Source: Nocardioides sp. T2.26MG-1 (lineage in GTDB: Bacteria > Actinomycetota > Actinomycetes > Propionibacteriales > Nocardioidaceae). Taken from it: a stretch of DNA of 64,000 nt. The notes beneath the pieces are model-generated. The model worked only from the letters and a program-made list of their open reading frames with translations, had not been told where the DNA came from and searched no databases. The translations under genes were made by a program, and so were the position numbers. Of the stretch, positions 1-64,000 are shown piece after piece. Position 1 is the first letter of the stretch. Every line of letters begins with the position of its first letter. The stretch covers positions 186,001 to 250,000 of the forward strand of contig NZ_CATNLZ010000023.1 in the NCBI RefSeq assembly GCF_950101795.1, read 5' to 3'.

Positions 1-45
1 TTCGCCGGGCTGTTCTGGGTCAGCCAGCGGCCCGTGAATGGATAG
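1..45 (+). CDS. C-terminal end of an unidentified protein (5' part outside window)
   Basis: An open frame enters from the left edge and stops at TAG (43-45), giving the final residues FAGLFWVSQRPVNG. Third codon positions are almost all G or C, as in the neighbouring genes. The hydrophobic-then-polar ending would suit the end of a membrane protein. It converges on the ABC permease gene, whose stop lies 30 bases away. Fourteen residues are too few to name a family, and a chance open frame cannot be excluded. Confidence 0.4.
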   Translation, partial: FAGLFWVSQRPVNG

Positions 46-75
46 GCCAGATCGACGGGCACGACCTCGGCGGTC

Positions 76-804
76 CTACTCGTCGCCCGTCAGGTTGAAC
101 GCCCGCAGCGCACGTCCGGTCTGCCACGCGCCGGCCACGATGACGACCGTGAGCGCGAGGACGGCGTACGCCAGCGGCAGGTCGTCAACGAGGGACACGT
201 CGGCGACCTGCTGGACGACCGCGGCCGACCAGCGGGTGACGCTGAGCCACCGCACCCCGTCCAGGAGCCCGCCGAGCAGTCCCTCCCACACCAGCAGGTA
301 GATCAGCCCGACCACCACGGCGTGCCGGGTCAGCACCGACAGCAGCGCGAACAGCGCACAGTAGGCGACTCCCTCGGCGAGCGCACCGACCGCGAAGCCC
401 ACGGCGTACGACGGGGTGTCGGTGAGCAGGACCAGGCCCGCGACCAGCACCGGGAGGGCGGCGAAGGCCAGCACGCACGCGGCGGCGACCAGGAGCTTGC
501 TGGTCACGATCGTGTGCCGCGAGATCGGCTTGGCGAGCAGGTAGGAGATCGACCCGTCGTCGATCTCGGGGGCCAGCAGCCCGGACGTCGCCAGCAGCGC
601 CACCAGCGGCACGATCACGACCAGACCGAGGCCGTAGAGCGTGTGCCGGGCGCCCTCGTCGTCCTGGCCGACCAGTGCGCGGGCCAGGACGGACAGCCCG
701 ATCAGCACCGCGGGCAGCACGAACAGCAGGGCCCCGCGCCAGCGCCCGAAGATGCTGCGCACGCCCAGCCGGACGATCGTGCGGGAGACCACCGGGGACG
801 TCAT
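76..804 (-). CDS. ABC-2 type transporter permease, second pair of the operon
   Basis: A 242-residue integral membrane protein with about six hydrophobic segments, fitting the ABC-2 permease (NosY/CcmB-like) architecture, although no single catalytic motif exists. The family forms the membrane channel of exporters whose substrates range from lipids and antibiotics to copper-site assembly factors. The ATG at 804 overlaps the stop of the ATPase gene by 4 bases (ATGA), so the two are translationally coupled and this permease most likely pairs with that ATPase. The early acidic stretch LAPEIDDGSISYLLAKPISR is typical of these permeases. A much longer reading in the same frame runs upstream, but it would overlap the whole ATPase gene and lacks plausible composition. 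The substrate cannot be told from sequence. Confidence 0.85.
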   Translation of the reverse strand: MTSPVVSRTIVRLGVRSIFGRWRGALLFVLPAVLIGLSVLARALVGQDDEGARHTLYGLGLVVIVPLVALLATSGLLAPEIDDGSISYLLAKPISRHTIVTSKLLVAAACVLAFAALPVLVAGLVLLTDTPSYAVGFAVGALAEGVAYCALFALLSVLTRHAVVVGLIYLLVWEGLLGGLLDGVRWLSVTRWSAAVVQQVADVSLVDDLPLAYAVLALTVVIVAGAWQTGRALRAFNLTGDE

Positions 805-1715
805 GGCGCCACCAGGTAGGAGAAGACGCTCTCCAGGGACTCGTCGGTCGGCGTCACCTCGTGCAGGCGTACGCCGTGCTCGCGGGCCAACCGCGGCAGC
901 ACCTCGCTGAACCGGCCGAAGTCGGAGGCCTCCAGCTCGATGCCGCCCTCCGAGCGCAGCCGGGCCCCGCGCACGGACGTGTCGGCGAGCAGCACCGAGG
1001 CCATCAGCCGGTCGTCGCCGGTGCGGAGCACGAACCGGTTGGGCCGGTCGGTCATCAGCCGCCGGATCGCGCCGAAGTCGCCCGAGGCCGCGTGCCGGCC
1101 CGCCACCACCACCTCGATCTGGCGGGCCACCTGCTCGACCTCCTCGAGGATGTGCGAGCTGAACAGCACGGTCCGCCCCTCGGCGCCCATCGTGCGCAGC
1201 AGCTCCATCAGGTGGATCCGTTGCCGCGGGTCCATGCCGTTGAACGGCTCGTCGAGCAGCAGCACCGCCGGGTCGTGCGCGAGCGCGGAGGCCATCTTGA
1301 TCCGCTGCCGCATGCCCTTGGAGTACGTCGAGATCTCGCGGTCCTGGGCGTCGGTCATCTCGATCAGCGCGATCGCCCGCTGCGCCGCGGCCCCGGGGTC
1401 GGCCAGCCCGTGCAGCTCGGCGTTCGCGACCACGAACTGGCGCCCGGTGAGGTAGTCGAACAGCGCCTCCCGCTCCGGCACCAGCCCGAGCTTGCGATAG
1501 ACCTGCTCGTTGCGCCACAGCGGCTCGCCGTCGAGCGTGACGGTCCCGGTCGAGGGCGCGAGGAAGCCCGACATCATCGCGATCAGCGTGGACTTGCCGG
1601 CGCCGTTGGGGCCGAGCAGCCCGGTGACGCCGGGGCCGATGGTCATCGTGACGTCGTTGACCGCGACGACGTTGCGGTACCAGCGCGAGACGTGGTCGAT
1701 GCGGATCTCGCTCAT
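801..1715 (-). CDS. ABC transporter ATP-binding protein, second pair
   Basis: A 304-residue cytoplasmic ATPase. Visible motifs are Walker A (LLGPNGAGKST, near residue 35), a signature loop in the variant form YSKGMRQR, Walker B (VLLLDEPFNGMDP) and the H-loop (SSHIL). The last ~90 residues form the accessory domain common to ABC-2 drug and lipid exporters. It hydrolyses ATP to drive the permease encoded immediately downstream (4-base overlap) and itself overlaps the preceding permease gene by 4 bases. It is the third gene of a four-gene operon holding two ATPase/permease pairs, so heteromeric assembly with the first pair is possible. The substrate is unknown. Confidence 0.93.
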   Translation of the reverse strand: MSEIRIDHVSRWYRNVVAVNDVTMTIGPGVTGLLGPNGAGKSTLIAMMSGFLAPSTGTVTLDGEPLWRNEQVYRKLGLVPEREALFDYLTGRQFVVANAELHGLADPGAAAQRAIALIEMTDAQDREISTYSKGMRQRIKMASALAHDPAVLLLDEPFNGMDPRQRIHLMELLRTMGAEGRTVLFSSHILEEVEQVARQIEVVVAGRHAASGDFGAIRRLMTDRPNRFVLRTGDDRLMASVLLADTSVRGARLRSEGGIELEASDFGRFSEVLPRLAREHGVRLHEVTPTDESLESVFSYLVAP

Positions 1716-2653
1716 GGCGAGACCTTCCGGTAGCGGAGCATCAGCCCGCCGATCGAGCCCAGCACGGTCAGCAGGGTGGCGACGACGTACAGGACCCCCA
1801 TCGCGTCGCTGGAGGGCGGCGTCGGGGTGGCGTCGGGGGAGTCGAACAGGAACACCTGCAGCCCGTTGACCAGCGTGTACGGCGAGAACAGTCCGGCGAC
1901 CTCGCCGACCACCTCCTGCTCGGCGCCGACCGCGATGCCCTGGATCGTGGAGACGACCGTGTAGCTGACGAGCAGCACCACGATCACCGCGGTGACCGCG
2001 AGGCCACGCCGGATCGTGAGGGCCGCGACGAGGGCGGCGAGCCCGGCCAGGCAGGCGGCCAGCAGGGCGGCGCCGACGATCGCGCCGAGGAACCGGCCGG
2101 TCTCGCGGCCGGGCGGCAGGTCGGCGAGCAGGCCGCCGAGGTACATCAGCAGCAGCGGTGCGCCGATCAGGACGAACGTCGCGACCGTCAGCGAGGCCAG
2201 CCGCACCAGCACGTAGACCGACCGGCGCATCGGCCGGGCCAGGTAGAGCGTGATCGTGCGGAAGCGCAGGTCGCGCGAGATCAGCGCCGGCGCCTGGGAG
2301 GCCACGAACACCGAGATCAGCAGCTGCGTGGTGAGGGGGTACGTCGAGTACGCGACGATCTGCTCGTCGAGGTCGAGGATGTTCTTGGCCTGCACGAGCA
2401 CGCCGACCAGGATCAGCGCGGGCAGCAGCATCAGCCCCAGCAGGATCATCGGCAGCACCTTGGACCGCGCCGAGCGGCCGAGACCGTAGGTGTTGCGCAG
2501 GCCGGTGGTGAAGAACGACCAGGCGACCGGGCCCTCGCCGAGCCGCGGGCCGCCGTACGGCCGGTAGCCGAGGTCGTGGATGACGCCGGTGCGGGCCTCG
2601 CCGGCGTCGGTGCCGGTGTCCGTGGTCTCAGACGGGCTGGACACTGCCGGCAC
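1712..2653 (-). CDS. ABC-2 type transporter permease, first pair
   Basis: A 313-residue membrane protein. About 55 hydrophilic residues (Thr/Gly/Asp-rich, then DLGYRPYGGPRLG) precede six predicted membrane segments. The segment LISRDLRFRTITLYLARPMRR is the cytosolic coupling region typical of ABC-2 permeases. The gene overlaps the end of the upstream ATPase by 26 bases and the start of the downstream ATPase by 4, so all four genes are read as one message. A long hydrophilic N-terminus is common in actinobacterial members. It probably exports a substrate together with the ATPase encoded at 2628-3560; nothing visible names the substrate. Confidence 0.88.
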   Translation of the reverse strand: MPAVSSPSETTDTGTDAGEARTGVIHDLGYRPYGGPRLGEGPVAWSFFTTGLRNTYGLGRSARSKVLPMILLGLMLLPALILVGVLVQAKNILDLDEQIVAYSTYPLTTQLLISVFVASQAPALISRDLRFRTITLYLARPMRRSVYVLVRLASLTVATFVLIGAPLLLMYLGGLLADLPPGRETGRFLGAIVGAALLAACLAGLAALVAALTIRRGLAVTAVIVVLLVSYTVVSTIQGIAVGAEQEVVGEVAGLFSPYTLVNGLQVFLFDSPDATPTPPSSDAMGVLYVVATLLTVLGSIGGLMLRYRKVSP

Positions 2654-3560
2654 CTCCCTCGCGGAAGACGTCCTCGATGCGGTGGTGCCGCTCCTGCATC
2701 CGCACCAGGCCGAGGCCGAGGTCGACGGTGAGGTCGCGGACGACGTCGGGCGTGGTCTCGTCGCGGACCTCGACCTCGATCAGGTTGCCGTCGGCCGGCC
2801 GGGCGACCAGGCCGGCGTCGACGAGCGCCTGCCCGAGCAGCCGGTCGGCGTCGGGGCGGCCCTGCACCTCGATCAGCAGGCTGCCGGTGGCGTGCAGGAA
2901 GTCGGTGGTCGCCGAGGAGCGCAGCAGCCGGCCGCCGTCGAGGACGACGACGTGGTCGCTGACCCGCTCGAGCTCGCCGAGCAGGTGGGAGGTGACCAGC
3001 ACCGCGATCCCGAACTCGCGACCGATCCGGCGCACCAGCGCGAGCATGTCGTCGCGCGAGGAGGGGTCGAGGCCGTTGGTGGGCTCGTCGAGCAGCACCA
3101 GCCGCGGGTCGTGGACCAGCGCCTGGGCGAGCTTGGCCCGCTGCTTCATGCCGGTGGAGTAGCCGCCGATCGGGCGGTAGCGCTCCTCGGCGAGCCCGAC
3201 GTGGCGCAGCACGTCGGAGGCCCGCTCGCGCGCCGCGGCGTACGGCAGGCCGGACATCTGGCCCATGTGCACCACCAGGTCGCTGGCGGACACGTCGGCC
3301 GGCAGGCAGTCGTGCTCGGGCATGTAGCCGACCAGCGCGCGGATCCGGCCGCCGTCGGTGGCGACGTCGTGGCCGAGGACGGTCGCGCTGCCGCTGGTCG
3401 CCGGCACCAGGCCGAGGAGGATCTTGATGAGTGTGGACTTGCCCGCGCCGTTGGCGCCGACCAGGCCGGTCACGCCCTCCCCGACCGTGACGTCGAGGTG
3501 GTCGAGCGCGGTGACCCGTGGGTACTGCTTGGTCAGACCGGAGGTCTCGATCACGCCCAC
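2628..3560 (-). CDS. ABC transporter ATP-binding protein, first pair, operon head
   Basis: A 310-residue ATPase with Walker A (LVGANGAGKST), Q-loop, signature YSTGMKQR, Walker B (LVLLDEPTNGLDP) and H-loop (TSHLL), plus a C-terminal accessory domain. It is the first gene of the ATPase-permease-ATPase-permease operon that runs down to base 76. The GTG start at 3560 is supported by a TAGGTT -10 element exactly six bases upstream, which gives a leaderless message. The signature has Thr at the second position rather than the second Ser of LSGGQ, as is frequent in ABC-2 exporters. It couples ATP hydrolysis to the permease encoded directly downstream. Confidence 0.93.
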   Translation of the reverse strand: MGVIETSGLTKQYPRVTALDHLDVTVGEGVTGLVGANGAGKSTLIKILLGLVPATSGSATVLGHDVATDGGRIRALVGYMPEHDCLPADVSASDLVVHMGQMSGLPYAAARERASDVLRHVGLAEERYRPIGGYSTGMKQRAKLAQALVHDPRLVLLDEPTNGLDPSSRDDMLALVRRIGREFGIAVLVTSHLLGELERVSDHVVVLDGGRLLRSSATTDFLHATGSLLIEVQGRPDADRLLGQALVDAGLVARPADGNLIEVEVRDETTPDVVRDLTVDLGLGLVRMQERHHRIEDVFREGGAGSVQPV

Positions 3561-3566
3561 ACGGCC

Positions 3567-3572
3567 AACCTA
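3567..3572 (-). promoter_or_regulatory. -10 element of the ABC operon (leaderless)
   Basis: TAGGTT on the minus strand is followed by six bases and then the GTG start at 3560. This TANNNT-N6-start spacing is the classic layout of leaderless actinobacterial transcripts. No -35 element is evident. Confidence 0.6.
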
Positions 3573-3609
3573 GACCCGCCGTCCTGGGTGAGTGCGGCAG
3601 GCTGGACCC

Positions 3610-4005
3610 GTGCGACTCACCGAACACGAGCTGACGGCCGCCCTCACCGGGGCGGCCAAGAGCGTCCTGGCCGCCCAGGACCGCGAGGTCCGCAAGGGAC
3701 GGCGCACCGCCGACGAGGCGTGGGAGGCGCTCACCAAGTTCCAGCGGTTCCAGCTGCTCGACGGGCTCGGCGGCCAGGTGCTGCCGGTGCTGGTCGCGCT
3801 GCCCGACGTCGAGGTCGCCGTCGGCGAGCGGCCGTCGGCCACCGACGAGCAGATCACCGCCGCGGTCGAGGAGCGGCTCGGCGACGAGAAGGGCGTACGC
3901 CGCAAGGCGCTGCTGATGGCCCGGGTCGCGCTGGTGCGGGTCGCCCTGGAGAGCATCCCGCCGCGCCAGGACCCCGACGCGCTCATCGTCCCGGACCACC
4001 TCTGA
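3610..4005 (+). CDS. conserved hypothetical protein, 131 aa
   Basis: A small soluble, helix-rich protein with no signal peptide or membrane segment, opening with RLTEHELTAALTGAAKSVL. The middle contains the basic/acidic stretch GRRTADEAWEALTKFQRFQ. I do not recognise the family. It is transcribed divergently from the ABC operon across a gap of about 50 bases. The start chosen is GTG 3610, because the protein becomes regular there; an in-frame GTG at 3592 would add six residues. No clear ribosome-binding site is visible for either. Codon use matches the neighbours, so it is very likely a real gene. Confidence 0.7.
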   Translation: MRLTEHELTAALTGAAKSVLAAQDREVRKGRRTADEAWEALTKFQRFQLLDGLGGQVLPVLVALPDVEVAVGERPSATDEQITAAVEERLGDEKGVRRKALLMARVALVRVALESIPPRQDPDALIVPDHL

Positions 4006-4115
4006 GCGAGCCGACTCGAGGTCGTAGCTGCCGGCGGTCCTGACGTACGGGGGATGGTCGGCAGGACCGCCGGCACCCACCACCTGTCGCGACCCGGGGC
4101 CGGCGTTACATCCGT

Positions 4116-4139
4116 GCCCGCCGGTCTAGACCGGCGGGC
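4116..4139. terminator. perfect 24-base palindrome, probable bidirectional terminator
   Basis: A perfect inverted repeat with 12-base arms centred on TCTAGA (half-site GCCCGCCGGTCT) lies between the convergent hypothetical gene (stop 4005) and the aldo/keto reductase (stop 4148). Folded as a hairpin it would be very stable. No T-run follows, as is usual at high GC. The remainder of 4006-4147 holds nothing else recognisable. Confidence 0.6.
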
Positions 4140-4147
4140 GGCCAGGG

Positions 4148-5161
<1,014 letters not shown>

Positions 5162-5223
5162 TCAGAGCTGTGTCCCAGGGAATTCGCTCGCCGAGCTGAG
5201 GCATCGTCGGTCAGTCTGATGCG

Positions 5224-5955
5224 ATGACCAGCAGCGACCTGTGGGATGCCGAGACCGCCGAGCGCTATGACGAGGCCTCGGCCTTCATGTTCGCACCGGA
5301 CGTGTTGGAGCCTGCGGTCGACTTCCTGGTCGACCTGGCGGGCGGCGGGCCCGCACTCGAGCTCGCGATCGGCACCGGGCGGGTCGCGGTCCCACTGGTC
5401 GAGCGCGGCGTCGCGGTGAGCGGCATCGAGCTCTCGGCGCCGATGGCCGACCAGCTCCTGCGCAAGACCCGCGACATCCCGGTCGTCGTCGGTGACATGG
5501 CGACGAGCACAGTGCCGGGGGAGTTCTCGCTGGTGTACCTCGTCTGGAACAGCTTGGGGAACCTCCGGACCCAGGCCGAGCAGGTGGCCTGCTTCCGCAA
5601 CGCCGCCCGCCACCTCGCTCCCGGAGGCCGCTTCGTCGTCGAGCTGTGGGTCCCGGGTATCCGGCGCTTCCCGCCCGGGCAGGTGGCAGTGCCCTTCCAC
5701 GTCGGTGAGCACCACGCGGGCTTCGACACCCTCGACATGACCACCCAGCAGGGCACGTCGCACCACTACCGGCGCCACTCCGACGGCACCGTGACCTACG
5801 GGGCGAGCAACTTCCGCTACGTCTGGCCGGCCGAGTGCGACCTGATGGCGCAGCTGGCGGGCATGAATCTCGAGGGCCGGTTCGCCGACTGGAGCCGTGC
5901 TCCGTTCACCCAGGACAGCGAGAGCCACGTCTCGGTCTGGCGCACGCCCGCCTGA
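5224..5955 (+). CDS. class I SAM-dependent methyltransferase
   Basis: A 243-residue cytosolic Rossmann-fold methyltransferase. Motif I is ALELAIGTGRVAVPL (residues ~56-70), followed by the acidic residue that binds the SAM ribose (GIELSAPM) and motif II/III (VVVGDMAT). The C-terminal half is a beta-rich region found in many actinobacterial members of the Methyltransf_25 group. It transfers a methyl group from S-adenosylmethionine to an unknown small molecule. It stands alone on the plus strand, with the flavin-reductase-like gene 97 bases downstream. The ATG 5224 is the first codon of the conserved SSDLWDAETAERYD opening. Confidence 0.9.
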   Translation: MTSSDLWDAETAERYDEASAFMFAPDVLEPAVDFLVDLAGGGPALELAIGTGRVAVPLVERGVAVSGIELSAPMADQLLRKTRDIPVVVGDMATSTVPGEFSLVYLVWNSLGNLRTQAEQVACFRNAARHLAPGGRFVVELWVPGIRRFPPGQVAVPFHVGEHHAGFDTLDMTTQQGTSHHYRRHSDGTVTYGASNFRYVWPAECDLMAQLAGMNLEGRFADWSRAPFTQDSESHVSVWRTPA

Positions 5956-6052
5956 CGAGCCGCGGGGACCATGCCGCGACAGCGCGAGCGGGTGCCCAGC
6001 GACGTCCGATTGCCGCCAGAACCGGCCCGGCCGGCACGCCAGGCTGTGGGTC

Positions 6053-6694
6053 ATGCACCGCGTCGTACCTCTCAAGGTCCACTACTACGGGACTCCCGTC
6101 GTCCTGGTGTCGTCCACGAACCCGGACGGCACCACGAACCTGGCGCCCATGTCGTCGGCATGGTGGCTGGGACAGAACGCGATGCTGGGACTCGGCGCGT
6201 CCTCACGCACCACGCACAACCTCCTGCGCACCGGTGAAGGAGTGCTCAACCTCGCCCCGGCCGACCTGGTCGACCACGTCGATCGGCTGGCGCTGCTCAC
6301 CGGCTCGCCGGACCTGTCGCCGCACAAGCGCGAGACCGGCTACCGGTACGAGCCGCGCAAGTTCGAAGCCGCGGGACTGACCCGCCAGCGGTCGGAGCTC
6401 GTCGCTCCGGAGCGGGTGGCGGAGTGCCCGATCCAGCTCGAGTGCCGGGTCACGGGCCACTACCCGATCGACAGCGCCTCGACGACGGCGCAGGCCATCC
6501 ACGTGGAGGTCCTGCGGGCGCACGTCGCCGACTCCGTGCGGCTGCCCGGTAGCGACCACATCGACCCGCAGGCGTGGGACCCGTTGATCATGAAGTTCTG
6601 CGACTACTTCGGCGACGGCCGGCCACTGGTCCCCTCCCGCCTGGCCGCGGGGTGGCGGATGCCGGGCCGGCTCGAGGAGTCGCCGACTGCCTGA
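6053..6694 (+). CDS. flavin reductase-like domain protein (FMN-binding split barrel)
   Basis: A 213-residue protein matching the flavin reductase-like (DIM6/NTAB, PF01613) family. The early stretch TPVVLVSSTNPDGTTNLAPMSSAWW and the later GLGASSRTTHNLLRTGEGVLN correspond to the FMN-binding half-barrels. Members bind FMN and reduce it with NAD(P)H or use it as a cofactor; many are of unknown role. The start at ATG 6053 (MHRVVPLKVHYYG) is preferred because the upstream in-frame stretch is Arg/Pro-rich, unlike the family. The final part has the HIDPQAWDPLIMKFCDYFG segment seen in actinobacterial paralogues. No operon partner is evident. Confidence 0.85.
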   Translation: MHRVVPLKVHYYGTPVVLVSSTNPDGTTNLAPMSSAWWLGQNAMLGLGASSRTTHNLLRTGEGVLNLAPADLVDHVDRLALLTGSPDLSPHKRETGYRYEPRKFEAAGLTRQRSELVAPERVAECPIQLECRVTGHYPIDSASTTAQAIHVEVLRAHVADSVRLPGSDHIDPQAWDPLIMKFCDYFGDGRPLVPSRLAAGWRMPGRLEESPTA

Positions 6695-6722
6695 CGGCAG
6701 CCGCTCGTCGCGGGGGCCGGGT

Positions 6723-6885
6723 GTGCCCGCTGTCGCTGTCATCGTCGGCGACGCATCGGTCCGAGGGGCGGTGGGTGTCGTCGTCCAGGCCCTGGTCTTC
6801 GGCGCCCTGTGGGGTTCCTACAAGTACTGGCAGCTCCGCGCCGAGATCCGGGCGAGCCGGGCCGGTCGCCGCTCGTCCGACCCGG

Positions 6886-6905
<20 letters not shown>
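6723..6905 (+). CDS. possible small membrane protein, 60 aa
   Basis: A GTG-initiated frame encodes a hydrophobic stretch ([17 protein letters not shown]) followed by a basic tail with Arg-rich segments, which would give a single-span N-out or N-in peptide. It starts 28 bases after the flavin-reductase-like gene, preceded by a G-rich GGGGGCCGG that could serve as a weak ribosome-binding site, and its end overlaps the convergent pgm gene by 20 bases. Composition is credible, but I do not recognise the protein. At this length in 72% GC DNA a chance frame is possible. Confidence 0.35.
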
Positions 6906-8553
<1,648 letters not shown>

Positions 8554-8656
8554 GTCCACATCATGCCGGTCGATTGGTGTGAAGAGCGTGCCGCCTGGGC
8601 ACGGCGTACAGTGGAGAGCGCGGGACCCCCTCGCGAACTCTCGTGAGGCAGGAACT

Positions 8657-9367
8657 ATGCCGACTTCCGGCAGCGACACCGCCACTCTCGTCAAGCTCGC
8701 CAGCGTCCCGCCGAGCCCTGCCGAGCCGCACCGGCCGTGCCTGAGTGCGGTGATCCGCCGGGTCGGGCTGAGCCTGCTGATCGCCTGCGCCGTCCCGGCG
8801 ACCGTCTTCTACGTCTGCCTGCGGCTCGAGGGCGTGTGGGTGGCGATCTTCGCCGCGCTCGCCTGGTCGTACGGCGCGATCGCGTGGCGCGCGATCACCC
8901 GTCGGCGGACGTCGGGACTGCTGATCCTGACCGCGGTGGTGATGACCGCCCGGACGCTGATCGCGCTGGCCACCGACAGCACCTACCTCTACTTCCTCCA
9001 GCCGATCATCAGCGACGGGCTGCTCGGCCTCACCTTCCTGGTCTCGCTCGGGACGGTGCGGCCGATGGTGGCCCGCCTGGCGGGCGACTTCTACCCGATG
9101 GACGACGAGCTGCACGTGCGCCCGCGGATCCGCCGGCTGTTCTGGTTCCTCACGCTCGGGTGGGCGCTGCTGTGCATCGGCAAGGCGTCGGCCACGCTGT
9201 GGCTCCTGCAGTCGCAGTCGCTCGAGACGTTCGTGCTGGTCAAGAGCGTCTCGGTTCTCCTGCTGAACGCCTTGGCGGTCGCCGCGACGATCGGCGCCGC
9301 GGTGCTGGTGGCCCGACGTGAGGGCCTGCTGGGCGAGCGGCTCGTCCCGGTGCCCGTCACCGCCTGA
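8657..9367 (+). CDS. VC0807-family integral membrane protein
   Basis: A 236-residue protein with about six membrane segments after a short polar N-terminus. The second segment region ([21 protein letters not shown]) and later [19 protein letters not shown] resemble the VC0807 family, a poorly characterised group related to intracellular septation-type membrane proteins. No function is known. The ATG 8657 follows an AGGCAGGA ribosome-binding site. It is divergent from pgm, with 103 bases between the two starts, and convergent with the aldo/keto reductase, with a 10-base gap. Confidence 0.8.
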
Positions 9368-9377
9368 GGAGGCTCGG

Positions 9378-10199
9378 TCAGCCGACCGCGTCCAGCGCGG
9401 CGAGGTCGTCGGCGTCGAGGGCCAGCTTGGCGGCGCGCAGGTTCTCCTCCAGGTGCTCGACCGAGCTGGTGCCCGGGATCAGCAGGATGTTCGGCGAGCG
9501 CTGCAGCAGCCACGCCAGCGCGACCTGCATGTGCGTGGCGCGGTGCTTGTCGGCGACCTCCTGCACGGCGTCGACCGCGAGCGGGCTGAACCCGCCGAGG
9601 GGGAAGAACGGCACATAGAAGATGCCCTGCTCGGCGAGCGAGTCGATGAGCTTGTCGTCCTCGCGATGGGCCACGTTGTAGGCGTTCTGCACCATCGAGA
9701 CCGGCGCGACGTCCTGCGCGGCCTTGACCTGCTCGGCGGTGCAGTTGCTCAGGCCGAGGTCGCAGACCAGCCCCTGGGACTGGAGATCGGCGAGCACGGT
9801 CCACTGCTTCGTGAAGTCGCCGTCCCACCCGTCCATGAACCGCAGGTTGACCCCGCCGAGCCGCTCGACACCCAGCCGGCCGAGGTTGTCGTGGACGGCC
9901 TCCTTGATCTCGTCGGGCTCGAACGCCGGCAGCCAGGCACCCTCGTCGTCGCGGCGCGCCCCCACCTTGGTGACGAGCACCAGCTCGGGCGGGTAGGGGT
10001 GCAGGGCCTCGCGGATCAGGTCGTTGACGACGTACGGGCCGTAGTAGTCGCTGGTGTCGATGTGGTCGACGCCGAGCTCGACCGCCCGCTGCAGCACCTG
10101 CTTGGCCTGGGCGGGGTCGGCGGGCGGGCCGAAGATGCCGGGGCCTGCCAGCCGCATCGCGCCGAATCCGATCCGCTTCACGTCCGAGAGTCGTTTCAT
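9378..10199 (-). CDS. pdxI: PdxI/YdbC-like aldo/keto reductase (probable pyridoxal reductase)
   Basis: A 273-residue AKR closely resembling E. coli YdbC, now called PdxI, an NADPH-dependent pyridoxal reductase that makes pyridoxine in B6 salvage. Shared stretches, compared from memory, include GFGAMRLAGPGIFGPP, HIDTSDYYGPYVVND, VQNAYNVAHREDD and LAWLLQRSPNILLIPGTSS. Asp48, Tyr53 and Lys78 of the tetrad are present. The usual catalytic His position falls in VNLRFMDG and has Met instead; the E. coli protein also has NLR-V-M there, so this is a subfamily trait. The ATG 10199 gives the family-length protein. It converges on the gene ending at 9367 and is divergent from the beta-propeller gene. 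Confidence 0.85.
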   Translation of the reverse strand: MKRLSDVKRIGFGAMRLAGPGIFGPPADPAQAKQVLQRAVELGVDHIDTSDYYGPYVVNDLIREALHPYPPELVLVTKVGARRDDEGAWLPAFEPDEIKEAVHDNLGRLGVERLGGVNLRFMDGWDGDFTKQWTVLADLQSQGLVCDLGLSNCTAEQVKAAQDVAPVSMVQNAYNVAHREDDKLIDSLAEQGIFYVPFFPLGGFSPLAVDAVQEVADKHRATHMQVALAWLLQRSPNILLIPGTSSVEHLEENLRAAKLALDADDLAALDAVG

Positions 10200-10297
10200 G
10201 CGCCCCACTCTGCGCCGTCGCGCCGCGCCAGCCAAGGCCGCGCCCGGCCATAGGATCGTCGGGCGATGTGGGAGGTGGGGTGAGAGGGGCGCGGACG

Positions 10298-11701
10298 ATG
10301 GCCCTGCTGGCCGTCGCCCTGCTGTTCCTGGCCGTCGGGCCGGTGGTGCTCCTCCTCGGTGCGGCCACGCTGTGCCTGCCCCGGGTCCGCGCCTGGCTCC
10401 GGCCGACCCGGCGGGTGCTCGCGGGGTGGGTGGGCGCGGTCCTGCTGGTCGCCGGCCTCGCGGTGGTCGTGCCGGACGGCTGGGTGCCGATCGCGCCCGG
10501 TCCGGGCACCTGGGTGACGCCGTCGTACGTCGGGCGCCCGGTGGCCGGCGGCACCGAGGACGGCCCGAGCGGCGAGTCGCCTCAGGTGACCACGAAGGGC
10601 TACGGACTCGACGACTGCCGCCGGATCGAGCTCGACGCGCAGGGCCGGCTGGTGACCGTGTGCGGTGGCGCCGGCGACCCCGTGCTGCGTCTGGTCGACC
10701 CCGGCAGCCTGCGGCTGCGGGCGTCCAAGGACCTGCCCGACCGCGGTGGCTGCCCGGCCGCGTTCGCCCTCGACGCCGGTGGCCGCGTGGTCGTCGCCGC
10801 GCGCGACCGGCTGCTGGTGGTCGGCACGGCGGACGCCGAGGGCGACCCCGACCTCACCACCGAGGCGACCGTCGACCTGGGCCTCGGCGTCGACGACTGC
10901 GTGGCCGGGCTGGCGGTCCGCGGTGCGCGCACCTGGTTCGTCTCGCGCGACGGCGTCGCCGGGGTGGTGACGGGCGACCGCGTCCACTCGGTCGAGCTCG
11001 CGGACTCCGTCGAGCGGCCGTTGGCCGTCGACGCCGGTGGTGCCTACGTCGCGGGCGCGGAGGCCCTGCACCGGGTGGTGCTCACGGGTCGCAGGCCGAC
11101 CAAGGCCTGGAGCTCGCCGTACGACGGAGGCGGTGAGCGGGGTGCGGCCCCGGTGCCGCTGCCGGACGGCCTGGTGGCGGTCGCGGACAACCGCGAGCCA
11201 CGGCTACAGGTGGTGTTCCACCGCGCCGAGACCGGCGCCGTGGTGTGCCGGGCCGAGGTCTTCGGCGACGACGAGGGCGCCACCGACGGCGGGCTGGTCG
11301 CCGCCGGCGGCGGTGTCGTCGTGCAGAACTCCCACGGCTACTTCGGCCCGCTCTCGACGGTCCTGGGTCGCACCACCGACCGCGGCATCGCGCGCGTCGA
11401 CGTGGTCGACGGCGAGTGCCGGGTGACCTGGACGACCGCGATGGACGCCCCCAGCGGTGCGCCCGCCGTGTCCGAGGCCGACGGCCTCGTCTACGCCTAT
11501 GTGAAGCGGCACAGCTGGCTCGGGGTGGACGCGTGGTACCTCGCCGCGCTCGACCTCGACGACGGCCACCTGCTCTGGGCTCGGCGCACCGGCCTGGGCG
11601 TGCTGCGCGACAACCACCACGGCAGGATCACGCTCGGCCCGGACCGGTCGGCGTACGTCCCGGTGCTCGGCGGGCTCGTGCGCGTCCACGACCGAGGTTG
11701 A
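10298..11701 (+). CDS. membrane-anchored PQQ-like beta-propeller protein
   Basis: A 467-residue protein with two N-terminal membrane segments separated by a basic loop, followed by about 400 residues of repeated beta-rich units typical of PQQ-like propellers (for example GAPAVSEADGLVYAYVK and YLAALDLDDGHLLWARR, near the end). By the positive-inside rule the propeller lies outside the membrane. The family serves as a binding scaffold; no enzyme activity can be inferred because no PQQ- or metal-site signature is visible. ATG 10298 is chosen with GAGG 10 bases upstream; an in-frame GTG at 10280 is also possible. A TAGGAT promoter element lies at 10251-10256. Confidence 0.75.
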   Translation: MALLAVALLFLAVGPVVLLLGAATLCLPRVRAWLRPTRRVLAGWVGAVLLVAGLAVVVPDGWVPIAPGPGTWVTPSYVGRPVAGGTEDGPSGESPQVTTKGYGLDDCRRIELDAQGRLVTVCGGAGDPVLRLVDPGSLRLRASKDLPDRGGCPAAFALDAGGRVVVAARDRLLVVGTADAEGDPDLTTEATVDLGLGVDDCVAGLAVRGARTWFVSRDGVAGVVTGDRVHSVELADSVERPLAVDAGGAYVAGAEALHRVVLTGRRPTKAWSSPYDGGGERGAAPVPLPDGLVAVADNREPRLQVVFHRAETGAVVCRAEVFGDDEGATDGGLVAAGGGVVVQNSHGYFGPLSTVLGRTTDRGIARVDVVDGECRVTWTTAMDAPSGAPAVSEADGLVYAYVKRHSWLGVDAWYLAALDLDDGHLLWARRTGLGVLRDNHHGRITLGPDRSAYVPVLGGLVRVHDRG

Positions 11702-11728
11702 CCCGCCCGAAACTTTCGGGCGGGTCAA
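11698..11728. terminator. 15-bp stem hairpin, copy 1 of a repeated element
   Basis: A perfect inverted repeat with 15-base arms (TTGACCCGCCCGAAA) around a single C sits between two convergent genes and includes the TGA stop of the beta-propeller gene. An exact reverse-complement copy is found at 16931-16961, also between convergent genes. The position suits a bidirectional terminator. Confidence 0.75.
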
Positions 11729-11735
11729 CGTCCGA

Positions 11736-12677
11736 TCACGGGTAGCGGATGCCCGTGACCTCCTGGCTGAGCTCCCAGAGCCGGCGCTGCGCGGTCTCGT
11801 CGTGGGACAGCTTGTTGCTGGTGGTGACGTGCGGGGTGCCGCCCCCCTCCGCGAATCCGCTCGGTCCGCAGTAGGTGCCGCCGGGGAGGTCGGCGGTGGC
11901 CGCCATCAGCGTCGGCCAGGCACCCTGGTCGGCCCGGTTGGGCGAGACTGCCTTGATCGCCGCGTCGAGGATCGTCGCCCGACCGCCACGAGCGCGGCCG
12001 TACTGCCCGTTGGCCGCGAGGTGCGTGGCGGCGAAGCCCGGGTGGGCGGCCAGCGCGCGCACCGGCACCTCCGCGCGCCGCGCCCGCCGGTCGAGCTCGT
12101 AGGTGAACAGCAGGTTGGCGAGCTTGGACTGCCCGTAGACCGGCCACCGCCGGTAGCGACCGTGCTGGGTCCGCGGGTCGTCCAGCGGCGCCCCGCGGGC
12201 GACCCGGTGCATCTGGGACGACACGGTGACGACGGTGCCGGCCCTGCTCGCCACCAGCTGGGGCAGCAGGAGACCGGTCAGCAGGAACGGCCCGAAGTGG
12301 TTGGTGGCCATCTGCAGCTCGAGGCCGTCCGCCGTGCGGTGGTACGGCGTCCCCATGACGCCGGCGTTGTTGACCAGCACGTCGATCGGCCCGAGCCCGG
12401 CGGCCTCGGCGGCCGCCCGGCGTACCGACGAGAGGTCGGCGAGGTCGACGACGAGCGTCTCCAGCGCGGCGGCCGGGACCTCGACGGTGATCGCGGCGCG
12501 GGTCTCGTCGAGCCGCTCCCGGGTGCGGCCGGCGAGCACGACCCGGGCGCCGCGCCGCGCCAGCTCGAGCGCGGTGAACTGCCCGAGGCCGCCGACGGTG
12601 GTGCCGGTGACGAGCACGGTGCGGCCGGACTGGTCGGGGATGTCGGCCAGCGACCAGCGGTCGGCGGCGGGCCTCAC
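11736..12677 (-). CDS. short-chain dehydrogenase/reductase (SDR), retinol-dehydrogenase-like
   Basis: A 313-residue NAD(P)-dependent oxidoreductase. The dinucleotide motif is TGTTVGGLG (residues 24-32), slightly unusual for the TGxxxGxG pattern. NNAG (VLVNNAGVMG), the catalytic Ser (VTVSSQMH) and YGQSK are all present. The C-terminal region (RRLWELSQEVTG) matches the subgroup annotated as retinol dehydrogenase/protochlorophyllide-reductase-like, whose substrates in bacteria are unknown. The GTG start 12677 overlaps the stop of the TIGR03083 gene by 4 bases (GTGA), which indicates coupling and a shared message; a longer upstream reading in the same frame is rejected on this basis. Confidence 0.88.
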   Translation of the reverse strand: MRPAADRWSLADIPDQSGRTVLVTGTTVGGLGQFTALELARRGARVVLAGRTRERLDETRAAITVEVPAAALETLVVDLADLSSVRRAAAEAAGLGPIDVLVNNAGVMGTPYHRTADGLELQMATNHFGPFLLTGLLLPQLVASRAGTVVTVSSQMHRVARGAPLDDPRTQHGRYRRWPVYGQSKLANLLFTYELDRRARRAEVPVRALAAHPGFAATHLAANGQYGRARGGRATILDAAIKAVSPNRADQGAWPTLMAATADLPGGTYCGPSGFAEGGGTPHVTTSNKLSHDETAQRRLWELSQEVTGIRYP

Positions 12678-13501
12678 GGGGTGGTCGCCATCGCGTCGAG
12701 GACCCGGTCGGCGAGGGCCTGGTCGCCCTCGACGCTGACCGTGCCGGGCTCGGGGTCGCATCGTCCGCCGGCGACCCGGATGAACGCCTCCCGGTCCATG
12801 CGGAGCAGCACGTCCGGGTCGGGCGGAGCGTCGGCCAGCCGCTCGCCGCGGCCGGCGTCGTTGACGGTGAACGCGTACGGCGTGCTGCCCTCGAGCTCGA
12901 GCACCGCGGTGGTGCCGGCGGGTGCGCCGACCCGCTTGGCGAGCACGTAGCCCAGGCTCTCGGCGAGGTACTCCGCGGTGTGACGGGCGGCCGCGGAGTC
13001 CATGCCGCCGGGGCGGTCGACCGCCCGGCGGATGTCCTGCTCGTGCATCCACACGTCCAGCGGCCGGTTGCGCAGCAGCGTGCGCCAGTCCCAGCCGACG
13101 CCGCCGAAGATCGGCTCGGGCCTGCCGGCCGGGTCGGTCGGCGGGTCGGCGAGCAGCCGGGTGTGCCGCGCGGTCGCGGCGGACCGGATCTCGTTGATGA
13201 TCGCGTCGGGGCTGGCGTCGCGGCGGGTGACGACCCCGATCTCGGTGTAGAGCCCCATCAGCCCGGTGACGTGGTCGGGCTCGCCGACGTCGGCGGTCTC
13301 CTCGGGTGCTCCGGCCAGGATCGACTCCAGGTGCGCGATGTGGGACGCAACGGCCTTCACGTCCCAGCCCGGCAGGTCGGTCGGCGTGGCCCAGTCCGAC
13401 TCGTCGAGCTCCTCGAGCAGGTCGGTGAAGTCGTTGATCGCCTGCCACCACACGTCGACGTACCCGCGGAGCAGATCCTGGCCTGTGACGGGATCGGTCA
13501 T
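12674..13501 (-). CDS. TIGR03083 / mycothiol-dependent maleylpyruvate isomerase-family protein
   Basis: A 275-residue protein of the actinobacterial TIGR03083 (MDMPI_N, DinB-like four-helix bundle) family. Metal-binding His residues are visible in LPGWDVKAVASHIAHLE and in DVWMHEQDIRR. Members are proposed to act on mycothiol conjugates or as metal-dependent thiol transferases; few have been assayed. The ATG at 13501 starts MTDPVTGQDLLRGYVD; upstream in-frame sequence is not protein-like. It overlaps the SDR gene by 4 bases, so the two probably act together on a detoxification or catabolic substrate. A C-terminal SCP2-like domain with the conserved Arg pattern (VLLRMDREAFIRVAGGR) is present. 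Confidence 0.85.
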   Translation of the reverse strand: MTDPVTGQDLLRGYVDVWWQAINDFTDLLEELDESDWATPTDLPGWDVKAVASHIAHLESILAGAPEETADVGEPDHVTGLMGLYTEIGVVTRRDASPDAIINEIRSAATARHTRLLADPPTDPAGRPEPIFGGVGWDWRTLLRNRPLDVWMHEQDIRRAVDRPGGMDSAAARHTAEYLAESLGYVLAKRVGAPAGTTAVLELEGSTPYAFTVNDAGRGERLADAPPDPDVLLRMDREAFIRVAGGRCDPEPGTVSVEGDQALADRVLDAMATTP

Positions 13502-13529
13502 GCGCGGAACCCTAGTAGTTCCTGAGGTT

Positions 13530-15266
13530 TCAGGGCACCCGCTGGTCGTGGAAGCGTACGGCGAGCACCGCGACGTCGTCGTCGAGCCGCCCCGGGGCGA
13601 GGTCGCCGACCACCGCGTCCAGGAAGTCGCCCATCGGCAGGTCGTGATGGGTCGAGGCGGCCGCACAGAGTCGCTCGAAGCCGATCGTGATGTCCTCGCC
13701 CCGCCGCTCGACCAGCCCGTCGGTGTAGAGCAGCAGCACCGAGCCGGCGTCGATCGTGGAGCGGTTGTCGGTGCGCTCGGTCCCGGGCAGCACCCCGACC
13801 ATCAGGTCCGGCTGTCCGTGCTCGAGCAGCCGTGCCACGCCGGTCGGTGCGACGACCAGCGGCGGGGGGTGGCCGGCGTTGGTCCAACGCAGCGTCCGCT
13901 CGCCGCGGGCGCGCTGCTCGTCGCTCTGCTCGATGCGCGCGTAGACGAGGCTCGCCATGCCGTCGACCGCGAGGTCCTGCATGGCCTGGTCGAGGCGGGC
14001 GACGTTGCGCGAGGGCGCGTCGTCGACGGCCCAGGCGATCGCGCGCAGCATGTTGCGCAGCTGCCCCATGATCGCGGCCGCGCCGATGTTGTGGCCGACG
14101 ACGTCGCCGACCATCAGGCTGGTTGCCCCGGAGGGCATCACCACGGCGTCGTACCAGTCGCCGCCCACCTGGTCGTGCGACGCCGCCGGCCGGTAGCGCG
14201 CCGCCAGCTCCAGGCTCTCGGGCTGCGGCAGGCGCGGCAGGAGCGAGCTCTGGAGCGTGACCAGCGCGTCCAGGCGCTCCTGGAGGAGCAGCGCGCGCTG
14301 CATCGCCTGGGCGGTGTACGACGCGAGCGCCTCGATGGTGAGCGCGTCCTGCTCGGAGAGCTCCCGGGCCTCGTCCCACACCAGCGCCAGCGCCCCGAGT
14401 GGCCGGCCGCGGCTGAGCAGCGGCACGAACGAGCGGGCCTCGCCGACCTGGCGCGTGGTGTCGAGGTGCGGGTACTCCCGGTTCTGCGTGTCCCGGTCGC
14501 GGTAGTGCTGGTGCCGGGCTCGCACGATCGCGCGGCCCAGGGGGTTGGACTCGTCGCGCGGCAGCACGGCGTTGCGCAGCGCGGACTCCCAGTGGCTGGT
14601 CGGCGAGGTGACGAACCGCAGGTGCTCCTGGGGCGGGCCGTCCCGGGTCGGGGCGTCGTCGCTCAACAGCCACATCCCGGCCCGGGCGCACCCCAGCTGC
14701 GCCAGCGCGGTCCGCTCGATCGCCGAGGCGACGTCGGCCATGGTGCGGGTCGCTGACAGTCCCTCGCTCAGGGCCAGCAGCACCCGGCTGCGGCGCGCCA
14801 GGCCGGCCTCGGCCACGCGCTTGCCGCGCTCCGAGAGCTCGGTCGAGCAGGCGGCCGCGAGGTCCTCGAGCTGCTCGCGGTCGTGGGCGCTCCACGACCG
14901 GGGCACCCGGTCGATCGCGCAGAGCGAGCCCACGACGTCGCCGGTGTGGTCGGTGAGCGGCCAGCCGAGGTAGGCGACCACACCGAGGTCCGTCCGCGCC
15001 GGGTGGTCGCGCAGGCGCGGGTCCGCGCGCAGGTCGTCGATCGCCACCGGGGCGCCACCCCCGACGACGTACTGGCACAGCGAGTGCGAGATCGGTGTCT
15101 CCCGGACGGCGTCGAGCTCGGGCGGGAGCCCGCAGGCGCCCGGGAACAGCTGCCGGTCGGGCCGGACGAGCGTCACCAGGCCGACGGGCACGCCGAGGGA
15201 CCGGCAGACCATGCGGGCGTACCGGTCGAACGACGGGTCGGCGCGTGCGACGCCGGCGTGCTCCAT
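13530..15266 (-). CDS. GAF-domain PP2C-type (SpoIIE/RsbU) serine phosphatase
   Basis: A 578-residue cytosolic signalling protein. Residues ~15-155 form a first GAF domain and ~170-320 a second. A short coiled linker (LLLQERLDALVTLQSSLLPRLP, ~330-350) leads to a PP2C phosphatase domain. Metal-binding Asp residues are in GGDWYDAV, MVGDVVGHN, LLYTDGLVE and near the end DDDVAVLAVR. Such proteins dephosphorylate anti-sigma-factor antagonists in stress or developmental partner-switching. No antagonist or anti-sigma gene lies beside it, so its partner is elsewhere. The first GAF has the segment TPISHSLCQYVV typical of the GAF-SpoIIE proteins of actinobacteria. It stands alone on the minus strand. 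Confidence 0.92.
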   Translation of the reverse strand: MEHAGVARADPSFDRYARMVCRSLGVPVGLVTLVRPDRQLFPGACGLPPELDAVRETPISHSLCQYVVGGGAPVAIDDLRADPRLRDHPARTDLGVVAYLGWPLTDHTGDVVGSLCAIDRVPRSWSAHDREQLEDLAAACSTELSERGKRVAEAGLARRSRVLLALSEGLSATRTMADVASAIERTALAQLGCARAGMWLLSDDAPTRDGPPQEHLRFVTSPTSHWESALRNAVLPRDESNPLGRAIVRARHQHYRDRDTQNREYPHLDTTRQVGEARSFVPLLSRGRPLGALALVWDEARELSEQDALTIEALASYTAQAMQRALLLQERLDALVTLQSSLLPRLPQPESLELAARYRPAASHDQVGGDWYDAVVMPSGATSLMVGDVVGHNIGAAAIMGQLRNMLRAIAWAVDDAPSRNVARLDQAMQDLAVDGMASLVYARIEQSDEQRARGERTLRWTNAGHPPPLVVAPTGVARLLEHGQPDLMVGVLPGTERTDNRSTIDAGSVLLLYTDGLVERRGEDITIGFERLCAAASTHHDLPMGDFLDAVVGDLAPGRLDDDVAVLAVRFHDQRVP

Positions 15267-15362
15267 GCTGTGCGGGTTCTCCTCCCGGTGCCCGGGGCCG
15301 CACGGTACCGCGACACCCCCGCCCGATGCTCACCCTTCGGGGGACTCGCTTCGCCTCCGACG

Positions 15363-15974
15363 TCAGCCGAGCGCGAGGGTGAGGGCGATCGCGAGCATCG
15401 TGAGGCCGATCAGCACGTCGAGCACCTGCCACGCGCGGGGACTGGCCAGCAGCCGGCCCGCGCGCCGGGCGCCGTAGCCCAGCCCGGAGAACCACACGCC
15501 GCTCGCGGCGCACGCACCGACGGCGAACCACCAGCGCCCGGTCGGGCCCTCGTGGTTGGCGATCGAGCCGAGCAGCAGCACGGTGTCGAGGTAGACGTGC
15601 GGGTTGAGCCAGGTCAGGGCGAGCGCGCGTACGGCGACCCCGCGCACCCCGGTCGATCCGCGATCGGCCGCACGCAGCGCGTCCGCCCGCCGGGCGCGCA
15701 GCAGCGAGGCGACGCCGTACCAGGTCAGGAAGGCGACGCCGAGCCAGCGCACCAGGTCGAGTGCCCACGGCGCGCGCTCGACGATCGTGCCGATCCCGCT
15801 GACCCCGGCGCTGATGAGGACGACGTCGGACAGGGCGCAGATCGCGACGACCACGCCGATGTGCTCGCGAGCCAGGCCCTGACGCAGCACGTAGGCGTTC
15901 TGGGCGCCGATCGCCACGATGAGGGACAGACCGGTCGCGAAGCCGGCGAGGGAGGAGTCGAGCACGCCGTCCAC
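15363..15974 (-). CDS. lysE: LysE/ArgO-family amino acid exporter
   Basis: A 203-residue, six-span inner-membrane exporter of the LysE superfamily. The first span carries LSLIVAIGAQNAYVLRQGL, the family hallmark, and the centre has LTWLNPHVYLDTVLLLG. LysE and ArgO export lysine and arginine to prevent toxic build-up when peptides are plentiful. It is divergent from a LysG/ArgP-type regulator, exactly the arrangement in Corynebacterium, which supports the assignment to basic amino acids. The GTG start 15974 fits best; GTG 15965 is possible, and a start further upstream would run into the regulator promoter. Confidence 0.9.
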   Translation of the reverse strand: MDGVLDSSLAGFATGLSLIVAIGAQNAYVLRQGLAREHIGVVVAICALSDVVLISAGVSGIGTIVERAPWALDLVRWLGVAFLTWYGVASLLRARRADALRAADRGSTGVRGVAVRALALTWLNPHVYLDTVLLLGSIANHEGPTGRWWFAVGACAASGVWFSGLGYGARRAGRLLASPRAWQVLDVLIGLTMLAIALTLALG

Positions 15975-16023
15975 GCTAGGGGCGGCAGCAGATGAAGGCC
16001 AACGAAACAATCTGTCCGACCAT

Positions 16024-16029
16024 TAGCAT
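16024..16029 (+). promoter_or_regulatory. -10 element of lysG (leaderless)
   Basis: TAGCAT is followed by six bases and the ATG at 16036, again the leaderless layout. It lies in the 61-base lysE/lysG intergenic region, where the LysG operator is also expected. The AT-richer core AACGAAACAATCTGTCCG at about 15999-16016 is the best operator candidate. Confidence 0.5.
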
Positions 16030-16035
16030 CACTTC

Positions 16036-16917
16036 ATGGACCTCGCACCGTCCCAGCTGGCCGCCCTCGTCGCGATCGCCGACCAGGGCACGTTCGAGGC
16101 CGCGGCCCGGCACCTCCACGTGACCCCGTCGGCCGTGAGCCAGCGGATCCGCGCCCTCGAGTCCGAGGTCGGTCAGGTCGTCGTGCAGCGGACCACCCCG
16201 TGCCGCCCGACCGCGGCCGGACAGGTGCTGCTGCGGCTGGCCCGGCAGACGCAGCTGCTGCACGACGAGGTGCGCGACGCGCTCGCCCACGGGCACCGCT
16301 CCACGATCGAGCTGGCGGTGGCGGTCAACGCGGACTCGCTGGCCACCTGGTTCCGCGCGTCCGTCGCCGAGGTGGCGGGCTGGCCGGACGTCGCGCTGCG
16401 GCTGCACGTCGAGGACCAGGCCTACTCCGCCGGCCTGCTGCGCGGTGGCGACGTGCTGGCGGCGGTGACGTCCGAGCCCGCCGCGGTCCAGGGCTGCTCG
16501 GTCGAGCGGCTCGGCCTGATGCGCTACGTGCCGGCCGCGACCCCGTCGTTCGTCGAGCGCTGGCGCCGCGGCCGGGGCGCCGACTGGGCCGGCATGCCGG
16601 TGGTGGTGTTCAACGAGAAGGACGCGCTCCAGCAGGACGTGCTCACCGCGCGCGGGGTGGGGCTGCCGCCCCTGGTGCACCGCGTGCCGACGTCGGCGGA
16701 CTTCCTCGAGGCGGTGCGCCTGGGCCTGGGCTGGGGGATGATCCCCGAGCCGCAGCTGCGTCCCGACGTCCGGGCCGGGCGGCTGGCACCGCTGCCGGGC
16801 CGTCACCACGTCGACGTGGCGCTGCACTGGCAGCGCTGGCGGCTCGACTCCCCGACCCTCGACCGGCTCACCGACGCCGTACGCCGCGCCGCGCGAGGTG
16901 CGCTCAGGCCCGGATGA
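16036..16917 (+). CDS. lysG: LysR-type regulator, LysG/ArgP family
   Basis: A 293-residue transcription factor. The N-terminal winged helix is clear: QLAALVAIADQGTFEAAA then the recognition helix HVTPSAVSQRIRALE. The effector domain follows, with GLGWGMIPEPQL near the end as in ArgP. LysG activates the divergent lysE exporter gene when lysine, arginine or histidine accumulates. The gene pair, their divergent orientation and the short shared promoter region support this role by analogy; the effector itself cannot be read from sequence. Transcription probably ends at the hairpin 14 bases downstream. Confidence 0.9.
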   Translation: MDLAPSQLAALVAIADQGTFEAAARHLHVTPSAVSQRIRALESEVGQVVVQRTTPCRPTAAGQVLLRLARQTQLLHDEVRDALAHGHRSTIELAVAVNADSLATWFRASVAEVAGWPDVALRLHVEDQAYSAGLLRGGDVLAAVTSEPAAVQGCSVERLGLMRYVPAATPSFVERWRRGRGADWAGMPVVVFNEKDALQQDVLTARGVGLPPLVHRVPTSADFLEAVRLGLGWGMIPEPQLRPDVRAGRLAPLPGRHHVDVALHWQRWRLDSPTLDRLTDAVRRAARGALRPG

Positions 16918-16930
16918 CCCCCCATGCACA

Positions 16931-16961
16931 TTGACCCGCCCGAAAGTTTCGGGCGGGTCAA
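16931..16961. terminator. 15-bp stem hairpin, copy 2 of a repeated element
   Basis: Exact reverse complement of the element at 11698-11728: 15-base arms (TTGACCCGCCCGAAA) around a single G. It lies between convergent lysG (stop 16917) and fadE5 (stop 16986). Confidence 0.75.
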
Positions 16962-16985
16962 CGTCGTGAGTGACTCAGGGGTGGA

Positions 16986-18839
16986 TCAGAAGGCGTCCTC
17001 GTCGAGGTCCATCAGGCTGAGGTCGGTCGCCTCGGCGATCGCGCGCTCCGCGGTGAGCCGCGGCAGGTTGGTGTGCGCGAAGAACTGCGCGGCCGCGACC
17101 TTGCCCTCGTAGAAGGCGCGGTCCTTGCCCGGGTCGCCGCCGAGCTTCTCGAGGGCGATCTCGGCCTGGCGGAGCAGCAGCCAGGCGCACACGACGTCAC
17201 CGAGCACCATCAGCAGGCGGGTGGTGTTGAGGCCCACCTTGTAGATGTTGCGGACCTCCTCCTGCGAGGACATCAGCTCGTTGATCATGTGCCCGACGAT
17301 CGCGTTGGCATCGGCCAGCGCCGTGGCGAGCAGCTCGCGCTCGTTCTTGAGCCGCCCGTTGCCGGCCTCGCTGTCGATGAACTTCTGGATCTCGCCCGCC
17401 AGGTGGCCGAGAGCGGTGCCCTGGTCCTTGACGATCTTGCGGAAGAAGAAGTCCTGGCCCTGGATCGCGGTGGTGCCCTCGTAGAGGGTGTCGATCTTGG
17501 CGTCGCGGACGTACTGCTCGATCGGGTACTCCTGCAGGAAGCCGGAGCCGCCGAAGGTCTGCAGCGACTCGGTGCCGAGCAGCACCCACGAGCGCTCCGA
17601 GCCGTAGCCCTTCACGATCGGGAGCAGCAGGTCGTTGACCTTCTCGGCCAGCTCGTCGCGCTCGCCGTTGTGCTCGGCGATCATCACCTTGTCCTGCCAG
17701 GACGCGGTGTAGAGCACGAGCGCGCGCATCGCCTCGGCGAACGACTTCTGGGTCATCAGCGACCGGCGCACGTCGGGGTGGTGGGTGATCGTCACCCGCG
17801 GGGCGGTCTTGTCGGCGGACTGTGCCAGGTCGGCGCCCTGGACCCGCTCCTTGGCGAACTCCAGCGCGTTGAGGTAGCCGGTCGACAGCGTCGCGATGGC
17901 CTTGGTGCCGACCATCATCCGGGCGTTCTCGATGACCTGGAACATCTGCGCGATGCCGTTGTGGACCTCGCCGAGCAGGTAGCCGACGGCGGGCTCGCCG
18001 CCGCCCACGCCCGGGTCGCCGAAGGTCAGCTCGCAGGTGTTGGAGACCTTGATGCCCATCTTGTGCTCGACGTTGGTGACGTAGGCGCCGTTGCGCTCGC
18101 CCAGCTCGCCGGTCTCGAGGTCGAAGTGGTACTTCGGCACGATGAACAGGCTCAGGCCCTTGGTGCCGGGGCCGCCGGCGCCCTCGACGCCGACCGGACG
18201 GGCCAGCACCATGTGGATGATCTGGTCGGTGGTGCCCTCGGCGGAGGTGATGAACCGCTTGACGCCCTCGATGTTCCAGGTGCCGTCGGGGTTCTGCGTC
18301 GCCTTGGTGCGGCCGGCGCCGACGTCGGAGCCGGCGTCGGGCTCGGTGAGCACCATCGTGGTGTTCCAGCCGTGGTCGACGATCAGCTGGGCGATCTGCC
18401 GGTCCCGCTCGTTGCCGTTGCGGTAGAGCACGCCCGCGAACATCGGGCCCGCGCCGTACATCCAGACCGCGGAGTTGGCGCCCAGCACCAGCTCGCCCAT
18501 CGCCCAGCAGATGCTGGAGGGAGCCGGGGTGCCGCCGAGCTCGGCGAACGTGGTGAGCCGCCAGTACTCGGCGTCCATCCATGCCTGGTAGCTCTTGAGG
18601 AACGCCTCGGGCAGCGGCGCGGTGTTCGTCTTCGGGTCGAAGATCGGCGGGTTGCGGTCGCCCTCCACGAAGGACTCCGCGAGGTCCTCGCGAGCGAGGC
18701 GGTCGACCTCGGCGAGGATCGCGCGGGCGGTCTCGGTGTCGACGTCGGCGAACGGGCCGGTGCCGAGGATCTCGTCACGACCGAGCACCTCGAAGAGGTT
18801 GAACTCGATGTCCCGCATGTTGCTCTTGTAGTGGCTCAT
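16986..18839 (-). CDS. fadE5: FadE5-type acyl-CoA dehydrogenase
   Basis: A 617-residue flavoenzyme that oxidises acyl-CoA to trans-2-enoyl-CoA, the first step of beta-oxidation. The opening [19 protein letters not shown] is the typical start of the long mycobacterial FadE5 type. FAD/substrate segments [14 protein letters not shown] and FITSAEG are present, with the catalytic Glu in [16 protein letters not shown]-terminal extension of about 120 residues (acyl-CoA dehydrogenase C-terminal domain, PF12806 type) follows. Electrons pass to ETF and then, in this lineage, to EtfD, encoded at 40981-44112. Two palindromic operator-like sites precede it and recur before etfD, suggesting co-regulation by a TetR-type repressor. 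Confidence 0.93.
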
Positions 18840-18860
18840 GCCCCAACCTTCGCGATTGTG

Positions 18861-18898
18861 TACTCGTCAGTAACATCCATGATACGTACCCACGAGTA
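18861..18898 (-). promoter_or_regulatory. paired palindromic operator before fadE5
   Basis: Two copies of a 12-base palindrome TACY-N4-RGTA are centred 26 bases apart (18861-18872 and 18887-18898). On the coding strand they read GTTACTCGTGGGTA and GTTACTGACGAGTA. A TATCAT -10-like hexamer lies between them (18879-18884). The layout suits a dimeric TetR-type repressor occluding the promoter. The same motif occurs before etfD. Confidence 0.6.
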
Positions 18899-19042
18899 AC
18901 CCAGCAACCCGGGTCTCGCGCGTCGCCTCCGGTGCCGCGCGCGGCCCCCGGATCGCTCTGCGGGTTGATCACCAGACGGTGTGGTTGCGGTCGGCGCGTG
19001 GGTTGCAGGCCGCCGAGACGGCGCGTCTGCACGCACGGTCGC
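18899..19042. other. intergenic, fadE5 upstream region and ferredoxin 3' side
   Basis: Beyond the operator pair, this stretch holds no open frame, hairpin or repeat that I can support. It presumably carries the -35 side of the fadE5 promoter and the end of the ferredoxin operon message. Confidence 0.3.
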
Positions 19043-19249
19043 TCAGGTCCGCTCCAGCCGCAGGGCCAGGGCGGGGCAGGCGGAGACCGCCCGGCGGGCG
19101 TGTCGCAGGTTTGCCGGATCGACCTCGGCGCGGTGGATGAGGGGGAAGCCGTCCGCGTCGTTGGCGAGGTTCTCCGGCAGCAGCAGCCCGCACAGCGCGT
19201 GGCCGTCGCAGCGGGTCCAGTCCACCTCGATCCGTGCCGCCCGGCTCAT
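19043..19249 (-). CDS. small [3Fe-4S]-type ferredoxin
   Basis: A 68-residue protein with the cluster pattern C-x5-C (RCDGHALC) and a later Cys-Pro (VSACPALAL), the arrangement of actinobacterial [3Fe-4S] ferredoxins that lack the second Cys of a full 4Fe site. It carries single electrons. It is the last gene of a minus-strand operon, and its ATG overlaps the stop of the NuoF-like gene by one base (TGATG). No P450 is nearby, so unlike most relatives it is more likely to exchange electrons with the NuoF-like flavoprotein than with a P450. Confidence 0.88.
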   Translation of the reverse strand: MSRAARIEVDWTRCDGHALCGLLLPENLANDADGFPLIHRAEVDPANLRHARRAVSACPALALRLERT

Positions 19250-20487
19250 CAGCCGGCCCCGTCGAGCGGGAGTACGCCGCCGTAGGGACGCCCGCAGGTC
19301 CCGTGCCGGCGGTGCTCGGCGAGCTCGTCCGGCAGTGCCTCGAGGGCGCTCGCGACGAAGGCCGCGGTGCCGTCGGGGTGGGCGCAGGCACCGCGGCGCA
19401 CCAGCCCGGCCACCCGGGCCTCGACCGCGGGCGCGGCACGTCCACGCAGCAGCTCGCCGACGTCGCGGGCCGCGGCCGCGGTCCCGAACAGGCACGGGCC
19501 GCACTGGCCGGCCGACTGGGCCGCCAGCCAGCGGGCGACCGCGGTGACCTCCGCGAGTGCGCACACGTCGCGCGGCAGCCGGGCGACCACGCCGGCGTTC
19601 AGCGGCAGTCCGGCGGCGCGCAGCCCGGGCCGGGCCGCGGTGCGGCCGACCACGTCGTGGACCCACCGGCCGTGGTAGCCGCCCAGCAGCACCGGCCCGC
19701 CCTCCCCGGGCACCAGCGCGTCGAGCGGCAGATCGGTCGGCACCTCGACGACACCCCGGGTCCGGGTGTCGCCGAGCAGGGTGAGCAGCGTGGTGCCGGG
19801 CTCCTCGGGGTCGCCGACCGCGGCGTACTCGGCGGGTCCGAGCGAGATCAACAGCGCCACCTGGGCGAACGTCTCGACGTTGCTCGCGAACGTCGGGGCG
19901 CCGTGCAGCCCCGACACCGACGGCAGCGTACGACGGCTCGGTGGCACGGCCGGGCCGCCGTCGAGCCCGCGCAGCACCGCGCGCACCTCGCCCGAGACGA
20001 ACCCGGCGGGCTGGCGGTGCAGGTCGACCCGCCCGGTCACGGGCTCGCGCCGGGTGCGCTCCTCGAGCGCCGCGCGCAGCGACGCGTACGCGGCCTCGTC
20101 GTGGACGGCGATCGTGACGTGGGTGGTGCGCAGCGCCCTGGCCACCGCCAGCGCCCCGTCGAGCACCAGGTGGGGGGTGAGCGTCATCAGGGTCCGGTCC
20201 TTGCGGCTGGCCGGCTCGCTCTCGGAGCCGTTCACCACGACCTGGGTGCGTGGCCCGACGGGGACCGCGGCCAGTTTGGTGGCGACCGGGAACGCGGCGC
20301 CGCCCCGCCCGAGCAGCCGGACGCGTGAGGCGTCGGCGGCCAGCTCGTCGAGCGTGCGGTGGTGCTGGGGTCCGTGGACCCGTCGGTGGGTGGTCAGGTC
20401 GGCGCGGCCGCCGTGGGTGACGCCGCCGAGCAGGCGGGCGGTGCCGAACGCGGTCGGGGACGCCGCCGGCAGTCCGACGGTGGTCAT
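19249..20487 (-). CDS. NuoF-like FMN / 4Fe-4S flavoprotein
   Basis: A 412-residue protein related to the 51-kDa subunit of NADH dehydrogenase (NuoF) and RnfC. Near residue 60, LGRGGAAFP matches the FMN-binding glycine motif; NGSESEPASRKDR and FVSGEVRAVL match the NADH/FMN-site segments. An SLBB-like stretch follows, then a C-terminal [4Fe-4S] domain (AGQCGPCLFG and GACAHPDGTAAF). NuoE and NuoG partners are absent. It could oxidise NAD(P)H and pass electrons to the adjacent ferredoxin or to the haem membrane protein, or run in reverse. Its start overlaps the stop of the membrane gene by 4 bases. Confidence 0.85.
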   Translation of the reverse strand: MTTVGLPAASPTAFGTARLLGGVTHGGRADLTTHRRVHGPQHHRTLDELAADASRVRLLGRGGAAFPVATKLAAVPVGPRTQVVVNGSESEPASRKDRTLMTLTPHLVLDGALAVARALRTTHVTIAVHDEAAYASLRAALEERTRREPVTGRVDLHRQPAGFVSGEVRAVLRGLDGGPAVPPSRRTLPSVSGLHGAPTFASNVETFAQVALLISLGPAEYAAVGDPEEPGTTLLTLLGDTRTRGVVEVPTDLPLDALVPGEGGPVLLGGYHGRWVHDVVGRTAARPGLRAAGLPLNAGVVARLPRDVCALAEVTAVARWLAAQSAGQCGPCLFGTAAAARDVGELLRGRAAPAVEARVAGLVRRGACAHPDGTAAFVASALEALPDELAEHRRHGTCGRPYGGVLPLDGAG

Positions 20488-21089
20488 GCCCGCCGCCCGC
20501 TGGTCGCGAGCTGCTGCCGGGCCGTCGCCAGCGGCGCGGTCACGTGCTGCTCCTCCGAGGTGAGCCGCGCCAGCACCGCGGTGACGACCGCGACCGTGGA
20601 GCCGGCGTACAGCGACCAGGCCCACCAGGTCTGGGTGTCGGTGCCGGACCACAGCCCGTGCGCGATGCTCAACGGCCAGACGGCGTAGGCGAGCGCGTGC
20701 ACCGGTCGCCACCAGCGCACCGCCCGCGGCGAGGAGGCGAGCCGGCCGCGGAGCGCGCCGACCAGGGCCACCACGACCAGGCAGTACGCCGCCAACGTCC
20801 CGAGGCCCACGGCCGTGCCGCGGTAGCCGGCCGTGAACGGCACCAGCGCGCCGGGCACGCTGATCGCCACGTGGCTGTCGACCACCAGCAGCACGGCGTG
20901 GAGGCCGAGCAGGGCCAGCGTTACGACCGCGGCGGAGCGGTGCGCGAGCTGCAGCAGCATCCGCGACTCGCGCTGCTCGAGGCGGCGTCCCGCCGAGGAG
21001 CCGGACGCCCAGGCGCCCAGGCAGATCGCGACCGTCGCTCCGGCCAGGGCGGTGAAGCCCGCTGCGCGGGCCAGGAACCACAACGTCAT
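20484..21089 (-). CDS. ferric reductase-like (MsrQ/cyt b-type) haem membrane protein
   Basis: A 201-residue protein with about six membrane spans resembling the ferric reductase-like transmembrane domain. Four His are placed as two pairs on facing helices (LAHRSAAVV and GLHAVLLV; RPVHALAYAV and SIAHGLWSG), suited to two b-type haems for electron transfer across the membrane. No flavin or NAD domain is fused, so electrons must come from a partner such as the NuoF-like protein or ferredoxin. The gene overlaps its operon neighbours by 4 bases on both sides, indicating tight coupling with apbE. Confidence 0.85.
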   Translation of the reverse strand: MTLWFLARAAGFTALAGATVAICLGAWASGSSAGRRLEQRESRMLLQLAHRSAAVVTLALLGLHAVLLVVDSHVAISVPGALVPFTAGYRGTAVGLGTLAAYCLVVVALVGALRGRLASSPRAVRWWRPVHALAYAVWPLSIAHGLWSGTDTQTWWAWSLYAGSTVAVVTAVLARLTSEEQHVTAPLATARQQLATSGRRA

Positions 21090-22003
21090 GCCGCGCGCAC
21101 CTCCGCGGGCCAGGCGCCGACGAGGCGGACCGCACCGGACCGGTCGACGAGGCGCGCGTCGACGTCGGCGAGCGCGAGCCGCGCGGCCGCGGCCTCGCCC
21201 CAGACCAGGGCGGCGGTGCTCCACGAGTTGGCCTCGAGCGCCGAGGGTGCCCACACGGTTGCGGTCCGGACGGGACCGTCGGCGGGCCGCCCGGTGGCGG
21301 GGTCGACGACGTGGTGCGCCGGCCCGGTCGTCGAGCGCCACCTGCGGACCGTCGTCGAGGAGGTGGCGAGGCCGCCGTGGGTGAGGCCGACCAGCTCGCC
21401 GGGGGCGTCCTCGGACTCCGAGACGCGCACCCGCCAGGGCTGCTCGGCGGCGCCGGCGACCGCGACGTCGCCCCCGATCTCGACGAGCACCGGGCGCCGG
21501 TGCCGGCGGGCCACCCGGCGGGCGGCCTCGTCGGCGGTCCAGGCCTTGGCGGTCGCCCCGAGGTCCAGCCGCAGCCCGCGGGCGACACCGATCCGGCCGA
21601 GGTCGCGGTCGACCACGACCCGGCCCCAGTCGCCGGGTCGGCCGGCCGGCCCGGTGGCCGCGACCCGGCTGCGGACGGCGGCGATGTCGCCGTCGTAGCC
21701 CAGGGCCAGCAGGTGGCCGCCGACCGTCGGGTCGACGGCGCCGTCCGTATGCCGGGCGGCGTCCAGGGCGACCCCGACCAGCGTGAGGGTCAGGGGACCC
21801 ACCGGCAGCAGCCGGGGGGCGGCGTCGTTGACGCGCTCGAGCTCGGAGTCGCGGCGGAACCTGCTCACGGCGAGGTCGACCTCGCCCATGAGCCGGCGGA
21901 CGATCGCGGCGGCGTCGTCGGCGACCGCGTCCGGGACGGCCTCGTCCTGGCCGACCACGACCCGGACCGTGCAGGACCAGTCCCGCCAGGTGCGCGTGGT
22001 CAT
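21086..22003 (-). CDS. apbE: FAD:protein FMN transferase (ApbE)
   Basis: A 305-residue ApbE-family enzyme, which uses FAD to attach FMN covalently through a phosphodiester to Thr/Ser of target redox proteins. Key segments are SRFRRDSEL, VDPTVGGHLLALGYD, LRLDLGATAKAW, VEIGGDVAV and the Mg-binding end region PSALEANSWSTAALVWG. No lipobox or signal peptide is obvious, so it may act on the cytosolic side or be membrane-associated. Its presence implies a flavinylated target, yet no FMN-binding domain with the D-x-x-[ST]-G-A-[ST] motif is encoded in this operon. Confidence 0.9.
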   Translation of the reverse strand: MTTRTWRDWSCTVRVVVGQDEAVPDAVADDAAAIVRRLMGEVDLAVSRFRRDSELERVNDAAPRLLPVGPLTLTLVGVALDAARHTDGAVDPTVGGHLLALGYDGDIAAVRSRVAATGPAGRPGDWGRVVVDRDLGRIGVARGLRLDLGATAKAWTADEAARRVARRHRRPVLVEIGGDVAVAGAAEQPWRVRVSESEDAPGELVGLTHGGLATSSTTVRRWRSTTGPAHHVVDPATGRPADGPVRTATVWAPSALEANSWSTAALVWGEAAAARLALADVDARLVDRSGAVRLVGAWPAEVRAA

Positions 22004-22272
22004 GACGCGCTCGACCCGCCCTGCGCCTGGCCGGCGGGGGCCTGGACCACCCCGGAGCCCGAGCCGGTGCTCTGCCGGGTGCCGGTGCTGCTCGAGCCGC
22101 CGGTCCCGCCGGTGCCGCTGTCGGTGGTGCCGGTGCGGGAGCCGGACGCGAGGTCGGTGGCGTTGGCGGCGACCGCGGCCAGGCCGGCGGTGCCGGCCAC
22201 CGCCGAGACCACGATGCCGGCGGTGGCGTACCGCGCACGACGGAGGAGCTGGCGGCGAGGGCTGTCGGTCAT
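22000..22272 (-). CDS. small membrane-anchored Ser/Thr/Gly-rich protein
   Basis: A 90-residue protein: basic N-terminus (RRQLLRRARY), one hydrophobic segment (residues ~17-37), then a low-complexity tail of Ser, Thr and Gly, predicted to be outside. It opens the redox operon, sits behind a TTTGA direct repeat and overlaps apbE by 4 bases. It occupies the place where an FMN-binding acceptor is usually encoded beside apbE, but has no such domain; the nearest approach to the flavinylation motif is DLASGS, which lacks the acceptor Thr. I do not recognise a named family. It could be an assembly factor or a degenerate acceptor. Confidence 0.75.
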   Translation of the reverse strand: MTDSPRRQLLRRARYATAGIVVSAVAGTAGLAAVAANATDLASGSRTGTTDSGTGGTGGSSSTGTRQSTGSGSGVVQAPAGQAQGGSSAS

Positions 22273-22318
22273 GGCCCCACGGTGTCCCGGGCTTGCTCAG
22301 GCCTGCCGGAACGGGCTC

Positions 22319-22335
22319 TCAAATCGACGTCAAAT
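22319..22335 (-). promoter_or_regulatory. direct-repeat response-regulator site before the redox operon
   Basis: On the minus strand TTTGACGTCGATTTGAG is a direct repeat of TTTGA with an 11-base period, the spacing expected for an OmpR-type dimer. It lies 47 bases before the ATG of the small membrane protein, in the 78-base gap after the kinase gene. A near-identical site lies at 25044-25060. Confidence 0.65.
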
Positions 22336-22350
22336 CCCTCTGTGCAGTGG

Positions 22351-23709
22351 CTAGGGGCGCCCGAGGAGCAGCCGGACGACGGTCCAGCCGTCCTGGCGGT
22401 GCAGCTCGAGGCGACCGCCGCTGGCCTCCGCGCACGACCGTGCGATGTCGAGACCGAGCCCGGTGGAGCCCCGGTCGCTGCGGCCCCGGCGTACGGCGTC
22501 CTCGGGCATCCCGGGCCCGCGGTCGCGGACGTCGAGGCGGACCAGGCCGGGGTCCGGGTCGCCGTGCTGGGTGAGGACCACCTCGATCGGGGTGCCGTCG
22601 GGTGTGTGGGCGACGCAGTTCTCCAGCAGGGCGTCGAGGGCGGCGCGCAGGTCGTCCTCGGCGCAGCGCACCTCGACCGGTCCGGGTGCCGGCCGGGTGG
22701 TCAGCGTGCGGCCCTGGTCCTCGGTGAGCGGGCGCCAGAAGTCGACGCGCTCGCCGACGACCTGGGCGGCGTCCGCGCGCGGCCGGACGCCCTCACGCTC
22801 GGGGCGACGGGCCGCGTGGATCACGGCGGTGAGCGTCCGCTCGAGCTGGTCGAGATGGGCCTCGAGCTCCTCGCTGCGGTCGGACGGCGGCAGCCCCTCG
22901 ACGTCGAGCCGGACGGCGGTCAGCGGCGTGCGCAGGCGGTGGGAGAGGTCCGCCACGGTCTCGCGCTCGGCGGCCAGCAGGTCGTCGATGCGGCCGGCGA
23001 GCCGGTTGAGCGCGTCGGCGACCCGGCGCACCTCGGACGGGCCCTCGTCGGGAGCCCGCGCGGTCAGGTCGCCCTGCCCGAGCCGGTCCGCGGCCTCGGC
23101 CGTGCTGGCGAGGTGCCGCACCAGCCGGCGCGAGACGACCTCCGCGGCGGCGGCGGCCAGCAGCAGCAGTCCGACAGCCGCCGCCACGAGCAGCAGGAGC
23201 CGGTCGCCGAGGAGGGAGCGGATGTCGTCGCGGGAGGCGTAGGCGGCGACCAGGACCGGCCCGTCGCCGGTGCCGGCGCGCACGCTTACCAGCTGGCCAC
23301 CGCCGATCTCGTGGACCTCGGCGTCCGAGACGGGCATCAGCCGGTTGTCGGCGTCACCGTCGCCCTCGCCGGTCTCCGCCTCCCGTGCGCCCTCGGCAGC
23401 GTGCTCGGCGTAGTCGCCGGCCTCGCCGGGGAGCGCCGCCCCGAGTGTGGTGCCGTCCGGCAGCAGCACGGTGACGGGCGTGGCGTCCTCGCGGGCGTTG
23501 ACCCGGTCGACGTACGCCTTGAGGAGATCGGCGTCGGCGGGTCCGGTGCTCACGTAGTCCGCGACGCTGCGCGCGATGTCGGCGGCGCCCTCCCGGCTCT
23601 CCTCGGTCGCGGTGCGCTGCAGCAGGATCACCAGCGGGATCGCGAACAGCACGAGCACGGTCGCGGTGGCGCCGACCGCGAGGGCGAGGATCCGGCCGCG
23701 CAGGCTCAT
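22351..23709 (-). CDS. sensor histidine kinase (HAMP type)
   Basis: A 452-residue kinase: one span at residues ~8-30, an extracytoplasmic sensor of about 135 residues (rich in Glu/Gly/Asp around 95-122), a second span at ~168-190, a HAMP linker, then the H-box ADLSHRLRTPLTAVRLD with phospho-accepting His257. N-box (LLENCVAHTP), G1 (DRGPGMP) and G2 (GSTGLGLDIA) boxes follow. It autophosphorylates and passes phosphate to the regulator, whose gene it overlaps by 4 bases. The sensed signal is unknown; position beside the redox operon suggests a redox or envelope cue. Confidence 0.93.
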   Translation of the reverse strand: MSLRGRILALAVGATATVLVLFAIPLVILLQRTATEESREGAADIARSVADYVSTGPADADLLKAYVDRVNAREDATPVTVLLPDGTTLGAALPGEAGDYAEHAAEGAREAETGEGDGDADNRLMPVSDAEVHEIGGGQLVSVRAGTGDGPVLVAAYASRDDIRSLLGDRLLLLVAAAVGLLLLAAAAAEVVSRRLVRHLASTAEAADRLGQGDLTARAPDEGPSEVRRVADALNRLAGRIDDLLAAERETVADLSHRLRTPLTAVRLDVEGLPPSDRSEELEAHLDQLERTLTAVIHAARRPEREGVRPRADAAQVVGERVDFWRPLTEDQGRTLTTRPAPGPVEVRCAEDDLRAALDALLENCVAHTPDGTPIEVVLTQHGDPDPGLVRLDVRDRGPGMPEDAVRRGRSDRGSTGLGLDIARSCAEASGGRLELHRQDGWTVVRLLLGRP

Positions 23710-24398
23710 CGGTCCGTGCCGGGGTCGACGAGCTTGACGCCGACACCCCGCACGCTGACCAGGTAGCGCGGCTCGGCGGCGGTCTCACCGAGCTTGCGGC
23801 GCAGCCAGGACAGGTGGACGTCGACGGTGCGGTCCGCGCCGCCCCACGGCATCTGCCAGACGTCGGCGAGCAGCTGCCGCTTGGTGACGACCTCGCCGGC
23901 GCGGGAGGCCAGCGCGAACAGCAGGTCGAACTCCTTACGGTTCAAGGTCAGCTCGACCCCGTCCAGCTGTGCGGTGCGGGACACCGGGTCGACGACGAGC
24001 CCGCCGACGACCACCCGCGGGTCCTCCCGCTCCGCCGGGCTCGACCGGCGCAGCACCGCGCGGACCCGCGCCATCACCTGGGCTGCCGAGAACGGCTTGA
24101 TCAGGTAGTCGTCGGCACCCGCGTCGAGGAGCCGGACGATCTCCCGCTCGTCGTCGCGCGCGGTGGCGACGACGACCGGGAGGTCGCTGCTGGCCCGGAT
24201 CAGCGCGAGCACGTCCGCGCCGTCGAGGTCGGGCAGCCCGAGGTCGAGGATGACGGCGTCCGGCCGCTCGGTGCTCACGGCCTTGATCGCCTCCACCGCG
24301 GTCGCCACCGGAACCACCGTGGCGCCCTGCTCGCCGAGGCCCCGGGAGAGCGTGCGACGGATCTCCGGGTCGTCCTCGACCAGCAGGAGGCGCACCAT
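23706..24398 (-). CDS. OmpR/PhoB-family response regulator
   Basis: A 230-residue regulator. The receiver domain (1-115) has the acidic pair ED at 8-9, phospho-acceptor Asp52 (ILDLGLPDLDG), Thr in VATARDD and Lys in LIKPF. The winged-helix domain (~130-228) includes LNRKEFDLLFALA and DRTVDVHLSWLRRKLG. Proteins of this type bind direct repeats with an 11-base period, matching the TTTGA repeats at 22319-22335 and 25044-25060. ATG 24398 is chosen because it begins MVRLLLVEDD. It probably shares a message with the DUF2231 gene 41 bases upstream. Confidence 0.94.
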   Translation of the reverse strand: MVRLLLVEDDPEIRRTLSRGLGEQGATVVPVATAVEAIKAVSTERPDAVILDLGLPDLDGADVLALIRASSDLPVVVATARDDEREIVRLLDAGADDYLIKPFSAAQVMARVRAVLRRSSPAEREDPRVVVGGLVVDPVSRTAQLDGVELTLNRKEFDLLFALASRAGEVVTKRQLLADVWQMPWGGADRTVDVHLSWLRRKLGETAAEPRYLVSVRGVGVKLVDPGTDR

Positions 24399-24439
24399 GC
24401 CGGTCACCGTACTGCGGCCGGACCGCGCATCGTCCAGGC

Positions 24440-24955
24440 TCAGCCGCTCGCCGATCCCGTGTCGGACCAGGCGGCCTTCGCTCCGCTGTGCCCGATCCGC
24501 GCGACCTGGACGCTGGTGCCGACGGCGGCGACGAGCGCGAGGACGCCGACCACGATCGTGAGGGTGCGCATCCGGCTCGCGGTGCCCGCGTCCGAGGTGT
24601 GCGCGGGTGTCGAGACGTCGGTGGCCGCCGTACGACGGCGGTCGACCCACCAGAACGCGACCGAGAGCACGAACAGGGCGATCGTGAACGGCAGCAGCTG
24701 ATCTCCGAGCTCCGCGTGCTTCTCGACCAGGGAGCTCTCGCCGACCTGGTGCTCGAGGTTCTCCCCGCTCGAGGTCGAGAGCGGGGTCAGGATCAGCGCC
24801 ACCAGGCTGAGGGCCATCGGCAGCGGTCCCGCCCAGGCTCGGAGCCGGGGCGACGCGACGACGCCGATCACCAGCAGGGCGGCGAGCGGGACGAGCACGG
24901 CGGTGGCGTGGACGATGAGTGGGTGCAGGGGCAGGCCGAAGATCTCGGACGGCAT
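24440..24955 (-). CDS. DUF2231 family membrane protein
   Basis: A 171-residue protein with four predicted membrane spans. The opening IFGLPLHPLIVHATAVLVPL is the DUF2231 signature, with two conserved His on the first helix that could ligate haem or metal; a further His lies near SSLVEKHAELGD. DUF2231 proteins are often found beside cytochromes or redox proteins and their function is unknown. A good AGAGAGGAAGA ribosome-binding site precedes the ATG. It is preceded by the TTTGA direct repeat and is probably the first gene of the DUF2231-regulator-kinase message. Confidence 0.85.
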   Translation of the reverse strand: MPSEIFGLPLHPLIVHATAVLVPLAALLVIGVVASPRLRAWAGPLPMALSLVALILTPLSTSSGENLEHQVGESSLVEKHAELGDQLLPFTIALFVLSVAFWWVDRRRTAATDVSTPAHTSDAGTASRMRTLTIVVGVLALVAAVGTSVQVARIGHSGAKAAWSDTGSASG

Positions 24956-25043
24956 CGGGTTCTTCCTCTCTCGCGATCGACGGGGTGCCGACCGGCCTGA
25001 CCGACGATCGCGGTGCCGGTCTCAGCCGAGCCCCAATGCCCCC

Positions 25044-25060
25044 TCAAATCCAGATCAAAA
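25044..25060 (-). promoter_or_regulatory. direct-repeat response-regulator site before the DUF2231 gene
   Basis: On the minus strand the site (bases 25059 to 25043) reads TTTGATCTGGATTTGAG, a TTTGA direct repeat with an 11-base period. It shares 14 of 17 bases with the copy at 22319-22335 and lies about 90 bases before the DUF2231 ATG. Confidence 0.65.
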
Positions 25061-25169
25061 AGTCCCGCCGCGACCAGGATCTTCCGGCCGCCCCTCAGTC
25101 CGGCCGGGTGTGCCGCCGTACCCGTCAAGGTCGAGTGAACAAGTCGACACATCTGACACACTTGACCCC

Positions 25170-25628
25170 ATGCGAGTCTCCGCGAAGTCCGACTACGCCC
25201 TGCGTGCGCTGATCGAGATGGCCTCGCGCGTGGACGGTCGCGCCGTGAGCGCCGAGGAGCTCGGCCGGCTCCAGGAGATCCCGCACGGCTTCCTCCAGGC
25301 GATCCTCGCGGACCTGCGACGCGCCGGCATCGTGATGTCCCAGCGCGGCCAGTCCGGGGGGTGGCGGATGGGCCGCCCCGCGGCGGACGTGTCGGTCGCC
25401 GACGTCATCCGTGCCGTCGACGGGCCGCTGGTGTCGGTCTACGGGCTGCGGCCCGAGGCGGTCAGCTACAACGAGACCGCGGACGTGCTGCAGCACGTCT
25501 GGATCGCCGCGCGTCACTCGCTGCGCGACGTCTTCGAGCAGGTGTCGATCCAGCAGCTCGCCGACGGCGCGCTCCCCGACGCGGTCACCTCGCGCACCGC
25601 CGACGAGGACGCCTGGCAGCCGCACTGA
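25170..25628 (+). CDS. Rrf2-family transcriptional regulator
   Basis: A 152-residue winged-helix regulator. MRVSAKSDYALRALIEMA is the usual Rrf2 opening, and the wing motif RGQSGGWRMGRPAADVSVADVIRAV is clear. There is no cysteine in the protein, so it cannot bind the Fe-S cluster that IscR and NsrR use through three cysteines; the effector is therefore something else. ATG 25170 has no ribosome-binding site, so it may be leaderless. The upstream CACATCTGACACACTTGACC region carries short repeats that could be an autoregulatory site. It converges on the sulfotransferase-like gene. Confidence 0.9.
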   Translation: MRVSAKSDYALRALIEMASRVDGRAVSAEELGRLQEIPHGFLQAILADLRRAGIVMSQRGQSGGWRMGRPAADVSVADVIRAVDGPLVSVYGLRPEAVSYNETADVLQHVWIAARHSLRDVFEQVSIQQLADGALPDAVTSRTADEDAWQPH

Positions 25629-25629
25629 C

Positions 25630-25650
25630 GGAGCGCGCTAGCGCGCCTCC
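25630..25650. terminator. hairpin between convergent genes
   Basis: GCGCGC-TA-GCGCGC (25633-25646), extended by GGA/TCC with one bulged base, spans the stop codon of the sulfotransferase-like gene and lies 2 bases after the Rrf2 stop. Likely bidirectional. Confidence 0.55.
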
Positions 25651-26759
25651 GCCGCCAGTCGCCGCTTGAGCTTCTTGCGCTTCCGCGCCAGCTTGGCGTT
25701 GCGCAGCTCGAGCGCCTGGTTGTGCTCGCGCAACCGGGCGACCTCGACCAGCGCGTCGGCGAGCGCCCCGGTGGCGGTCGCGAGCCGCTCCTCGGCGGGG
25801 ACGTCGTCGGGCGGCACCATGCCCGCCTGGGGCGCGGCCGGCAGCAACCCCATGGTGTCGCCGTGCACGTCGTACCCGCCATCGGCCAGCTGCTTGCGCC
25901 AGCGCTCGCCCACCTCGAGCAGGTCGTCGTAGAGGTCTGGCGGCAGCGCCGGCCGTGCGCCGTCCTCCGTCGTGCCCTCGGCGAGGTGGCGCCCGACGAC
26001 CGTGCGGTGCGTCCGGCGCGACAACCGGCCGTCGACCGCCCGGTTGACCGACCGCAGGACCGCCAGGCCGGCGGCGCCGGGGGCGGCCGGCTCGGTCCGC
26101 ATGGTGTCGGAGAGCGGGAGCGCCGCGGCGTCGAAGCCCACGATCTCGCCGACCGCGCCCCAGACGGCCTGGTGCGGGTCCTGGTCCGGGACGACGACCA
26201 CGTGGATGCGGTGCGGCTTGCGGACGGCCCCGCTCCAGCGCTCGAGGACGTCGCCGAGATCCTGGCCCGCCCAGAAGCGCTGGGCCTGCTCGTGCTCGCG
26301 CGCCGGGTCCATGACCCGTTTGCGGTAGCGGGCGAACGAGGCGGACCGGCCGGCCTCCACGGCGCCGGTCCAGGCGCTCAGGAGCTGGCTACCGAGGTCG
26401 CGCGCGGTCACCACGAGGTGGACCTCGAAGCCGGCGAGGCCGTCGAGGAGCAGGTCGATCTGGCCGGGGGTGCAGGGAGCGAGCAGCTCCTGGCTGAACA
26501 CCACGTCGTGGCGGCCCCGGTGGGCGCGGCGGCAGATCCCCGCCCACGCGCCCTCCACCTCGCGGCGCTGGTAGCCCCACGCCTTGTGGTCGCGGCGGAT
26601 CTCGGCGGCGGCCCGGAACATCTCGTCGGGCGAGACCGCCGGTTGCCGCACGCCCAGCGCGTCCAGCGCCTCGGCGTGCTCGGCGAAGGCGGAGTCGAGG
26701 AAGGCGCCCCCGGTGCGGGGCAGACCGATGTGCAGGTAGGCCTTGCGCTTGCGTGCCAT
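25638..26759 (-). CDS. sulfotransferase-like P-loop protein
   Basis: A 373-residue protein. The opening KAYLHIGLPRTGGAFLDSAF resembles the 5'-phosphosulfate-binding loop of bacterial sulfotransferase-family proteins that bind PAPS, and VVTARDLGSQLLSAW fits the 3'-phosphate site. The last ~50 residues are a basic coiled coil (RLREHNQALELRNAKLARKRKK). Relatives in actinobacteria are common and uncharacterised; they may sulfate glycans or lipids. The start ATG 26759 directly precedes the P-loop. No pathway genes adjoin it. Confidence 0.75.
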   Translation of the reverse strand: MARKRKAYLHIGLPRTGGAFLDSAFAEHAEALDALGVRQPAVSPDEMFRAAAEIRRDHKAWGYQRREVEGAWAGICRRAHRGRHDVVFSQELLAPCTPGQIDLLLDGLAGFEVHLVVTARDLGSQLLSAWTGAVEAGRSASFARYRKRVMDPAREHEQAQRFWAGQDLGDVLERWSGAVRKPHRIHVVVVPDQDPHQAVWGAVGEIVGFDAAALPLSDTMRTEPAAPGAAGLAVLRSVNRAVDGRLSRRTHRTVVGRHLAEGTTEDGARPALPPDLYDDLLEVGERWRKQLADGGYDVHGDTMGLLPAAPQAGMVPPDDVPAEERLATATGALADALVEVARLREHNQALELRNAKLARKRKKLKRRLAAEAR

Positions 26760-26829
26760 ACCGGCACCGTGACAGCCCCGGTCGGCCGGCCGGTGAACGC
26801 GCGGTGACCGCTCAGCGCCGCCGCCACTC

Positions 26830-26843
26830 TAGAACGTGTTGCA
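26830..26843 (+). promoter_or_regulatory. KstR-like operator
   Basis: TAGAACGTGTTGCA matches TNNAACNNGTTNNA, the consensus of KstR, the TetR-family repressor of steroid catabolism in actinobacteria, at all eight fixed positions. It lies just upstream of the -10 element TAGGAT (26854-26859), which is six bases before the GTG start of the SnoaL-like gene, so binding would block transcription. Confidence 0.55.
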
Positions 26844-26865
26844 GTTTCCAGCCTAGGATGCCCGC

Positions 26866-27318
26866 GTGATCACCTCCGACGCCATCACCTGGAACGCGCC
26901 GAACGACCCGCACCCCGCCCGCGCCGCGTCCCAGCGCTCCTACTCGGCCGTCGCCAAGGGCGACCTCGCCGAGTGGCTGACCGTGTACGCCGAGGACGCG
27001 GTGCTCGAGGACCCGGTCGGGCCGTCGATGTTCGACCCCGAGGGTCGCGGCCACCGCGGCCACGAGGGCATCACGGCGTTCTGGTACCAGGCCATCGCGC
27101 CGATCGCGCGCTTCGAGTTCGAGATCAACGACTCCTTCGCCAACCCGGGCAGCAACACCTGCGCGAACATCGGGCGGATCCGGACGTCGTTCCCCGACGG
27201 CAGCCACACCACGACCGACCTGATCATGGTCTACGTGGTGGACGACGACGGCCGGGTCGTCTCGATGAGGGCCTACTGGGAGCCGGACCGCACGATGGCG
27301 AGCTTCACGCAGGCCTGA
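26866..27318 (+). CDS. SnoaL-like / ketosteroid isomerase-fold protein
   Basis: A 150-residue NTF2-like protein. ASQRSYSAVAKGDLAEWLTVYAEDA and the HRGHEGITAFW segment are typical of the SnoaL/ketosteroid-isomerase-like group. These form cone-shaped pockets and include delta-5-3-ketosteroid isomerases, dehydratases and binding proteins. The KstR-type operator directly upstream links this one to steroid metabolism, as does a D-x(n)-D layout, but the isomerase catalytic residues cannot be assigned with certainty. The message is probably leaderless (TAGGAT-N6-GTG). No other sterol gene is in the window. Confidence 0.82.
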   Translation: MITSDAITWNAPNDPHPARAASQRSYSAVAKGDLAEWLTVYAEDAVLEDPVGPSMFDPEGRGHRGHEGITAFWYQAIAPIARFEFEINDSFANPGSNTCANIGRIRTSFPDGSHTTTDLIMVYVVDDDGRVVSMRAYWEPDRTMASFTQA

Positions 27319-27337
27319 CCGGGGCTCACCGCTGCCG

Positions 27338-27988
27338 TCAGGTCGCGCAGTGCTCGGCGATCCACTCGACCAGCGGCCGCAGCGTGCGCCAGTCGTCGCG
27401 GATCAGGTCGAGCACGTCCGCGGTGTGGATCACCGGCTCGAAGCCGAGCGAGTGCCCGGCCACGAGCGACTTGTGCCGGAGCAGCTCGATGCGCGGATGG
27501 TCGGCGTCGTACCCGCGCGGCGTGGTCTTGAGCCGGTCGCCGCCGATCTCGAACCCGCCCTTCTCCAGCGCGCCGAGGATCCGCTCCAGTTCGGGGCCGA
27601 AGCGGTCGTGCGCCACCGAGGAGCGGAACGCCGCCAGCCGCGGCCCGCTCGCCTCGTAGAAGCCCGCGCCGGTGCGCACGCCGCGAGGTGACAGCTCGAC
27701 GTACCAGCCGGTGGCCTCGCCCACCCGCACGAACGCGCCCTGGTGGGTCTTGTACGGCGTCTTGTCCTTCGCGAAGCGCACGTCGCGGTAGGGCCGGAAG
27801 ATCTTCGCCGGCCCGAACTCCGGCTCCAGCGCGGTGCACAGCGCAGTCATCGGCGCCTTGATTGCCTCGGCGTACACCGACTTGTGCTTCTCCCAGAACG
27901 ACTTGGTGTTGTCGACCTCGAGGTCGTCGTAGAAGTCGAGCGCGGCGACCGGGAAGCCGGTGAAGGCAGGGGTCTCGGGAGCGGTCAC
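27338..27988 (-). CDS. DUF2461 domain-containing protein
   Basis: A 216-residue cytosolic protein of the DUF2461 (TIGR02453) family. Characteristic are FYDDLEVDNTKSFWEKHK near the start, IFRPYRDVRFAKDKTPYKTH in the middle and GGFEIGGDRLKTTPRGYD later. The function of the family is unknown. The GTG start at 27988 is chosen because the family pattern begins immediately (TGFPVAALDFYDDL). It is transcribed alone and converges on the SnoaL-like gene. Confidence 0.9.
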   Translation of the reverse strand: MTAPETPAFTGFPVAALDFYDDLEVDNTKSFWEKHKSVYAEAIKAPMTALCTALEPEFGPAKIFRPYRDVRFAKDKTPYKTHQGAFVRVGEATGWYVELSPRGVRTGAGFYEASGPRLAAFRSSVAHDRFGPELERILGALEKGGFEIGGDRLKTTPRGYDADHPRIELLRHKSLVAGHSLGFEPVIHTADVLDLIRDDWRTLRPLVEWIAEHCAT

Positions 27989-28016
27989 GCACCGAGGGTA
28001 GCCAGCCCGCACACGA

Positions 28017-28052
28017 CGAGGTGGCGCCGCCCGCTGCTGCGCCGCCACCTCG
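28017..28052 (-). terminator. 10-bp stem hairpin downstream of the lipoprotein gene
   Basis: Arms CGAGGTGGCG and CGCCACCTCG around a 16-base loop. It lies 110 bases after the lipoprotein stop and 29 bases before the DUF2461 start on the same strand. A weaker bulged hairpin at 28114-28150 is closer to the stop. The rest of 27989-28161 shows nothing else. Confidence 0.45.
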
Positions 28053-28161
28053 CCCGTGCATCGGATCCCCACGCTCCGACACAGGGTCCAACGTGGGTAC
28101 GGCGGGAATGTGACGCGACCGGTCCGGTATTTCTCCGACCGGCGTGTCGCTCCCCGGAGCC

Positions 28162-29298
28162 TCAGTCGAGCGTCGCGGTGACCTGCTCGTCGCCGTCCTC
28201 GGCCAGCGCGGTGACGGTCAGTGCGTCGCCGCCGCAGCGCGGCTGGTCGAGGAACGCCTGTCCCCCGGGGGACTGGTAGACGACCGCGAGGCCCGTGTCC
28301 GCGCTCCAGCGCACCAGCGCCGCCGGGTCGCCCTCCCGCTGCGGGTCGCGCACGAAGTACGCCGCGCCGGCGCACCAGGTGAGGCTGCCGGCGGTGCCGG
28401 GGCCGAGGTCGAAGTAGCCCTCGCCGGCGCGGGCGTAGAAGTGCGCGGCCTCGATCTGGCGCTCCTTCGGGATCACCGACCAGACGGCGCCGTCGTCGGT
28501 GAGCAGGCCGTCCCAGCCCTTGCAGTCCGCGACACCCGGGAACGGCGTGACCCGGTCACCCTCGAGGGTGACCAGCGTCCGGCAGGCGGGCTGGGAGTCG
28601 TCGAAGGTCTGGAGCGCGGTGCCGGCCGGGGTGATCCGGGCGTCGTTGAAGCCCTGCCGGTCGGGGGCGCACCAGCCCAGCGTCGAGGTGCGGCTCGCGA
28701 GGTCGACGGTGGCGACGCAGTAGTCGCCGTCGTGGACCGTGGCGTGGAGCAGCCGGCCCTCACCGAGCGCCCAGGTGCCGCCGGTGTGCGTGGGGAGGTC
28801 GGAGCCGCCGTCGATCCGGAACGTCTTGCCGGTCGCCAGCTCGGTGACCTCGGCGACGCTGGGGCGCTGCTCGTGACGGTCCTGGAGCACGACCACGGCC
28901 CAGTCGCCGTCGATCAGCGCCTCGCTCACCTGGGAGCGCGACCCGCCGCTCGAGCCCGATCCCGAGCTCGAGCCCGGTCCGTCCAGCTGGTAGCCGCGGC
29001 CGTTGCCGGTGACCCTGAGCGTCCAGTCGCCGCTGCGCGTGACGGTGTCGCCCACCGGCCCGTCGACCGGGCGCCAGTCGAGGAGGTCCGTGGCCGGCTC
29101 GACCACCTCCGGCTGGTCCGCGGTGCCGCCGGAGGCGGCGGTCGAGGGACTCTCGGAGGGCTCGGGGTCGGCGGTCGTCGGCCCGGTGCTGGTCGGTGAC
29201 GTGCTGGGCTCGGGCGTGACCGGCTCGTCGCTGCCGCCGCAGGCCGCCAGTCCCAGGGCGAGCACCGCCGCGGAGGCGGCGTACCGGAGCCGGCGCAT
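28162..29298 (-). CDS. secreted lipoprotein of unknown function
   Basis: A 378-residue protein with a lipoprotein signal (MRRLRYAASAAVLALGLAAC, lipobox LAAC, then GG), a Ser/Thr/Pro/Glu-rich linker to about residue 60, and a beta-rich domain with several paired Cys (DGDYCVATVDL, GWCAPD, PACRTLV, ADCKGWDG, LTWCAG, PRCGGD) that would form disulfides outside the cell. The repeats resemble a beta-propeller, but no named family is recognised. Its ATG overlaps the stop of the C39-like peptidase by one base (TGATG), so the two proteins are made together and may interact at the surface. Confidence 0.8.
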   Translation of the reverse strand: MRRLRYAASAAVLALGLAACGGSDEPVTPEPSTSPTSTGPTTADPEPSESPSTAASGGTADQPEVVEPATDLLDWRPVDGPVGDTVTRSGDWTLRVTGNGRGYQLDGPGSSSGSGSSGGSRSQVSEALIDGDWAVVVLQDRHEQRPSVAEVTELATGKTFRIDGGSDLPTHTGGTWALGEGRLLHATVHDGDYCVATVDLASRTSTLGWCAPDRQGFNDARITPAGTALQTFDDSQPACRTLVTLEGDRVTPFPGVADCKGWDGLLTDDGAVWSVIPKERQIEAAHFYARAGEGYFDLGPGTAGSLTWCAGAAYFVRDPQREGDPAALVRWSADTGLAVVYQSPGGQAFLDQPRCGGDALTVTALAEDGDEQVTATLD

Positions 29299-30587
29299 CA
29301 GACGCCGACGTTGTGGGCGTAGTGGGCCTGGTTGCCGCGGTAGCTCTTGTAGGCGCTGCGCCACTGCACCCGCGCGATCGAGGGCTCGGAGGGGTCGAAG
29401 CGGTGCTGGTTCCAGGGCTCGAAGTAGTTGAGCACGTCGGGCTTGTCGCCGCGCTTCGCGTAGCCGCGGCCGACCTGGAAGTGCCCCGAGGCGTCGTCGT
29501 CGAGGTAGGGGTAGAACTGCTTGAGCAGGATCGGGTGGAGCACCACCGGTGCCTTGTAGTCGGCGAGATGCCGCATCATCAGCAGCATCCACTGGCGGAA
29601 GCTGTACTTGCCGATGTCGAGCACGATGTAGGGCCCGGCGTGGTCCTCGTTGTCCCAGCCGGTGCTCTGGTTGACGACGCGCACCATGTCGTAGACCGAG
29701 GTGCCGTTGCCGGTGGTGTTCAGCCGCCGGGCCCAGTGCCCTTGCGTCTGACGCCGGTCGCGCCAGCCCCAGGCGATCATCTGCATCGAGGTCGGGCCGC
29801 ACCAGTAGGTGCGGATCTGCTCCGACACCTGCGTGGGGTCGAGGATCGTGACCCGCTCGGGGTAGTCGCCCATGGTCTTCACGCTCGCCTGGCTGGGCGT
29901 GGCGCTCGCGCTGGCGGAGGCCGACGGCTTGGTGGTGGGGCTGGCGGTGGTGCTCGCCGACGTCCTCGCGGCGGCGGGTAGGGCGGCGCGCGCCTCGGGG
30001 TGGTCGGCCAGGAACCCGACGGGCAGCGGGACGCCCTCGATCTCGTGGCGCAGCAGCCACACCTTGGCGACCGACCGGGCGGCCATGGTCAGCTCCGCGC
30101 GGTCCGCGGCGGCGCGGTCCGCGGGGCTCATCCGGACGCGCTGGTCGAGCGCGGCCACGGGATCCAGGTCGCCGGTGGACTCGGTGGCGCCGGTGCTGCC
30201 GGCCGGTCGGGCGGCGGCGGTGCGTGCGGACCTGGCCATCCGCGCCCGGACCTCGGCCTCGGAGTCCTCGGTCCACCCGGCGCCGAGGCAGTAGCGCTGG
30301 CCCTCGAGCTCAGCGCAGCGCACCGCGGAGGACGCGAGCTGCTCGGGGGTGGTCCTGCCCGAGACCCGGCCCAGGGTGCGGCCCGCGGCGACGACGCGGT
30401 CGATCTCGGCCTGCATCTGCGGCGTCACCTCCGACCAGCCGGCCGTGGCGGCGGGTCGCAGGCCGCCCGCCTTGCCCCCGTCGGACGGCACGATCGCCCC
30501 GTCGTCCTCGCCCCTGGGGATGAGCGGGGTGAGCGCGAGCAGCACGACGAGGGTGCCGGCGACGGCCAACACGGAACGGCGGGACAT
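29298..30587 (-). CDS. secreted C39-like cysteine peptidase
   Basis: A 429-residue protein with an N-terminal signal or anchor (SVLAVAGTLVVLLALTPLIP), a long Ala/Ser/Thr-rich helical and linker region to about residue 230, and a C-terminal papain-like domain. The catalytic Cys lies in RTYWCGPTSMQMIAWGW and the His in ASGHFQVGRGY, followed by an Asn/Asp in VLNYFEPWN. This matches the C39-like secreted peptidases of actinobacteria, which are not tied to bacteriocin export here because no ABC transporter is nearby. It heads a two-gene message with the lipoprotein. An imperfect palindrome (30643-30666) lies 56 bases upstream. Confidence 0.82.
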   Translation of the reverse strand: MSRRSVLAVAGTLVVLLALTPLIPRGEDDGAIVPSDGGKAGGLRPAATAGWSEVTPQMQAEIDRVVAAGRTLGRVSGRTTPEQLASSAVRCAELEGQRYCLGAGWTEDSEAEVRARMARSARTAAARPAGSTGATESTGDLDPVAALDQRVRMSPADRAAADRAELTMAARSVAKVWLLRHEIEGVPLPVGFLADHPEARAALPAAARTSASTTASPTTKPSASASASATPSQASVKTMGDYPERVTILDPTQVSEQIRTYWCGPTSMQMIAWGWRDRRQTQGHWARRLNTTGNGTSVYDMVRVVNQSTGWDNEDHAGPYIVLDIGKYSFRQWMLLMMRHLADYKAPVVLHPILLKQFYPYLDDDASGHFQVGRGYAKRGDKPDVLNYFEPWNQHRFDPSEPSIARVQWRSAYKSYRGNQAHYAHNVGV

Positions 30588-30642
30588 GGAACGACCTCGA
30601 GACGACGGTGGGGGAAGGACCGGTCATCCCACTGTCACCTCT

Positions 30643-30666
30643 GGCCACTTGAAGCGTCAAGTTGCC
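30643..30666. promoter_or_regulatory. palindrome upstream of the C39-like peptidase gene
   Basis: ACTTGA-AGCG-TCAAGT (30647-30662) extended by GGC/GCC with one mismatch, 56 bases before the start at 30587. It could be an operator. There is no T-run, and it is not adjacent to a stop codon, so a terminator is less likely. Confidence 0.4.
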
Positions 30667-30766
30667 CAATGGTCACAGCGACGGCCGGCGTCTGGTCGCG
30701 GAACGTCCTACGTCGTGAGGTCGAGGGGCCACGAACGGGATGACGTCGCGGGCCTCCTCCGGGGAG

Positions 30767-30842
30767 TGGAGCGGATGACGAGACTCGAACTCGCGACATC
30801 GACCTTGGGAAGGTCGCGCTCTACCAACTGAGCTACATCCGC
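30767..30842 (-). tRNA. tRNA-Gly, anticodon CCC
   Basis: Read on the minus strand: acceptor GCGGATG paired with CATCCGC, D-arm GCTCAGTTGGTAGAGC, anticodon stem CGACC/GGTCG enclosing TTCCCAA (anticodon CCC, reading GGG) and T-loop GTTCGAGTC. The discriminator is T and CCA is encoded (30769-30767). The four-armed fold is complete. Confidence 0.95.
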
Positions 30843-30880
30843 ACGACCCGGCGAACGGGTCGGCGCACATGCTATATCGC

Positions 30881-31681
30881 TCACTCCCCGCCGGGGGAGA
30901 TGACCCTCGGTACGACGGGGGCGACCACCTGGGCGAGCGTCGGGTGCTTGGGGCTGACCAGGTGGCCGGACGAGCGTCCGGTGAGCCGACGGTGCACCCA
31001 CGGCACAGCCGACGTGCGCACCCATGCGGCGTGCTCGCGCAGCTGCTCGGAGCGAGTGACGGTCGGCAGGTCGAGGAGCGGCAGCGGCTCGAGGCCGTGG
31101 TCGATGCCGAGGGTGTCGAGCACCTCGATCGCCATCCGCTGGTGGCCGGCCGGGCCCATGTGCATGCGGTCGGGGTCCCAGTAGCGCCAGTCGCGGTACT
31201 CCCGCAGCTTCCAGTAGTCCACGACGCTCGCGCCGTGCCGCTGGGCGCTGTCGCGCACGAACTCGTTGTAGAGCGCGAAGCGGCCGCGCAGTGGCCGGAA
31301 GATCGCGGACCCGCCCGGGTCGAAGGCGGTGAACACCAGCAGGCGGGCGCCGGTGTCCGCGAGCCGGCCGAGCGCGTCGTCGTACCTCTCGGCGAGGGCG
31401 TCGATGTCGACCTTCGGCCGCAGGATGTCGTTGGCACCGGCGTAGATCGTGATCAGGTCGGGGCGCAGCGCGATCGCGGGCTCGAGCTGCTCGTCGAGGA
31501 CGCCGCGCAGCTTGCGGCCGCGGATCGCGAGGTTGGCGTAGCCGAAGTCGTCGGTCCGGCTCGCCAGCACCTCGGCGACCCGGTCGGCCCAGCCGCGGAG
31601 GCCGTTGGGGCGGTCGGGGTCGGGGTCGCCGACGCCTTCGGTGAACGAGTCGCCGAGGGCGACGTACCGGTGGAAGCTCAC
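30881..31681 (-). CDS. SGNH/GDSL-type hydrolase
   Basis: A 266-residue esterase/lipase-like protein. Block I is YVALGDSFTEGVGD with nucleophile Ser12; block III has the Asn in IYAGANDIL; block V has the catalytic Asp-x-x-His as DRMHMGPAGH. There is no signal peptide when translation starts at GTG 31681 (VSFHRYVALG), so it is cytosolic. Family members hydrolyse esters or acetyl groups of sugars, lipids and other substrates. It is divergent from dcd, 64 bases between starts. An upstream extension to 31768 would overlap dcd and is rejected. Confidence 0.9.
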   Translation of the reverse strand: MSFHRYVALGDSFTEGVGDPDPDRPNGLRGWADRVAEVLASRTDDFGYANLAIRGRKLRGVLDEQLEPAIALRPDLITIYAGANDILRPKVDIDALAERYDDALGRLADTGARLLVFTAFDPGGSAIFRPLRGRFALYNEFVRDSAQRHGASVVDYWKLREYRDWRYWDPDRMHMGPAGHQRMAIEVLDTLGIDHGLEPLPLLDLPTVTRSEQLREHAAWVRTSAVPWVHRRLTGRSSGHLVSPKHPTLAQVVAPVVPRVISPGGE

Positions 31682-31733
31682 CCACCCATTCTCGCCGCCA
31701 TCGCATCCCGACGCCGCAGCGGGTCCGGGCCGG

Positions 31734-31739
31734 TAGGTT
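31734..31739 (+). promoter_or_regulatory. -10 element of dcd (leaderless)
   Basis: TAGGTT, six bases, then the GTG start at 31746: the leaderless layout seen at other genes of the window. Confidence 0.5.
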
Positions 31740-31745
31740 GAGCGC

Positions 31746-32321
31746 GTGCTGCTCTCAGACCGCGACATCCTCGTCGAGATCGAGGCGGGCCGGATCGCCC
31801 TCGAGCCCTACGACGAGGGCATGCTCCAGCCGTCCTCGATCGACGTGCGGCTGGACCGCTTCTTCCGGGTGTTCGAGAACCACAAGTACCCCCACATCGA
31901 CCCGGCGGCCGACCAGTCCGACCTGACCCGCGTGGTGGAGCCCGACGGGGACGACCCGTTCATCCTGCACCCGGGGGAGTTCGTGCTGGGGTCGACGTAC
32001 GAGGTCGTGACGCTGCCCGACGACATCGCCGCGCGCGTCGAGGGCAAGTCCTCCCTCGGGCGGCTGGGGTTGCTCACCCATGCCACCGCGGGGTTCGTCG
32101 ACCCCGGGTTCTCCGGGCACGTGACGCTCGAGCTGGCGAACGTCGCGACGCTGCCGATCAAGCTCTACCCCGGGATGAAGATCGGACAGTTCTGCTTCTT
32201 CCGGCTGTCCTCGCCCTCGGAGCACCCGTACGGCTCGGCGAAGTACGGCTCGCGCTACCAGGGCCAGCGCGGCCCGACGCCGTCGCGGTCGTACCAGAAC
32301 TTCCACCGCACCCCGATCTAG
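31746..32321 (+). CDS. dcd: dCTP deaminase
   Basis: A 191-residue trimeric enzyme of the dUTPase fold that deaminates dCTP. Conserved blocks are [44 protein letters not shown] with the nucleotide-binding loop, and [18 protein letters not shown] with the catalytic Glu. The C-terminal tail [17 protein letters not shown] closes on the phosphates. Actinobacterial and archaeal relatives with this close pattern are often bifunctional, releasing dUMP directly; I cannot settle that from sequence alone. GTG 31746 is fixed by the leaderless -10 and the family start. Confidence 0.96.
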
Positions 32322-32326
32322 GCGAT

Positions 32327-32345
32327 GGAGCTTAGGCTAACCTAA
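32327..32345 (+). promoter_or_regulatory. IdeR/DtxR-type iron box
   Basis: GGAGCTTAGGCTAACCTAA matches the 19-base IdeR consensus (TTAGGTTAGGCTAACCTAA) at 16 positions, including the whole right part TTAGGCTAACCTAA. It lies 5 bases before the ATG of the siderophore-interacting protein and covers the probable -10 (TAACCT), so iron-loaded repressor would shut the gene. Confidence 0.85.
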
Positions 32346-32350
32346 CTTCC

Positions 32351-33298
32351 ATGACGACCACCGTTACGACCGTGCCCCCGATGATCCTCGACGAGGTCGA
32401 GGCCGTCCGGGTCGAGCGACTCTCGCCGTCGTTCGTCCGGGTCGAGCTGGGCGGTGCGTGCCTCGCGGAGTTCGGCGTGGACGGACCGCTCTACGACCAG
32501 CGGATCAAGCTCGTCTTCCCGTACGCCGACGGCCCGCTGCCGTCGCTCGCAGGCGCTGACGAGTCATGGCTGCGCGTCTGGCTCGAGAGGCCGGTGGAGG
32601 AGCGCGGCCACATGCGCACCTACACGATCCGCGACGTCGTCGGGTCCGCTGCCGACACCCGTCTCGTGGTCGACTTCGTGGTGCACGGCGAGGACGGCTC
32701 CGCGGGGCCGGGGTCGTCCTGGGCCGAGCGGGCCCGGCCCGGCGACCGGCTGGTGCTGCTGGCGCCCCGGCGGGGTCACGCGTTCGGAGGGATCGAGTTC
32801 GACCCCGGTACGGCGGCCCGGCTGCTGCTGGTCGGCGACGAGACGGCGGTCCCGGCGATCTGCTCGATCCTCGCCCAGCTGCCGTGGCGGGCGCGTGGGG
32901 CGGCGTTCCTCGAGGTCCCGACGACCACGGACGTGCCGAGCGTGGTGCACCCCGAGGGGGTGGAGGTCGTCTGGCTGCCCCGCGACGGCGCCCCCCTCGG
33001 GTCGCTCGTCCACGACGCGGTGCTCGAGCACCTCGGGGTGCCGGGGCTGGTGGTCGAGGAGCCGGACGTGGTCGACCCGGACCTGTGGGAGACCCCGACG
33101 TACTCCTCCTCCGGCGAGGAGGTCGAGTCGGCGGTGACCGTGGTGGGCCACGATCTCGACGACCTCTACGCGTGGATCGCCGGGGAGTCGGGGATGGTCA
33201 TCGCCCTGCGGCGGGCCCTGGTGAGCGACCTCGGCGTCGACCGGCGCCAGGTCGCCTTCATGGGCTACTGGCGCCGGGGCGTCGCGATGCGCTCCTAG
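32351..33298 (+). CDS. siderophore-interacting protein (FAD-dependent ferric-siderophore reductase)
   Basis: A 315-residue cytosolic flavoprotein of the SIP (ViuB-like) family, which reduces ferric siderophores with NAD(P)H and frees iron. The FAD-binding pattern is RTYTIRDV (residues ~93-100), followed by GDRLVLLAPRRGHAF, the NAD-binding region LLLVGDETAVPAICSIL and the C-terminal FMGYWRRGVA typical of SIP. The iron box immediately upstream shows that it is induced by iron starvation. It is not in a siderophore-synthesis cluster and ends at the large hairpin 33308-33374. Confidence 0.94.
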   Translation: MTTTVTTVPPMILDEVEAVRVERLSPSFVRVELGGACLAEFGVDGPLYDQRIKLVFPYADGPLPSLAGADESWLRVWLERPVEERGHMRTYTIRDVVGSAADTRLVVDFVVHGEDGSAGPGSSWAERARPGDRLVLLAPRRGHAFGGIEFDPGTAARLLLVGDETAVPAICSILAQLPWRARGAAFLEVPTTTDVPSVVHPEGVEVVWLPRDGAPLGSLVHDAVLEHLGVPGLVVEEPDVVDPDLWETPTYSSSGEEVESAVTVVGHDLDDLYAWIAGESGMVIALRRALVSDLGVDRRQVAFMGYWRRGVAMRS

Positions 33299-33307
33299 GG
33301 TTCGGCG

Positions 33308-33374
33308 GCGGTACTCCCTGACGAACGGGCCCCGATTCGGCCGGCTGGGGGGCCCGTTCGTCAGGGAGTACCGC
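33308..33374. terminator. 26-bp perfect stem with 15-base loop
   Basis: Arms at 33308-33333 and 33349-33374 are perfectly complementary (left arm begins GCGGTACTCCCTGACGAACG). It fills the gap between the SIP gene (stop 33298) and the convergent 51-residue gene (stop 33384). It probably acts as a bidirectional terminator; the unusual length could also mark a small mobile palindrome. Confidence 0.75.
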
Positions 33375-33383
33375 TGCGAGCGG

Positions 33384-33539
33384 TCAGCTGTCGAGGCGCG
33401 ATGCGACGCGACGCATCCGCTGGACGAGCAGGCTGCGGTAGGTGGTGGACGGGATGCGGGGCGCCCGCGCACGGGTGATCCGCTCGGCAAGCTGCTGGCG
33501 GGCGACCTCGGCGTCGAGGACCACGTTGCTGTTCTCCAT
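33384..33539 (-). CDS. small hypothetical protein, 51 aa
   Basis: A 51-residue, basic, probably helical protein (LDAEVARQQLAERITRARA, then SLLVQRMRRVASRLDS). The ATG 33539 has an AGGAGA ribosome-binding site seven bases upstream, which fixes the start against a longer upstream frame. It follows the DUF4097 gene by 29 bases and is probably co-transcribed. No family is recognised. Confidence 0.7.
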   Translation of the reverse strand: MENSNVVLDAEVARQQLAERITRARAPRIPSTTYRSLLVQRMRRVASRLDS

Positions 33540-33568
33540 GGCGTTCTCCTGCGAGTGAGTGGGTGGGG

Positions 33569-34393
33569 TCAGGCCTGGGTCAGGACGATGTCGCCGCTGA
33601 CCGTCTTCGCGCGGACCTCGACGTGGTCGGCGCCGTCGCGGGGTTCGCCGGCGCCGCTGAGGTTGGAGCGGATCTCGCCGGTGATCGTGGAGATGTCGGT
33701 CCACACCGGTACGCCGGCGGGGACGCCGACCGCGACGTCTCCCGAGGCGCCCTTGACCGTGACCCGGCCTCGAAGCGCCTTGCTCACGACCAGGTCGCCG
33801 GAGCCGGTGGTGAGGGCGACGTCGCCCTCGGACTCGCCGACCTTGAGGTCACCGGACCCGGTCTTCACCACGGCAGAGCCGCGGGTGGCCCACAGCTGCA
33901 CGTCGCCGGACCCGGTCGAGACGAGCACGCTGGCGGCGGCGTCGACGACGAGGACGTCGCCGGAGCCGCTCTTGGCCTTGAGGTCGGCGCGGGCCGCCTC
34001 GATGCGGATGTCGCCGGACCCGGTCTCGACGACGAGCGGGCCGGCGCCGGTGTCGACCTCGACGTCGCCGGAGCCGCTCTTGAGCTGGGCGGTGCCGACC
34101 GTGCCGGTCACCATGATGTTGGCGCTGCCGGTGCGGACCGCGAGGTCGCTCGAGGTGGGCAGGGTGACGACCACGTCGAGGCGGCTGTCCCCGCCGAAGA
34201 TGCCGCCGCGCTGCTTGGGCCCGACGACGCTGATCTGGCTGCCGTCCTGACGGACGACGGTCTGGTCGGCGTCGCGCCCGGTGACGACGACGTGGGTCTC
34301 GGTCGTGTCGGTGGCCGCAACCTTCACCGAGCCCTTGCCGATCTCGGCGACGAGGCGGACGGGCTGGTGGGTCTCGAAGTGATGCTCGGTCAT
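33569..34393 (-). CDS. DUF4097 beta-strand-repeat protein
   Basis: A 274-residue protein made of short beta repeats carrying the pattern TGSGDV, SGSGDV or TGSGDL about every 20 residues (for example VETGSGDIRIEA, VSTGSGDVQLWA, VKTGSGDLKVGE), building a single-stranded right-handed beta-helix. This is the DUF4097 family (bactofilin/adhesin-like), of unknown role. There is no signal peptide, so it is cytosolic. The start ATG 34393 has a GGAGGAG ribosome-binding site. It lies between the ribbon-helix-helix protein and the 51-residue gene on the same strand, a combination I recall from other actinobacteria. Confidence 0.88.
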   Translation of the reverse strand: MTEHHFETHQPVRLVAEIGKGSVKVAATDTTETHVVVTGRDADQTVVRQDGSQISVVGPKQRGGIFGGDSRLDVVVTLPTSSDLAVRTGSANIMVTGTVGTAQLKSGSGDVEVDTGAGPLVVETGSGDIRIEAARADLKAKSGSGDVLVVDAAASVLVSTGSGDVQLWATRGSAVVKTGSGDLKVGESEGDVALTTGSGDLVVSKALRGRVTVKGASGDVAVGVPAGVPVWTDISTITGEIRSNLSGAGEPRDGADHVEVRAKTVSGDIVLTQA

Positions 34394-34574
34394 GGTGCTC
34401 CTCCTGCATGAGGGTGTGGTCGGCCGCGGGGCCGGCCTGGTGCCGGACCCGGGAAGAGGGATGGGGGAGTGTGTTGCTGCTGTGCGACTGGGTCTCGACA
34501 CGCCGGTCGCGGCTTCGTTCCTCAGCCGCGCGGCTCGCTCGACCACCATCAGCGGAGCCGCTGACGCGTCTCCG
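34394..34574 (-). other. non-coding gap with hairpin and dispersed-repeat-like sequence
   Basis: A hairpin TCAGCGG-AG-CCGCTGA (34549-34564) lies 10 bases after the ribbon-helix-helix stop and could terminate or attenuate. The stretch 34491-34548 (starting GGTCTCGACACGCCGGTCGC) resembles Arg/Ser-codon-like intergenic repeats common in Nocardioides-type genomes, but no second copy is in this window. Confidence 0.35.
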
Positions 34575-35114
34575 CTAGACCCAGCCGGTCATCCGGCGGT
34601 TGCCACGCTTGCCGCCGAAGGGGTCGTTGCCGCTGAGGAACGGGATGCTCGACAGGTCGATGTCGACGTTGATGGCGCTGTCCCGGGTGGTTGCCGCGCG
34701 GACCACGGTGACCAGCCAGGTGTTGAGCGAATGGCCCGACCGAGCCGCAAGCTCCTCGGCCTTGGCCTTGACCGACTCGGGGATCCGGAGCGTGATGCGG
34801 GCGACGTTGCCGTCGTCCTCGGGCTCCTCGACCGGAGCAGCGGGGGAGGTCGCCTCCTCGGACGGCCCGGCCGGCGTGCTGTGCACGACGAAGTCGAGCT
34901 CGCGGCCGGTGAGGCGCACGTCGACGCCGCCGTTGGGCATCTCGGCGGTGATCTCGGCTGCGGCCTGGGAGACCGCCTCCATCAGGGCGAGGCGGGCGGC
35001 GGGGTCGAGCGCGAAGGCCAGCCGCTCGGTGGCCTCGCGGGCCTCCGGGCCGGCCGCCTCGGCGGCGGCCACGAGGTCGCGGCGGAGGCTTTCGACGTAC
35101 GGCGTGATGTCCAT
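34575..35114 (-). CDS. ribbon-helix-helix (HicB-antitoxin-like) DNA-binding protein
   Basis: A 179-residue protein. Residues ~1-75 form a HicB-like segment (MDITPYVESLRRDLVAA...), an acidic linker follows (APVEEPEDDG), and ~103-140 give a ribbon-helix-helix fold: VARITLRIPESVKAKAEEL then ARSGHSLNTWLVTVVRAA. Such proteins bind palindromes and often regulate their own genes. A dense set of TGACATCA-like half-sites lies within 65 bases upstream, suiting autoregulation. No HicA toxin is adjacent, so this is a regulator rather than an antitoxin of a visible pair. ATG 35114 is chosen over GTG 35123. Confidence 0.82.
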   Translation of the reverse strand: MDITPYVESLRRDLVAAAEAAGPEAREATERLAFALDPAARLALMEAVSQAAAEITAEMPNGGVDVRLTGRELDFVVHSTPAGPSEEATSPAAPVEEPEDDGNVARITLRIPESVKAKAEELAARSGHSLNTWLVTVVRAATTRDSAINVDIDLSSIPFLSGNDPFGGKRGNRRMTGWV

Positions 35115-35124
35115 GCGCACCACG

Positions 35125-35177
35125 ATGACATCACGATGATGTCATGTCAAGGCCATGTGACGTCACGACGGTGTCAC
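35125..35177. promoter_or_regulatory. array of palindromic half-sites, probable operator
   Basis: A 21-base palindrome (ATGACATCA-CGA-TGATGTCAT, one base short of fully paired ends) is followed by GTGACGTCAC (35157-35166) and GTGTCAC (35171-35177). Half-sites TGACATCA, TGATGTCA and TGACGTCA recur at 11- or 21-base steps, keeping one helix face. The array lies between the divergent ribbon-helix-helix gene and the symporter. Confidence 0.6.
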
Positions 35178-35270
35178 CGTGGTGCGCGAGGTTTGTGCGG
35201 CTCGCGGGCCGGGCACGTGATCCGGTGGCCCATCCGGGCCTCCCCGATCGGTGCACGAAAGGTCATCACC

Positions 35271-37019
35271 ATGGCGAGTCCGACCGTCCTGGCCACCGAC
35301 ACGATCATCTCGGCCCATGCGGTCGACTACCTGATCATCGCGCTCTACTTCGCGGTCGTGATCGGCATCGGCGTGATCGCCCGCCGGCAGATCTCCGACT
35401 CGGTCGACTTCTTCCTCTCGGGCCGCTCGCTCCCGGCCTGGGTCACCGGGCTGGCCTTCATCTCGGCGAACCTGGGCGCGGTCGAGATCATGGGCATGTC
35501 GGCGTCGGGTGCGGAGTTCGGCCTGCCGACCGTGCACTACTTCTGGATCGGCGCGATCCCGGCGATGCTGTTCCTCGGCGTCGTGATGATGCCGTTCTAC
35601 TACGGCTCCAAGGTCCGCTCGGTGCCGGAGTTCATGCGCCGGCGGTTCGGCACCGGCGCCCACCTGGTCAACGCGACGTCGTTCGCGGTCGCCCAGCTGC
35701 TGATCGCCGGCATCAACCTGTACCTGCTCGGCAGCATCGTGCACGCGCTGCTCGGGTGGCCGCTCTGGGTGGCGCTGATCGTGGCCGCCGCCATCGTGCT
35801 CTCCTACATCACCCTCGGCGGCCTGAGCGCCGCGATCTACAACGAGGTCCTGCAGTTCTTCGTGATCGTCGGCGGCCTGCTGCCGTTGACGCTGATCGGC
35901 CTGCACCGCGTCGGCTGGTGGAGCGGACTGTCCGACAGGATCACTGCGGCCGCCGAGGCGCACCCCCAGGACATCGCGCCGGCCGAGCAGCAGTTGAACT
36001 CGTGGCCCGGCCTGCCCCTGACCGGCTTCGACTCGTCGTTCCTGTCGGTGATCGGCATCGTGTTCGGTCTTGGCTTCGTGCTGTCGTTCGGCTACTGGAC
36101 GACGAACTTCGTCGAGGTCCAGAGGGCGATGGCGTCCAACTCGATCTCCTCGGCCCGCAAGACGCCGATCATCGGCGCCTTCCCCAAGATGTTCGTCCCG
36201 TTCATCACGATCCTGCCGGGCATGATCGCCGCGGTGCTGGTCACCGAGATCGGCGACATCAAGTCCGGGCAGACGGTTGCCGGCGGAGCCTCCGGCGAAG
36301 GGGTCAAGTACAACGACTCCCTGCTCTACCTGATGCGTGACATCCTGCCGAACGGCCTCCTCGGACTGGCCATCACCGGACTGCTCGCGGCGTTCATGGC
36401 TGGCATGGCGGCCAACATCTCGGCGTTCAACACGGTGCTGAGCTACGACCTCTGGCAGCAGTACGTCGTCAAGGACCGCGACGACGACTACTACTTGTGG
36501 ATCGGACGGGTCGCGACCGTCGCCGCGACCGTTATCGCGATCTTCACCGCGGGCCTGGCGAGCAACTTCAGCAACATCATGCAGTACCTCCAGACGCTGT
36601 TCGGGTTCTTCAACGCCCCGCTGTTCGCGACCTTCATCCTCGGCATGTTCTGGAAGCGGATGACCGCCACCGCCGGCTGGGTCGGCCTGGTCGCGGGCAC
36701 CGCCTCAGCGGTGATCGTGGCGTTCCTCAGCGAGGATTCGTTCGGGTCCGCGAGCACCGGCACGCTGGCGATCAGCGGTCAGGGCGCGGCCTTCGTTGCC
36801 GCCGGCGTGGCGTTCGTGGTCGACGTCGGACTCAGCATCGTGGTCTCCCTGGTCACCGCTCCCAAGCCGGTCGAGGAGCTCCGCGGGCTGGTCTACTCCG
36901 AGACCCCGCGCGAGGACCTCGTCGACCCGGACGAGGCAGCTCATCCGTGGTACCAACGCACGCTCCCGCTCGCCGGGGTCGCGCTGGTCATGGTCGTCAT
37001 CCTGAACGGCATCTTCTAG
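35271..37019 (+). CDS. sodium:solute symporter (SSS family)
   Basis: A 582-residue membrane protein with about 14 spans. SSS features are FLSGRSLPAWVTGLAFISANLGAVE early, TLGGLSAAIYNEVLQFF in the middle, and GLLAAFMAGMAANISAFNTVLSYDLW near the conserved Na2-site Ser/Thr. Closest in style to sugar/inositol-type symporters, but substrate assignment is not secure. It couples Na+ influx to solute uptake. Translation starts at ATG 35271 behind AAAGG. The 93-residue gene follows after 9 bases and is likely a partner. The ribbon-helix-helix operator array is upstream. Confidence 0.9.
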   Translation: MASPTVLATDTIISAHAVDYLIIALYFAVVIGIGVIARRQISDSVDFFLSGRSLPAWVTGLAFISANLGAVEIMGMSASGAEFGLPTVHYFWIGAIPAMLFLGVVMMPFYYGSKVRSVPEFMRRRFGTGAHLVNATSFAVAQLLIAGINLYLLGSIVHALLGWPLWVALIVAAAIVLSYITLGGLSAAIYNEVLQFFVIVGGLLPLTLIGLHRVGWWSGLSDRITAAAEAHPQDIAPAEQQLNSWPGLPLTGFDSSFLSVIGIVFGLGFVLSFGYWTTNFVEVQRAMASNSISSARKTPIIGAFPKMFVPFITILPGMIAAVLVTEIGDIKSGQTVAGGASGEGVKYNDSLLYLMRDILPNGLLGLAITGLLAAFMAGMAANISAFNTVLSYDLWQQYVVKDRDDDYYLWIGRVATVAATVIAIFTAGLASNFSNIMQYLQTLFGFFNAPLFATFILGMFWKRMTATAGWVGLVAGTASAVIVAFLSEDSFGSASTGTLAISGQGAAFVAAGVAFVVDVGLSIVVSLVTAPKPVEELRGLVYSETPREDLVDPDEAAHPWYQRTLPLAGVALVMVVILNGIF

Positions 37020-37028
37020 GAGCCCGTC

Positions 37029-37310
37029 ATGTCTGATACCTCGACGCAGGGCCGCCACACGGCCGGCATCCTCGACATCCGCAACATCATCGGCAGCCTG
37101 ATCGGCGTGTACGGCGTGATCCTCACGCTGATGGGCCTGTTCGGCGACCAGGAGTCCGACAAGACCGGCGACGTCAACGCCAACCTCTGGGCCGGCCTGG
37201 TGATGATCGTGGTCGGCCTGGTGTTCGTGACCTGGGCCCGGCTCCGCCCGGTCGTCGTGCCCGAGCACCACGATCGACCCCAGGGCCCGCCTCACGACGA
37301 GGCGGCGTAG
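37029..37310 (+). CDS. two-span small membrane protein, symporter partner
   Basis: A 93-residue protein with two hydrophobic segments (IIGSLIGVYGVILTLMGLFG and LWAGLVMIVVGLVFVTWARL) and a hydrophilic C-tail. The connecting loop (DQESDKTGDVNAN) is polar. It starts 9 bases after the symporter stop with an AGGAGCCCGTC ribosome-binding region, so it is translated from the same message. Small partners of this kind are known for other SSS members such as PanF and the YhdT-type subunits; this one is an inference. It overlaps the convergent PASTA-like gene by 19 bases. Confidence 0.8.
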   Translation: MSDTSTQGRHTAGILDIRNIIGSLIGVYGVILTLMGLFGDQESDKTGDVNANLWAGLVMIVVGLVFVTWARLRPVVVPEHHDRPQGPPHDEAA

Positions 37311-38248
37311 AGCGCCACCGCCGCCACGCGGTGGGCGTCGTCGCGGTAGACCTCGACCCGCAGCGGGCACCCGGCGCGGGTCGGCGAGAAGATCAGCGCC
37401 GCGAACGCGTCACCGGTGCCGGCGACCGCCGGCTCGGGGACCCCGCAGTCGCCGGGCCCCTCGGTGGCGCGGACGATCCGGAGCGCCGGCACGGCGTACG
37501 TCAGGGGCAGGTCGTCGGTCAGCCGCACCCGTGAGGTCGCCTCCCGCAGGGCGTCCAGGACTCCCGTCTCGGCCCACGCCTCGGGGTCGGCTGCTTCGTC
37601 ACCGCTCAGCACGGTGGCCGGACCGTCGCCGGCGTACACGAAGACCCGGTCGGCGAACGCCGGGCCCGGGCCGCGCGCGTTGGCGAGGTCGACGAGCTGC
37701 CAAGTCGTCGAGCGCTGCTGGTAGGTGGTCAGACAGGTGATGTTGGCGGGGATCGAGGTGTAGAGCGTGATCGGGTCCCCGCGGTCGTACGCCGCACCTC
37801 GGGCGGGGTCGGTCCCGATCGCCCGGTCCGCCACCTCGCACGCGCGCACCGGCTCGACGGTCACCTCGAGGCCGAGGCCCTGCAGCAGGTCCTCGGCCGA
37901 CTGCCGACCGAACCCGAAGACCGAGGGCACCTGGTCGTCGTCCAGGTGGTCGACCGGCGGCTCGTCGGGACGGGTCAGGGCCACCACGGCGAGCACCGCC
38001 GCGAGCGCGGCCACGGCGGCGCCGATCGCCCGCCAGGGTGGTCGCCGCGGTTCGCGCGGCCCACGGACGGCGTCCTCGAGGGCCGCCTGCACGAGCGGGT
38101 CGGGGTCCTCCGCGTGGCGGATCCGCCGGTGCTGTGCGGCCAGGACCTGGCGGACCAGCGCGGGCGCGTCGTCCTCGTCGACGCCGAGGTCGACCGCGGT
38201 GCGGAGTAGCGCGTGCCACCGGGCGTCGGCGTACTCCTGCGGGTCCAC
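37292..38248 (-). CDS. single-span protein with PASTA-like and a repeated unknown domain
   Basis: A 318-residue protein. A cytosolic N-terminal segment (~1-70, HIRHAEDPDPLVQ-type helix), one span (AIGAAVAALAAVLAVVALT, ~73-91), a PASTA-like unit (DDQVPSVFGFGRQSAEDLLQ to ITLYTS), then a C-terminal domain of about 130 residues (starts TTWQLVDLANARGPGPAFAD, has VFVYAG and DPEAWAE, ends VEVYRDD). That last domain recurs in the two adjacent genes. PASTA domains bind peptidoglycan fragments in Ser/Thr kinases, but no kinase is here. The start ATG 38248 is placed by the SigE-cluster context. Gene distance to the next upstream is 5 bases, so it belongs to the same message. Confidence 0.75.
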   Translation of the reverse strand: MDPQEYADARWHALLRTAVDLGVDEDDAPALVRQVLAAQHRRIRHAEDPDPLVQAALEDAVRGPREPRRPPWRAIGAAVAALAAVLAVVALTRPDEPPVDHLDDDQVPSVFGFGRQSAEDLLQGLGLEVTVEPVRACEVADRAIGTDPARGAAYDRGDPITLYTSIPANITCLTTYQQRSTTWQLVDLANARGPGPAFADRVFVYAGDGPATVLSGDEAADPEAWAETGVLDALREATSRVRLTDDLPLTYAVPALRIVRATEGPGDCGVPEPAVAGTGDAFAALIFSPTRAGCPLRVEVYRDDAHRVAAVALYAASS

Positions 38249-38253
38249 CCTCC

Positions 38254-38871
38254 CTAGGGTTCACCCAGGAGCAAGGAGACGGCCACGAGCTCGCCGGCGT
38301 CGTTGCTGAACAGCTGCACCGCGAAGTCGTCGACGCACGAGTCCACCGATCCCGGCGCCGGCACGACCGCGACGTGGTTGAGCTTGCGCAGGTCGGGGGG
38401 CACCGGCCCGTAGGTCTTCAGGCAGCGGCCGTCGGGCGCGGCGACGTACGCGACGGCACGGTGGTCGGTCAGGACATCGAGCGGCGACAGCGGGCACGCG
38501 CGGCCGGCGTACTCGCCGAGCTCGGTGCAGGTCCCCCAGGCCTGGGGCCGGCGGGCCTGGGCCCGGGTGACGAACCCTGTGAGTGCGTTGCCGAGGTAGA
38601 GGTCCACCTGGTCGGCCAGCGGGGGCAGGTCGGACCCGTCCCGGGCGAAGGCCCGGAACGCCTCCGCCTCCTCCTGGCCCGCCGGCGCCGGGTCCGCCGG
38701 GGCACTCGCCGTCGTCGTCGGCGTGGCGGGCGCGCTGGTGGTCGGCGCGGGCGTGCTCGACGGCGTGGGCGTCGGCTCCTCGGCGGTGGTGGGTCCGGCA
38801 TCGGACCCACAGCCGGCCAGCAGGAGGATCCCCGACAGGGCCAGGGTGGCTGCTGCCCCGAGCCGCGTCAT
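38254..38871 (-). CDS. lipoprotein with the cluster's repeated domain
   Basis: A 205-residue lipoprotein. The signal ends in LLLAGCG (lipobox), followed by a Thr/Pro/Ala linker (to ~65) and one copy of the roughly 130-residue domain: AFRAFARDGSDLPPLADQ, VDLYLGNALTG, PQAWGTCTEL and the end VQLFSNDAGELVAVSLL. It sits between the two PASTA-like proteins, 18 bases after the 496-residue gene. Cys residues at TCTEL, RACPL, GRCLK and DSCVDD suggest disulfides outside. The function is unknown. Confidence 0.78.
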   Translation of the reverse strand: MTRLGAAATLALSGILLLAGCGSDAGPTTAEEPTPTPSSTPAPTTSAPATPTTTASAPADPAPAGQEEAEAFRAFARDGSDLPPLADQVDLYLGNALTGFVTRAQARRPQAWGTCTELGEYAGRACPLSPLDVLTDHRAVAYVAAPDGRCLKTYGPVPPDLRKLNHVAVVPAPGSVDSCVDDFAVQLFSNDAGELVAVSLLLGEP

Positions 38872-38889
38872 CGCTCCACCGTACGCGAG

Positions 38890-40380
38890 TCAGCTCCGGC
38901 CGGTCAGCAGGTCGACGGCGCGGATCGCGCCGTCGTCGTCGACCCAGACCAGCACCGACCAGTCGTCGCCGCAGCCACGTGGCTCGGGCACGGAGAGGCG
39001 CCAGGCGGCCGAGCTCGAGAGGCCGTCGGGGAGCTCGCCGCGCACGAGGCAGGAGTCCTGTCCGACGCCCGCGCCCTCGGACTGCGCGACCGGACCGGTG
39101 AGCCTCTCGAGGACCTCGCCCCAGGCCGTCGGGTCCGCCGCCTCCTCCGGGGTGAGCGTCGCCCACAGCCCGTCGGCGACGTACAGCTCGACCTGGCTCG
39201 CGACGGTGGGCGCCGGGCCGTCCCCGCGGGCGAAGGCGACGAGGTCGTCGGCGGCCTCGGTGAGCGGCGTCGGTACGACGAACGCGGAGCTGTCACACCC
39301 GGTCTGCCGGTCGACCACCCCGATGGTGACGGTCACGCCGGGCTCGACCTCGTCGCCCCAGGCGGGTGTCTGGGCCGCGACCGTGCCGACCTGGCCGCAG
39401 TCGGGCCGCGCCACCTCGTCGACGCCGTACCCGGCCGCCTCGAGACGGTCCCGGGCGTAGGCCGCGGAGTCGCCGACCACGTCCGGGGGGCCGGGTACGT
39501 CGCCGGGGGCGTGCACGTCCGAGACGAGCACCGCGTCGAGCGCGCCGGCCGGGTTGCGGAAGAGGGTGACTGCGGTGCAGGTCCCGAACAGGTGGACGCC
39601 GTCGGTCGGGATCCCCACCCACAGGACGAGTCCGCGGCGGCCGCGCAGCTCCTGCGGGCGCGGGCCGCAACCGCCGGGCCCGATCTGCGTGCCGAGCCCC
39701 GGGGTCTGGTAGACCGTGCTCCCGTCGCTGCTCCACCGCTGGACCTCGCCGACCGCCCGCCGCACGATGTCCAGTCCCGGCCACGACTGGGGGTTCGACG
39801 CCTCGGTGCGCGACAGCGTCGTGCGGTCGTCCCCGACGTAGACCGCCACCTCCCCGGCGAGCGGTGGTGCGTCACCGCGCCCCCTGGCGAAGTCGAGGAA
39901 CCGCCACGCAGCCTCGCGGTCCGGTCCGAGGTCGCGCCCGAGACACCCGGCGTCCGGGGCGGCCGTGGTGACGGTGACCGATGTGCCCGGATCGACCAGG
40001 GTGCCGGTCGCAGGCCTGGTCCCCAAGGCGCGCCCGGGCAGGTCGCGGCAGCTCGCGACGGTCGCGATGGTCCCGCGCAGGCCGAGATCCTGGAGCCGGT
40101 CCACGGCCTGCTCGGCGGTCAGCCCGAACACCGACGGCACCTGGTCGGGGCCGAGCCGGAAGCGACCGTCGTCCGGTGGAGGTGGGGCGGGCTCTGGGGT
40201 CCGACCGCCGCCGGGCAGGGTCACGGCCAGCAGGGCGGCGACCAGCACGATCGCGGCGGCCGCAGCGAGTGCCGGCCACCAGGGCCGCATCGGCGGGGCG
40301 GGCAGCGGGCCGGCCGGAGCGACCTCCACGGTGTCGCCGGCGAGGTGCAGGAGCCTGCGGGCATCGTCGTCGGTGAGCAT
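38890..40380 (-). CDS. single-span protein with two PASTA-like and two repeated unknown domains
   Basis: A 496-residue protein. A short N-terminal cytosolic part (about 30 residues) and one span (~35-55) are followed outside by PASTA-like unit 1 (DQVPSVFGLTAEQAVDRLQDLGL), unknown domain copy 1 (RFLDFARGRGDAPPLAGEVAVYVG ... FGTCTAVTLFRNPAGALDAVLV), PASTA-like unit 2 (GPPDVVGDSAAYARDRLEAAGYGVD) and unknown domain copy 2 (DLVAFARGDGPAPTVASQVELYVAD ... SVLVWVDDDGAIRAVDLL). Its ATG overlaps the sigma factor stop by one base (TGATG). The position is that of an anti-sigma factor, but no zinc-binding HxxxCxxC motif is visible, so that role is not supported by motif. Confidence 0.8.
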   Translation of the reverse strand: MLTDDDARRLLHLAGDTVEVAPAGPLPAPPMRPWWPALAAAAAIVLVAALLAVTLPGGGRTPEPAPPPPDDGRFRLGPDQVPSVFGLTAEQAVDRLQDLGLRGTIATVASCRDLPGRALGTRPATGTLVDPGTSVTVTTAAPDAGCLGRDLGPDREAAWRFLDFARGRGDAPPLAGEVAVYVGDDRTTLSRTEASNPQSWPGLDIVRRAVGEVQRWSSDGSTVYQTPGLGTQIGPGGCGPRPQELRGRRGLVLWVGIPTDGVHLFGTCTAVTLFRNPAGALDAVLVSDVHAPGDVPGPPDVVGDSAAYARDRLEAAGYGVDEVARPDCGQVGTVAAQTPAWGDEVEPGVTVTIGVVDRQTGCDSSAFVVPTPLTEAADDLVAFARGDGPAPTVASQVELYVADGLWATLTPEEAADPTAWGEVLERLTGPVAQSEGAGVGQDSCLVRGELPDGLSSSAAWRLSVPEPRGCGDDWSVLVWVDDDGAIRAVDLLTGRS

Positions 40381-40850
40381 CAGCTGCTCCTCACATGGTC
40401 GTCGGCGGCCAGCGCCGCCAGGGCGCGCGCGGTCCGGCTCTTCACGGTCCCAGGCGCGACGCCCAGGACCTCGGCGGTCTCGCGCTCGGAGAGGTCGGCG
40501 TAGTAGCGCAGCACCAGCACCTCGCGGTGGAGGAGGCTCATCGCCGCCAGGGCCTGGCGGACGGCCAGGCCGGCGGCCAGGTCAGGATCGGGGGTCGGTA
40601 CGTCGGGCAGCTCCTCGGTCGGCAGCTCACCGGTCCACCGGCGGGCCCGGGCGTCGCGCAGCGTGTTGACCAGGATCCGGTAGACGTACGCCTCCGGCTG
40701 ATCGGCCCGGACGACCCGCCGCCAGGACCGGAAGCAGCGCAGCAGTGCGGTCTGCACGACGTCCTCGGCGTCGGGCTGCGGGCAACCGAGCAGCACGGCG
40801 GTCCGCACCAGCGTGGGACGCCGCGCGGCGACGTACTCGCTGAAGTCCAT
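40380..40850 (-). CDS. SigE-family RNA polymerase sigma factor
   Basis: A 156-residue ECF-type sigma factor. Region 2 (residues ~10-65) carries the core-binding LLGCPQPDAEDVVQTALLRCFRSW and -10 recognition segment; region 4 (~105-150) has the helix-turn-helix ALAAMSLLHREVLVLRYYADLSERETAEVLGVAPGTVKSRTARALAAL, with the usual LRYYADLSE core. The SigE family name used here is the actinobacterial group, not E. coli RpoE. GGGAGG 7 bases upstream fixes the ATG at 40850. It is the first gene of the message that runs through the three envelope proteins, which it may regulate or be regulated by. Confidence 0.92.
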   Translation of the reverse strand: MDFSEYVAARRPTLVRTAVLLGCPQPDAEDVVQTALLRCFRSWRRVVRADQPEAYVYRILVNTLRDARARRWTGELPTEELPDVPTPDPDLAAGLAVRQALAAMSLLHREVLVLRYYADLSERETAEVLGVAPGTVKSRTARALAALAADDHVRSS

Positions 40851-40917
40851 GCGGCCTCCCGTCCGGTCCACACCGTATGACCGGCGAGTGGCACGGATCG
40901 GTTCCCGAGAACGCCGA

Positions 40918-40971
40918 ACGGGTCGTGTGCCTCAGCACGCGCGATGGCGCGTCCTGGGGCACACGACCCGT
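40918..40971 (-). terminator. 18-bp stem hairpin downstream of etfD
   Basis: Arms 40918-40935 and 40954-40971 (right arm ends GGCACACGACCCGT) pair with one G-U wobble around an 18-base loop, 10 bases after the etfD stop. Confidence 0.75.
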
Positions 40972-40980
40972 CGGTCGCGC

Positions 40981-43900
40981 TCAGAGGTCGAAAAGCGAGC
41001 CGGCCTCGTGGATGTCCACGTCGGTCTTCGGCTGGTGCGCCTCGCCGCTGGCCTGCGGCTGCGGCTTCTCCTCGGCCGCGGGCTCCTCGGGCTGCTCAGC
41101 CTCCGGCTCGGGCTCGGGCTCCGCTGCGGGCTCCGGCTCCGGCTCTGCGGCTGCCTCGGGCTCGGGCTCGGGCTCGCCGACCGCGGCGTTGGCGGCAGCG
41201 GTGGCCGAGGCGCTGAGCTCCTGCGGGTCGGGGGCCGCGATGTCGAACAGCGAGCCGCCCGAGCTCAGGTCGATCTCGGGCTGCGGCTCCGGCGCCTTCG
41301 CGGGCGCCGCCTTCGGCTCGGCTGCCGTCGGCTCGGCGGCCTTCGGCTCCTCGACCGTCGGCTCGGCGGCCTGCGGCTCCTCGGGAGCGGCGATGTCGAA
41401 CAGCGAGCCACCGGACCCGAGGTCGATCTCGGATTGCGGCTGCTGGGCGGGCTTCTCGGCTGCGGGGGTCTCGGCGGCGTTCGCCGGCGCTCGCTGCTCG
41501 GCCTCCGGTGCGGGCTCGGCGGCCTTCGGCTCGTCGGCGGCGATGTCGAACAGCGAGCCACCGGACCCGAGGTCGGTGTCGGGCTGGGCGGGCTTCTCGG
41601 CTGCCGGGGCCTCGGGGACGCTCGCCGGCGCTCGCTGCTCGACCTGCGGTGCGGGCTCGGCGGCCTTCGGCTCGGGCTCCGCGTCGCCGCCCAGGTCGAA
41701 CAGTGAGCCACCGGACGAGGCGGGCGGGGCCGGGGCCGGCTCGGCCTCCTCCTCGGCGGGCGCCGGGGTGTCGAACAGCGACGTGCCACCGGAGGCCTTG
41801 GCCGCCGGACCGACCTCCGCCGTCTCGGTGACGGTGTCGGTGGTCTGGGTGACGTCGCCCGCCTCCGGCTCCGCCTTGGTCTCCACCGACCGAGCAGCCG
41901 GGGCGGCGGCACCGCCGGAGCCGGGCGCGTACCGGGTGGCCATCTCGCCCTTGACCGAGGCGAGCAGCATCTGCGCCACGTCGAGCACCTCGACCTCGGC
42001 ACGGGCCGCGCCCTTGTCCTGCTGGGCGGTGAGCCCGTCGGAGAGCATCACCCGGCAGAACGGGCAGCCGACCGCGATCTGGTCGGCTCCGGTGCCGACC
42101 GCCTCGATGGTGCGGTTGTCGTTGATCCGCTCCCCGATGGTCTCCTCCATCCACATGCGCGCGCCGCCGGCGCCGCAGCAGAAGGACCGTTCGGAGTTGC
42201 GCTCCATCTCGACGACCTGTGCGCCGGGCAGCACCTGGAGCAGCTCGCGCGGCGGGGTGTAGACGCCGTTGTGGCGACCGATGTAGCACGGGTCGTGGTA
42301 GGTGATCGTGCGCTTGTGGGCGCCGGCACCCTCGCGCACCGGGGTCAGCTTGCCCTCGCGCACCAGCCGGTTGAGCAACTGCGTGTGGTGCACGACCTCG
42401 AGCTCGATGCCGAACTCCTTGTACTCGTTCTTGAGCGTGTTGAAGCAGTGGGCGCAGGTCGAGACGACCTTCTTGACCCGGTACTCCTTGAACGTCTCGA
42501 CGTTCTGCTGGGCGAGGCCCTGGAACACGAACTCGTTGCCGGCCCGGCGGGCGGAGTCACCCGTGCAGGTCTCGCCGTTGCCGAGCACGCCGAAGCTGAC
42601 GCCGGCGATGTCGAGCAGCTCGGCGACCGCGCGGGTGGTCTTCTTGGCCCGGTCCTCGTACGCGCCGGCGCAGCCGACCCAGAACAGCCAGTCGACCTCG
42701 TCGAGCGACTCGATGGTCTCTCCGACGACCTTGACCTCGAAGTCCAGGCCCTTGGCCCAGTCCATGCGCGCGTTGGGCGACATGTTCCAGGGGTTGCCGT
42801 TGTTCTCGAGGCCGCGGAACAGCTGGTTGAGCTCGCTGGGGAAGTTGGACTCGACGAGCACCTGGTAGCGGCGCATGTCGATGATGTGGTCGACGTGCTC
42901 GATGTCGACCGGGCACTGGTTCACGCACGCCCCGCAGGTCACGCACGACCACAGCACGTCGGGGTCGAGGACACCGGACCCGTCCTCGGGCATGTAGAAC
43001 CACTCGTCGCCGGTCTCCCCGATGAGCGGACGCTCGACCTCCTTGGTCAGCGTGGCGTTGCCCTCGAGCAGGCCCTCGCGCTTGCCCTCGTCGGCGAGCA
43101 GGTACGGCGCCTTCGCGAACGCCGCGTCGCGCAGCGCCATGATCATGAGCTTGGGCGAGAGCGGCTTCTCGGTGTTCCACGCCGGGCACTGCGACTGGCA
43201 TCGACCGCACTCGGTGCAGGTCGCCATGTCGAGCAGGCCCTTCCAGGTGAAGTCCTCGACCGCGCCGACGCCGAGCTTGGCGTCCTCGTCGAGGTCGTCG
43301 ATGTCGTCGAGGGTGACCGGCTTGCCGTCGGAGATCAGCGGCTTGGCGGCGCCGAGCGCGACCGGCTCGCGACCGAAGAGGATGTTGATCGGCGCCATGA
43401 AGATGTGCAGGTGCTTGGAGTTCAGCACGAAGATCAAGAACACCAGCATCACGCCGATGTGCAGGAGCAGGCCGATGCCGATCAGGGCGGTGCTGTCGGG
43501 GAGCACCTTGCCGAGCAGGTGCGAGACGAACGCCGCCTTGCCGTAGCCCTCCTCGCCGGTCGCCATGTCGCGGGCTGCGACCGCGCCGCGGAACAGGAAC
43601 ATCGTCCACACGACGTTGAAGATCATGAACAGCGTGAAGTACGCCGGGCCGAGGTGCGAGCCGAAGAAGCGGGACTTGCGGCCCATCTGCTTGGGCTGGT
43701 TGCGCAGCCGGATGGCCCAGAAGACGACGAGCCCGAGCGTGCACATCACGGCGATGAAGTCCTGGAGGAAGCCGAGGACGCCCCAGTTGTTGAAGACGAA
43801 CCAGTGCCATTGCGGGTCGCGCGCGATGAGTGCGGCGTACGCCTCGAGGTAGACCGTGGCCAGGATCAGGAACGCCCACATCACGAAGAAGTGCGCGGTG

Positions 43901-44112
43901 CCGGGCACCGACCACTTGAGCATCTTGCGCTGACCGAACACCTCGACGACCTGCCGCTTGGCCGCGGCGCCGAGGCGGCGGGTCACCCCCGCGACGCGGT
44001 CCGGGGCGGGCTGGCCGTGGGTGATCAGCCGATACAGGAAGAGCACTCGCTTCCCCGCGATCGGCAGGGCTATCGCGTTCATCACGAGGCCCAAGATCAG
44101 CACTGCAGTCAC
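40981..44112 (-). CDS. etfD: EtfD-type membrane Fe-S oxidoreductase with repetitive tail
   Basis: A 1043-residue protein matching the mycobacterial Rv0338c/EtfD type, which re-oxidises the electron-transfer flavoprotein of beta-oxidation and delivers electrons to menaquinone. Residues 1-250 hold five to six spans of NarI-like cytochrome b type. Two ferredoxin clusters follow: CTECGRCQSQCPAW (from Cys299) and CVTCGACVNQCPVD. Two CCG domains follow, for example SFCCGAGGARM, near 640-650. Residues ~740-1043 form an Ala/Pro/Glu-rich disordered tail with six SLFD motifs. The GTG start 44112 is followed by the first span directly. It shares an operator-like motif with fadE5. No etfAB gene is in the window. 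Confidence 0.92.
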   Translation of the reverse strand: MTAVLILGLVMNAIALPIAGKRVLFLYRLITHGQPAPDRVAGVTRRLGAAAKRQVVEVFGQRKMLKWSVPGTAHFFVMWAFLILATVYLEAYAALIARDPQWHWFVFNNWGVLGFLQDFIAVMCTLGLVVFWAIRLRNQPKQMGRKSRFFGSHLGPAYFTLFMIFNVVWTMFLFRGAVAARDMATGEEGYGKAAFVSHLLGKVLPDSTALIGIGLLLHIGVMLVFLIFVLNSKHLHIFMAPINILFGREPVALGAAKPLISDGKPVTLDDIDDLDEDAKLGVGAVEDFTWKGLLDMATCTECGRCQSQCPAWNTEKPLSPKLMIMALRDAAFAKAPYLLADEGKREGLLEGNATLTKEVERPLIGETGDEWFYMPEDGSGVLDPDVLWSCVTCGACVNQCPVDIEHVDHIIDMRRYQVLVESNFPSELNQLFRGLENNGNPWNMSPNARMDWAKGLDFEVKVVGETIESLDEVDWLFWVGCAGAYEDRAKKTTRAVAELLDIAGVSFGVLGNGETCTGDSARRAGNEFVFQGLAQQNVETFKEYRVKKVVSTCAHCFNTLKNEYKEFGIELEVVHHTQLLNRLVREGKLTPVREGAGAHKRTITYHDPCYIGRHNGVYTPPRELLQVLPGAQVVEMERNSERSFCCGAGGARMWMEETIGERINDNRTIEAVGTGADQIAVGCPFCRVMLSDGLTAQQDKGAARAEVEVLDVAQMLLASVKGEMATRYAPGSGGAAAPAARSVETKAEPEAGDVTQTTDTVTETAEVGPAAKASGGTSLFDTPAPAEEEAEPAPAPPASSGGSLFDLGGDAEPEPKAAEPAPQVEQRAPASVPEAPAAEKPAQPDTDLGSGGSLFDIAADEPKAAEPAPEAEQRAPANAAETPAAEKPAQQPQSEIDLGSGGSLFDIAAPEEPQAAEPTVEEPKAAEPTAAEPKAAPAKAPEPQPEIDLSSGGSLFDIAAPDPQELSASATAAANAAVGEPEPEPEAAAEPEPEPAAEPEPEPEAEQPEEPAAEEKPQPQASGEAHQPKTDVDIHEAGSLFDL
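40986..41780 (-). repeat. tail repeats of etfD encoding SLFD motifs
   Basis: The DNA of the etfD tail carries six copies of the unit encoding GGSLFD (residues about 778, 803, 853, 903, 954 and 1039). The central copies at 41241, 41394, 41544 and 41694 are spaced 153, 150 and 150 bases, with near-identical DNA flanks, so recent unit duplication is likely. Each unit is an Ala/Pro/Glu spacer followed by SSGGSLFDIA or similar. Confidence 0.75.
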
Positions 44113-44213
44113 TGGTTGCTCCCTGTCAGGTGGTCGGTCCGCGCGCCCGGGGGCGCGACCGCGAGCCTATTGGCAGCCGCGTTGCCCGTCAGTCCCCCGG
44201 AAGCGTGAGAAGA

Positions 44214-44231
44214 ATCCTACCCATTGGTAAC
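44214..44231 (-). promoter_or_regulatory. etfD promoter with fadE5-like operator
   Basis: On the minus strand GTTACCAATGGGTA is followed by GGAT; the TAGGAT -10 (44214-44219) overlaps the right half of the palindrome TACC-N4-GGTA. The same GTTACY-N4-RGTA motif occurs twice before fadE5. Confidence 0.6.
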
Positions 44232-44245
44232 TTGATCCGGATACA

Positions 44246-44277
44246 GCACAGCTCCCGGCCGAGGCCGGGAGCTGTGC
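44246..44277 (-). terminator. 15-bp stem hairpin after the 5'-nucleotidase gene
   Basis: GCACAGCTCCCGGCC pairs with GGCCGGGAGCTGTGC around two bases (effectively a four-base loop), 13 bases after the nucleotidase stop at 44291. The remainder of 44113-44290 shows only the etfD promoter. Confidence 0.8.
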
Positions 44278-44290
44278 GAGGGCCCGAGGG

Positions 44291-46180
44291 TCAGGGGACC
44301 TGGGTGATCCGGTCGGTCGCGGAGGCCGCCACCGGGTCGTGCTCCTGCAGGTACTTCACGAGAGCGTCGATGTCGAGCCCGCCGAAGTAGCCGTTGGTCG
44401 ACTCCGTGAACGTCGAGAACCCGTCGCCGCCGCCGTACAGGAAGTTGTTGGCGACGACGCGGTAGGTCGCGGCGTCGTCGATCGGCACCATCGGCGTCGC
44501 CGGGTCACCGTCCGCGTCCACCATCACCGAGCCCGGCACCAGCGCGTCGGCGTCGACCGCCGCCGCCTCGGAGGTGTCCCACGCGTAGCTGAGACCCGAG
44601 ACCTGGAGGATCTTGCGGCTGGCCTCGTTGGTGCCGTTCCACTGCTGGTTGAGCAGCGCCTTGATCTGGGCACCCGTCAGGTCCATCGACACCATGTAGT
44701 TGTTGAACGGCTGGACGGTGAAGGTGGCGCCGTAGGTCACATCGCCGGCGGCGTTCTCCAGCAGGTCGGCCCGGATGCCGCCGGGGTTCATCAGCGCGAT
44801 CACCGGCTCGACGGCGGTCCGTCCGCTAGCTCCGGCCTCGACCGTGGAGCCGTCGGCGACCTGGGCGTCGGCGATCAGGTTGCCGAGCGGCGAGTCGCCG
44901 CCGTCGGCGTCGGCGGTCCGGCTGACAGAGGTGCCCGGCTCGATGTGCCCGACGACCTGGTTCTCGATCGGCGCGACCAGGGCCTTGTAGGTGTCGATCA
45001 GCGACTGGACGGCCGGCACCGGCGTCACGTCGGCGCCGTTCTGGGCGATCAGGTTGTCGGCGTACTCCGCCGGCCGCACGACGTCGTGCGTCGTCGGGTC
45101 GATCAGCAGGTGGATCTTGGTGAGCATCCGGCCGATCGACATCGCGCTGGTCAGGAGCCGCGGCTGGCCCTTCGGGTCCTTCACGAGGCAGTTGTACGCC
45201 TGGTGGGTGTGCCCGGACACGACGGCGTCGATCGCGGGGCTGAGCTTCTGCGCGATCTCGAGGGCGGGGCCGCTGACGCCGGAGCAGTCGTTGTAGGCCG
45301 TGGTGTCCGCGGGCTTGACCCCCTCGTGCAGGAGCACCACGATCGACCTGATGCCGCGCTTGCGCAGCTTCGGCACCAGGGCGTTGGCGGTCTTGACCTC
45401 GTCGGCGAACGCCAGGCCCTGCACGCCGGCCGCTGTCACGATGTCGGGCGTGCCCTCGAGCGTCATCCCGATGAACGCGACCTTCTGGCCCTTGACCTTC
45501 ATGATCTTGGTCGCCGGGAAGAGCGTGTCGCGGGCGTGCGCCTGGCCGTCGGCCCACTTGACGTTGGCGGCGAGGTACCGGAAGTCCGCCCCGCCGAAGC
45601 CCTGGTCACCAGGGCAGGAGTTGGCGCCGTTCGCGCCGTCCGGGCCGTCGTCGAGGCAGCCGCCGTTCTGCATCCGGCGCAGCTCGCGCCAGCCCTCGTC
45701 GAACTCGTGGTTGCCGACCGAGGCCACCTGGAGACCCAGCAGGTTCATGGCCTTGATGGTGGGCTCGTCGTGGAACGCGCCCGACAGCAGCGGCGTCGCC
45801 CCGATGAGGTCGCCCGCGGCGACGGTCAGCGGCGCCGCGCCCGCGGCGCGGGACCGCGCGCGCTCCTGCTTGAGCAGTCGGGCGAGGTACGCCGCTCCGC
45901 CGGCCGGGGTGTTGTTGATCCGCCCGCTCGAGCTGGTCGCGGGGACCGGCTCGAGCTGGCCGTGGAAGTCGTTGATCGCCAGCAGGTCGACCTTGACGTA
46001 GTCCTTCTTAGCGCCACCCTTCGCCGGCGAGGCCTTCGTCAGCTGGGTGTAGGTGGCCTTCGCGTCCGGGCGGTGCTCCCGGGTCGCCGTGGCGGACGAG
46101 GCGCCGGCGGCCACCAGGAGCGCCAGTGAGGTGAGTGCTGCTGCAGCAGGCAGGAGACGAGTGTGAACCGTCCGGGACAT
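44291..46180 (-). CDS. secreted 5'-nucleotidase / UshA-like metallophosphoesterase
   Basis: A 629-residue secreted enzyme with a signal peptide (LLPAAAALTSLALLVAAGASSATA). The N-terminal metallophosphoesterase domain has the metal ligands DFHGQLEP, GDLIG, GNHEFDEG, VSGHTHQ and the C-terminal 5'-nucleotidase domain (substrate-binding) has LMNPGGIRADL and NFLYGGGDGFSTF, typical of UshA/CpdB relatives. It hydrolyses extracellular nucleotides to nucleosides and phosphate, a salvage role. Transcription starts near 46180 and stops at the hairpin 44246-44277. The C-terminus has no sorting motif, so it is free or loosely bound. Confidence 0.93.
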   Translation of the reverse strand: MSRTVHTRLLPAAAALTSLALLVAAGASSATATREHRPDAKATYTQLTKASPAKGGAKKDYVKVDLLAINDFHGQLEPVPATSSSGRINNTPAGGAAYLARLLKQERARSRAAGAAPLTVAAGDLIGATPLLSGAFHDEPTIKAMNLLGLQVASVGNHEFDEGWRELRRMQNGGCLDDGPDGANGANSCPGDQGFGGADFRYLAANVKWADGQAHARDTLFPATKIMKVKGQKVAFIGMTLEGTPDIVTAAGVQGLAFADEVKTANALVPKLRKRGIRSIVVLLHEGVKPADTTAYNDCSGVSGPALEIAQKLSPAIDAVVSGHTHQAYNCLVKDPKGQPRLLTSAMSIGRMLTKIHLLIDPTTHDVVRPAEYADNLIAQNGADVTPVPAVQSLIDTYKALVAPIENQVVGHIEPGTSVSRTADADGGDSPLGNLIADAQVADGSTVEAGASGRTAVEPVIALMNPGGIRADLLENAAGDVTYGATFTVQPFNNYMVSMDLTGAQIKALLNQQWNGTNEASRKILQVSGLSYAWDTSEAAAVDADALVPGSVMVDADGDPATPMVPIDDAATYRVVANNFLYGGGDGFSTFTESTNGYFGGLDIDALVKYLQEHDPVAASATDRITQVP

Positions 46181-46282
46181 GGCTCTCCTTGGATCGGGCT
46201 GGGGCCTGCAAGGTAACCGACCCCCGACTTCCCGGGGAAGGCCCGCAGCGCCGACCCTCCCGAAAGGGCAAGCAGCGGTCTG
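46181..46282. other. intergenic, 5'-nucleotidase promoter region
   Basis: A short GC hairpin (CTTCC-CGG-GGAAG, about 46229-46241) is the only structure seen. Upstream promoter elements for the nucleotidase gene are expected here but not clear. Confidence 0.3.
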
Positions 46283-48712
46283 CTAGCCCTGGCGCACCCC
46301 GGTGACCCGTCCGCCGCGGGTGAACGTGACGGTCATCGGCACCCGTGGCTTCGCCGCGGTGCTGGCGCAGAAGCCGTACGTCGTGCCGAGCCGCGTGTAG
46401 GGCTGTCCGACCGCCTCCATGACCTGACGGGTGGTCATGCCGGGGCGGATCAGGGCGCGGACCCGGTCGACCGTCTTGCGCTGCCCTGGGTTGCGGCAGG
46501 AGTCGGGGGCGATGCCCTCGGCCCGCTCCCACATCTGCAGGTAGGCCTCCGCGCCGCGCGCCATGTCGTCCTTGATCTCGGCACCGTCCCCGGTGTGCTG
46601 GGCGTCGGCGACCTTGCCCAGGTCCTGGATCCAGTCCGGGTAGAGGCCGTACTGGGCGACGCCGTCGACGTTGATGTCGTAGACGCGCTCGCCGGCGTGC
46701 TGCTGCCCGACCTGAACGCCGCCGAGGCCGGTGAACGGGTAGGTCACGGGGTTGGGCACGTCGGCCCCGCGTGGGTCGCCCTGGGCGCCCAGCCCGTTGA
46801 TGTCCGCGCCGAAGCCGAGGCCCCAGTAGTAGCGCGGATCCGCCCAGCCGACGTGGGTGCGCCACTTCTCGACGAAGCCGGTCGAGTCGCCGGCGTACGG
46901 TGCGATGAACCCGCCCTCCTCGTAGATCCGCGGGTAGGCGTCGGGCGTCGACCAGGAGTGGCTCGAGAGGACCCCGTGGTAGCCCATCTCGTCGATCTGG
47001 TCGAGGGCCGCGACCCGGGCCTTGACGCTCATGTGGTCGGGGTCGAACAGCATGTGCCGCTTCGCGAGGCCGCGGATCGTGTACTCGCCGAGCGTGGTGA
47101 GGCCGCGGTTGTTGCAGTGGTCCGGGGGCCCGTAGGCGGGCAGCGCGGGCAGGTTGAGGGTGCCGAACAGCTCGGCCACCGCACCGAACAGCGCGTCCTG
47201 CTGGCCGGCGGAGATGTCCGGCGCGGCGAGCTGGTTGTGGTCGTGCGCGCCGGGGATCTCCGGCTCGCAGTGCCGCATGTCCCAGAACGTGCCGGTCTCG
47301 AGGAAGTTGGCGCTGTTGACCGCGACGCCGACCTCGCCGTTGTCGCCGGCGATGCCGGACAGCGCGTTGTCGAACTTGTTGACGAGCTCCATCTGGCGCA
47401 CGCCCATGCGCTTGACCGCGTCGAGCTGCTCGTCGATGCCGGCGATGTCGCAGGCCGGCACGTCACCGCCGGGTAGCGCCTTGAACGTGCAGCCGAACGG
47501 CACGCTGGTCTCGATGCCCATGACCACCGCCATCTTGCCGGCGTTGATGACCTTCCGCGCCTGGAAGGGGTTGGTGACGATCCGGTAGAAGCCCTTGCCG
47601 GGCCCGCCGAACTGGGCGTCGATGTAGTCCTGCATCGCGTACATGTCCTTGGCCTGGAGGCGGACCGAATCCATGTCGTCGCAGGAGTTGTGCTTGATCG
47701 GGTAGAGCTGGCAGAGCTGGTTGTTCTCGACCAGCAGGTTCACGAAGAGCCGCTGCCCGCCGCGCCAGGAGCGCTCCAGCCACCGGTAGTAGGTGCCCTC
47801 GTGGGTCAGCGAGTCGGGCGCCGGCCAGTCCTTGAAGGTCGGCCAGCCGACCGGGTCGTGGTGCGGCCGCCCCGAGAGCACCGACTCGAGGACGCCGCCG
47901 TACCCGCCGGTGGCGGTGTGGTCGGGGCAGTCGACCAGGGCGTACGGCGCGCCGTAGCGGTCCCACGGCTTGCCGCAGTGGGCGTCGCCGCCGAGGAACT
48001 CGAACGCCATGCCGTGCGTGTGGGCGTCGACGTAGCCGCGGACCTCCTGGAACGGCGTGACACCGGCGTGCGGGCGGCCGGTGATGTCGATCTGGGACTC
48101 GGGGTACGCCGCGCAGCCGGTGGTCCGGGTCGGCCGGAACGTCGACGCGCCGCCGAGCGTGAGCGCGCCGACCGCGTTGGCGAAGGAGTAGCGGCCGCCG
48201 CCCAGCGTGGCGATCCGCCACACGGTGTCGGCGCTCGGGTCGCCGGCACGGTCGCCACCGGCGGACACGAAGGCCCGGTCGGTGTCGTAGATGAGGTAGC
48301 GGCCGAGGTCGGTGGCCTTGAAGTAGAACGGCTCGCCGCCGGAGGTGAGCGTGTAGCAGCCGCCCGCGAGCGCGTAGCGGTTCTGGGGGTGCAGCAGCCG
48401 CGGGCCGGTGATCGGCGCGGTGGTGAGGCGGGGGTCGGGCAGGGCGCGCTCGCGCTCGACGTACGCCGCGGCCTCGGCCTTCTCGGCCGCGGTGGTCGGG
48501 TCCCGCGTGATCGCGCCGAGGTCGCCGGCGCGGGAGATCGCGTTCTTGTCGGCCTTGAGGGCTTCGAGCGCGTCCTGCGCGTAGGTGTAGCGCTGGCCCA
48601 GGCCGCCGGGCCGCAGGCCTGCGGCGCCGCCCATCGACACCGCGACGGCCACCACCGTCGCCCCGGCGACGACGGCCATGGTCAGCTGACGGAGGCGTCT
48701 CTTCTCGTTCAC
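46283..48712 (-). CDS. large secreted metal-dependent hydrolase-like protein with BamE-like tail
   Basis: An 809-residue protein with a signal or anchor at the N-terminus (LTMAVVAGATVVAVAVSMGGAAG). An N-terminal beta region with a YTLTSGGEPFYFKATDLGRYL segment is followed by an amidohydrolase-like core (YVDAHTHGMAFEFLGG, LFDPDHMSVKA, VLSSHSWSTPD) consistent with membrane-dipeptidase/TIM-barrel metal sites. The last ~60 residues resemble a SmpA/BamE-like domain (VRALIRPGMTTRQVMEAVGQPYTR). The substrate is unknown. The GTG 48712 (VNEKRRLRQL) with GGAG five bases upstream is chosen. It follows the IclR gene by 52 bases on the same strand, so that regulator may control it. Confidence 0.75.
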   Translation of the reverse strand: MNEKRRLRQLTMAVVAGATVVAVAVSMGGAAGLRPGGLGQRYTYAQDALEALKADKNAISRAGDLGAITRDPTTAAEKAEAAAYVERERALPDPRLTTAPITGPRLLHPQNRYALAGGCYTLTSGGEPFYFKATDLGRYLIYDTDRAFVSAGGDRAGDPSADTVWRIATLGGGRYSFANAVGALTLGGASTFRPTRTTGCAAYPESQIDITGRPHAGVTPFQEVRGYVDAHTHGMAFEFLGGDAHCGKPWDRYGAPYALVDCPDHTATGGYGGVLESVLSGRPHHDPVGWPTFKDWPAPDSLTHEGTYYRWLERSWRGGQRLFVNLLVENNQLCQLYPIKHNSCDDMDSVRLQAKDMYAMQDYIDAQFGGPGKGFYRIVTNPFQARKVINAGKMAVVMGIETSVPFGCTFKALPGGDVPACDIAGIDEQLDAVKRMGVRQMELVNKFDNALSGIAGDNGEVGVAVNSANFLETGTFWDMRHCEPEIPGAHDHNQLAAPDISAGQQDALFGAVAELFGTLNLPALPAYGPPDHCNNRGLTTLGEYTIRGLAKRHMLFDPDHMSVKARVAALDQIDEMGYHGVLSSHSWSTPDAYPRIYEEGGFIAPYAGDSTGFVEKWRTHVGWADPRYYWGLGFGADINGLGAQGDPRGADVPNPVTYPFTGLGGVQVGQQHAGERVYDINVDGVAQYGLYPDWIQDLGKVADAQHTGDGAEIKDDMARGAEAYLQMWERAEGIAPDSCRNPGQRKTVDRVRALIRPGMTTRQVMEAVGQPYTRLGTTYGFCASTAAKPRVPMTVTFTRGGRVTGVRQG

Positions 48713-48764
48713 CGGGGCTCCTTCACGTCGACGGCAGCGGTTCAACGATCAGTGCCCGCTGGGG

Positions 48765-49532
48765 TCACTCGCGGTGCGGCTGGCCACCGATGCGACGGGT
48801 CAGGTGCGCGGCGGTCACCGCGACCGCCTCGACCAGGGCGGCCGGGCCGGAGCCGCCAGGGTCGGCGGGATAGGTCACGGCGACCGCGGCGACGGGGTGC
48901 CGGTTGTGGTCGAGCACCGCGACCGCGACGCTCGCCAGACCGGGCGTGATCTCGCCGTCCTCGACGGCATGCCCGCGCTGCCGGGTGTCGGTGAGCACCC
49001 GGCGCAGCGCGCTGAGCGTCCGCGGGCCGCTGCCGTGCCGGTCGACGAAGTCGCCCGGGCCCGAGTAGAGCGCCCGCACCTGGCTCGACGGGAGCAGCGC
49101 GAGGATGGCACGGCCGCTCGCGGTGAGGTGGGCGGGCAGCCGGACCCCGACGTCAGTGACCAGTGGAGGCCGCCCGGGCGCTCGCTCCTCGACGACGTAC
49201 AGGACCTCGCGGCCGTGCAGGATCGCGAGGTGTGCGGACTGCCGGGTCCGGTCGACGAGGTCGGCCAGCGGGCGCCGGGCGATCCGCTGCAGCGGCTCCT
49301 GGCGGGCGTAGCCGCTGCCGAGCTCGAAGGCCGCCGGTCCGAGCCCGAACCGGTGCTCCTCGGGCAGGTGCACGACGAAGCCCTCGTCGATCATCGCGTG
49401 CAGCAGGTGGTACGTCGTGCTGCGCGGCAGGTCGACCGCGCGCATGATCCGGTCCAGCGCGACCGGGTCGGGCTGGCCGGCGAGGAACCGCAGCACCCGC
49501 AGCGCTCGAGTCGCTGCGGGCACCTGGCTCAT
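48765..49532 (-). CDS. IclR-family transcriptional regulator
   Basis: A 255-residue regulator: N-terminal winged helix (ALRVLRFLAGQPDPVALDRIM with the recognition segment LPRSTTYHLLHAMIDEGFV) and a C-terminal effector domain (GYARQEPLQRIARRPLADLV to LTASGRAILALLP and GHAVEDGEITPGLASVAV). IclR proteins control catabolic genes in response to small organic ligands. Candidates under its control are the downstream hydrolase-like gene (same message) or the hut genes 3.3 kb away, but nothing in the DNA decides. It follows the coiled-coil gene by 10 bases. Confidence 0.92.
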   Translation of the reverse strand: MSQVPAATRALRVLRFLAGQPDPVALDRIMRAVDLPRSTTYHLLHAMIDEGFVVHLPEEHRFGLGPAAFELGSGYARQEPLQRIARRPLADLVDRTRQSAHLAILHGREVLYVVEERAPGRPPLVTDVGVRLPAHLTASGRAILALLPSSQVRALYSGPGDFVDRHGSGPRTLSALRRVLTDTRQRGHAVEDGEITPGLASVAVAVLDHNRHPVAAVAVTYPADPGGSGPAALVEAVAVTAAHLTRRIGGQPHRE

Positions 49533-49542
49533 GCGGCGGAGG

Positions 49543-49911
49543 CTACCCCTCGCGAGACCCCGTGGATCCCGGCTGGTAGCCGTCGGCCCGGTGGTTGACG
49601 TCCGGGTCGAGTGCGTCGGCCTTGCGCAGCACGTCCTCCTGGCGGGCCTCCTCGACGTGCATGCCCTGGCGCGCCTCGGCGGCCCGCTGCTCGGCCTGCT
49701 CGGCCTCCGCGCGGGCGACCTCGGCGCGGGCCTCGGCCTCGGCGGCCCGGCGACGCTCGAGGTCCACCTCGGTCCGCTTGGCGTCAGCCTCGCGGCGCAG
49801 GTGCTCGGCGTGCTGACGGCGCTCCTCGGTGCGGCGCTTGCTCATCAGGTACGCGGCGACGGCGACGGCGAGCAGCACCAGCACCACGACGATGACGATG
49901 ACGGTCTTCAT
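49543..49911 (-). CDS. membrane-anchored coiled-coil protein
   Basis: A 122-residue protein: an N-terminal span (TVIVIVVVLVLLAVAVAAYLM) then a long Arg/Glu/Ala coiled coil (RRTEERRQHAEHLRREADAKRTEV and on to about residue 92) and a short polar tail. GGGAGGA before the ATG at 49911 fixes the start. The type is widespread in actinobacteria without assigned function. It is 10 bases upstream of the IclR gene on the same strand, so it may be in the same message. Confidence 0.8.
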   Translation of the reverse strand: MKTVIVIVVVLVLLAVAVAAYLMSKRRTEERRQHAEHLRREADAKRTEVDLERRRAAEAEARAEVARAEAEQAEQRAAEARQGMHVEEARQEDVLRKADALDPDVNHRADGYQPGSTGSREG

Positions 49912-49995
49912 GGGTCCTCCCTGGTTGTGTAACCCCCGGGAGTCCGTACCCCATCGGCGCCGGATCAGTCCCCGCGCCGACCAGAGGTCGGTGGG

Positions 49996-51189
49996 TCAGG
50001 AGAGCTCACGCTCCTCACGGACCGGCACCAGCGGCGCGGCCAGGACCGGGAACAGCGCGGCCAGCCCGAACGCCGCGGCGTACCCCCATCCGGTCACCAC
50101 GAGCCCGACGAGCGGGGGTACGGCGGACGCCGCGAGGAACTGTGCGGTGTTCTGCACGCCGAGCGCCCGGCCGGACCAGAACGGTCCCGCGCGCTCGGCG
50201 ACCGCGGTGAACGCCAGGCCGTTGTCCGCGACCGTGACCATGGTCGCCACCACCATGAGCAGCACCGCCACCCCGAGGTCGAGGGCGGCGGCCAGCCCGA
50301 GCAGCCCCATCGTGGCCGCGGCGGCGAGCGCCACCCAGCGCAGCGGCCGCATCCGGCCGCCGACCACGTCGGAGAGGTGACCGACCGCGATCCGGCCGAG
50401 AGCGCCCGCCACCTGCGCGATCGCGACGACGGTCCCGGCGGCCGCCGGAGACCAGTCGCGCTCCTGCACCAGCCAGGCCAGCGCGAAGGTCCACACCACG
50501 AACTGGGGAACCACCAGGAGCACCGAGACCCCGTGGATCCGACCGAGGTAGGAGTCCTCCCGGTAGGGGTTCGCGACCGCCGTGGCGTGCCGCTCCGGCC
50601 GGGGCGGGTCGACGACCACGAGCGCGACCACCGCGGCTGCGAGCGCGCAGGCGGCGGTGGGCACCCAGAGGGCGGCGTGCACGCCGGCCGTGTCGGCGAC
50701 CACCGCGACCGAGATCGCCGCGACCCCGACCCCGACCGGCTGGGCCATCTGGCGGATCCCCATCGCCAGGCCGCGCCGTTCGGGCGGGAACCAGCCGACC
50801 ACCAGCCGGCCGCTGGCCGCGTTGGTGCTCGCGGCGCTCGCGCCGGCGAGGAACAGCGCCAGGGCGAGCAGCGCCGTACCGCCGGTGACGGCGCCGGCGA
50901 CGCCGGCGGCCACGGTCGCGCCCAGGCCGGTGAGCAGGACGAACCGCTCGCCACGGCGGTCGGTGACCGCTCCCCAGGCGACGAGCGAGATCATCACGCC
51001 GAGCGTCGGCGACGCGGCCACCAGGCCCGCCCGGGCCAGGCTCATCCCCTCGCGGTCGTGGAGGGCCGGGATCAGGAACGCGGGTCCGTGGACCATCACC
51101 GCGCCCGCGGCCTGCGCGAGCGTGCTGGCGCCGAGCATGGACCAACGACGGACGGCGCCGACGTCGTGCCGCTGCGCGGTCAGGGTCAT
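49996..51189 (-). CDS. MFS transporter
   Basis: A 397-residue, 12-span major facilitator. The loop 2-3 signature is GAVTDRRGERF, and loop 8-9 has VGHLSDVVGGRMRPL. No long cytoplasmic loop. It resembles nitrate/oxalate-formate-type or general single-transporter families but the substrate cannot be told. It stands alone between the coiled-coil gene and the surface protein gene, all on the minus strand with gaps over 80 bases, so it is probably transcribed on its own. Confidence 0.88.
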   Translation of the reverse strand: MTLTAQRHDVGAVRRWSMLGASTLAQAAGAVMVHGPAFLIPALHDREGMSLARAGLVAASPTLGVMISLVAWGAVTDRRGERFVLLTGLGATVAAGVAGAVTGGTALLALALFLAGASAASTNAASGRLVVGWFPPERRGLAMGIRQMAQPVGVGVAAISVAVVADTAGVHAALWVPTAACALAAAVVALVVVDPPRPERHATAVANPYREDSYLGRIHGVSVLLVVPQFVVWTFALAWLVQERDWSPAAAGTVVAIAQVAGALGRIAVGHLSDVVGGRMRPLRWVALAAAATMGLLGLAAALDLGVAVLLMVVATMVTVADNGLAFTAVAERAGPFWSGRALGVQNTAQFLAASAVPPLVGLVVTGWGYAAAFGLAALFPVLAAPLVPVREERELS

Positions 51190-51270
51190 GGCCCCAAGTG
51201 AACGCTTCGCGGCACGACGTACGACGCCGTGTCTTGCTGGTCGGGCAGTGACGAACCCGTCAGTGGCCCG

Positions 51271-52545
51271 TCAGCGGCGGATCGTGGTCTTCGCGACGCC
51301 GAGGTCGATGACCGCGCCCGATCCGTCGAGGAGGGTGATCCTCAGGGCGATCACCTTGAGACCGGCGGCGAGCCTCTGGACGACCTTCGGCTCGAGCTTG
51401 GCAACGCCCGGGATCTCGATCGTCTGGTCGATCGGGATGTCCTGCGGCTCACCGTTGGCGGTGATCGTCCCGATCGAGGTCCCCGCGGCGCTGCGGACGA
51501 TCCCGCCTCCGGCCTTGCGGATCACCGTGGCCTTGCCGACCACCGCGTCGATCTTCAGGGCGCCGTCGCCGAGGTTGATGCCGGCCACGGAGCCGCGCTC
51601 CCAGGCCTTGCTGCGCCGGTCGTAGCGCTTGCCCCACTGGCTCGAGCTCACCGCGTCGACCACGAGGCCGCCGCCGAGGTCGACGTGAGCGTCGGAGCGG
51701 GTCAGGGGCTGCCCCTTGGTGCCCTGGCAGGGCATGATCGAGAGCGGGTTGCGACCGCTGGTGAGCACGCCGCCGAGGACCTCGGCCTCGGTGCCGGCGG
51801 AGTAGCCGCCGAAGCGACCGTGCTTCACACCGGAGACCGCCACGGCCTTGCTGCGGGCGACGACCAGGTCGGTGCCGGTGGCGAGCACCTTCACCCGCAG
51901 GGCCGCGGCCCACGCCGAGGCGGCGCTGGAGTTGGTGCTCTCGTTGGACGCACCGAGGCTGATCTGGGCCACCCCGGGGACGATGATCGGCGTCCCCGGC
52001 GTGGGGATGTCGAACTCCTGGGGGTCACCGACCGGCGGGGTGAGCACGATCTTGCCGATGCTCGAGCTGGTCTCGGCGTGGAACCCCGTGGCGTTGTGCC
52101 AAGCGTGGGAGAGCGAGGTGACGCCGCGGATGCTCAGCTTGCCGAGCGGGCTGTCGGCCAGGACGACCTCGGCCGTGGTGCTGCGCGAGTAGGAGTGCAG
52201 CGAGGCGCCGGACTTGCGGGTCCACACCCGGGTGGTCACACCGGAGACGGTGCCTGCGCTGGGCAGGTTGGCGGTGACGACCTCGTTGGTCCGCTCGATG
52301 CCGGGCGTGACCGAGCAGCTGATCACCGAGAACGCGGTCATCCCCGACCCGGCGGGGACCTGTCCACCCGTCAGCCGGGTGCCGTAGGCGCTCGCCTTGA
52401 GGGCGATGTCGCTGCGGGCCTTGGCGCTGGTGCGGCTCGCACCCGCCGGGGCCGGTGCTCCCGACGCAGGCGCGATGAGGCCCAGCGACGCGACGAGTGC
52501 GCCGGTGGCGAGGGCGGCGAGGACGGTGGTACGGCGGCGCTTCAT
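51271..52545 (-). CDS. secreted choice-of-anchor P-like surface protein
   Basis: A 424-residue protein with a signal peptide (KRRRTTVLAALATGALVASLGLIAPASG) and repetitive beta-strand segments such as SAYGTRLTG, VSGVTTRVWTRKSG and PVGDPQEFDIPTPGTPIIVPGVAQISLG. This is the composition of the choice-of-anchor P family, which is a domain name for secreted actinobacterial proteins and does not define function. There is no obvious C-terminal sorting motif. ATG 52545 with GAAGGG seven bases upstream is chosen; a start 37 residues earlier would lack a normal signal peptide. Confidence 0.78.
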   Translation of the reverse strand: MKRRRTTVLAALATGALVASLGLIAPASGAPAPAGASRTSAKARSDIALKASAYGTRLTGGQVPAGSGMTAFSVISCSVTPGIERTNEVVTANLPSAGTVSGVTTRVWTRKSGASLHSYSRSTTAEVVLADSPLGKLSIRGVTSLSHAWHNATGFHAETSSSIGKIVLTPPVGDPQEFDIPTPGTPIIVPGVAQISLGASNESTNSSAASAWAAALRVKVLATGTDLVVARSKAVAVSGVKHGRFGGYSAGTEAEVLGGVLTSGRNPLSIMPCQGTKGQPLTRSDAHVDLGGGLVVDAVSSSQWGKRYDRRSKAWERGSVAGINLGDGALKIDAVVGKATVIRKAGGGIVRSAAGTSIGTITANGEPQDIPIDQTIEIPGVAKLEPKVVQRLAAGLKVIALRITLLDGSGAVIDLGVAKTTIRR

Positions 52546-52856
52546 CGTGGACCCTTCGCGCGGTGCGGTTGTTGTCGTCATGGGTGCCCGCTGCGAGGCG
52601 GGCCTATCAGATGGTCTAGACACGTGCCCCCGATGGGCGTGGCTGTGCTGAGACATGGTTCCCTCCTGGATGCGGCGGCTGTGCCCCCGGTGCCCCCACC
52701 TGGAGCGCGCGTCGTCCCTCGCCGCGGCAGCCGTCAGGGGCCCAACGGCGCCGGGCCGCTGCGGTTACGGTCGAGTAGCGTTGGTGTCTCGGATCCCGGA
52801 CTCCAGTCGGTGGCGACCGTCTGGTGGCCGCCCGGTCCCCGGGCGAGGATGGCGGG
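52546..52856. other. 311-base divergent promoter region, surface protein / hutH
   Basis: A small hairpin GCCCGC-N6-GCGGGC (52586-52603) sits in the leader of the minus-strand surface protein gene. GTTACGGTCGAGTA (52763-52776) resembles the fadE5/etfD operator with one mismatch. No open frame, riboswitch or other repeat is supported. Confidence 0.35.
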
Positions 52857-54437
52857 ATGGATCACGCGTCAGTCCCCTCGGTCGGTGTCGGTGTCGGACC
52901 GGTCTCGTTCGCCGACCTCCGGGCCGTCGCGCGGGACGGAGCCGCGGTGCGGCTCGCCGACGACGCGGTGGCCGCCATCGACCGGGCCCGCGGCGTCGTC
53001 GACGCGCTGGCCGCCTCCGAGACGCCGGTGTACGGCGTCTCGACCGGGTTCGGTGCGCTGGCCACCCGGCACATCCCCACCGAGATGCGGGCTCAGCTCC
53101 AGCGGTCGCTGGTCCGCTCGCACGCCGCCGGCTCGGGTCCCGAGGTCGAGCGGGAGGTGGTGCGGGCGCTGCTGCTGCTGCGGCTCTCGACGCTCGCGAC
53201 CGGGCGGACCGGGATCCGCCGGGAGACGGCGACGCTGCTGGCCGCCCTGCTCGAGCACGGCATCACGCCGGTGGTGCGCGAGCACGGCTCGCTCGGCTGC
53301 TCGGGCGACCTCGCGCCGCTGGCCCACTGCGCCCTGGCGCTGATGGGGGAGGGCGAGGTCCGGGACGCCGCCGGCACGCTGATGCCTGCCGCCGAGGCGC
53401 TGGCCGCCGCCGGGCTGAGGCCGGTCGAGCTGGCCGCGAAGGAGGGCCTCGCGCTGATCAACGGCACCGACGGCATGCTCGGGATGCTGGTGCTCGCGAT
53501 CGAGGACCTGCGGATGCTGCTGCGCACCGCGGACGTGGCCGCCGCCATGTCGGTCGAGGGGCAGCTCGGCACCGACCGCGTGTTCGCACCCGAGCTGCAG
53601 GCGATCCGCCCGCACCCGGGCCAGGCGCTCTCGGCGGCCAACCTGGTCACGCTGCTGCGCGACTCCGGCATCGTCGCGTCGCACCGCGGGCCCGACTGCA
53701 ACCGGGTGCAGGACGCCTACTCGTTGCGCTGCTCGCCCCAGGTCCACGGCGCGGCCCGCGACACCGTCGAGCACGCCGCGACCGTCGCCGAGCGCGAGCT
53801 CGCCTCGGCGGCCGACAACCCCGTGGTGATGTTCGACGAGAGCGGGGACGAGAGCGCGCCCGGGCGTGTGGAGAGCAACGGCAACTTCCACGGTGCCCCG
53901 GTCGCCTACGTCCTCGACTTCCTCGCGATCGTCGCCGCCGACGTGGCCTCGATCAGCGAACGGCGTACCGACCGGTTCCTCGACAAGTCCCGCAACCACG
54001 GCCTGCCGCCCTTCCTCGCCGACGACCCGGGCGTGGACAGCGGGCTGATGATCGCGCAGTACACCCAGGCGGCGATCGTGTCCGAGCTCAAGCGGCTCGC
54101 GGTGCCCGCCTCGGTCGACTCGATCCCCTCCAGCGCGATGCAGGAGGACCACGTGTCGATGGGCTGGTCCGCGGCCCGCAAGCTGCGCCGATCGGTCGAC
54201 GGCCTGACCCGGGTGGTGGCGATCGAGGTGCTGACCGCCGCGCGCGCCCTCGACCTGCGAGCGCCGCTCGAGCCGTCCCCGGCGACCGCGGCCGTCGTCG
54301 CGCTGCTCCGCTCCTCCGGGGTCGCGGGTCCGGGGCCCGACCGCCACCTCTCGCCCGAGATCGAGGCCGCCGTCGAGCTGGTGGCCTCGGGCGCCGTCCT
54401 GCATGCCGTCGAAGCCGTGATCGGAGAACTGCGATGA
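52857..54437 (+). CDS. hutH: histidine ammonia-lyase
   Basis: A 526-residue enzyme that converts histidine to urocanate and ammonia. The MIO prosthetic group forms from the tripeptide in [14 protein letters not shown], here Cys148-Ser149-Gly150 rather than the common Ala-Ser-Gly. Tyr59 (VYGVSTGFG) and QEDHVSMGW complete the active site. Actinobacterial enzymes often show Cys at the first position. ATG 52857 gives the family length. Its stop overlaps the hutU start by 4 bases (ATGA). The next steps (HutI, and HutF or HutG) are not in the window. Confidence 0.96.
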
Positions 54438-56092
54438 CGAACCCCCGCCTGCCCATCCATGCCGCCCGTGGCACCGAGCTGACCGCGCGGTCCTGGCAGA
54501 CCGAGGCGCCGCTTCGGATGCTGATGAACAACCTCGACCCCGACAACGCCGAGCGCCCCGAGGACCTCGTCGTGTACGGCGGCACCGGCAAGGCCGCCCG
54601 CTCCTGGGAGGCGTACGACGCGCTGGTGCGGACGCTGCGCACGCTGGGCGACGACGAGACCATGCTCGTGCAGTCGGGCAAGCCCGTCGGCGTGATGCGG
54701 ACGCACGAGTGGGCGCCGCGGGTGCTGATCGCGAACTCCAACCTGGTCGGCGACTGGGCCAACTGGGAGGAGTTCCGCCGGCTCGAGGACCTCGGCCTCA
54801 CGATGTACGGCCAGATGACGGCGGGCTCCTGGATCTACATCGGCACCCAGGGCATCCTCCAGGGCACGTTCGAGACGTTCGCCGCCGTGGCCGACAAGCG
54901 GTTCGGGGGCACGCTCGCCGGGACCATCACCGTCACCGCCGGGCTGGGCGGCATGGGCGGCGCGCAGCCGCTCGCGGTGACGATGAACGACGGCGTGGTG
55001 ATCTGCGTCGAGTGCGACCCCGAGCGCATCCGGCGACGGATCGAGCACCGCTACCTCGACGTCCAGGCCGCCTCGCTCGAGGAGGCGCTGGCGCTCGCCG
55101 TCCAGGCCCGGGACGAGCGCCGGCCGCTGTCGATCGGCCTGCTCGGCAACGCCGCCGAGGTGCTGCCGCGGCTGCTGGAGGGCGACGTGCGCATCGACGT
55201 GGTCACCGACCAGACCTCGGCCCACGACCCGCTCTACTACCTGCCGGTCGGGACCGCTGTCGCGGACTGGGCGGCCGAGCGCGAGGCCGACCCCGCCGGC
55301 TTCACCAAGCGGGCGCGGGAGTCGATGGCGGTGCACGTGCGGGCGATGGTCGAGCTCCAGGACCAGGGCGCCGAGGTCTTCGACTACGGCAACTCGATCC
55401 GCGACGAGGCCCGCAAGGGCGGCTACGACCGGGCGTTCGAGTTCCCCGGCTTCGTGCCGGCCTACATCCGGCCCCTGTTCTGCGAGGGCAAGGGCCCGTT
55501 CCGCTGGGCCGCACTCTCCGGCGACCCCGCCGACATCGCCGCCACGGATCGGGCGATCCTCGAGCTGTTCCCCGACAACGAGCGGCTGCGCAAGTGGATC
55601 ACGATGGCCGGTGAGCGGGTCCAGTTCCAGGGGCTGCCCGCGCGGATCTGCTGGCTGGGGTACGGCGAGCGCCACCTGGCGGGTCTGAAGTTCAACGAGA
55701 TGGTCGCCTCCGGCGAGCTGAAGGCGCCGATCGTGATCGGCCGCGACCACCTCGACTGCGGGTCCGTGGCCTCGCCGTACCGCGAGACCGAGGGGATGCT
55801 CGACGGCTCCGACGCGATCGCGGACTGGGCGGTCCTCAACGCGCTGGTCAACACCGCCTCGGGCGCGACCTGGGTGTCCTTCCACCACGGCGGCGGAGTC
55901 GGCATGGGCCGCTCGCTGCACGCCGGCCAGGTCTGTGTCGCGGATGGCACGCCACTGGCGGCCGAGAAGATCGAGCGGGTGCTCACCAACGACCCCGGCA
56001 TGGGCGTGATCCGACATGTCGACGCGGGCTACGAGCGCGCCGTCGAGGTGGCCCGGGAGCGGGGCGTCCGCATCCCGATGTCCGAGGGCTGA
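54434..56092 (+). CDS. hutU: urocanate hydratase
   Basis: A 552-residue NAD+-dependent enzyme that hydrates urocanate to imidazolone propionate, the second step of histidine degradation. Tightly bound NAD is held by [19 protein letters not shown]; other signatures are [29 protein letters not shown] and the active-site Cys in [12 protein letters not shown]. It is coupled to hutH by a 4-base overlap and the message ends at the hairpin 56098-56123. Confidence 0.97.
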
Positions 56093-56097
56093 GGCGG

Positions 56098-56123
56098 AGG
56101 ATCCCCGGTTCACCGGGGATCCT
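56098..56123 (+). terminator. 12-bp stem hairpin after hutU
   Basis: AGGATCCCCGGT pairs with ACCGGGGATCCT around TC, 6 bases after the hutU stop. A clear terminator. Confidence 0.85.
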
Positions 56124-56215
56124 GGCGCTTGTCGGCGGTTGCAACGGCCGACAGGCGGAAGAAGAGGCTGACCAGTAGCCCAGCCTGGCGACACCGACCG
56201 TGCCAGAGTGGTCTC

Positions 56216-57226
56216 GTGACGACCCAGCCGGCTCGGTCCCGCGCCACCCTCACCGACATCAGCTCCCGCGCCTGGGAGCACCCCGCCGACCGCGGAGCGC
56301 TGGTCGCGCTGCGCAAGCTCAAGGGCTTCGACACCCTGCTCAAGGCGATCTCCGGCCTCTTCAACGAGCGCGCGGTGCGACTGGTCTTCCTCGGCTCCGC
56401 CGTCCGCGTCGACGAGCGCCAGTTCACCCGGCTGCACGGGCTGCTCGGCGAGGTCGGGCGCACGCTCGACGCGCCCGAGCTGCCCGAGATGTACGTCGTG
56501 GCCAACCCGGTCCCGGGTGCCCTCACGATCGGCATGAACAAGCCGTTCATCGTGCTCAACTCCGGCCTGGTCGACCTGCTCGACACCGACGAGCTGCGGT
56601 TCGTGATCGCCCACGAGCTCGGCCATGCGATGAGCGGCCACGCGGTCTACCAGACCCTGCTGCAGCGACTGATCCAGCTCACCGGCGTGCTGAGCAGCGT
56701 GCCGGTCGGCGGCCTCGGCTTCCGGGCGATCATGGCGGCGCTGTACGAGTGGTCCCGCAAGGCCGAGCTCTCCGCCGATCGCGCCGGGCTCCTCGCGACC
56801 CAGGACCCCGCCACCGCGTTCCGGGTGCACATGAAGCTCGCCAGCGGCGGCCACCTCGACGACCTCGACGCGACCTCGTTCTTCGCGCAGGGCCAGGAGT
56901 ACGACGACGCCGACCTGCGCGACTCGGTCCTGAAGATGCTGCTGGTCGAGAATCGCTCCCACCCGTTCCTCGTGGTCCGGGCCACCGAGCTGCGCCGCTG
57001 GGTCGACTCCGGCGAGTACACGCGGATCCTCGCGGGCGAGTACCCCCGCCGCCAGGACGACGCCGAAGCCGGAGTGTCCGAGGCGGCGAAGGCCGCGGCG
57101 CGCAGCTACTCCGACACGTTCCGGCAGAGTCAGGACGCGGTCGGCAAGCTGGTCCACGACGTGGCCGGCGTGCTCGGCAGCGTCAAGCTGTGGCTCGACG
57201 AGCAGCTGCGCCGCGGGGACGACTGA
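56216..57226 (+). CDS. M48-family metalloprotease (HtpX-like)
   Basis: A 336-residue zinc protease. The zinc site is HELGH (His133-Glu134-His137, in VIAHELGHAMSGHA), with the third ligand expected in KAELSADRAG. A hydrophobic stretch follows the zinc site (LIQLTGVLSSVPVGGLGFRAIM), so it may be membrane-associated, but it lacks the full set of HtpX spans. The tail (~275-336) is hydrophilic. GTG 56216 (VTTQPARSRATLTDIS) is chosen; a frame open from 56129 has no ribosome-binding site. Its role in membrane quality control is inferred from the family only. Confidence 0.9.
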   Translation: MTTQPARSRATLTDISSRAWEHPADRGALVALRKLKGFDTLLKAISGLFNERAVRLVFLGSAVRVDERQFTRLHGLLGEVGRTLDAPELPEMYVVANPVPGALTIGMNKPFIVLNSGLVDLLDTDELRFVIAHELGHAMSGHAVYQTLLQRLIQLTGVLSSVPVGGLGFRAIMAALYEWSRKAELSADRAGLLATQDPATAFRVHMKLASGGHLDDLDATSFFAQGQEYDDADLRDSVLKMLLVENRSHPFLVVRATELRRWVDSGEYTRILAGEYPRRQDDAEAGVSEAAKAAARSYSDTFRQSQDAVGKLVHDVAGVLGSVKLWLDEQLRRGDD

Positions 57227-57237
57227 CCGGCCGCCCC

Positions 57238-57280
57238 GACGGCGGCCCAGACGGCGGCCCAGACGGCGGCCCAGACGGCG
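57238..57280 (+). repeat. 12-bp tandem repeat, 3.6 copies
   Basis: The unit GACGGCGGCCCA repeats without change at 57238, 57250 and 57262, with a partial copy from 57274. It begins 12 bases after the M48 stop and lies before the terminator. Confidence 0.85.
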
Positions 57281-57292
57281 ACACGGACGGAG

Positions 57293-57325
57293 CGAGGCCC
57301 CGGGACGGTGCGTCCCGGGGCCTCG
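57293..57325 (+). terminator. 15-bp stem hairpin between M48 and DUF6131 genes
   Basis: CGAGGCCCCGGGACG pairs with CGTCCCGGGGCCTCG around GTG. It lies between convergent genes (M48 stop 57226, DUF6131 stop 57345) and is a strong bidirectional terminator. Confidence 0.85.
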
Positions 57326-57344
57326 ACTGTCGAACCGTGTGGCG

Positions 57345-57488
57345 CTAGAAGACCCTGCGGCGGGTGCCGCCGATCGGCACGAGGTTCAGGATCAGTCCCA
57401 CGACGAGCAGGATCAGCCCGATCGTCGTCAGGATCGGAATGCTGGCTACCAGGCCGATGATGAGCAGGATCAAGCCAAGAATGATCAT
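57345..57488 (-). CDS. DUF6131 small membrane protein, 47 aa
   Basis: A 47-residue hydrophobic protein with two spans joined by a tight turn: IILGLILLIIGLVASIP and ILTTIGLILLVVGLILN, then the basic end RRRVF. The pattern of two GLILL segments is the DUF6131 family, common in Nocardioides and mycobacteria. A perfect GGAGGT ribosome-binding site lies six bases before the ATG at 57488. Its function is unknown. It is transcribed alone. Confidence 0.85.
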   Translation of the reverse strand: MIILGLILLIIGLVASIPILTTIGLILLVVGLILNLVPIGGTRRRVF

Positions 57489-57554
57489 TTTCTTACCTCC
57501 CTTGAGTACCCCCAACCGGCAGTACCCCAGGGGTGGTGCGGCGCAAACCTCCGG

Positions 57555-58433
57555 TCACCCCAGGGACTGGATCGCCCGGTGGATGTCGAGCGTGCGGCGG
57601 GCGGACTCGACGTGGAGGTTCTCCACCATCCGGCCGTTGTAGGTGACGACGCCCGAACCTTCCCCCGAATCCGACTGAGCGTCCTCCCAGGCCTGGATCA
57701 GGCCCTCGGCATCGGCGACCGCCTGCTCGCTGGGTGCGAACGCCTCGTTCGCGCCCTCGACCTGGCCGGGGTGGATCAGCGTCTTGCCGTCGAAGCCCAT
57801 CTCGCGGCCCTGCCGGCACTCGGCGAGGAAGCCGTCGGCGTTCTTCACGTCGTTGTAGACGCCGTCGAGGATCGCGATGCCCGCGGCGCGAGCGGCGAGC
57901 AGCGCGGTGTGCAGGCTGGGCAGGATCGGCGCCCGGCCGGGCACGTGCTCGGCGTACAGCTCCTTGACCAGGTCGTTGGTGCCCATCACGAACGTGCTGA
58001 GCCGCTCGGACGCCCGGGCGATCGCGAGCGCGTCGAGGATCGCGACCGGCGTCTCGATCATCGCCCAGAGCGTGGTGTGGTCGGGCGCGCCGTACCGCTC
58101 GAGCGCGTCGACGAGCTGCGCCACCTCGGCGGCGCTGCTGACCTTGGGTACGACGACCGCGCGCGGGCCCGCCTGGGCGGCGGCCTCGAGGTCGGCCTCG
58201 TGCCACTCGGTGCCGATGCCGTTGACCCGGATCGTGAGGGTACGCCGGCCGTACTCGCCGCTCGCCGCGGCGGCGCAGGCGGCCTCGCGGGCGGCCGGCT
58301 TGGCGTCGGGAGCCACGGCGTCCTCGAGGTCGAGGATCAGTCCGTCGCAGGCGATCGTCTTGGCCTTCTCCAGCGCCCGCTCGTTGGAGCTGGGCATGTA
58401 GAGCACGCTGCGCAGCGGGGTGAAATCGCTCAT
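57555..58433 (-). CDS. HpcH/HpaI aldolase / CitE-like CoA lyase
   Basis: A 292-residue (alpha/beta)8 lyase of the citrate lyase beta-subunit-like group. RSVLYMPSSNERALEKA with CoA contacts, LILDLEDAV (Mg-binding), RVNGIGTEWHEADL, and the catalytic Glu in WAMIETPVAILDA are present, as is HPGQVEGANEAF near the end. Such enzymes cleave (3S)-malyl-CoA, beta-methylmalyl-CoA or citramalyl-CoA to acetyl- or propionyl-CoA plus glyoxylate or pyruvate. The gene overlaps the next lyase by one base (TGATG), so both are made from one message. Confidence 0.87.
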   Translation of the reverse strand: MSDFTPLRSVLYMPSSNERALEKAKTIACDGLILDLEDAVAPDAKPAAREAACAAAASGEYGRRTLTIRVNGIGTEWHEADLEAAAQAGPRAVVVPKVSSAAEVAQLVDALERYGAPDHTTLWAMIETPVAILDALAIARASERLSTFVMGTNDLVKELYAEHVPGRAPILPSLHTALLAARAAGIAILDGVYNDVKNADGFLAECRQGREMGFDGKTLIHPGQVEGANEAFAPSEQAVADAEGLIQAWEDAQSDSGEGSGVVTYNGRMVENLHVESARRTLDIHRAIQSLG

Positions 58434-59512
58434 CAGGCGTCCACCTCGATGGCGTCGTACGCCTTCTTCAGCTCGGGGTCGATCGCGGCGAGCTGCTCGG
58501 CGAGCTCGACCATCACCAGGCACTGCTTGAGCGAGGCGTCGTCCTCCATCTTGCCGTCGAGCATCACCGCGCCGGTGCCGTCGCCCATCGCGGCCGCCAC
58601 CCGGCGGGCGTGGGCGACGTCCTCGACGCTGGGGCTGAAGACCCGGTTGGCGATCGCGATCTGCTTGGGGTGCAGGCTCCAGGTGCCGACGCAGCCGAGC
58701 AGGAACGCGTTGCGGAACTGGTCCTCGCACGCCACGGTGTCGGCGATGTCGCCGAACGGGCCGTAGTAGGGGTAGATCCCGTTCATCGCGCACGCGTCGA
58801 CCATCCGGGCGATCGTGTAGTGCCACAGGTCCTGCTGGTACGTCGTGCGCTTCGCCTCGACGTCCGGGACGCCGACGTCGTTCTTGGGTGGGTCCTGGCG
58901 CACCAGGTAGCCGGGGTGGCCGCCGCCGACACGGGTGGTCTTCATCCGCCGGTCGGCGGCGAGGTCGGCCGGGCCGAGGCTCAGGCCCTGCATGCGCGGG
59001 CTGGCGGCGCAGATCTCCTCGACGTTCGCGACGCCGCGGGCGGTCTCGAGGATCGCGTGCACGAGGATCGGGCGGTCGAGCCCGGCCTTGGCCTCGAGCT
59101 GGGCGAGCAGCCGGTCGACGTACTGGATGTCCTCGGCGCCCTGCACCTTGGGGACCATGATCACGTCGAGCTTGTCGCCGATCGCGGGCACCAGCGTGGT
59201 GAGGTCGTCGAGCACCCAGGGGCTGTCGAGGGAGTTGATCCGGGTCCACAGCTGGGTCGGCCCGAAGTCCGTCTTCTGCGCGATGTCGACCAGGCCGTCG
59301 CGCGCCGCCTCCTTGTTGTCGGCCTTGATCGCGTCCTCGAGGTTGCCGAGCAGCACGTCGACCTTGCCGACCAGGTCGGGGACCTTGGCCGCCATCTTGG
59401 GGTTGCTCGGGTCGAAGAAGTGGATGGCCCGGCTCGGCCGGGCCGGGATCTCGGTCAGGGGCGTCGGGGCCCCGACCGCGAGGGGTCGGAAGAAGTCCTT
59501 GGCGGAGCGCAT
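58433..59512 (-). CDS. L-malyl-CoA/beta-methylmalyl-CoA lyase-like enzyme
   Basis: A 359-residue CitE-superfamily lyase of the longer malyl-CoA lyase type. AIHFFDPSNPKMAAKVPDLV, GNLEDAIKADNK (Mg-binding Asp), RINSLDSPWVLDDL, ILETARGVANVEEI (catalytic Glu) and SLHPKQIAIANRVF near the end are visible. It probably cleaves a malyl- or methylmalyl-CoA thioester. Two lyases in one message suggest a pathway working on malyl-type CoA esters, such as the ethylmalonyl-CoA pathway or C5-dicarboxylate breakdown; no mesaconyl-CoA hydratase is adjacent. The start ATG 59512 is the operon head. Confidence 0.88.
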   Translation of the reverse strand: MRSAKDFFRPLAVGAPTPLTEIPARPSRAIHFFDPSNPKMAAKVPDLVGKVDVLLGNLEDAIKADNKEAARDGLVDIAQKTDFGPTQLWTRINSLDSPWVLDDLTTLVPAIGDKLDVIMVPKVQGAEDIQYVDRLLAQLEAKAGLDRPILVHAILETARGVANVEEICAASPRMQGLSLGPADLAADRRMKTTRVGGGHPGYLVRQDPPKNDVGVPDVEAKRTTYQQDLWHYTIARMVDACAMNGIYPYYGPFGDIADTVACEDQFRNAFLLGCVGTWSLHPKQIAIANRVFSPSVEDVAHARRVAAAMGDGTGAVMLDGKMEDDASLKQCLVMVELAEQLAAIDPELKKAYDAIEVDA

Positions 59513-59565
59513 GGGCCGGAACGTAGCAGCGCACCGCCGCCCAGGGGTATGACCGATCTGACAGA

Positions 59566-61956
59566 GTGGTGAGCGTGGAGGCGCGGCAGGGGCTGTCCTC
59601 GGCCGAGGTCGAGGCGCGCTGTGCCCGTGGCGAGACCAACGCCGCCGACAACCGGTCGTCCCGGCCGCTGTGGACCATCGTCCGCGCGAACGTCTTCACC
59701 CGCTTCAACGCGATCCTGGGCGCCCTCTTCGTCCTGATCCTGGTCACCGGCTCCTTCGCCGACGGCCTCTTCGGGCTGGTGCTCGTCATCAACTCCGGGA
59801 TCGGGATCGTGCAGGAGTACCTCGCCAAGCGGAAGCTGGACCGGCTCGCGCTGATGCATGCGCCGACCAGCCGAGTGGTCCGAGACGGCGTGCTCGTGAC
59901 GGTGCCGACCTCCGCCATCGTCCTGGACGACCTGGTCGAGCTGCGGACCGGCGACCAGGTGCCGGCCGACGGCGACCTCGTCTCCGAGGACGGCCTCGAG
60001 GTCGACGAGTCGAACCTCACCGGCGAGGCCGACGCCGTGGCGAAGGACGTCGGCGACGAGGTGCGGTCGGGCACGGCCGTCGTCGCGGGGACCGGGCGGT
60101 TCGTGGCGGCGGCCGTCGGGCCGTCGGCCTACGCGAACGGGATCGCCGCCGAGGCCCGGAAGTTCACCCGCACCTCCTCCGAGATCCAGCGCTCGGTCAA
60201 CCGGCTCCTCACCTACATCACCTGGATCATCGTGGTCGCGCTGCCACTGCAGCTGTGGTCCCAGGCGCGGGTCGTCGGCGACCAGGGCTGGCAGGAGGTC
60301 CTGATCCGCTCCACCGGCGGCCTGGTCGGGCTGGTGCCCGAGGGGCTGGTCCTGCTGACCTCGGTCGCGTTCCTGCTCGCCGCCGTCTCGCTGACCCGGC
60401 AGCAGGTGCTGGTGCAGGAGCTGCCCGCTGTGGAGGGGCTGGCCCGGGTCGACGTGGTCTGCCTGGACAAGACGGGCACGCTGACCACCGGCGAGATCGC
60501 GTACGAGCGCTGCGAGCCGACCGCAGACCTCGGCGAGGCCGCGTTGGGCGAGGCGCTGGGCGCCTTCGCCGACGACCCCAACGCCAACAGCACCCTGCAG
60601 GCGGTGGCCGGGGCCCTGCCGGCGCCGGCCGGCTGGGTGCGCACGTCGACGGCGCCGTTCAGCTCGGCCCGCAAGTGGAGCGCCGCGACGTTCGAGGGGC
60701 GAGGCGCCTTCGTCCTCGGGGCGCCGGAGATGCTCCTGCCCGACGGCGACCCGCTGCGCGACCGGGTCGCGGAGCTGGCGGCGAGCGGCCGCCGGGTGCT
60801 CGCGCTGCTCCACGGAACGGCGGACGGCCAGGACGGGCTGCCCGACGACGCCCGGTGCGTGGCGCTGGTGACGCTGACCGAGCAGGTGCGCCCGGACGCG
60901 GCCGAGACGTTGCAGTTCTTCGCCGAGCAGGACGTGCGGATCAAGGTGATCTCGGGCGACAACCCGACCACGGTCGCCGCGATCGCCCGACGCGTCGGGC
61001 TCGTGGTCGGCCCCGAGGCGGTCGTCGACGCCCGGACCCTCGGCACCGACCCGGACGAGCTCCGGGAGGTCGTCGAGCGGGTCACGGTCCTGGGCCGGGT
61101 GACGCCGGAGCAGAAGCGGGCCCTGGTACAGGCGCTGCAGCGCGACGGCCACGTCGTCGTGATGACCGGGGACGGCGTCAACGACGCGCTCGCCCTCAAG
61201 GACGCCGACATCGGCGTCGCGATGGGCAGCGGCGCCCAGGCGACCAAGGCCGTGGCCCAGCTGGTGCTGCTCGACGGCCGGTTCTCGCACCTGCCGTCGG
61301 TGCTCGCCGAGGGGCGCCGCGTGATCGGGAACGTCGAGCGGGTCGCCAACCTGTTCGTCGCCAAGAACGTGATGAGCCTGATCGCGATCCTGACCGCCGC
61401 GGCCTTCACGCTGCCGTTCCCGTTCCTCCCGCGCCACCTCACGCTGGTCTCGGCGACCACGATCGGGATCCCGGCGTTCTTCCTCGCGCTCGGCCCCAAC
61501 CGCCGCCGTTACGTGCCCGGCTTCCTCCCCCGGGTGCTGCGCTTCGCCGTCCCGGCGGGAGCGGTGTCCGGCCTGGTCGTGGTGACGTCGTACCTGCTGG
61601 CGCGGTGGCTCTTCGACGAGCCGTCGGCGAGGGCCTGCGTCAGCGCGGGTGCCCTCGGTGGCGACGGGGCCTGCTGGGAGCCCTCGACCGGCGCGACCCT
61701 CGCGCTGTTGGTGACGTCGTTCTGGATCCTGGCGGTGCTGGCGCGACCGTTCCGGCCGTGGAAGGTCGCGCTGGTCGCGTCGTGCGTGGGGCTGGCGGCG
61801 CTCGCCTTCGTGCTGCCGTCCGCGCGGGAGTTCTTCCAGTTCGCGGCGTCGCCGCAGGTCGTGCTGCTGTCCCTCGGCGTCGGCGCGGTCGGTGCGGCCG
61901 CCGTCGAGGTCGTCTACCGGACGGCGCCGGACATGCGGCGGGCCGCGGGCACCTGA
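59566..61956 (+). CDS. ctpE: cation-transporting P-type ATPase, CtpE-like
   Basis: A 796-residue P-type ATPase. Key motifs are TGEAD (actuator), TM4 PEGLVLL, phosphorylation DKTGTLTTGE (Asp near residue 302), GDNPTT, and TGDGVNDALALKDADIGVAMGSG. The TM4 motif with Glu but no second Pro (PEGLV) and the short form without an N-terminal metal domain fit the mycobacterial CtpE type, which exports or imports Ca2+; cation specificity is an inference. About ten spans end in a four- to six-span C-terminal block. GTG 59566 is chosen; GTG 59569 or 59575 are alternatives. Confidence 0.87.
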   Translation: MVSVEARQGLSSAEVEARCARGETNAADNRSSRPLWTIVRANVFTRFNAILGALFVLILVTGSFADGLFGLVLVINSGIGIVQEYLAKRKLDRLALMHAPTSRVVRDGVLVTVPTSAIVLDDLVELRTGDQVPADGDLVSEDGLEVDESNLTGEADAVAKDVGDEVRSGTAVVAGTGRFVAAAVGPSAYANGIAAEARKFTRTSSEIQRSVNRLLTYITWIIVVALPLQLWSQARVVGDQGWQEVLIRSTGGLVGLVPEGLVLLTSVAFLLAAVSLTRQQVLVQELPAVEGLARVDVVCLDKTGTLTTGEIAYERCEPTADLGEAALGEALGAFADDPNANSTLQAVAGALPAPAGWVRTSTAPFSSARKWSAATFEGRGAFVLGAPEMLLPDGDPLRDRVAELAASGRRVLALLHGTADGQDGLPDDARCVALVTLTEQVRPDAAETLQFFAEQDVRIKVISGDNPTTVAAIARRVGLVVGPEAVVDARTLGTDPDELREVVERVTVLGRVTPEQKRALVQALQRDGHVVVMTGDGVNDALALKDADIGVAMGSGAQATKAVAQLVLLDGRFSHLPSVLAEGRRVIGNVERVANLFVAKNVMSLIAILTAAAFTLPFPFLPRHLTLVSATTIGIPAFFLALGPNRRRYVPGFLPRVLRFAVPAGAVSGLVVVTSYLLARWLFDEPSARACVSAGALGGDGACWEPSTGATLALLVTSFWILAVLARPFRPWKVALVASCVGLAALAFVLPSAREFFQFAASPQVVLLSLGVGAVGAAAVEVVYRTAPDMRRAAGT

Positions 61957-61959
61957 GGG

Positions 61960-62805
61960 TCAGCCGTAGGTGTAGAAGCCCCGGCCGGTCTTGCGTCCGA
62001 GCAGCCCGGCGTCGACCATCCGCTGCAGCAGCGGGGGCGCGGCGTACAGCGGCTCCTTGAACTCCTCGTACAGCGACTCCGCGACCGCCTTGGTGGTGTC
62101 CAGGCCGATCAGGTCGGCCAGGGCGAGCGGTCCCTGCGGGTGCGCGGCGCCCAGCACCAGCCCGCGGTCGATGTCCTCGGCGGACGCGAAGCCCGACTCG
62201 TACATCCGGATCGCGGAGAGGATGAACGGGATCAGCAGCGCGTTGACCACGAAGCCGGCGCGGTCCTGGCAGTCGATCGCCTTCTTGCCCAGCGACCCCT
62301 CGACCCACGCCCGCGACCGCTCGGTGGTCTCGGCCGAGGTCAGCAGCGACGGCACCAGCTCGACGAGCTGCAGCACCGGCACAGGGTTGAAGAAGTGCAC
62401 GCCGATGACCTGGGTGGGCCGCGACGTGACGACGCCGAGCTTCATGATCGGGATCGAGGAGGTGTTGGACGCCAGGATCGCGTCCGGCGCCTCGACGATC
62501 GCGTCGAGCGAGCGGAACAGTGCGACCTTCGCGGCCTCGTCCTCGACGATCGCCTCGACGACGACCTCGCGGTCGGCCATCGCGTCGAGGTCGGTCACGA
62601 CCCGGATCCGGTCGAGCACCGCGGTCGCCGACTCGATCTTGCCCTTGGTCTCGGCACGCTGCAGCGACCGCTCGAGCCGGCCCAGCGCGGCCTTGGCCGC
62701 CTCGTCGCCCGACTCCACGACCACCACGTCCTGGCCGGCGCGGGCGCTGACCTCCGCGATGCCCGAGCCCATCAGGCCGCCACCGACCACTCCGACGTTC
62801 TTCAC
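61960..62805 (-). CDS. 3-hydroxybutyryl-CoA dehydrogenase-type enzyme
   Basis: A 281-residue NAD(P)-dependent 3-hydroxyacyl-CoA dehydrogenase. The dinucleotide motif is VGVVGGGLMGSGIAEV at the N-terminus, the catalytic His-Glu pair is in VHFFNPVPVLQLVELV, and the C-terminal domain has GFVVNALLIPF and DRGLVLGAAHPQGPLALADLIGLD. It oxidises 3-hydroxyacyl-CoA or reduces acetoacetyl-CoA. The GTG start 62805 overlaps the DUF1992 stop by 4 bases (GTGA) and has GGAGGAG upstream. It converges on the ATPase gene with only a 3-base gap. Confidence 0.92.
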   Translation of the reverse strand: MKNVGVVGGGLMGSGIAEVSARAGQDVVVVESGDEAAKAALGRLERSLQRAETKGKIESATAVLDRIRVVTDLDAMADREVVVEAIVEDEAAKVALFRSLDAIVEAPDAILASNTSSIPIMKLGVVTSRPTQVIGVHFFNPVPVLQLVELVPSLLTSAETTERSRAWVEGSLGKKAIDCQDRAGFVVNALLIPFILSAIRMYESGFASAEDIDRGLVLGAAHPQGPLALADLIGLDTTKAVAESLYEEFKEPLYAAPPLLQRMVDAGLLGRKTGRGFYTYG

Positions 62806-63329
62806 CCTGCTCCTCCTCCGGACCGCTTCGTCCGTCGATTCCACCAGTGCCGCCGCGGCGGCGGTGCGGCGGGTGCCGTCCGGGCGGTACGGCGCGCCGC
62901 GCGCCGCTGGTGCCACGCGGCGACCGTGGCGTCGACGTCGCGGGGCATCGTCACCAGCGGCGGCCCGGGGGAGAGCGAGTAGCGGGCCCGGATCACCCGC
63001 TCGTTGAAGTCCTCGACATGCCGCCGCACCTCCGACTCGACGGCGTACCTGTCGAGCTCCGCGTCGAGCTCGGCGTCCTCCTTGCGCAGCGCGACGCTCA
63101 GCGGCAGCACGGTGATCCGCTCGCGCTCGACGAGCCGCTTCAGCCACCAGTCCGGGTCGTGCTGCTCGCCGAGACCCTCGATCGGCTTGCCGGTGCCGGG
63201 CAGGTTCTCGAAGTCGCCGCGCTCCATGGCCTGGCGGATCTGCAGGTCCACCCAGGTGTGCTGCTGCTCGATCCGGGCGCGGGCGGCCGCGCGCTCGGCC
63301 TTCCGGTCCGGGTCGTGCTCGTCGGGCAT
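62802..63329 (-). CDS. DUF1992 (DnaJ-homologue C28-like) protein
   Basis: A 175-residue soluble protein with the DUF1992 core: WVDLQIRQAMERGDFENLPGTGKPIEGLGEQHDPDWWLKRL. The N-terminus is highly charged and the C-terminus is Arg/Pro-rich (RRHWWNRRTKRSGGG). The eukaryotic homologue is DNAJC28; the bacterial role is unknown. It is upstream of the hydroxyacyl-CoA dehydrogenase gene with a 4-base overlap, so the two are co-translated. AGGAGG precedes the ATG at 63329. Confidence 0.9.
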   Translation of the reverse strand: MPDEHDPDRKAERAAARARIEQQHTWVDLQIRQAMERGDFENLPGTGKPIEGLGEQHDPDWWLKRLVERERITVLPLSVALRKEDAELDAELDRYAVESEVRRHVEDFNERVIRARYSLSPGPPLVTMPRDVDATVAAWHQRRAARRTARTAPAAPPPRRHWWNRRTKRSGGGAG

Positions 63330-63356
63330 CGGGCATCACCTCCTGCCCGGCCCAGA

Positions 63357-64000
63357 CTAATCGGCGGCTGGAACCGGCTCCCGGTCCTCCGCGACCACCC
63401 GCGGCATCGCCAGCAGCGCGACGGCCGCGGCCACGGCGGCGAGGGCGCACACCGACCACACGGTGAGGTAGCCCGCCAGCGGGGCGTGGCCCTCGGTCGG
63501 GTCGTCGATGGTGCCGGTCGCCGAGAGCGCGATCGCGAACACCGCGGAAGCGATCGCGCCGCCCACGGTCTTGGTGGCGTTGGTCATCCCGGTCGCGAAG
63601 CCGGTGCGCTCCGGGGGTGCGGCGGCCGCGGCGGTCGCGGGCAGCGCCGCGACCAGCGCACCCGACCCGAGGCCGGCGACCGCCATGTTGACCAGGGCCT
63701 GCCAGGTGGCGTCGTGGAACGGCAGCCACAGCGCGTAGCCGGTCGCGACCAGCAGCGACGAGAACACCAGCGCACCGCGGGCGCCCAGCGCCCGTGTCGT
63801 GAGCGGCAGCGTGAACGCGCCGATCGCCAGGAAGATCACGTAGAGGCCGATCAGCGTCGACACGAACCCGGCGCCCGCGCCCAGCCCGTAGCCGGCGACG
63901 TCGGGGTCGGTGCGCGCGAACGTCGACAGCGGGATCTGTGCGCCGAGCACGGACATGCCGAACAGGAACGCCGTGAGCTGCACCGGCCACTGCCCCGGCT
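63357..64000 (-). CDS. MFS transporter, C-terminal part (5' end beyond window)
   Basis: The frame is open to the right edge; the visible 214 residues hold about six spans. LLATGYALW..., ALPATAAAAAPPERTGFATGMTNATKTVGGA (loop 10-11 with a conserved RTGFATGMTNA-type turn) and SVCALAAVAAAVALLAMP near the end match the drug-efflux MFS (DHA2-like) pattern. A GTG at 63983 exists but the open frame continues upstream (PGQWPVQLTAFL), so the gene is longer than the window. The substrate is unknown. Confidence 0.85.
   Translation of the reverse strand, partial: PGQWPVQLTAFLFGMSVLGAQIPLSTFARTDPDVAGYGLGAGAGFVSTLIGLYVIFLAIGAFTLPLTTRALGARGALVFSSLLVATGYALWLPFHDATWQALVNMAVAGLGSGALVAALPATAAAAAPPERTGFATGMTNATKTVGGAIASAVFAIALSATGTIDDPTEGHAPLAGYLTVWSVCALAAVAAAVALLAMPRVVAEDREPVPAAD

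Follow-up and report, generated by a model that had tools for sequence, protein, structure and literature searches.

Organization of the locus

The window considered here, i.e. the whole stretch of 64,000 nucleotides that was analysed, derives from Nocardioides sp. T2.26MG-1, a member of a genus of soil bacteria, and harbors a compact group of four open reading frames (ORFs) in which a sigma factor gene of the SigE family is followed by the genes of three envelope proteins, P496, P205 and P318. All four ORFs, like every feature given below, lie on the minus strand. The sigma gene (ORF 40380-40871, with an ATG start at 40850, i.e. 40380..40850) matches TIGR02983 with 157.1 bits, above the curated cut-off of 141.55, and both Pfam sigma regions, 2 and 4, are found in its product. 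Its stop codon is overlapped by the start of P496 (38890..40380; ORF, PASTA and domain profile), the membrane partner in the anti-sigma position, while the subsequent gaps to the lipoprotein P205 (38254..38871; ORF, profile and tree) and to P318 (37292..38248; ORF, comparisons, trees and models), a putative receptor with a pseudo-sigma-2 head, comprise only 18 and 5 nt.

Upstream of the sigma gene, an ECF-type promoter (GGAACC-N17-GGTC, 40879..40905) constitutes the sole match in the window, where 0.17 would be expected. A GGAAC...CGGT site, a pattern picked after inspection of upstream sequences and then counted, precedes 13 of 13 sigma genes of such loci versus none of 39 genes for P318-type pseudo-sigma proteins. 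Between the sigma gene and the gene of an Fe-S oxidoreductase, folding predicts a hairpin (40919..40970) as a possible terminator; the stretch 40905-40985, which holds it, reaches -63.8 kcal/mol (z -9.5). A wider sigma regulon was considered and dropped, with 14 promoter-like matches in the own genome versus 8 with the reversed pattern and, apart from the site of the operon itself, no evident surplus, and upstream counts of 7-mers and spaced words mostly yielded composition noise. The sigma factor and P496 form a separate, probably autoregulated pair of the SigE family residing in the same operon as P318.

P496 is composed of a cytosolic tail of about 33 residues, a transmembrane (TM) span, a PASTA unit, a new domain (copy d1), a second PASTA unit and another copy of the domain (d2). 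The tail (40282..40380) is a putative anti-sigma segment, which was delimited by a tail profile and is similar in sigma-linked relatives. By direct reading it is free of cysteine and therefore lacks a zinc motif, as an earlier note on this DNA had remarked. That note had also found no kinase nearby, in agreement with the 14 kinase matches of the genome, none of which falls inside the window.

A new extracytoplasmic domain

The three envelope proteins share one domain of about 140 residues in four copies, namely d1 (39508..39927) and d2 (38893..39270) of P496, a copy of the d2 subtype in P205 (38257-38685) and a copy of the d1 subtype in P318 (37295..37729). Profile, tree and pairwise scores underlie all of them, together with models for the copies of P205 and P318. 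The copies are related beyond chance, as local scores of 59-131 compare with shuffle means of 29.5-34.1; five of the six pairs reach z values of 11-15, and the weakest, P318-P205 (z 4.7), scores above all 200 shuffles. ORFs, shuffle scores and profile hence bear out the earlier proposal of four domain copies in three envelope proteins behind a SigE-family sigma factor. The shared motif quoted with it is loose, since P318 reads LANARGPGPAFA instead of F-A-R. Likewise, the proposed PASTA-like units and membrane span in two proteins and lipoprotein anchor in the third were recovered: PASTA (PF03793) is clear in P496 (62.1 bits versus a cut-off of 23.2) and probable in P318, where it stays under the cut-off but is suggested by the model, and direct reading of P205 reveals a lipoprotein-type signal.

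A fifth copy is encoded elsewhere in the genome in a 277-aa lipoprotein (C33), and a profile seeded with the five copies reached 50 copies from 31 neighbourhoods after three iterations. Known families were not matched in this search, which the earlier note had named as a test: 46 copies gave no convincing Pfam match, the window proteins gave no NCBIfam match to the domain, and among PDB sequences none matched (best E 0.14). In the fold comparison, the other test it had named, the models of P318 (d1) and P205 (d2) suggest one common type of fold, which by a weak match appears closest to the NTF2-like fold. For the P205 domain (pLDDT 94.3, pTM 0.90), the VIA matches were, judged by their titles, mostly NTF2-like, ketosteroid isomerase and SnoaL-type proteins, all weak (Z at most 7.1, Foldseek E 0.03), while the P318 domain reached Z 7.8 to the NTF2-like fold. 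A viral fold match was dropped (best E 0.18), and the idea of a GerMN fold, prompted by secondary structure, found no GerMN entry among the structure matches listed, an absence that carries no weight against it. In the domain tree, the copies of 24 P318-type proteins join 5 of 11 partner d1 copies including that of the window (96/86), and the P205 domain sits among d2-type copies (100/95).

A degenerate sigma region 2 in P318

The cytosolic N-terminus of P318 (residues 1-62, 38063..38248) is a degenerate sigma region 2 according to BLASTP, shuffles and model. It is followed by a membrane span (residues 72-92, 37973..38035; hydrophobicity and model helix) and a probable PASTA unit (37745..37939), which remains under the Pfam cut-off (PF03793, 19 versus 23.2 bits) and is suggested by its structure match to PknB PASTA (Z 11.9, rmsd 1.4 over 65 residues). 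Against the neighbouring sigma factor, the head yields a BLASTP E of 2e-6 and an alignment score of 86, with a maximum of 66 among 2000 shuffles. Its model (pLDDT 95-97 in blocks over residues 1-60) superimposes on ECF sigma-2 structures with an rmsd of 1.9-2.4 A over 62-63 residues; these matches came from realigning the top 1000 of Foldseek, where the best 50 contained no sigma factor, and for a helical bundle their Z of 7-8 does not settle the matter. From the side of P318 the similarity is modest: TIGR02983 scores 20.2 bits over residues 4-57 only, below its cut-off of 141.55, 9 of 15 members match this family at E up to 0.1, and Pfam region 2 was detected in none of 15 pseudo-sigma heads. 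A profile search found no region 4 in P318, and sigma factor activity is therefore not anticipated for it. Moreover, residues 1-92 contain no cysteine and thus no zinc finger ahead of the TM span.

Among relatives, a profile of 10 locus sigmas matches the N-terminus of 35 of 39 distinct P318-type proteins. In the corresponding tree, a single clade (100/99) unites the 23 pseudo-sigma heads included, and this clade falls together with 12 locus sigmas to the exclusion of 19 paralogues from the genome studied here (95/85). A sigma-2 core consisting of Y6, R10, L14, P52, V56 and L60 is retained in 39 of 39, and a new DPD motif is equally universal. Residues invariant in the working sigmas of the locus are mostly gone, with E29 left in 1, D30 in 1, Q33 in 2, and W43 and Y55 in none of the 39; with heads taken as 90 residues, D66 is found in none and R68 in 18. 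We take D30 and Q33, paired by their D-x-x-Q spacing, to correspond to D403 and Q406 of sigma-70, and the lost residues presumably include expected contacts to RNA polymerase. Residues 60-75 comprise 0-6 arginines or lysines in pseudo-sigma heads versus 3-5 in sigmas; since basic residues thus persist behind the head, no claim is made on the basic end of region 2 or on nucleic-acid contact. For 35 of the 39 proteins no separate sigma gene was found in the fetched stretch, which in some cases terminates at a contig end, and 17 are located away from the shared neighbours. One of these, L085, adjoins a peptide ABC transporter.

Apparent fusion intermediates and loss of the parent sigma factor

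Two relatives appear to be fusion intermediates judging from their domain order. L202 combines a degenerate sigma 2, a likewise degenerate sigma 4 (E 6e-12), the partner tail, a membrane span, PASTA and the new domain in one frame of 450 aa, and L044 comprises the same parts (sigma 4 E 1.5e-5). Among the pseudo-sigma proteins, a sigma-4 remnant occurs only in these two. A third fusion, L046, still has E-D-Q, W and Y in region 2 as well as an ECF promoter. Inside these fusion proteins, a profile of 12 partner tails finds its match with E values of 3.6e-10 (L202), 8e-10 (L046) and 5e-5 (L044), the E values for tail and sigma 4 referring to a search of 54 sequences.

In three close relatives (L070, L071 and L049), the sigma and P496 genes are absent, in a gap which starts just past the hairpin (borders 40903-40915), and P318 is intact. 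Among them, the head shows dN/dS values of 0.16-0.19 (bootstrap 5-95% limits within 0.05-0.36), although some of the underlying divergence may be older than the loss of the sigma gene. This is the lowest value of the four parts of P318 in two of three pairs and tied with that of the TM part in the third, and the sigma-like part looks to be under purifying selection in relatives devoid of the sigma factor. Pseudogene decay of P318 is unlikely because of the low dN/dS and the core positions kept in 39 of 39 proteins.

Possible function of P318

Comparative evidence of this kind supports well an origin of P318 by fusion of a sigma factor with its partner. In Nocardioides, a copy of the membrane partner (tail, TM, PASTA and domain) would have become joined to the locus sigma. 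The sigma moiety of the fusion would then have been stripped of residues that working sigmas keep without exception, and erosion of region 4 and of the partner tail in the majority of descendants would have left a sigma-2-like head, a TM span, PASTA and an NTF2-like domain. It is likely that in this way a sigma-2 domain came to act inside the cell as the output module of a membrane receptor, in a lineage of such receptors within Nocardioides that was born by fusion, lost the residues linking the parent to RNA polymerase and was kept by selection even after loss of that parent. With regard to function, the favoured reading is that P318 serves as a sigma mimic anchored in the membrane, with anti-sigma-type tails instead of RNA polymerase as its binding partners. 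Its PASTA and NTF2-like parts would sense an envelope ligand, with PASTA suggestive of cell-wall sensing, and the head would present the face bound by the last helix of anti-sigma factors and, by competing for the short tails that membrane partners of the SigE family expose to the cytosol, would set their sigmas free. Such tails would belong to P496 in this genome and to paralogous partners in genomes without P496; given that P318 is retained where both the parent sigma and P496 are missing, P496 cannot be its sole target. Of the 20 SigE-like sigmas encoded in this genome, 17 are followed by an ORF with a membrane span behind a short tail and paralogous targets may therefore exist, though their choice by P318 is conjecture. 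The loss of the partner tail itself from most pseudo-sigma proteins speaks against a mimic, as does the use of both sigma 2 and sigma 4 by PhyR where P318 has only the former. The explanation as a whole is advanced tentatively, at somewhat below an even chance.

Alternatively, the sigma-2 fold might have been co-opted for a role that involves neither sigma nor anti-sigma factors, serving in dimerisation or in the docking of a different cytosolic protein, and yielding a receptor with a new output. This reading, possible though rather doubtful, draws on the DPD motif, on the many proteins without a detected sigma gene or away from the shared neighbours, and on the constraint on the head in the three relatives lacking both parent genes. 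It is opposed by the richness of the genome in SigE-type pairs with short-tailed partners and by the kept core, which spans regions 2.1-2.2, where anti-sigma helices bind according to the accessible text of PMC7406223. An improbable option is that P318 and P205 serve as co-receptors of the sigma/P496 pathway via their outside domains, the head being a passive cap. Both share the operon layout in this genome, and their d1- and d2-type domains together match those of P496, but the identical core in all 39 proteins and the low dN/dS of the head in the absence of sigma and P496 are at odds with a passive role. Sigma region 2 is the chief polymerase-binding part of sigma factors, and the head might conceivably serve as a membrane-tethered decoy that occupies the beta-prime clamp and withholds polymerase from sigmas, yet with D30 lost in 38 and Q33 in 37 of 39 proteins this is very improbable. 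Least credible is a working sigma that stays anchored in the membrane until proteolysis releases it, the mode proposed for ECF52: sigma fusions to TM and outside domains are described in the accessible parts of PMC8999054 and PMC5826349, but this reading would apply at most to L046 with its intact residues and promoter, being contradicted for P318, which has neither a detectable region 4 nor the invariant region 2 residues, and by L044 and L202, in which region 2 is degenerate despite the region 4 remnant.

The cell-wall-sensing sigma pathway with a new domain that the earlier note had envisaged is borne out in part. The SigE-family sigma factor, its own promoter, an envelope partner and a domain without family match all agree with such a pathway; as the main story it falls short, having overlooked the degenerate sigma-2 head, the most unusual feature of the locus, of P318, which persists in relatives without sigma and P496 and is therefore not simply part of it.

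Comparison with known systems and implications

Sigma mimicry has been described for the alphaproteobacterial PhyR system, at least in the accessible parts of PMC8103513 and PMC4598750. Like PhyR as portrayed there, P318 possesses an ECF sigma-like domain with seemingly degenerate polymerase and promoter regions and no expected sigma activity, where the contact roles are drawn from general knowledge and basic residues persist behind the head. PhyR, which is not a membrane receptor, unites sigma-2 and sigma-4 parts with a receiver domain, whereas P318 has sigma 2 only, followed by a TM span and PASTA outside, and its NepR-like target is putative. In Actinobacteria, ECF48/52/53 proteins similarly join an ECF sigma part to a transmembrane anti-sigma part, as in SCO4117 with its outside carbohydrate-binding domain; the accessible text (PMC8999054, PMC5826349) describes them as sigma factors with a zinc finger, while P318 lacks the complete sigma domain (regions 2 and 4) of ECF52-like fusions, the invariant region 2 residues and a zinc motif.

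The sigma/P496 pair itself corresponds to TIGR02983 loci with a SigE-family sigma and a single-pass partner, P496 differing from usual partners by PASTA and the new domain outside. Class I anti-sigma factors carry a cytosolic domain of at least 50 aa by the length limit of PMC7406223, and often HxxxCxxC; P496, in which the TM span begins near residue 33 behind a cysteine-free tail, falls outside this class. In class II factors, two helices embrace sigma 2 and sigma 4. By tail length alone, P496 resembles one of them, CnrY, portrayed in the available parts of PMC4598750 and PMC7406223 as a membrane protein with a short cytosolic anti-sigma part. With PknB-type kinases, P318 and P496 share a single TM span and outside PASTA, the latter probable in P318, but no kinase domain was found and the inside is a pseudo-sigma 2 or a short tail. 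The literature listings, whose coverage leaves out many subscription papers, contained no report of a degenerate sigma-2 head attached to a membrane protein, nor of the new domain.

If true, the proposed mechanism would constitute an apparently separate case of sigma mimicry in Actinobacteria, membrane-anchored and joined to a wall-type sensor, in which each evolutionary step can still be seen, from a separate pair through a fusion retaining both sigma regions to proteins without region 4 and, finally, without the parent. It would provide natural material to ask which roles a sigma-2 fold can take on after its service to RNA polymerase has ended, and it raises the question of whether a receptor could compete for the anti-sigma tails of the numerous SigE-type pairs.

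Locus layout and the extracytoplasmic domain

The locus, on the minus strand, opens with a sigma gene, closely followed by the genes of three envelope proteins of 496, 205 and 318 residues (P496, P205 and P318). P496 comprises a short cytosolic tail, a single membrane span and the order PASTA-domain-PASTA-domain, with two copies (d1 and d2) of an extracytoplasmic domain, while P205 is a lipoprotein with a single domain copy, and in P318 a membrane span and PASTA precede the only copy. The mutual relatedness of these four copies, as claimed in the earlier note, is borne out by similarity beyond that of shuffled sequences, and the sigma factor ahead of the three proteins is indeed a SigE-family member (157 bits). 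The finding first read at this locus is real, and its main interest shifts from the domain outside the cell to the cytosolic N-terminus of P318, a degenerate sigma region 2 here termed the pseudo-sigma-2 head.

A fifth domain copy of this genome lies away from the locus in a 277-aa PASTA lipoprotein (L069/L002), within whose 12 kb stretch no locus-type sigma match was found. Three iterations with a five-copy profile yielded 50 domain copies in 31 neighbourhoods. In line with the proposed novelty of the domain, Pfam gave no convincing match for 46 copies (best E 0.048, one copy) and PDB sequences gave none (best E 0.14). The domain occurs in 80 of 294 genomes and 11 of 26 genera of the family sample and in 13 of 394 genomes of the class sample, four of the 13 being outside the family and one of these four weak (E 8e-4); two cysteines are invariant in all 26 aligned copies. 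The closest solved folds to the P205 domain model (pLDDT 94.3, pTM 0.90) are NTF2-like proteins and ketosteroid isomerases, and because Z reaches at most 7.1 and the Foldseek E is 0.03, the modelled NTF2-like fold is a lead rather than an assignment. The suggested common fold is retained in part: of the four locus copies, the comparison covered those of P205 and P318, which agree in fold direction (Z of at most 7.1 and 7.8, respectively), both being weak matches.

The pseudo-sigma-2 head

The N-terminus of P318 matches the neighbouring sigma factor at 37% over 71 residues (E 2e-6) with a score of 86, the maximum among 2000 shuffles being 66, and TIGR02983 hits the head far below the family cut-off (E 4e-4). 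P318 residues 1-60 were modelled at a block pLDDT of 95-97, and the head model aligns with the ECF sigma-2 structures of CnrH, SigL, SigC and SigR over 62-63 residues at 1.9-2.4 Å and Z 7-8, values which stem from realignment of Foldseek's top 1000 and are by themselves indecisive for a helical bundle. Among the best 50 Foldseek matches of the P318 model, mainly PASTA and NTF2-like proteins, there is no sigma factor.

Two architectures recur among the relatives: type A, a sigma gene followed by a tail-TM-PASTA-domain protein, and type B, with the order sigma-2-like head-TM-PASTA-domain. Comparison of 39 distinct type B proteins with 12 locus sigmas revealed that Y6, R10, L14, P52, V56 and L60 are retained in 39/39 and A28 and V32 in 38/39, while sigma-invariant positions lost include E29 (1/39), D30 (1/39), Q33 (2/39), W43 (0/39), Y55 (0/39) and R58 (3/39). 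We take D30 and Q33 to fit the sigma-70 D-x-x-Q (D403, Q406), a polymerase-clamp contact, and W43 and Y55 presumably also have roles in sigma region 2. A three-residue deletion is common to all 23 heads compared and a new DPD motif to all 39 proteins. Since the stretch between head and membrane still contains basic residues, no loss is claimed for the membrane-side end.

Distribution and fusion origin

In named genomes, P318 relatives were found at 17 loci, all in Nocardioides, and P496 matches at E ≤0.001 in 42 of 147 genus genomes, some via PASTA or tail alone. Fetched stretches numbered 68 (31 neighbourhoods, 17 named loci and 20 more), several named loci being from the same genomes as loci of the sampled (G) genomes. 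Because at least one of the window's neighbour genes, which we take to be an Fe-S oxidoreductase, a 93-aa protein, a sodium symporter and a HicB-like or DUF4097-like gene, recurs in 40 of the 68, these 40 are interpreted as one orthologous locus in different states. It harbours 22 of the 39 type B proteins; the stretches around the other 17 showed no such neighbour. The pseudo-sigma-2 genes without the shared neighbours are those of L065, L066, L082-L086, L203-L205 and L210-L221; in L085, the single stretch of these that was read, the gene adjoins genes for a peptide ABC transporter and for a dehydrogenase. L081 (Nocardioides halotolerans) carries, at the orthologous locus, a tandem pair of pseudo-sigma-2 proteins together with a domain lipoprotein.

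A separate sigma ORF is present in the fetched stretch for four of the 39 (the window, L043, L203 and L204), those of L203 and L204 being more distant ones. Scores in the family sample are at least 73.6 bits for type B heads and at most 62.5 for sigma factors; the 34 type B matches, in 33 of 294 genomes, are all from Nocardioides and, except for the one of G290, were also covered by a fetched stretch. Just two genomes of the class sample, both Nocardioides, exceed the 62.5-73.6 gap.

In a tree on 75 columns, to be read with caution given the short alignment and the long branch of L044, the 23 heads form a single clade (100/99), and heads plus 12 locus sigmas stand apart from the 19 paralogous sigmas taken from this genome (95/85). 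In the domain tree, 24 type B copies join five of 11 d1 copies of P496-like partners, the window's included (96/86), the remaining six lying on the opposite side, and the P205 copy groups with d2-type, single and lipoprotein copies (100/95). A single frame of 450 residues in L202 runs from a degenerate head through a degenerate region 4 (E 6e-12) and a partner tail (E 4e-10) to TM, PASTA and domain; L044 shows a similar order more weakly (region 4 E 1.5e-5, partner tail 5e-5; all E-values computed for 54 sequences), and both lie at the orthologous locus. L046:5347-7266 is an in-frame fusion of region 2 with the usual residues, a truncated region 4 and a partner tail, and retains the ECF promoter; its assembly has ~360 contigs, and it either arose by a separate fusion or reflects faulty assembly. 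The sequence data support that the head arose by fusion, lost sigma residues, is conserved and has persisted where the parent sigma and P496 are absent.

Persistence and promoters

The segment 38890-40905, which holds P496, the sigma gene and its promoter, is absent from L070, a metagenome assembly, when aligned to the window. In L071 roughly half of P205 is missing as well, and in L049 almost none of P205 is left; all three have an intact P318. Since the left borders of the missing stretch agree within ~12 nt, the absence may reflect one loss, extended later. The missing stretch begins just past a strong hairpin at 40919-40970 (z -9.5), located between the sigma promoter and the presumed Fe-S oxidoreductase gene. 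In the region 40981-41700 (minus strand), the latter encodes an extended C-terminal tail in which GGSLFDL-type motifs recur, and similar tails seem present at some other loci.

Among the three relatives, head dN/dS is 0.16, 0.17 and 0.19 (bootstrap 5-95% limits within 0.05-0.36), as estimated by simple counting in a genome rich in GC and with part of the divergence possibly predating the loss; PASTA is far less constrained in one of these pairs (0.89). Across a hand-picked sample of 18 genomes, a sigma at 71-79% identity occurs in the four with type A loci (G009, G010, G025 and G108), and the best match in the other 14 is at 46-59%, including G041 (locus at a contig edge), G004 (85% complete), G090 (with the L046 fusion) and G060 (stretch without a pseudo-sigma protein).

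An ECF-type site lies upstream of the window's sigma gene at 40879-40905. GGAAC and CGGT at ECF spacing, a pattern picked after reading these same upstream sequences, occur 53-66 nt upstream in 13/13 locus sigmas, among them L067, which scores low against the sigma profile, and 48 nt upstream of the L046 fusion; the pattern was found in none of 39 type B genes within 200 nt upstream (111 for L047) and in 0.4% of shuffled sequence. In this genome, P318 could be transcribed from the 40879-40905 site as last gene of the operon. TAGCGT at -21 to -27 is shared by eight type B genes, each of them at the orthologous locus, and is possibly a different promoter.

Possible mechanism

Of the 20 SigE-like sigmas ranked best in this genome (L135-L154; 19 exceed the family cut-off), 17 are followed by an ORF, its start codon chosen by hand, in which a tail of ~32 to 47 residues precedes a predicted membrane span. 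This pairing appears general and may involve short anti-sigma tails; hence, targets of the head beyond P496 may exist. According to PMC7406223, class I and class II anti-sigma factors alike bind sigma 2 with their last helix, and PhyR is described in PMC8103513 and PMC4598750 as an example of how an anti-sigma can be titrated by a sigma-like domain whose contacts are degenerate. As a tentative but quite conceivable mechanism, PASTA and the new domain of P318 would sense outside the cell, and its head would bind anti-sigma-type tails inside. A new role of the head, unrelated to sigma, is considered only a little less likely. P318 is placed as a new form of sigma mimicry and of sigma-receptor fusion.
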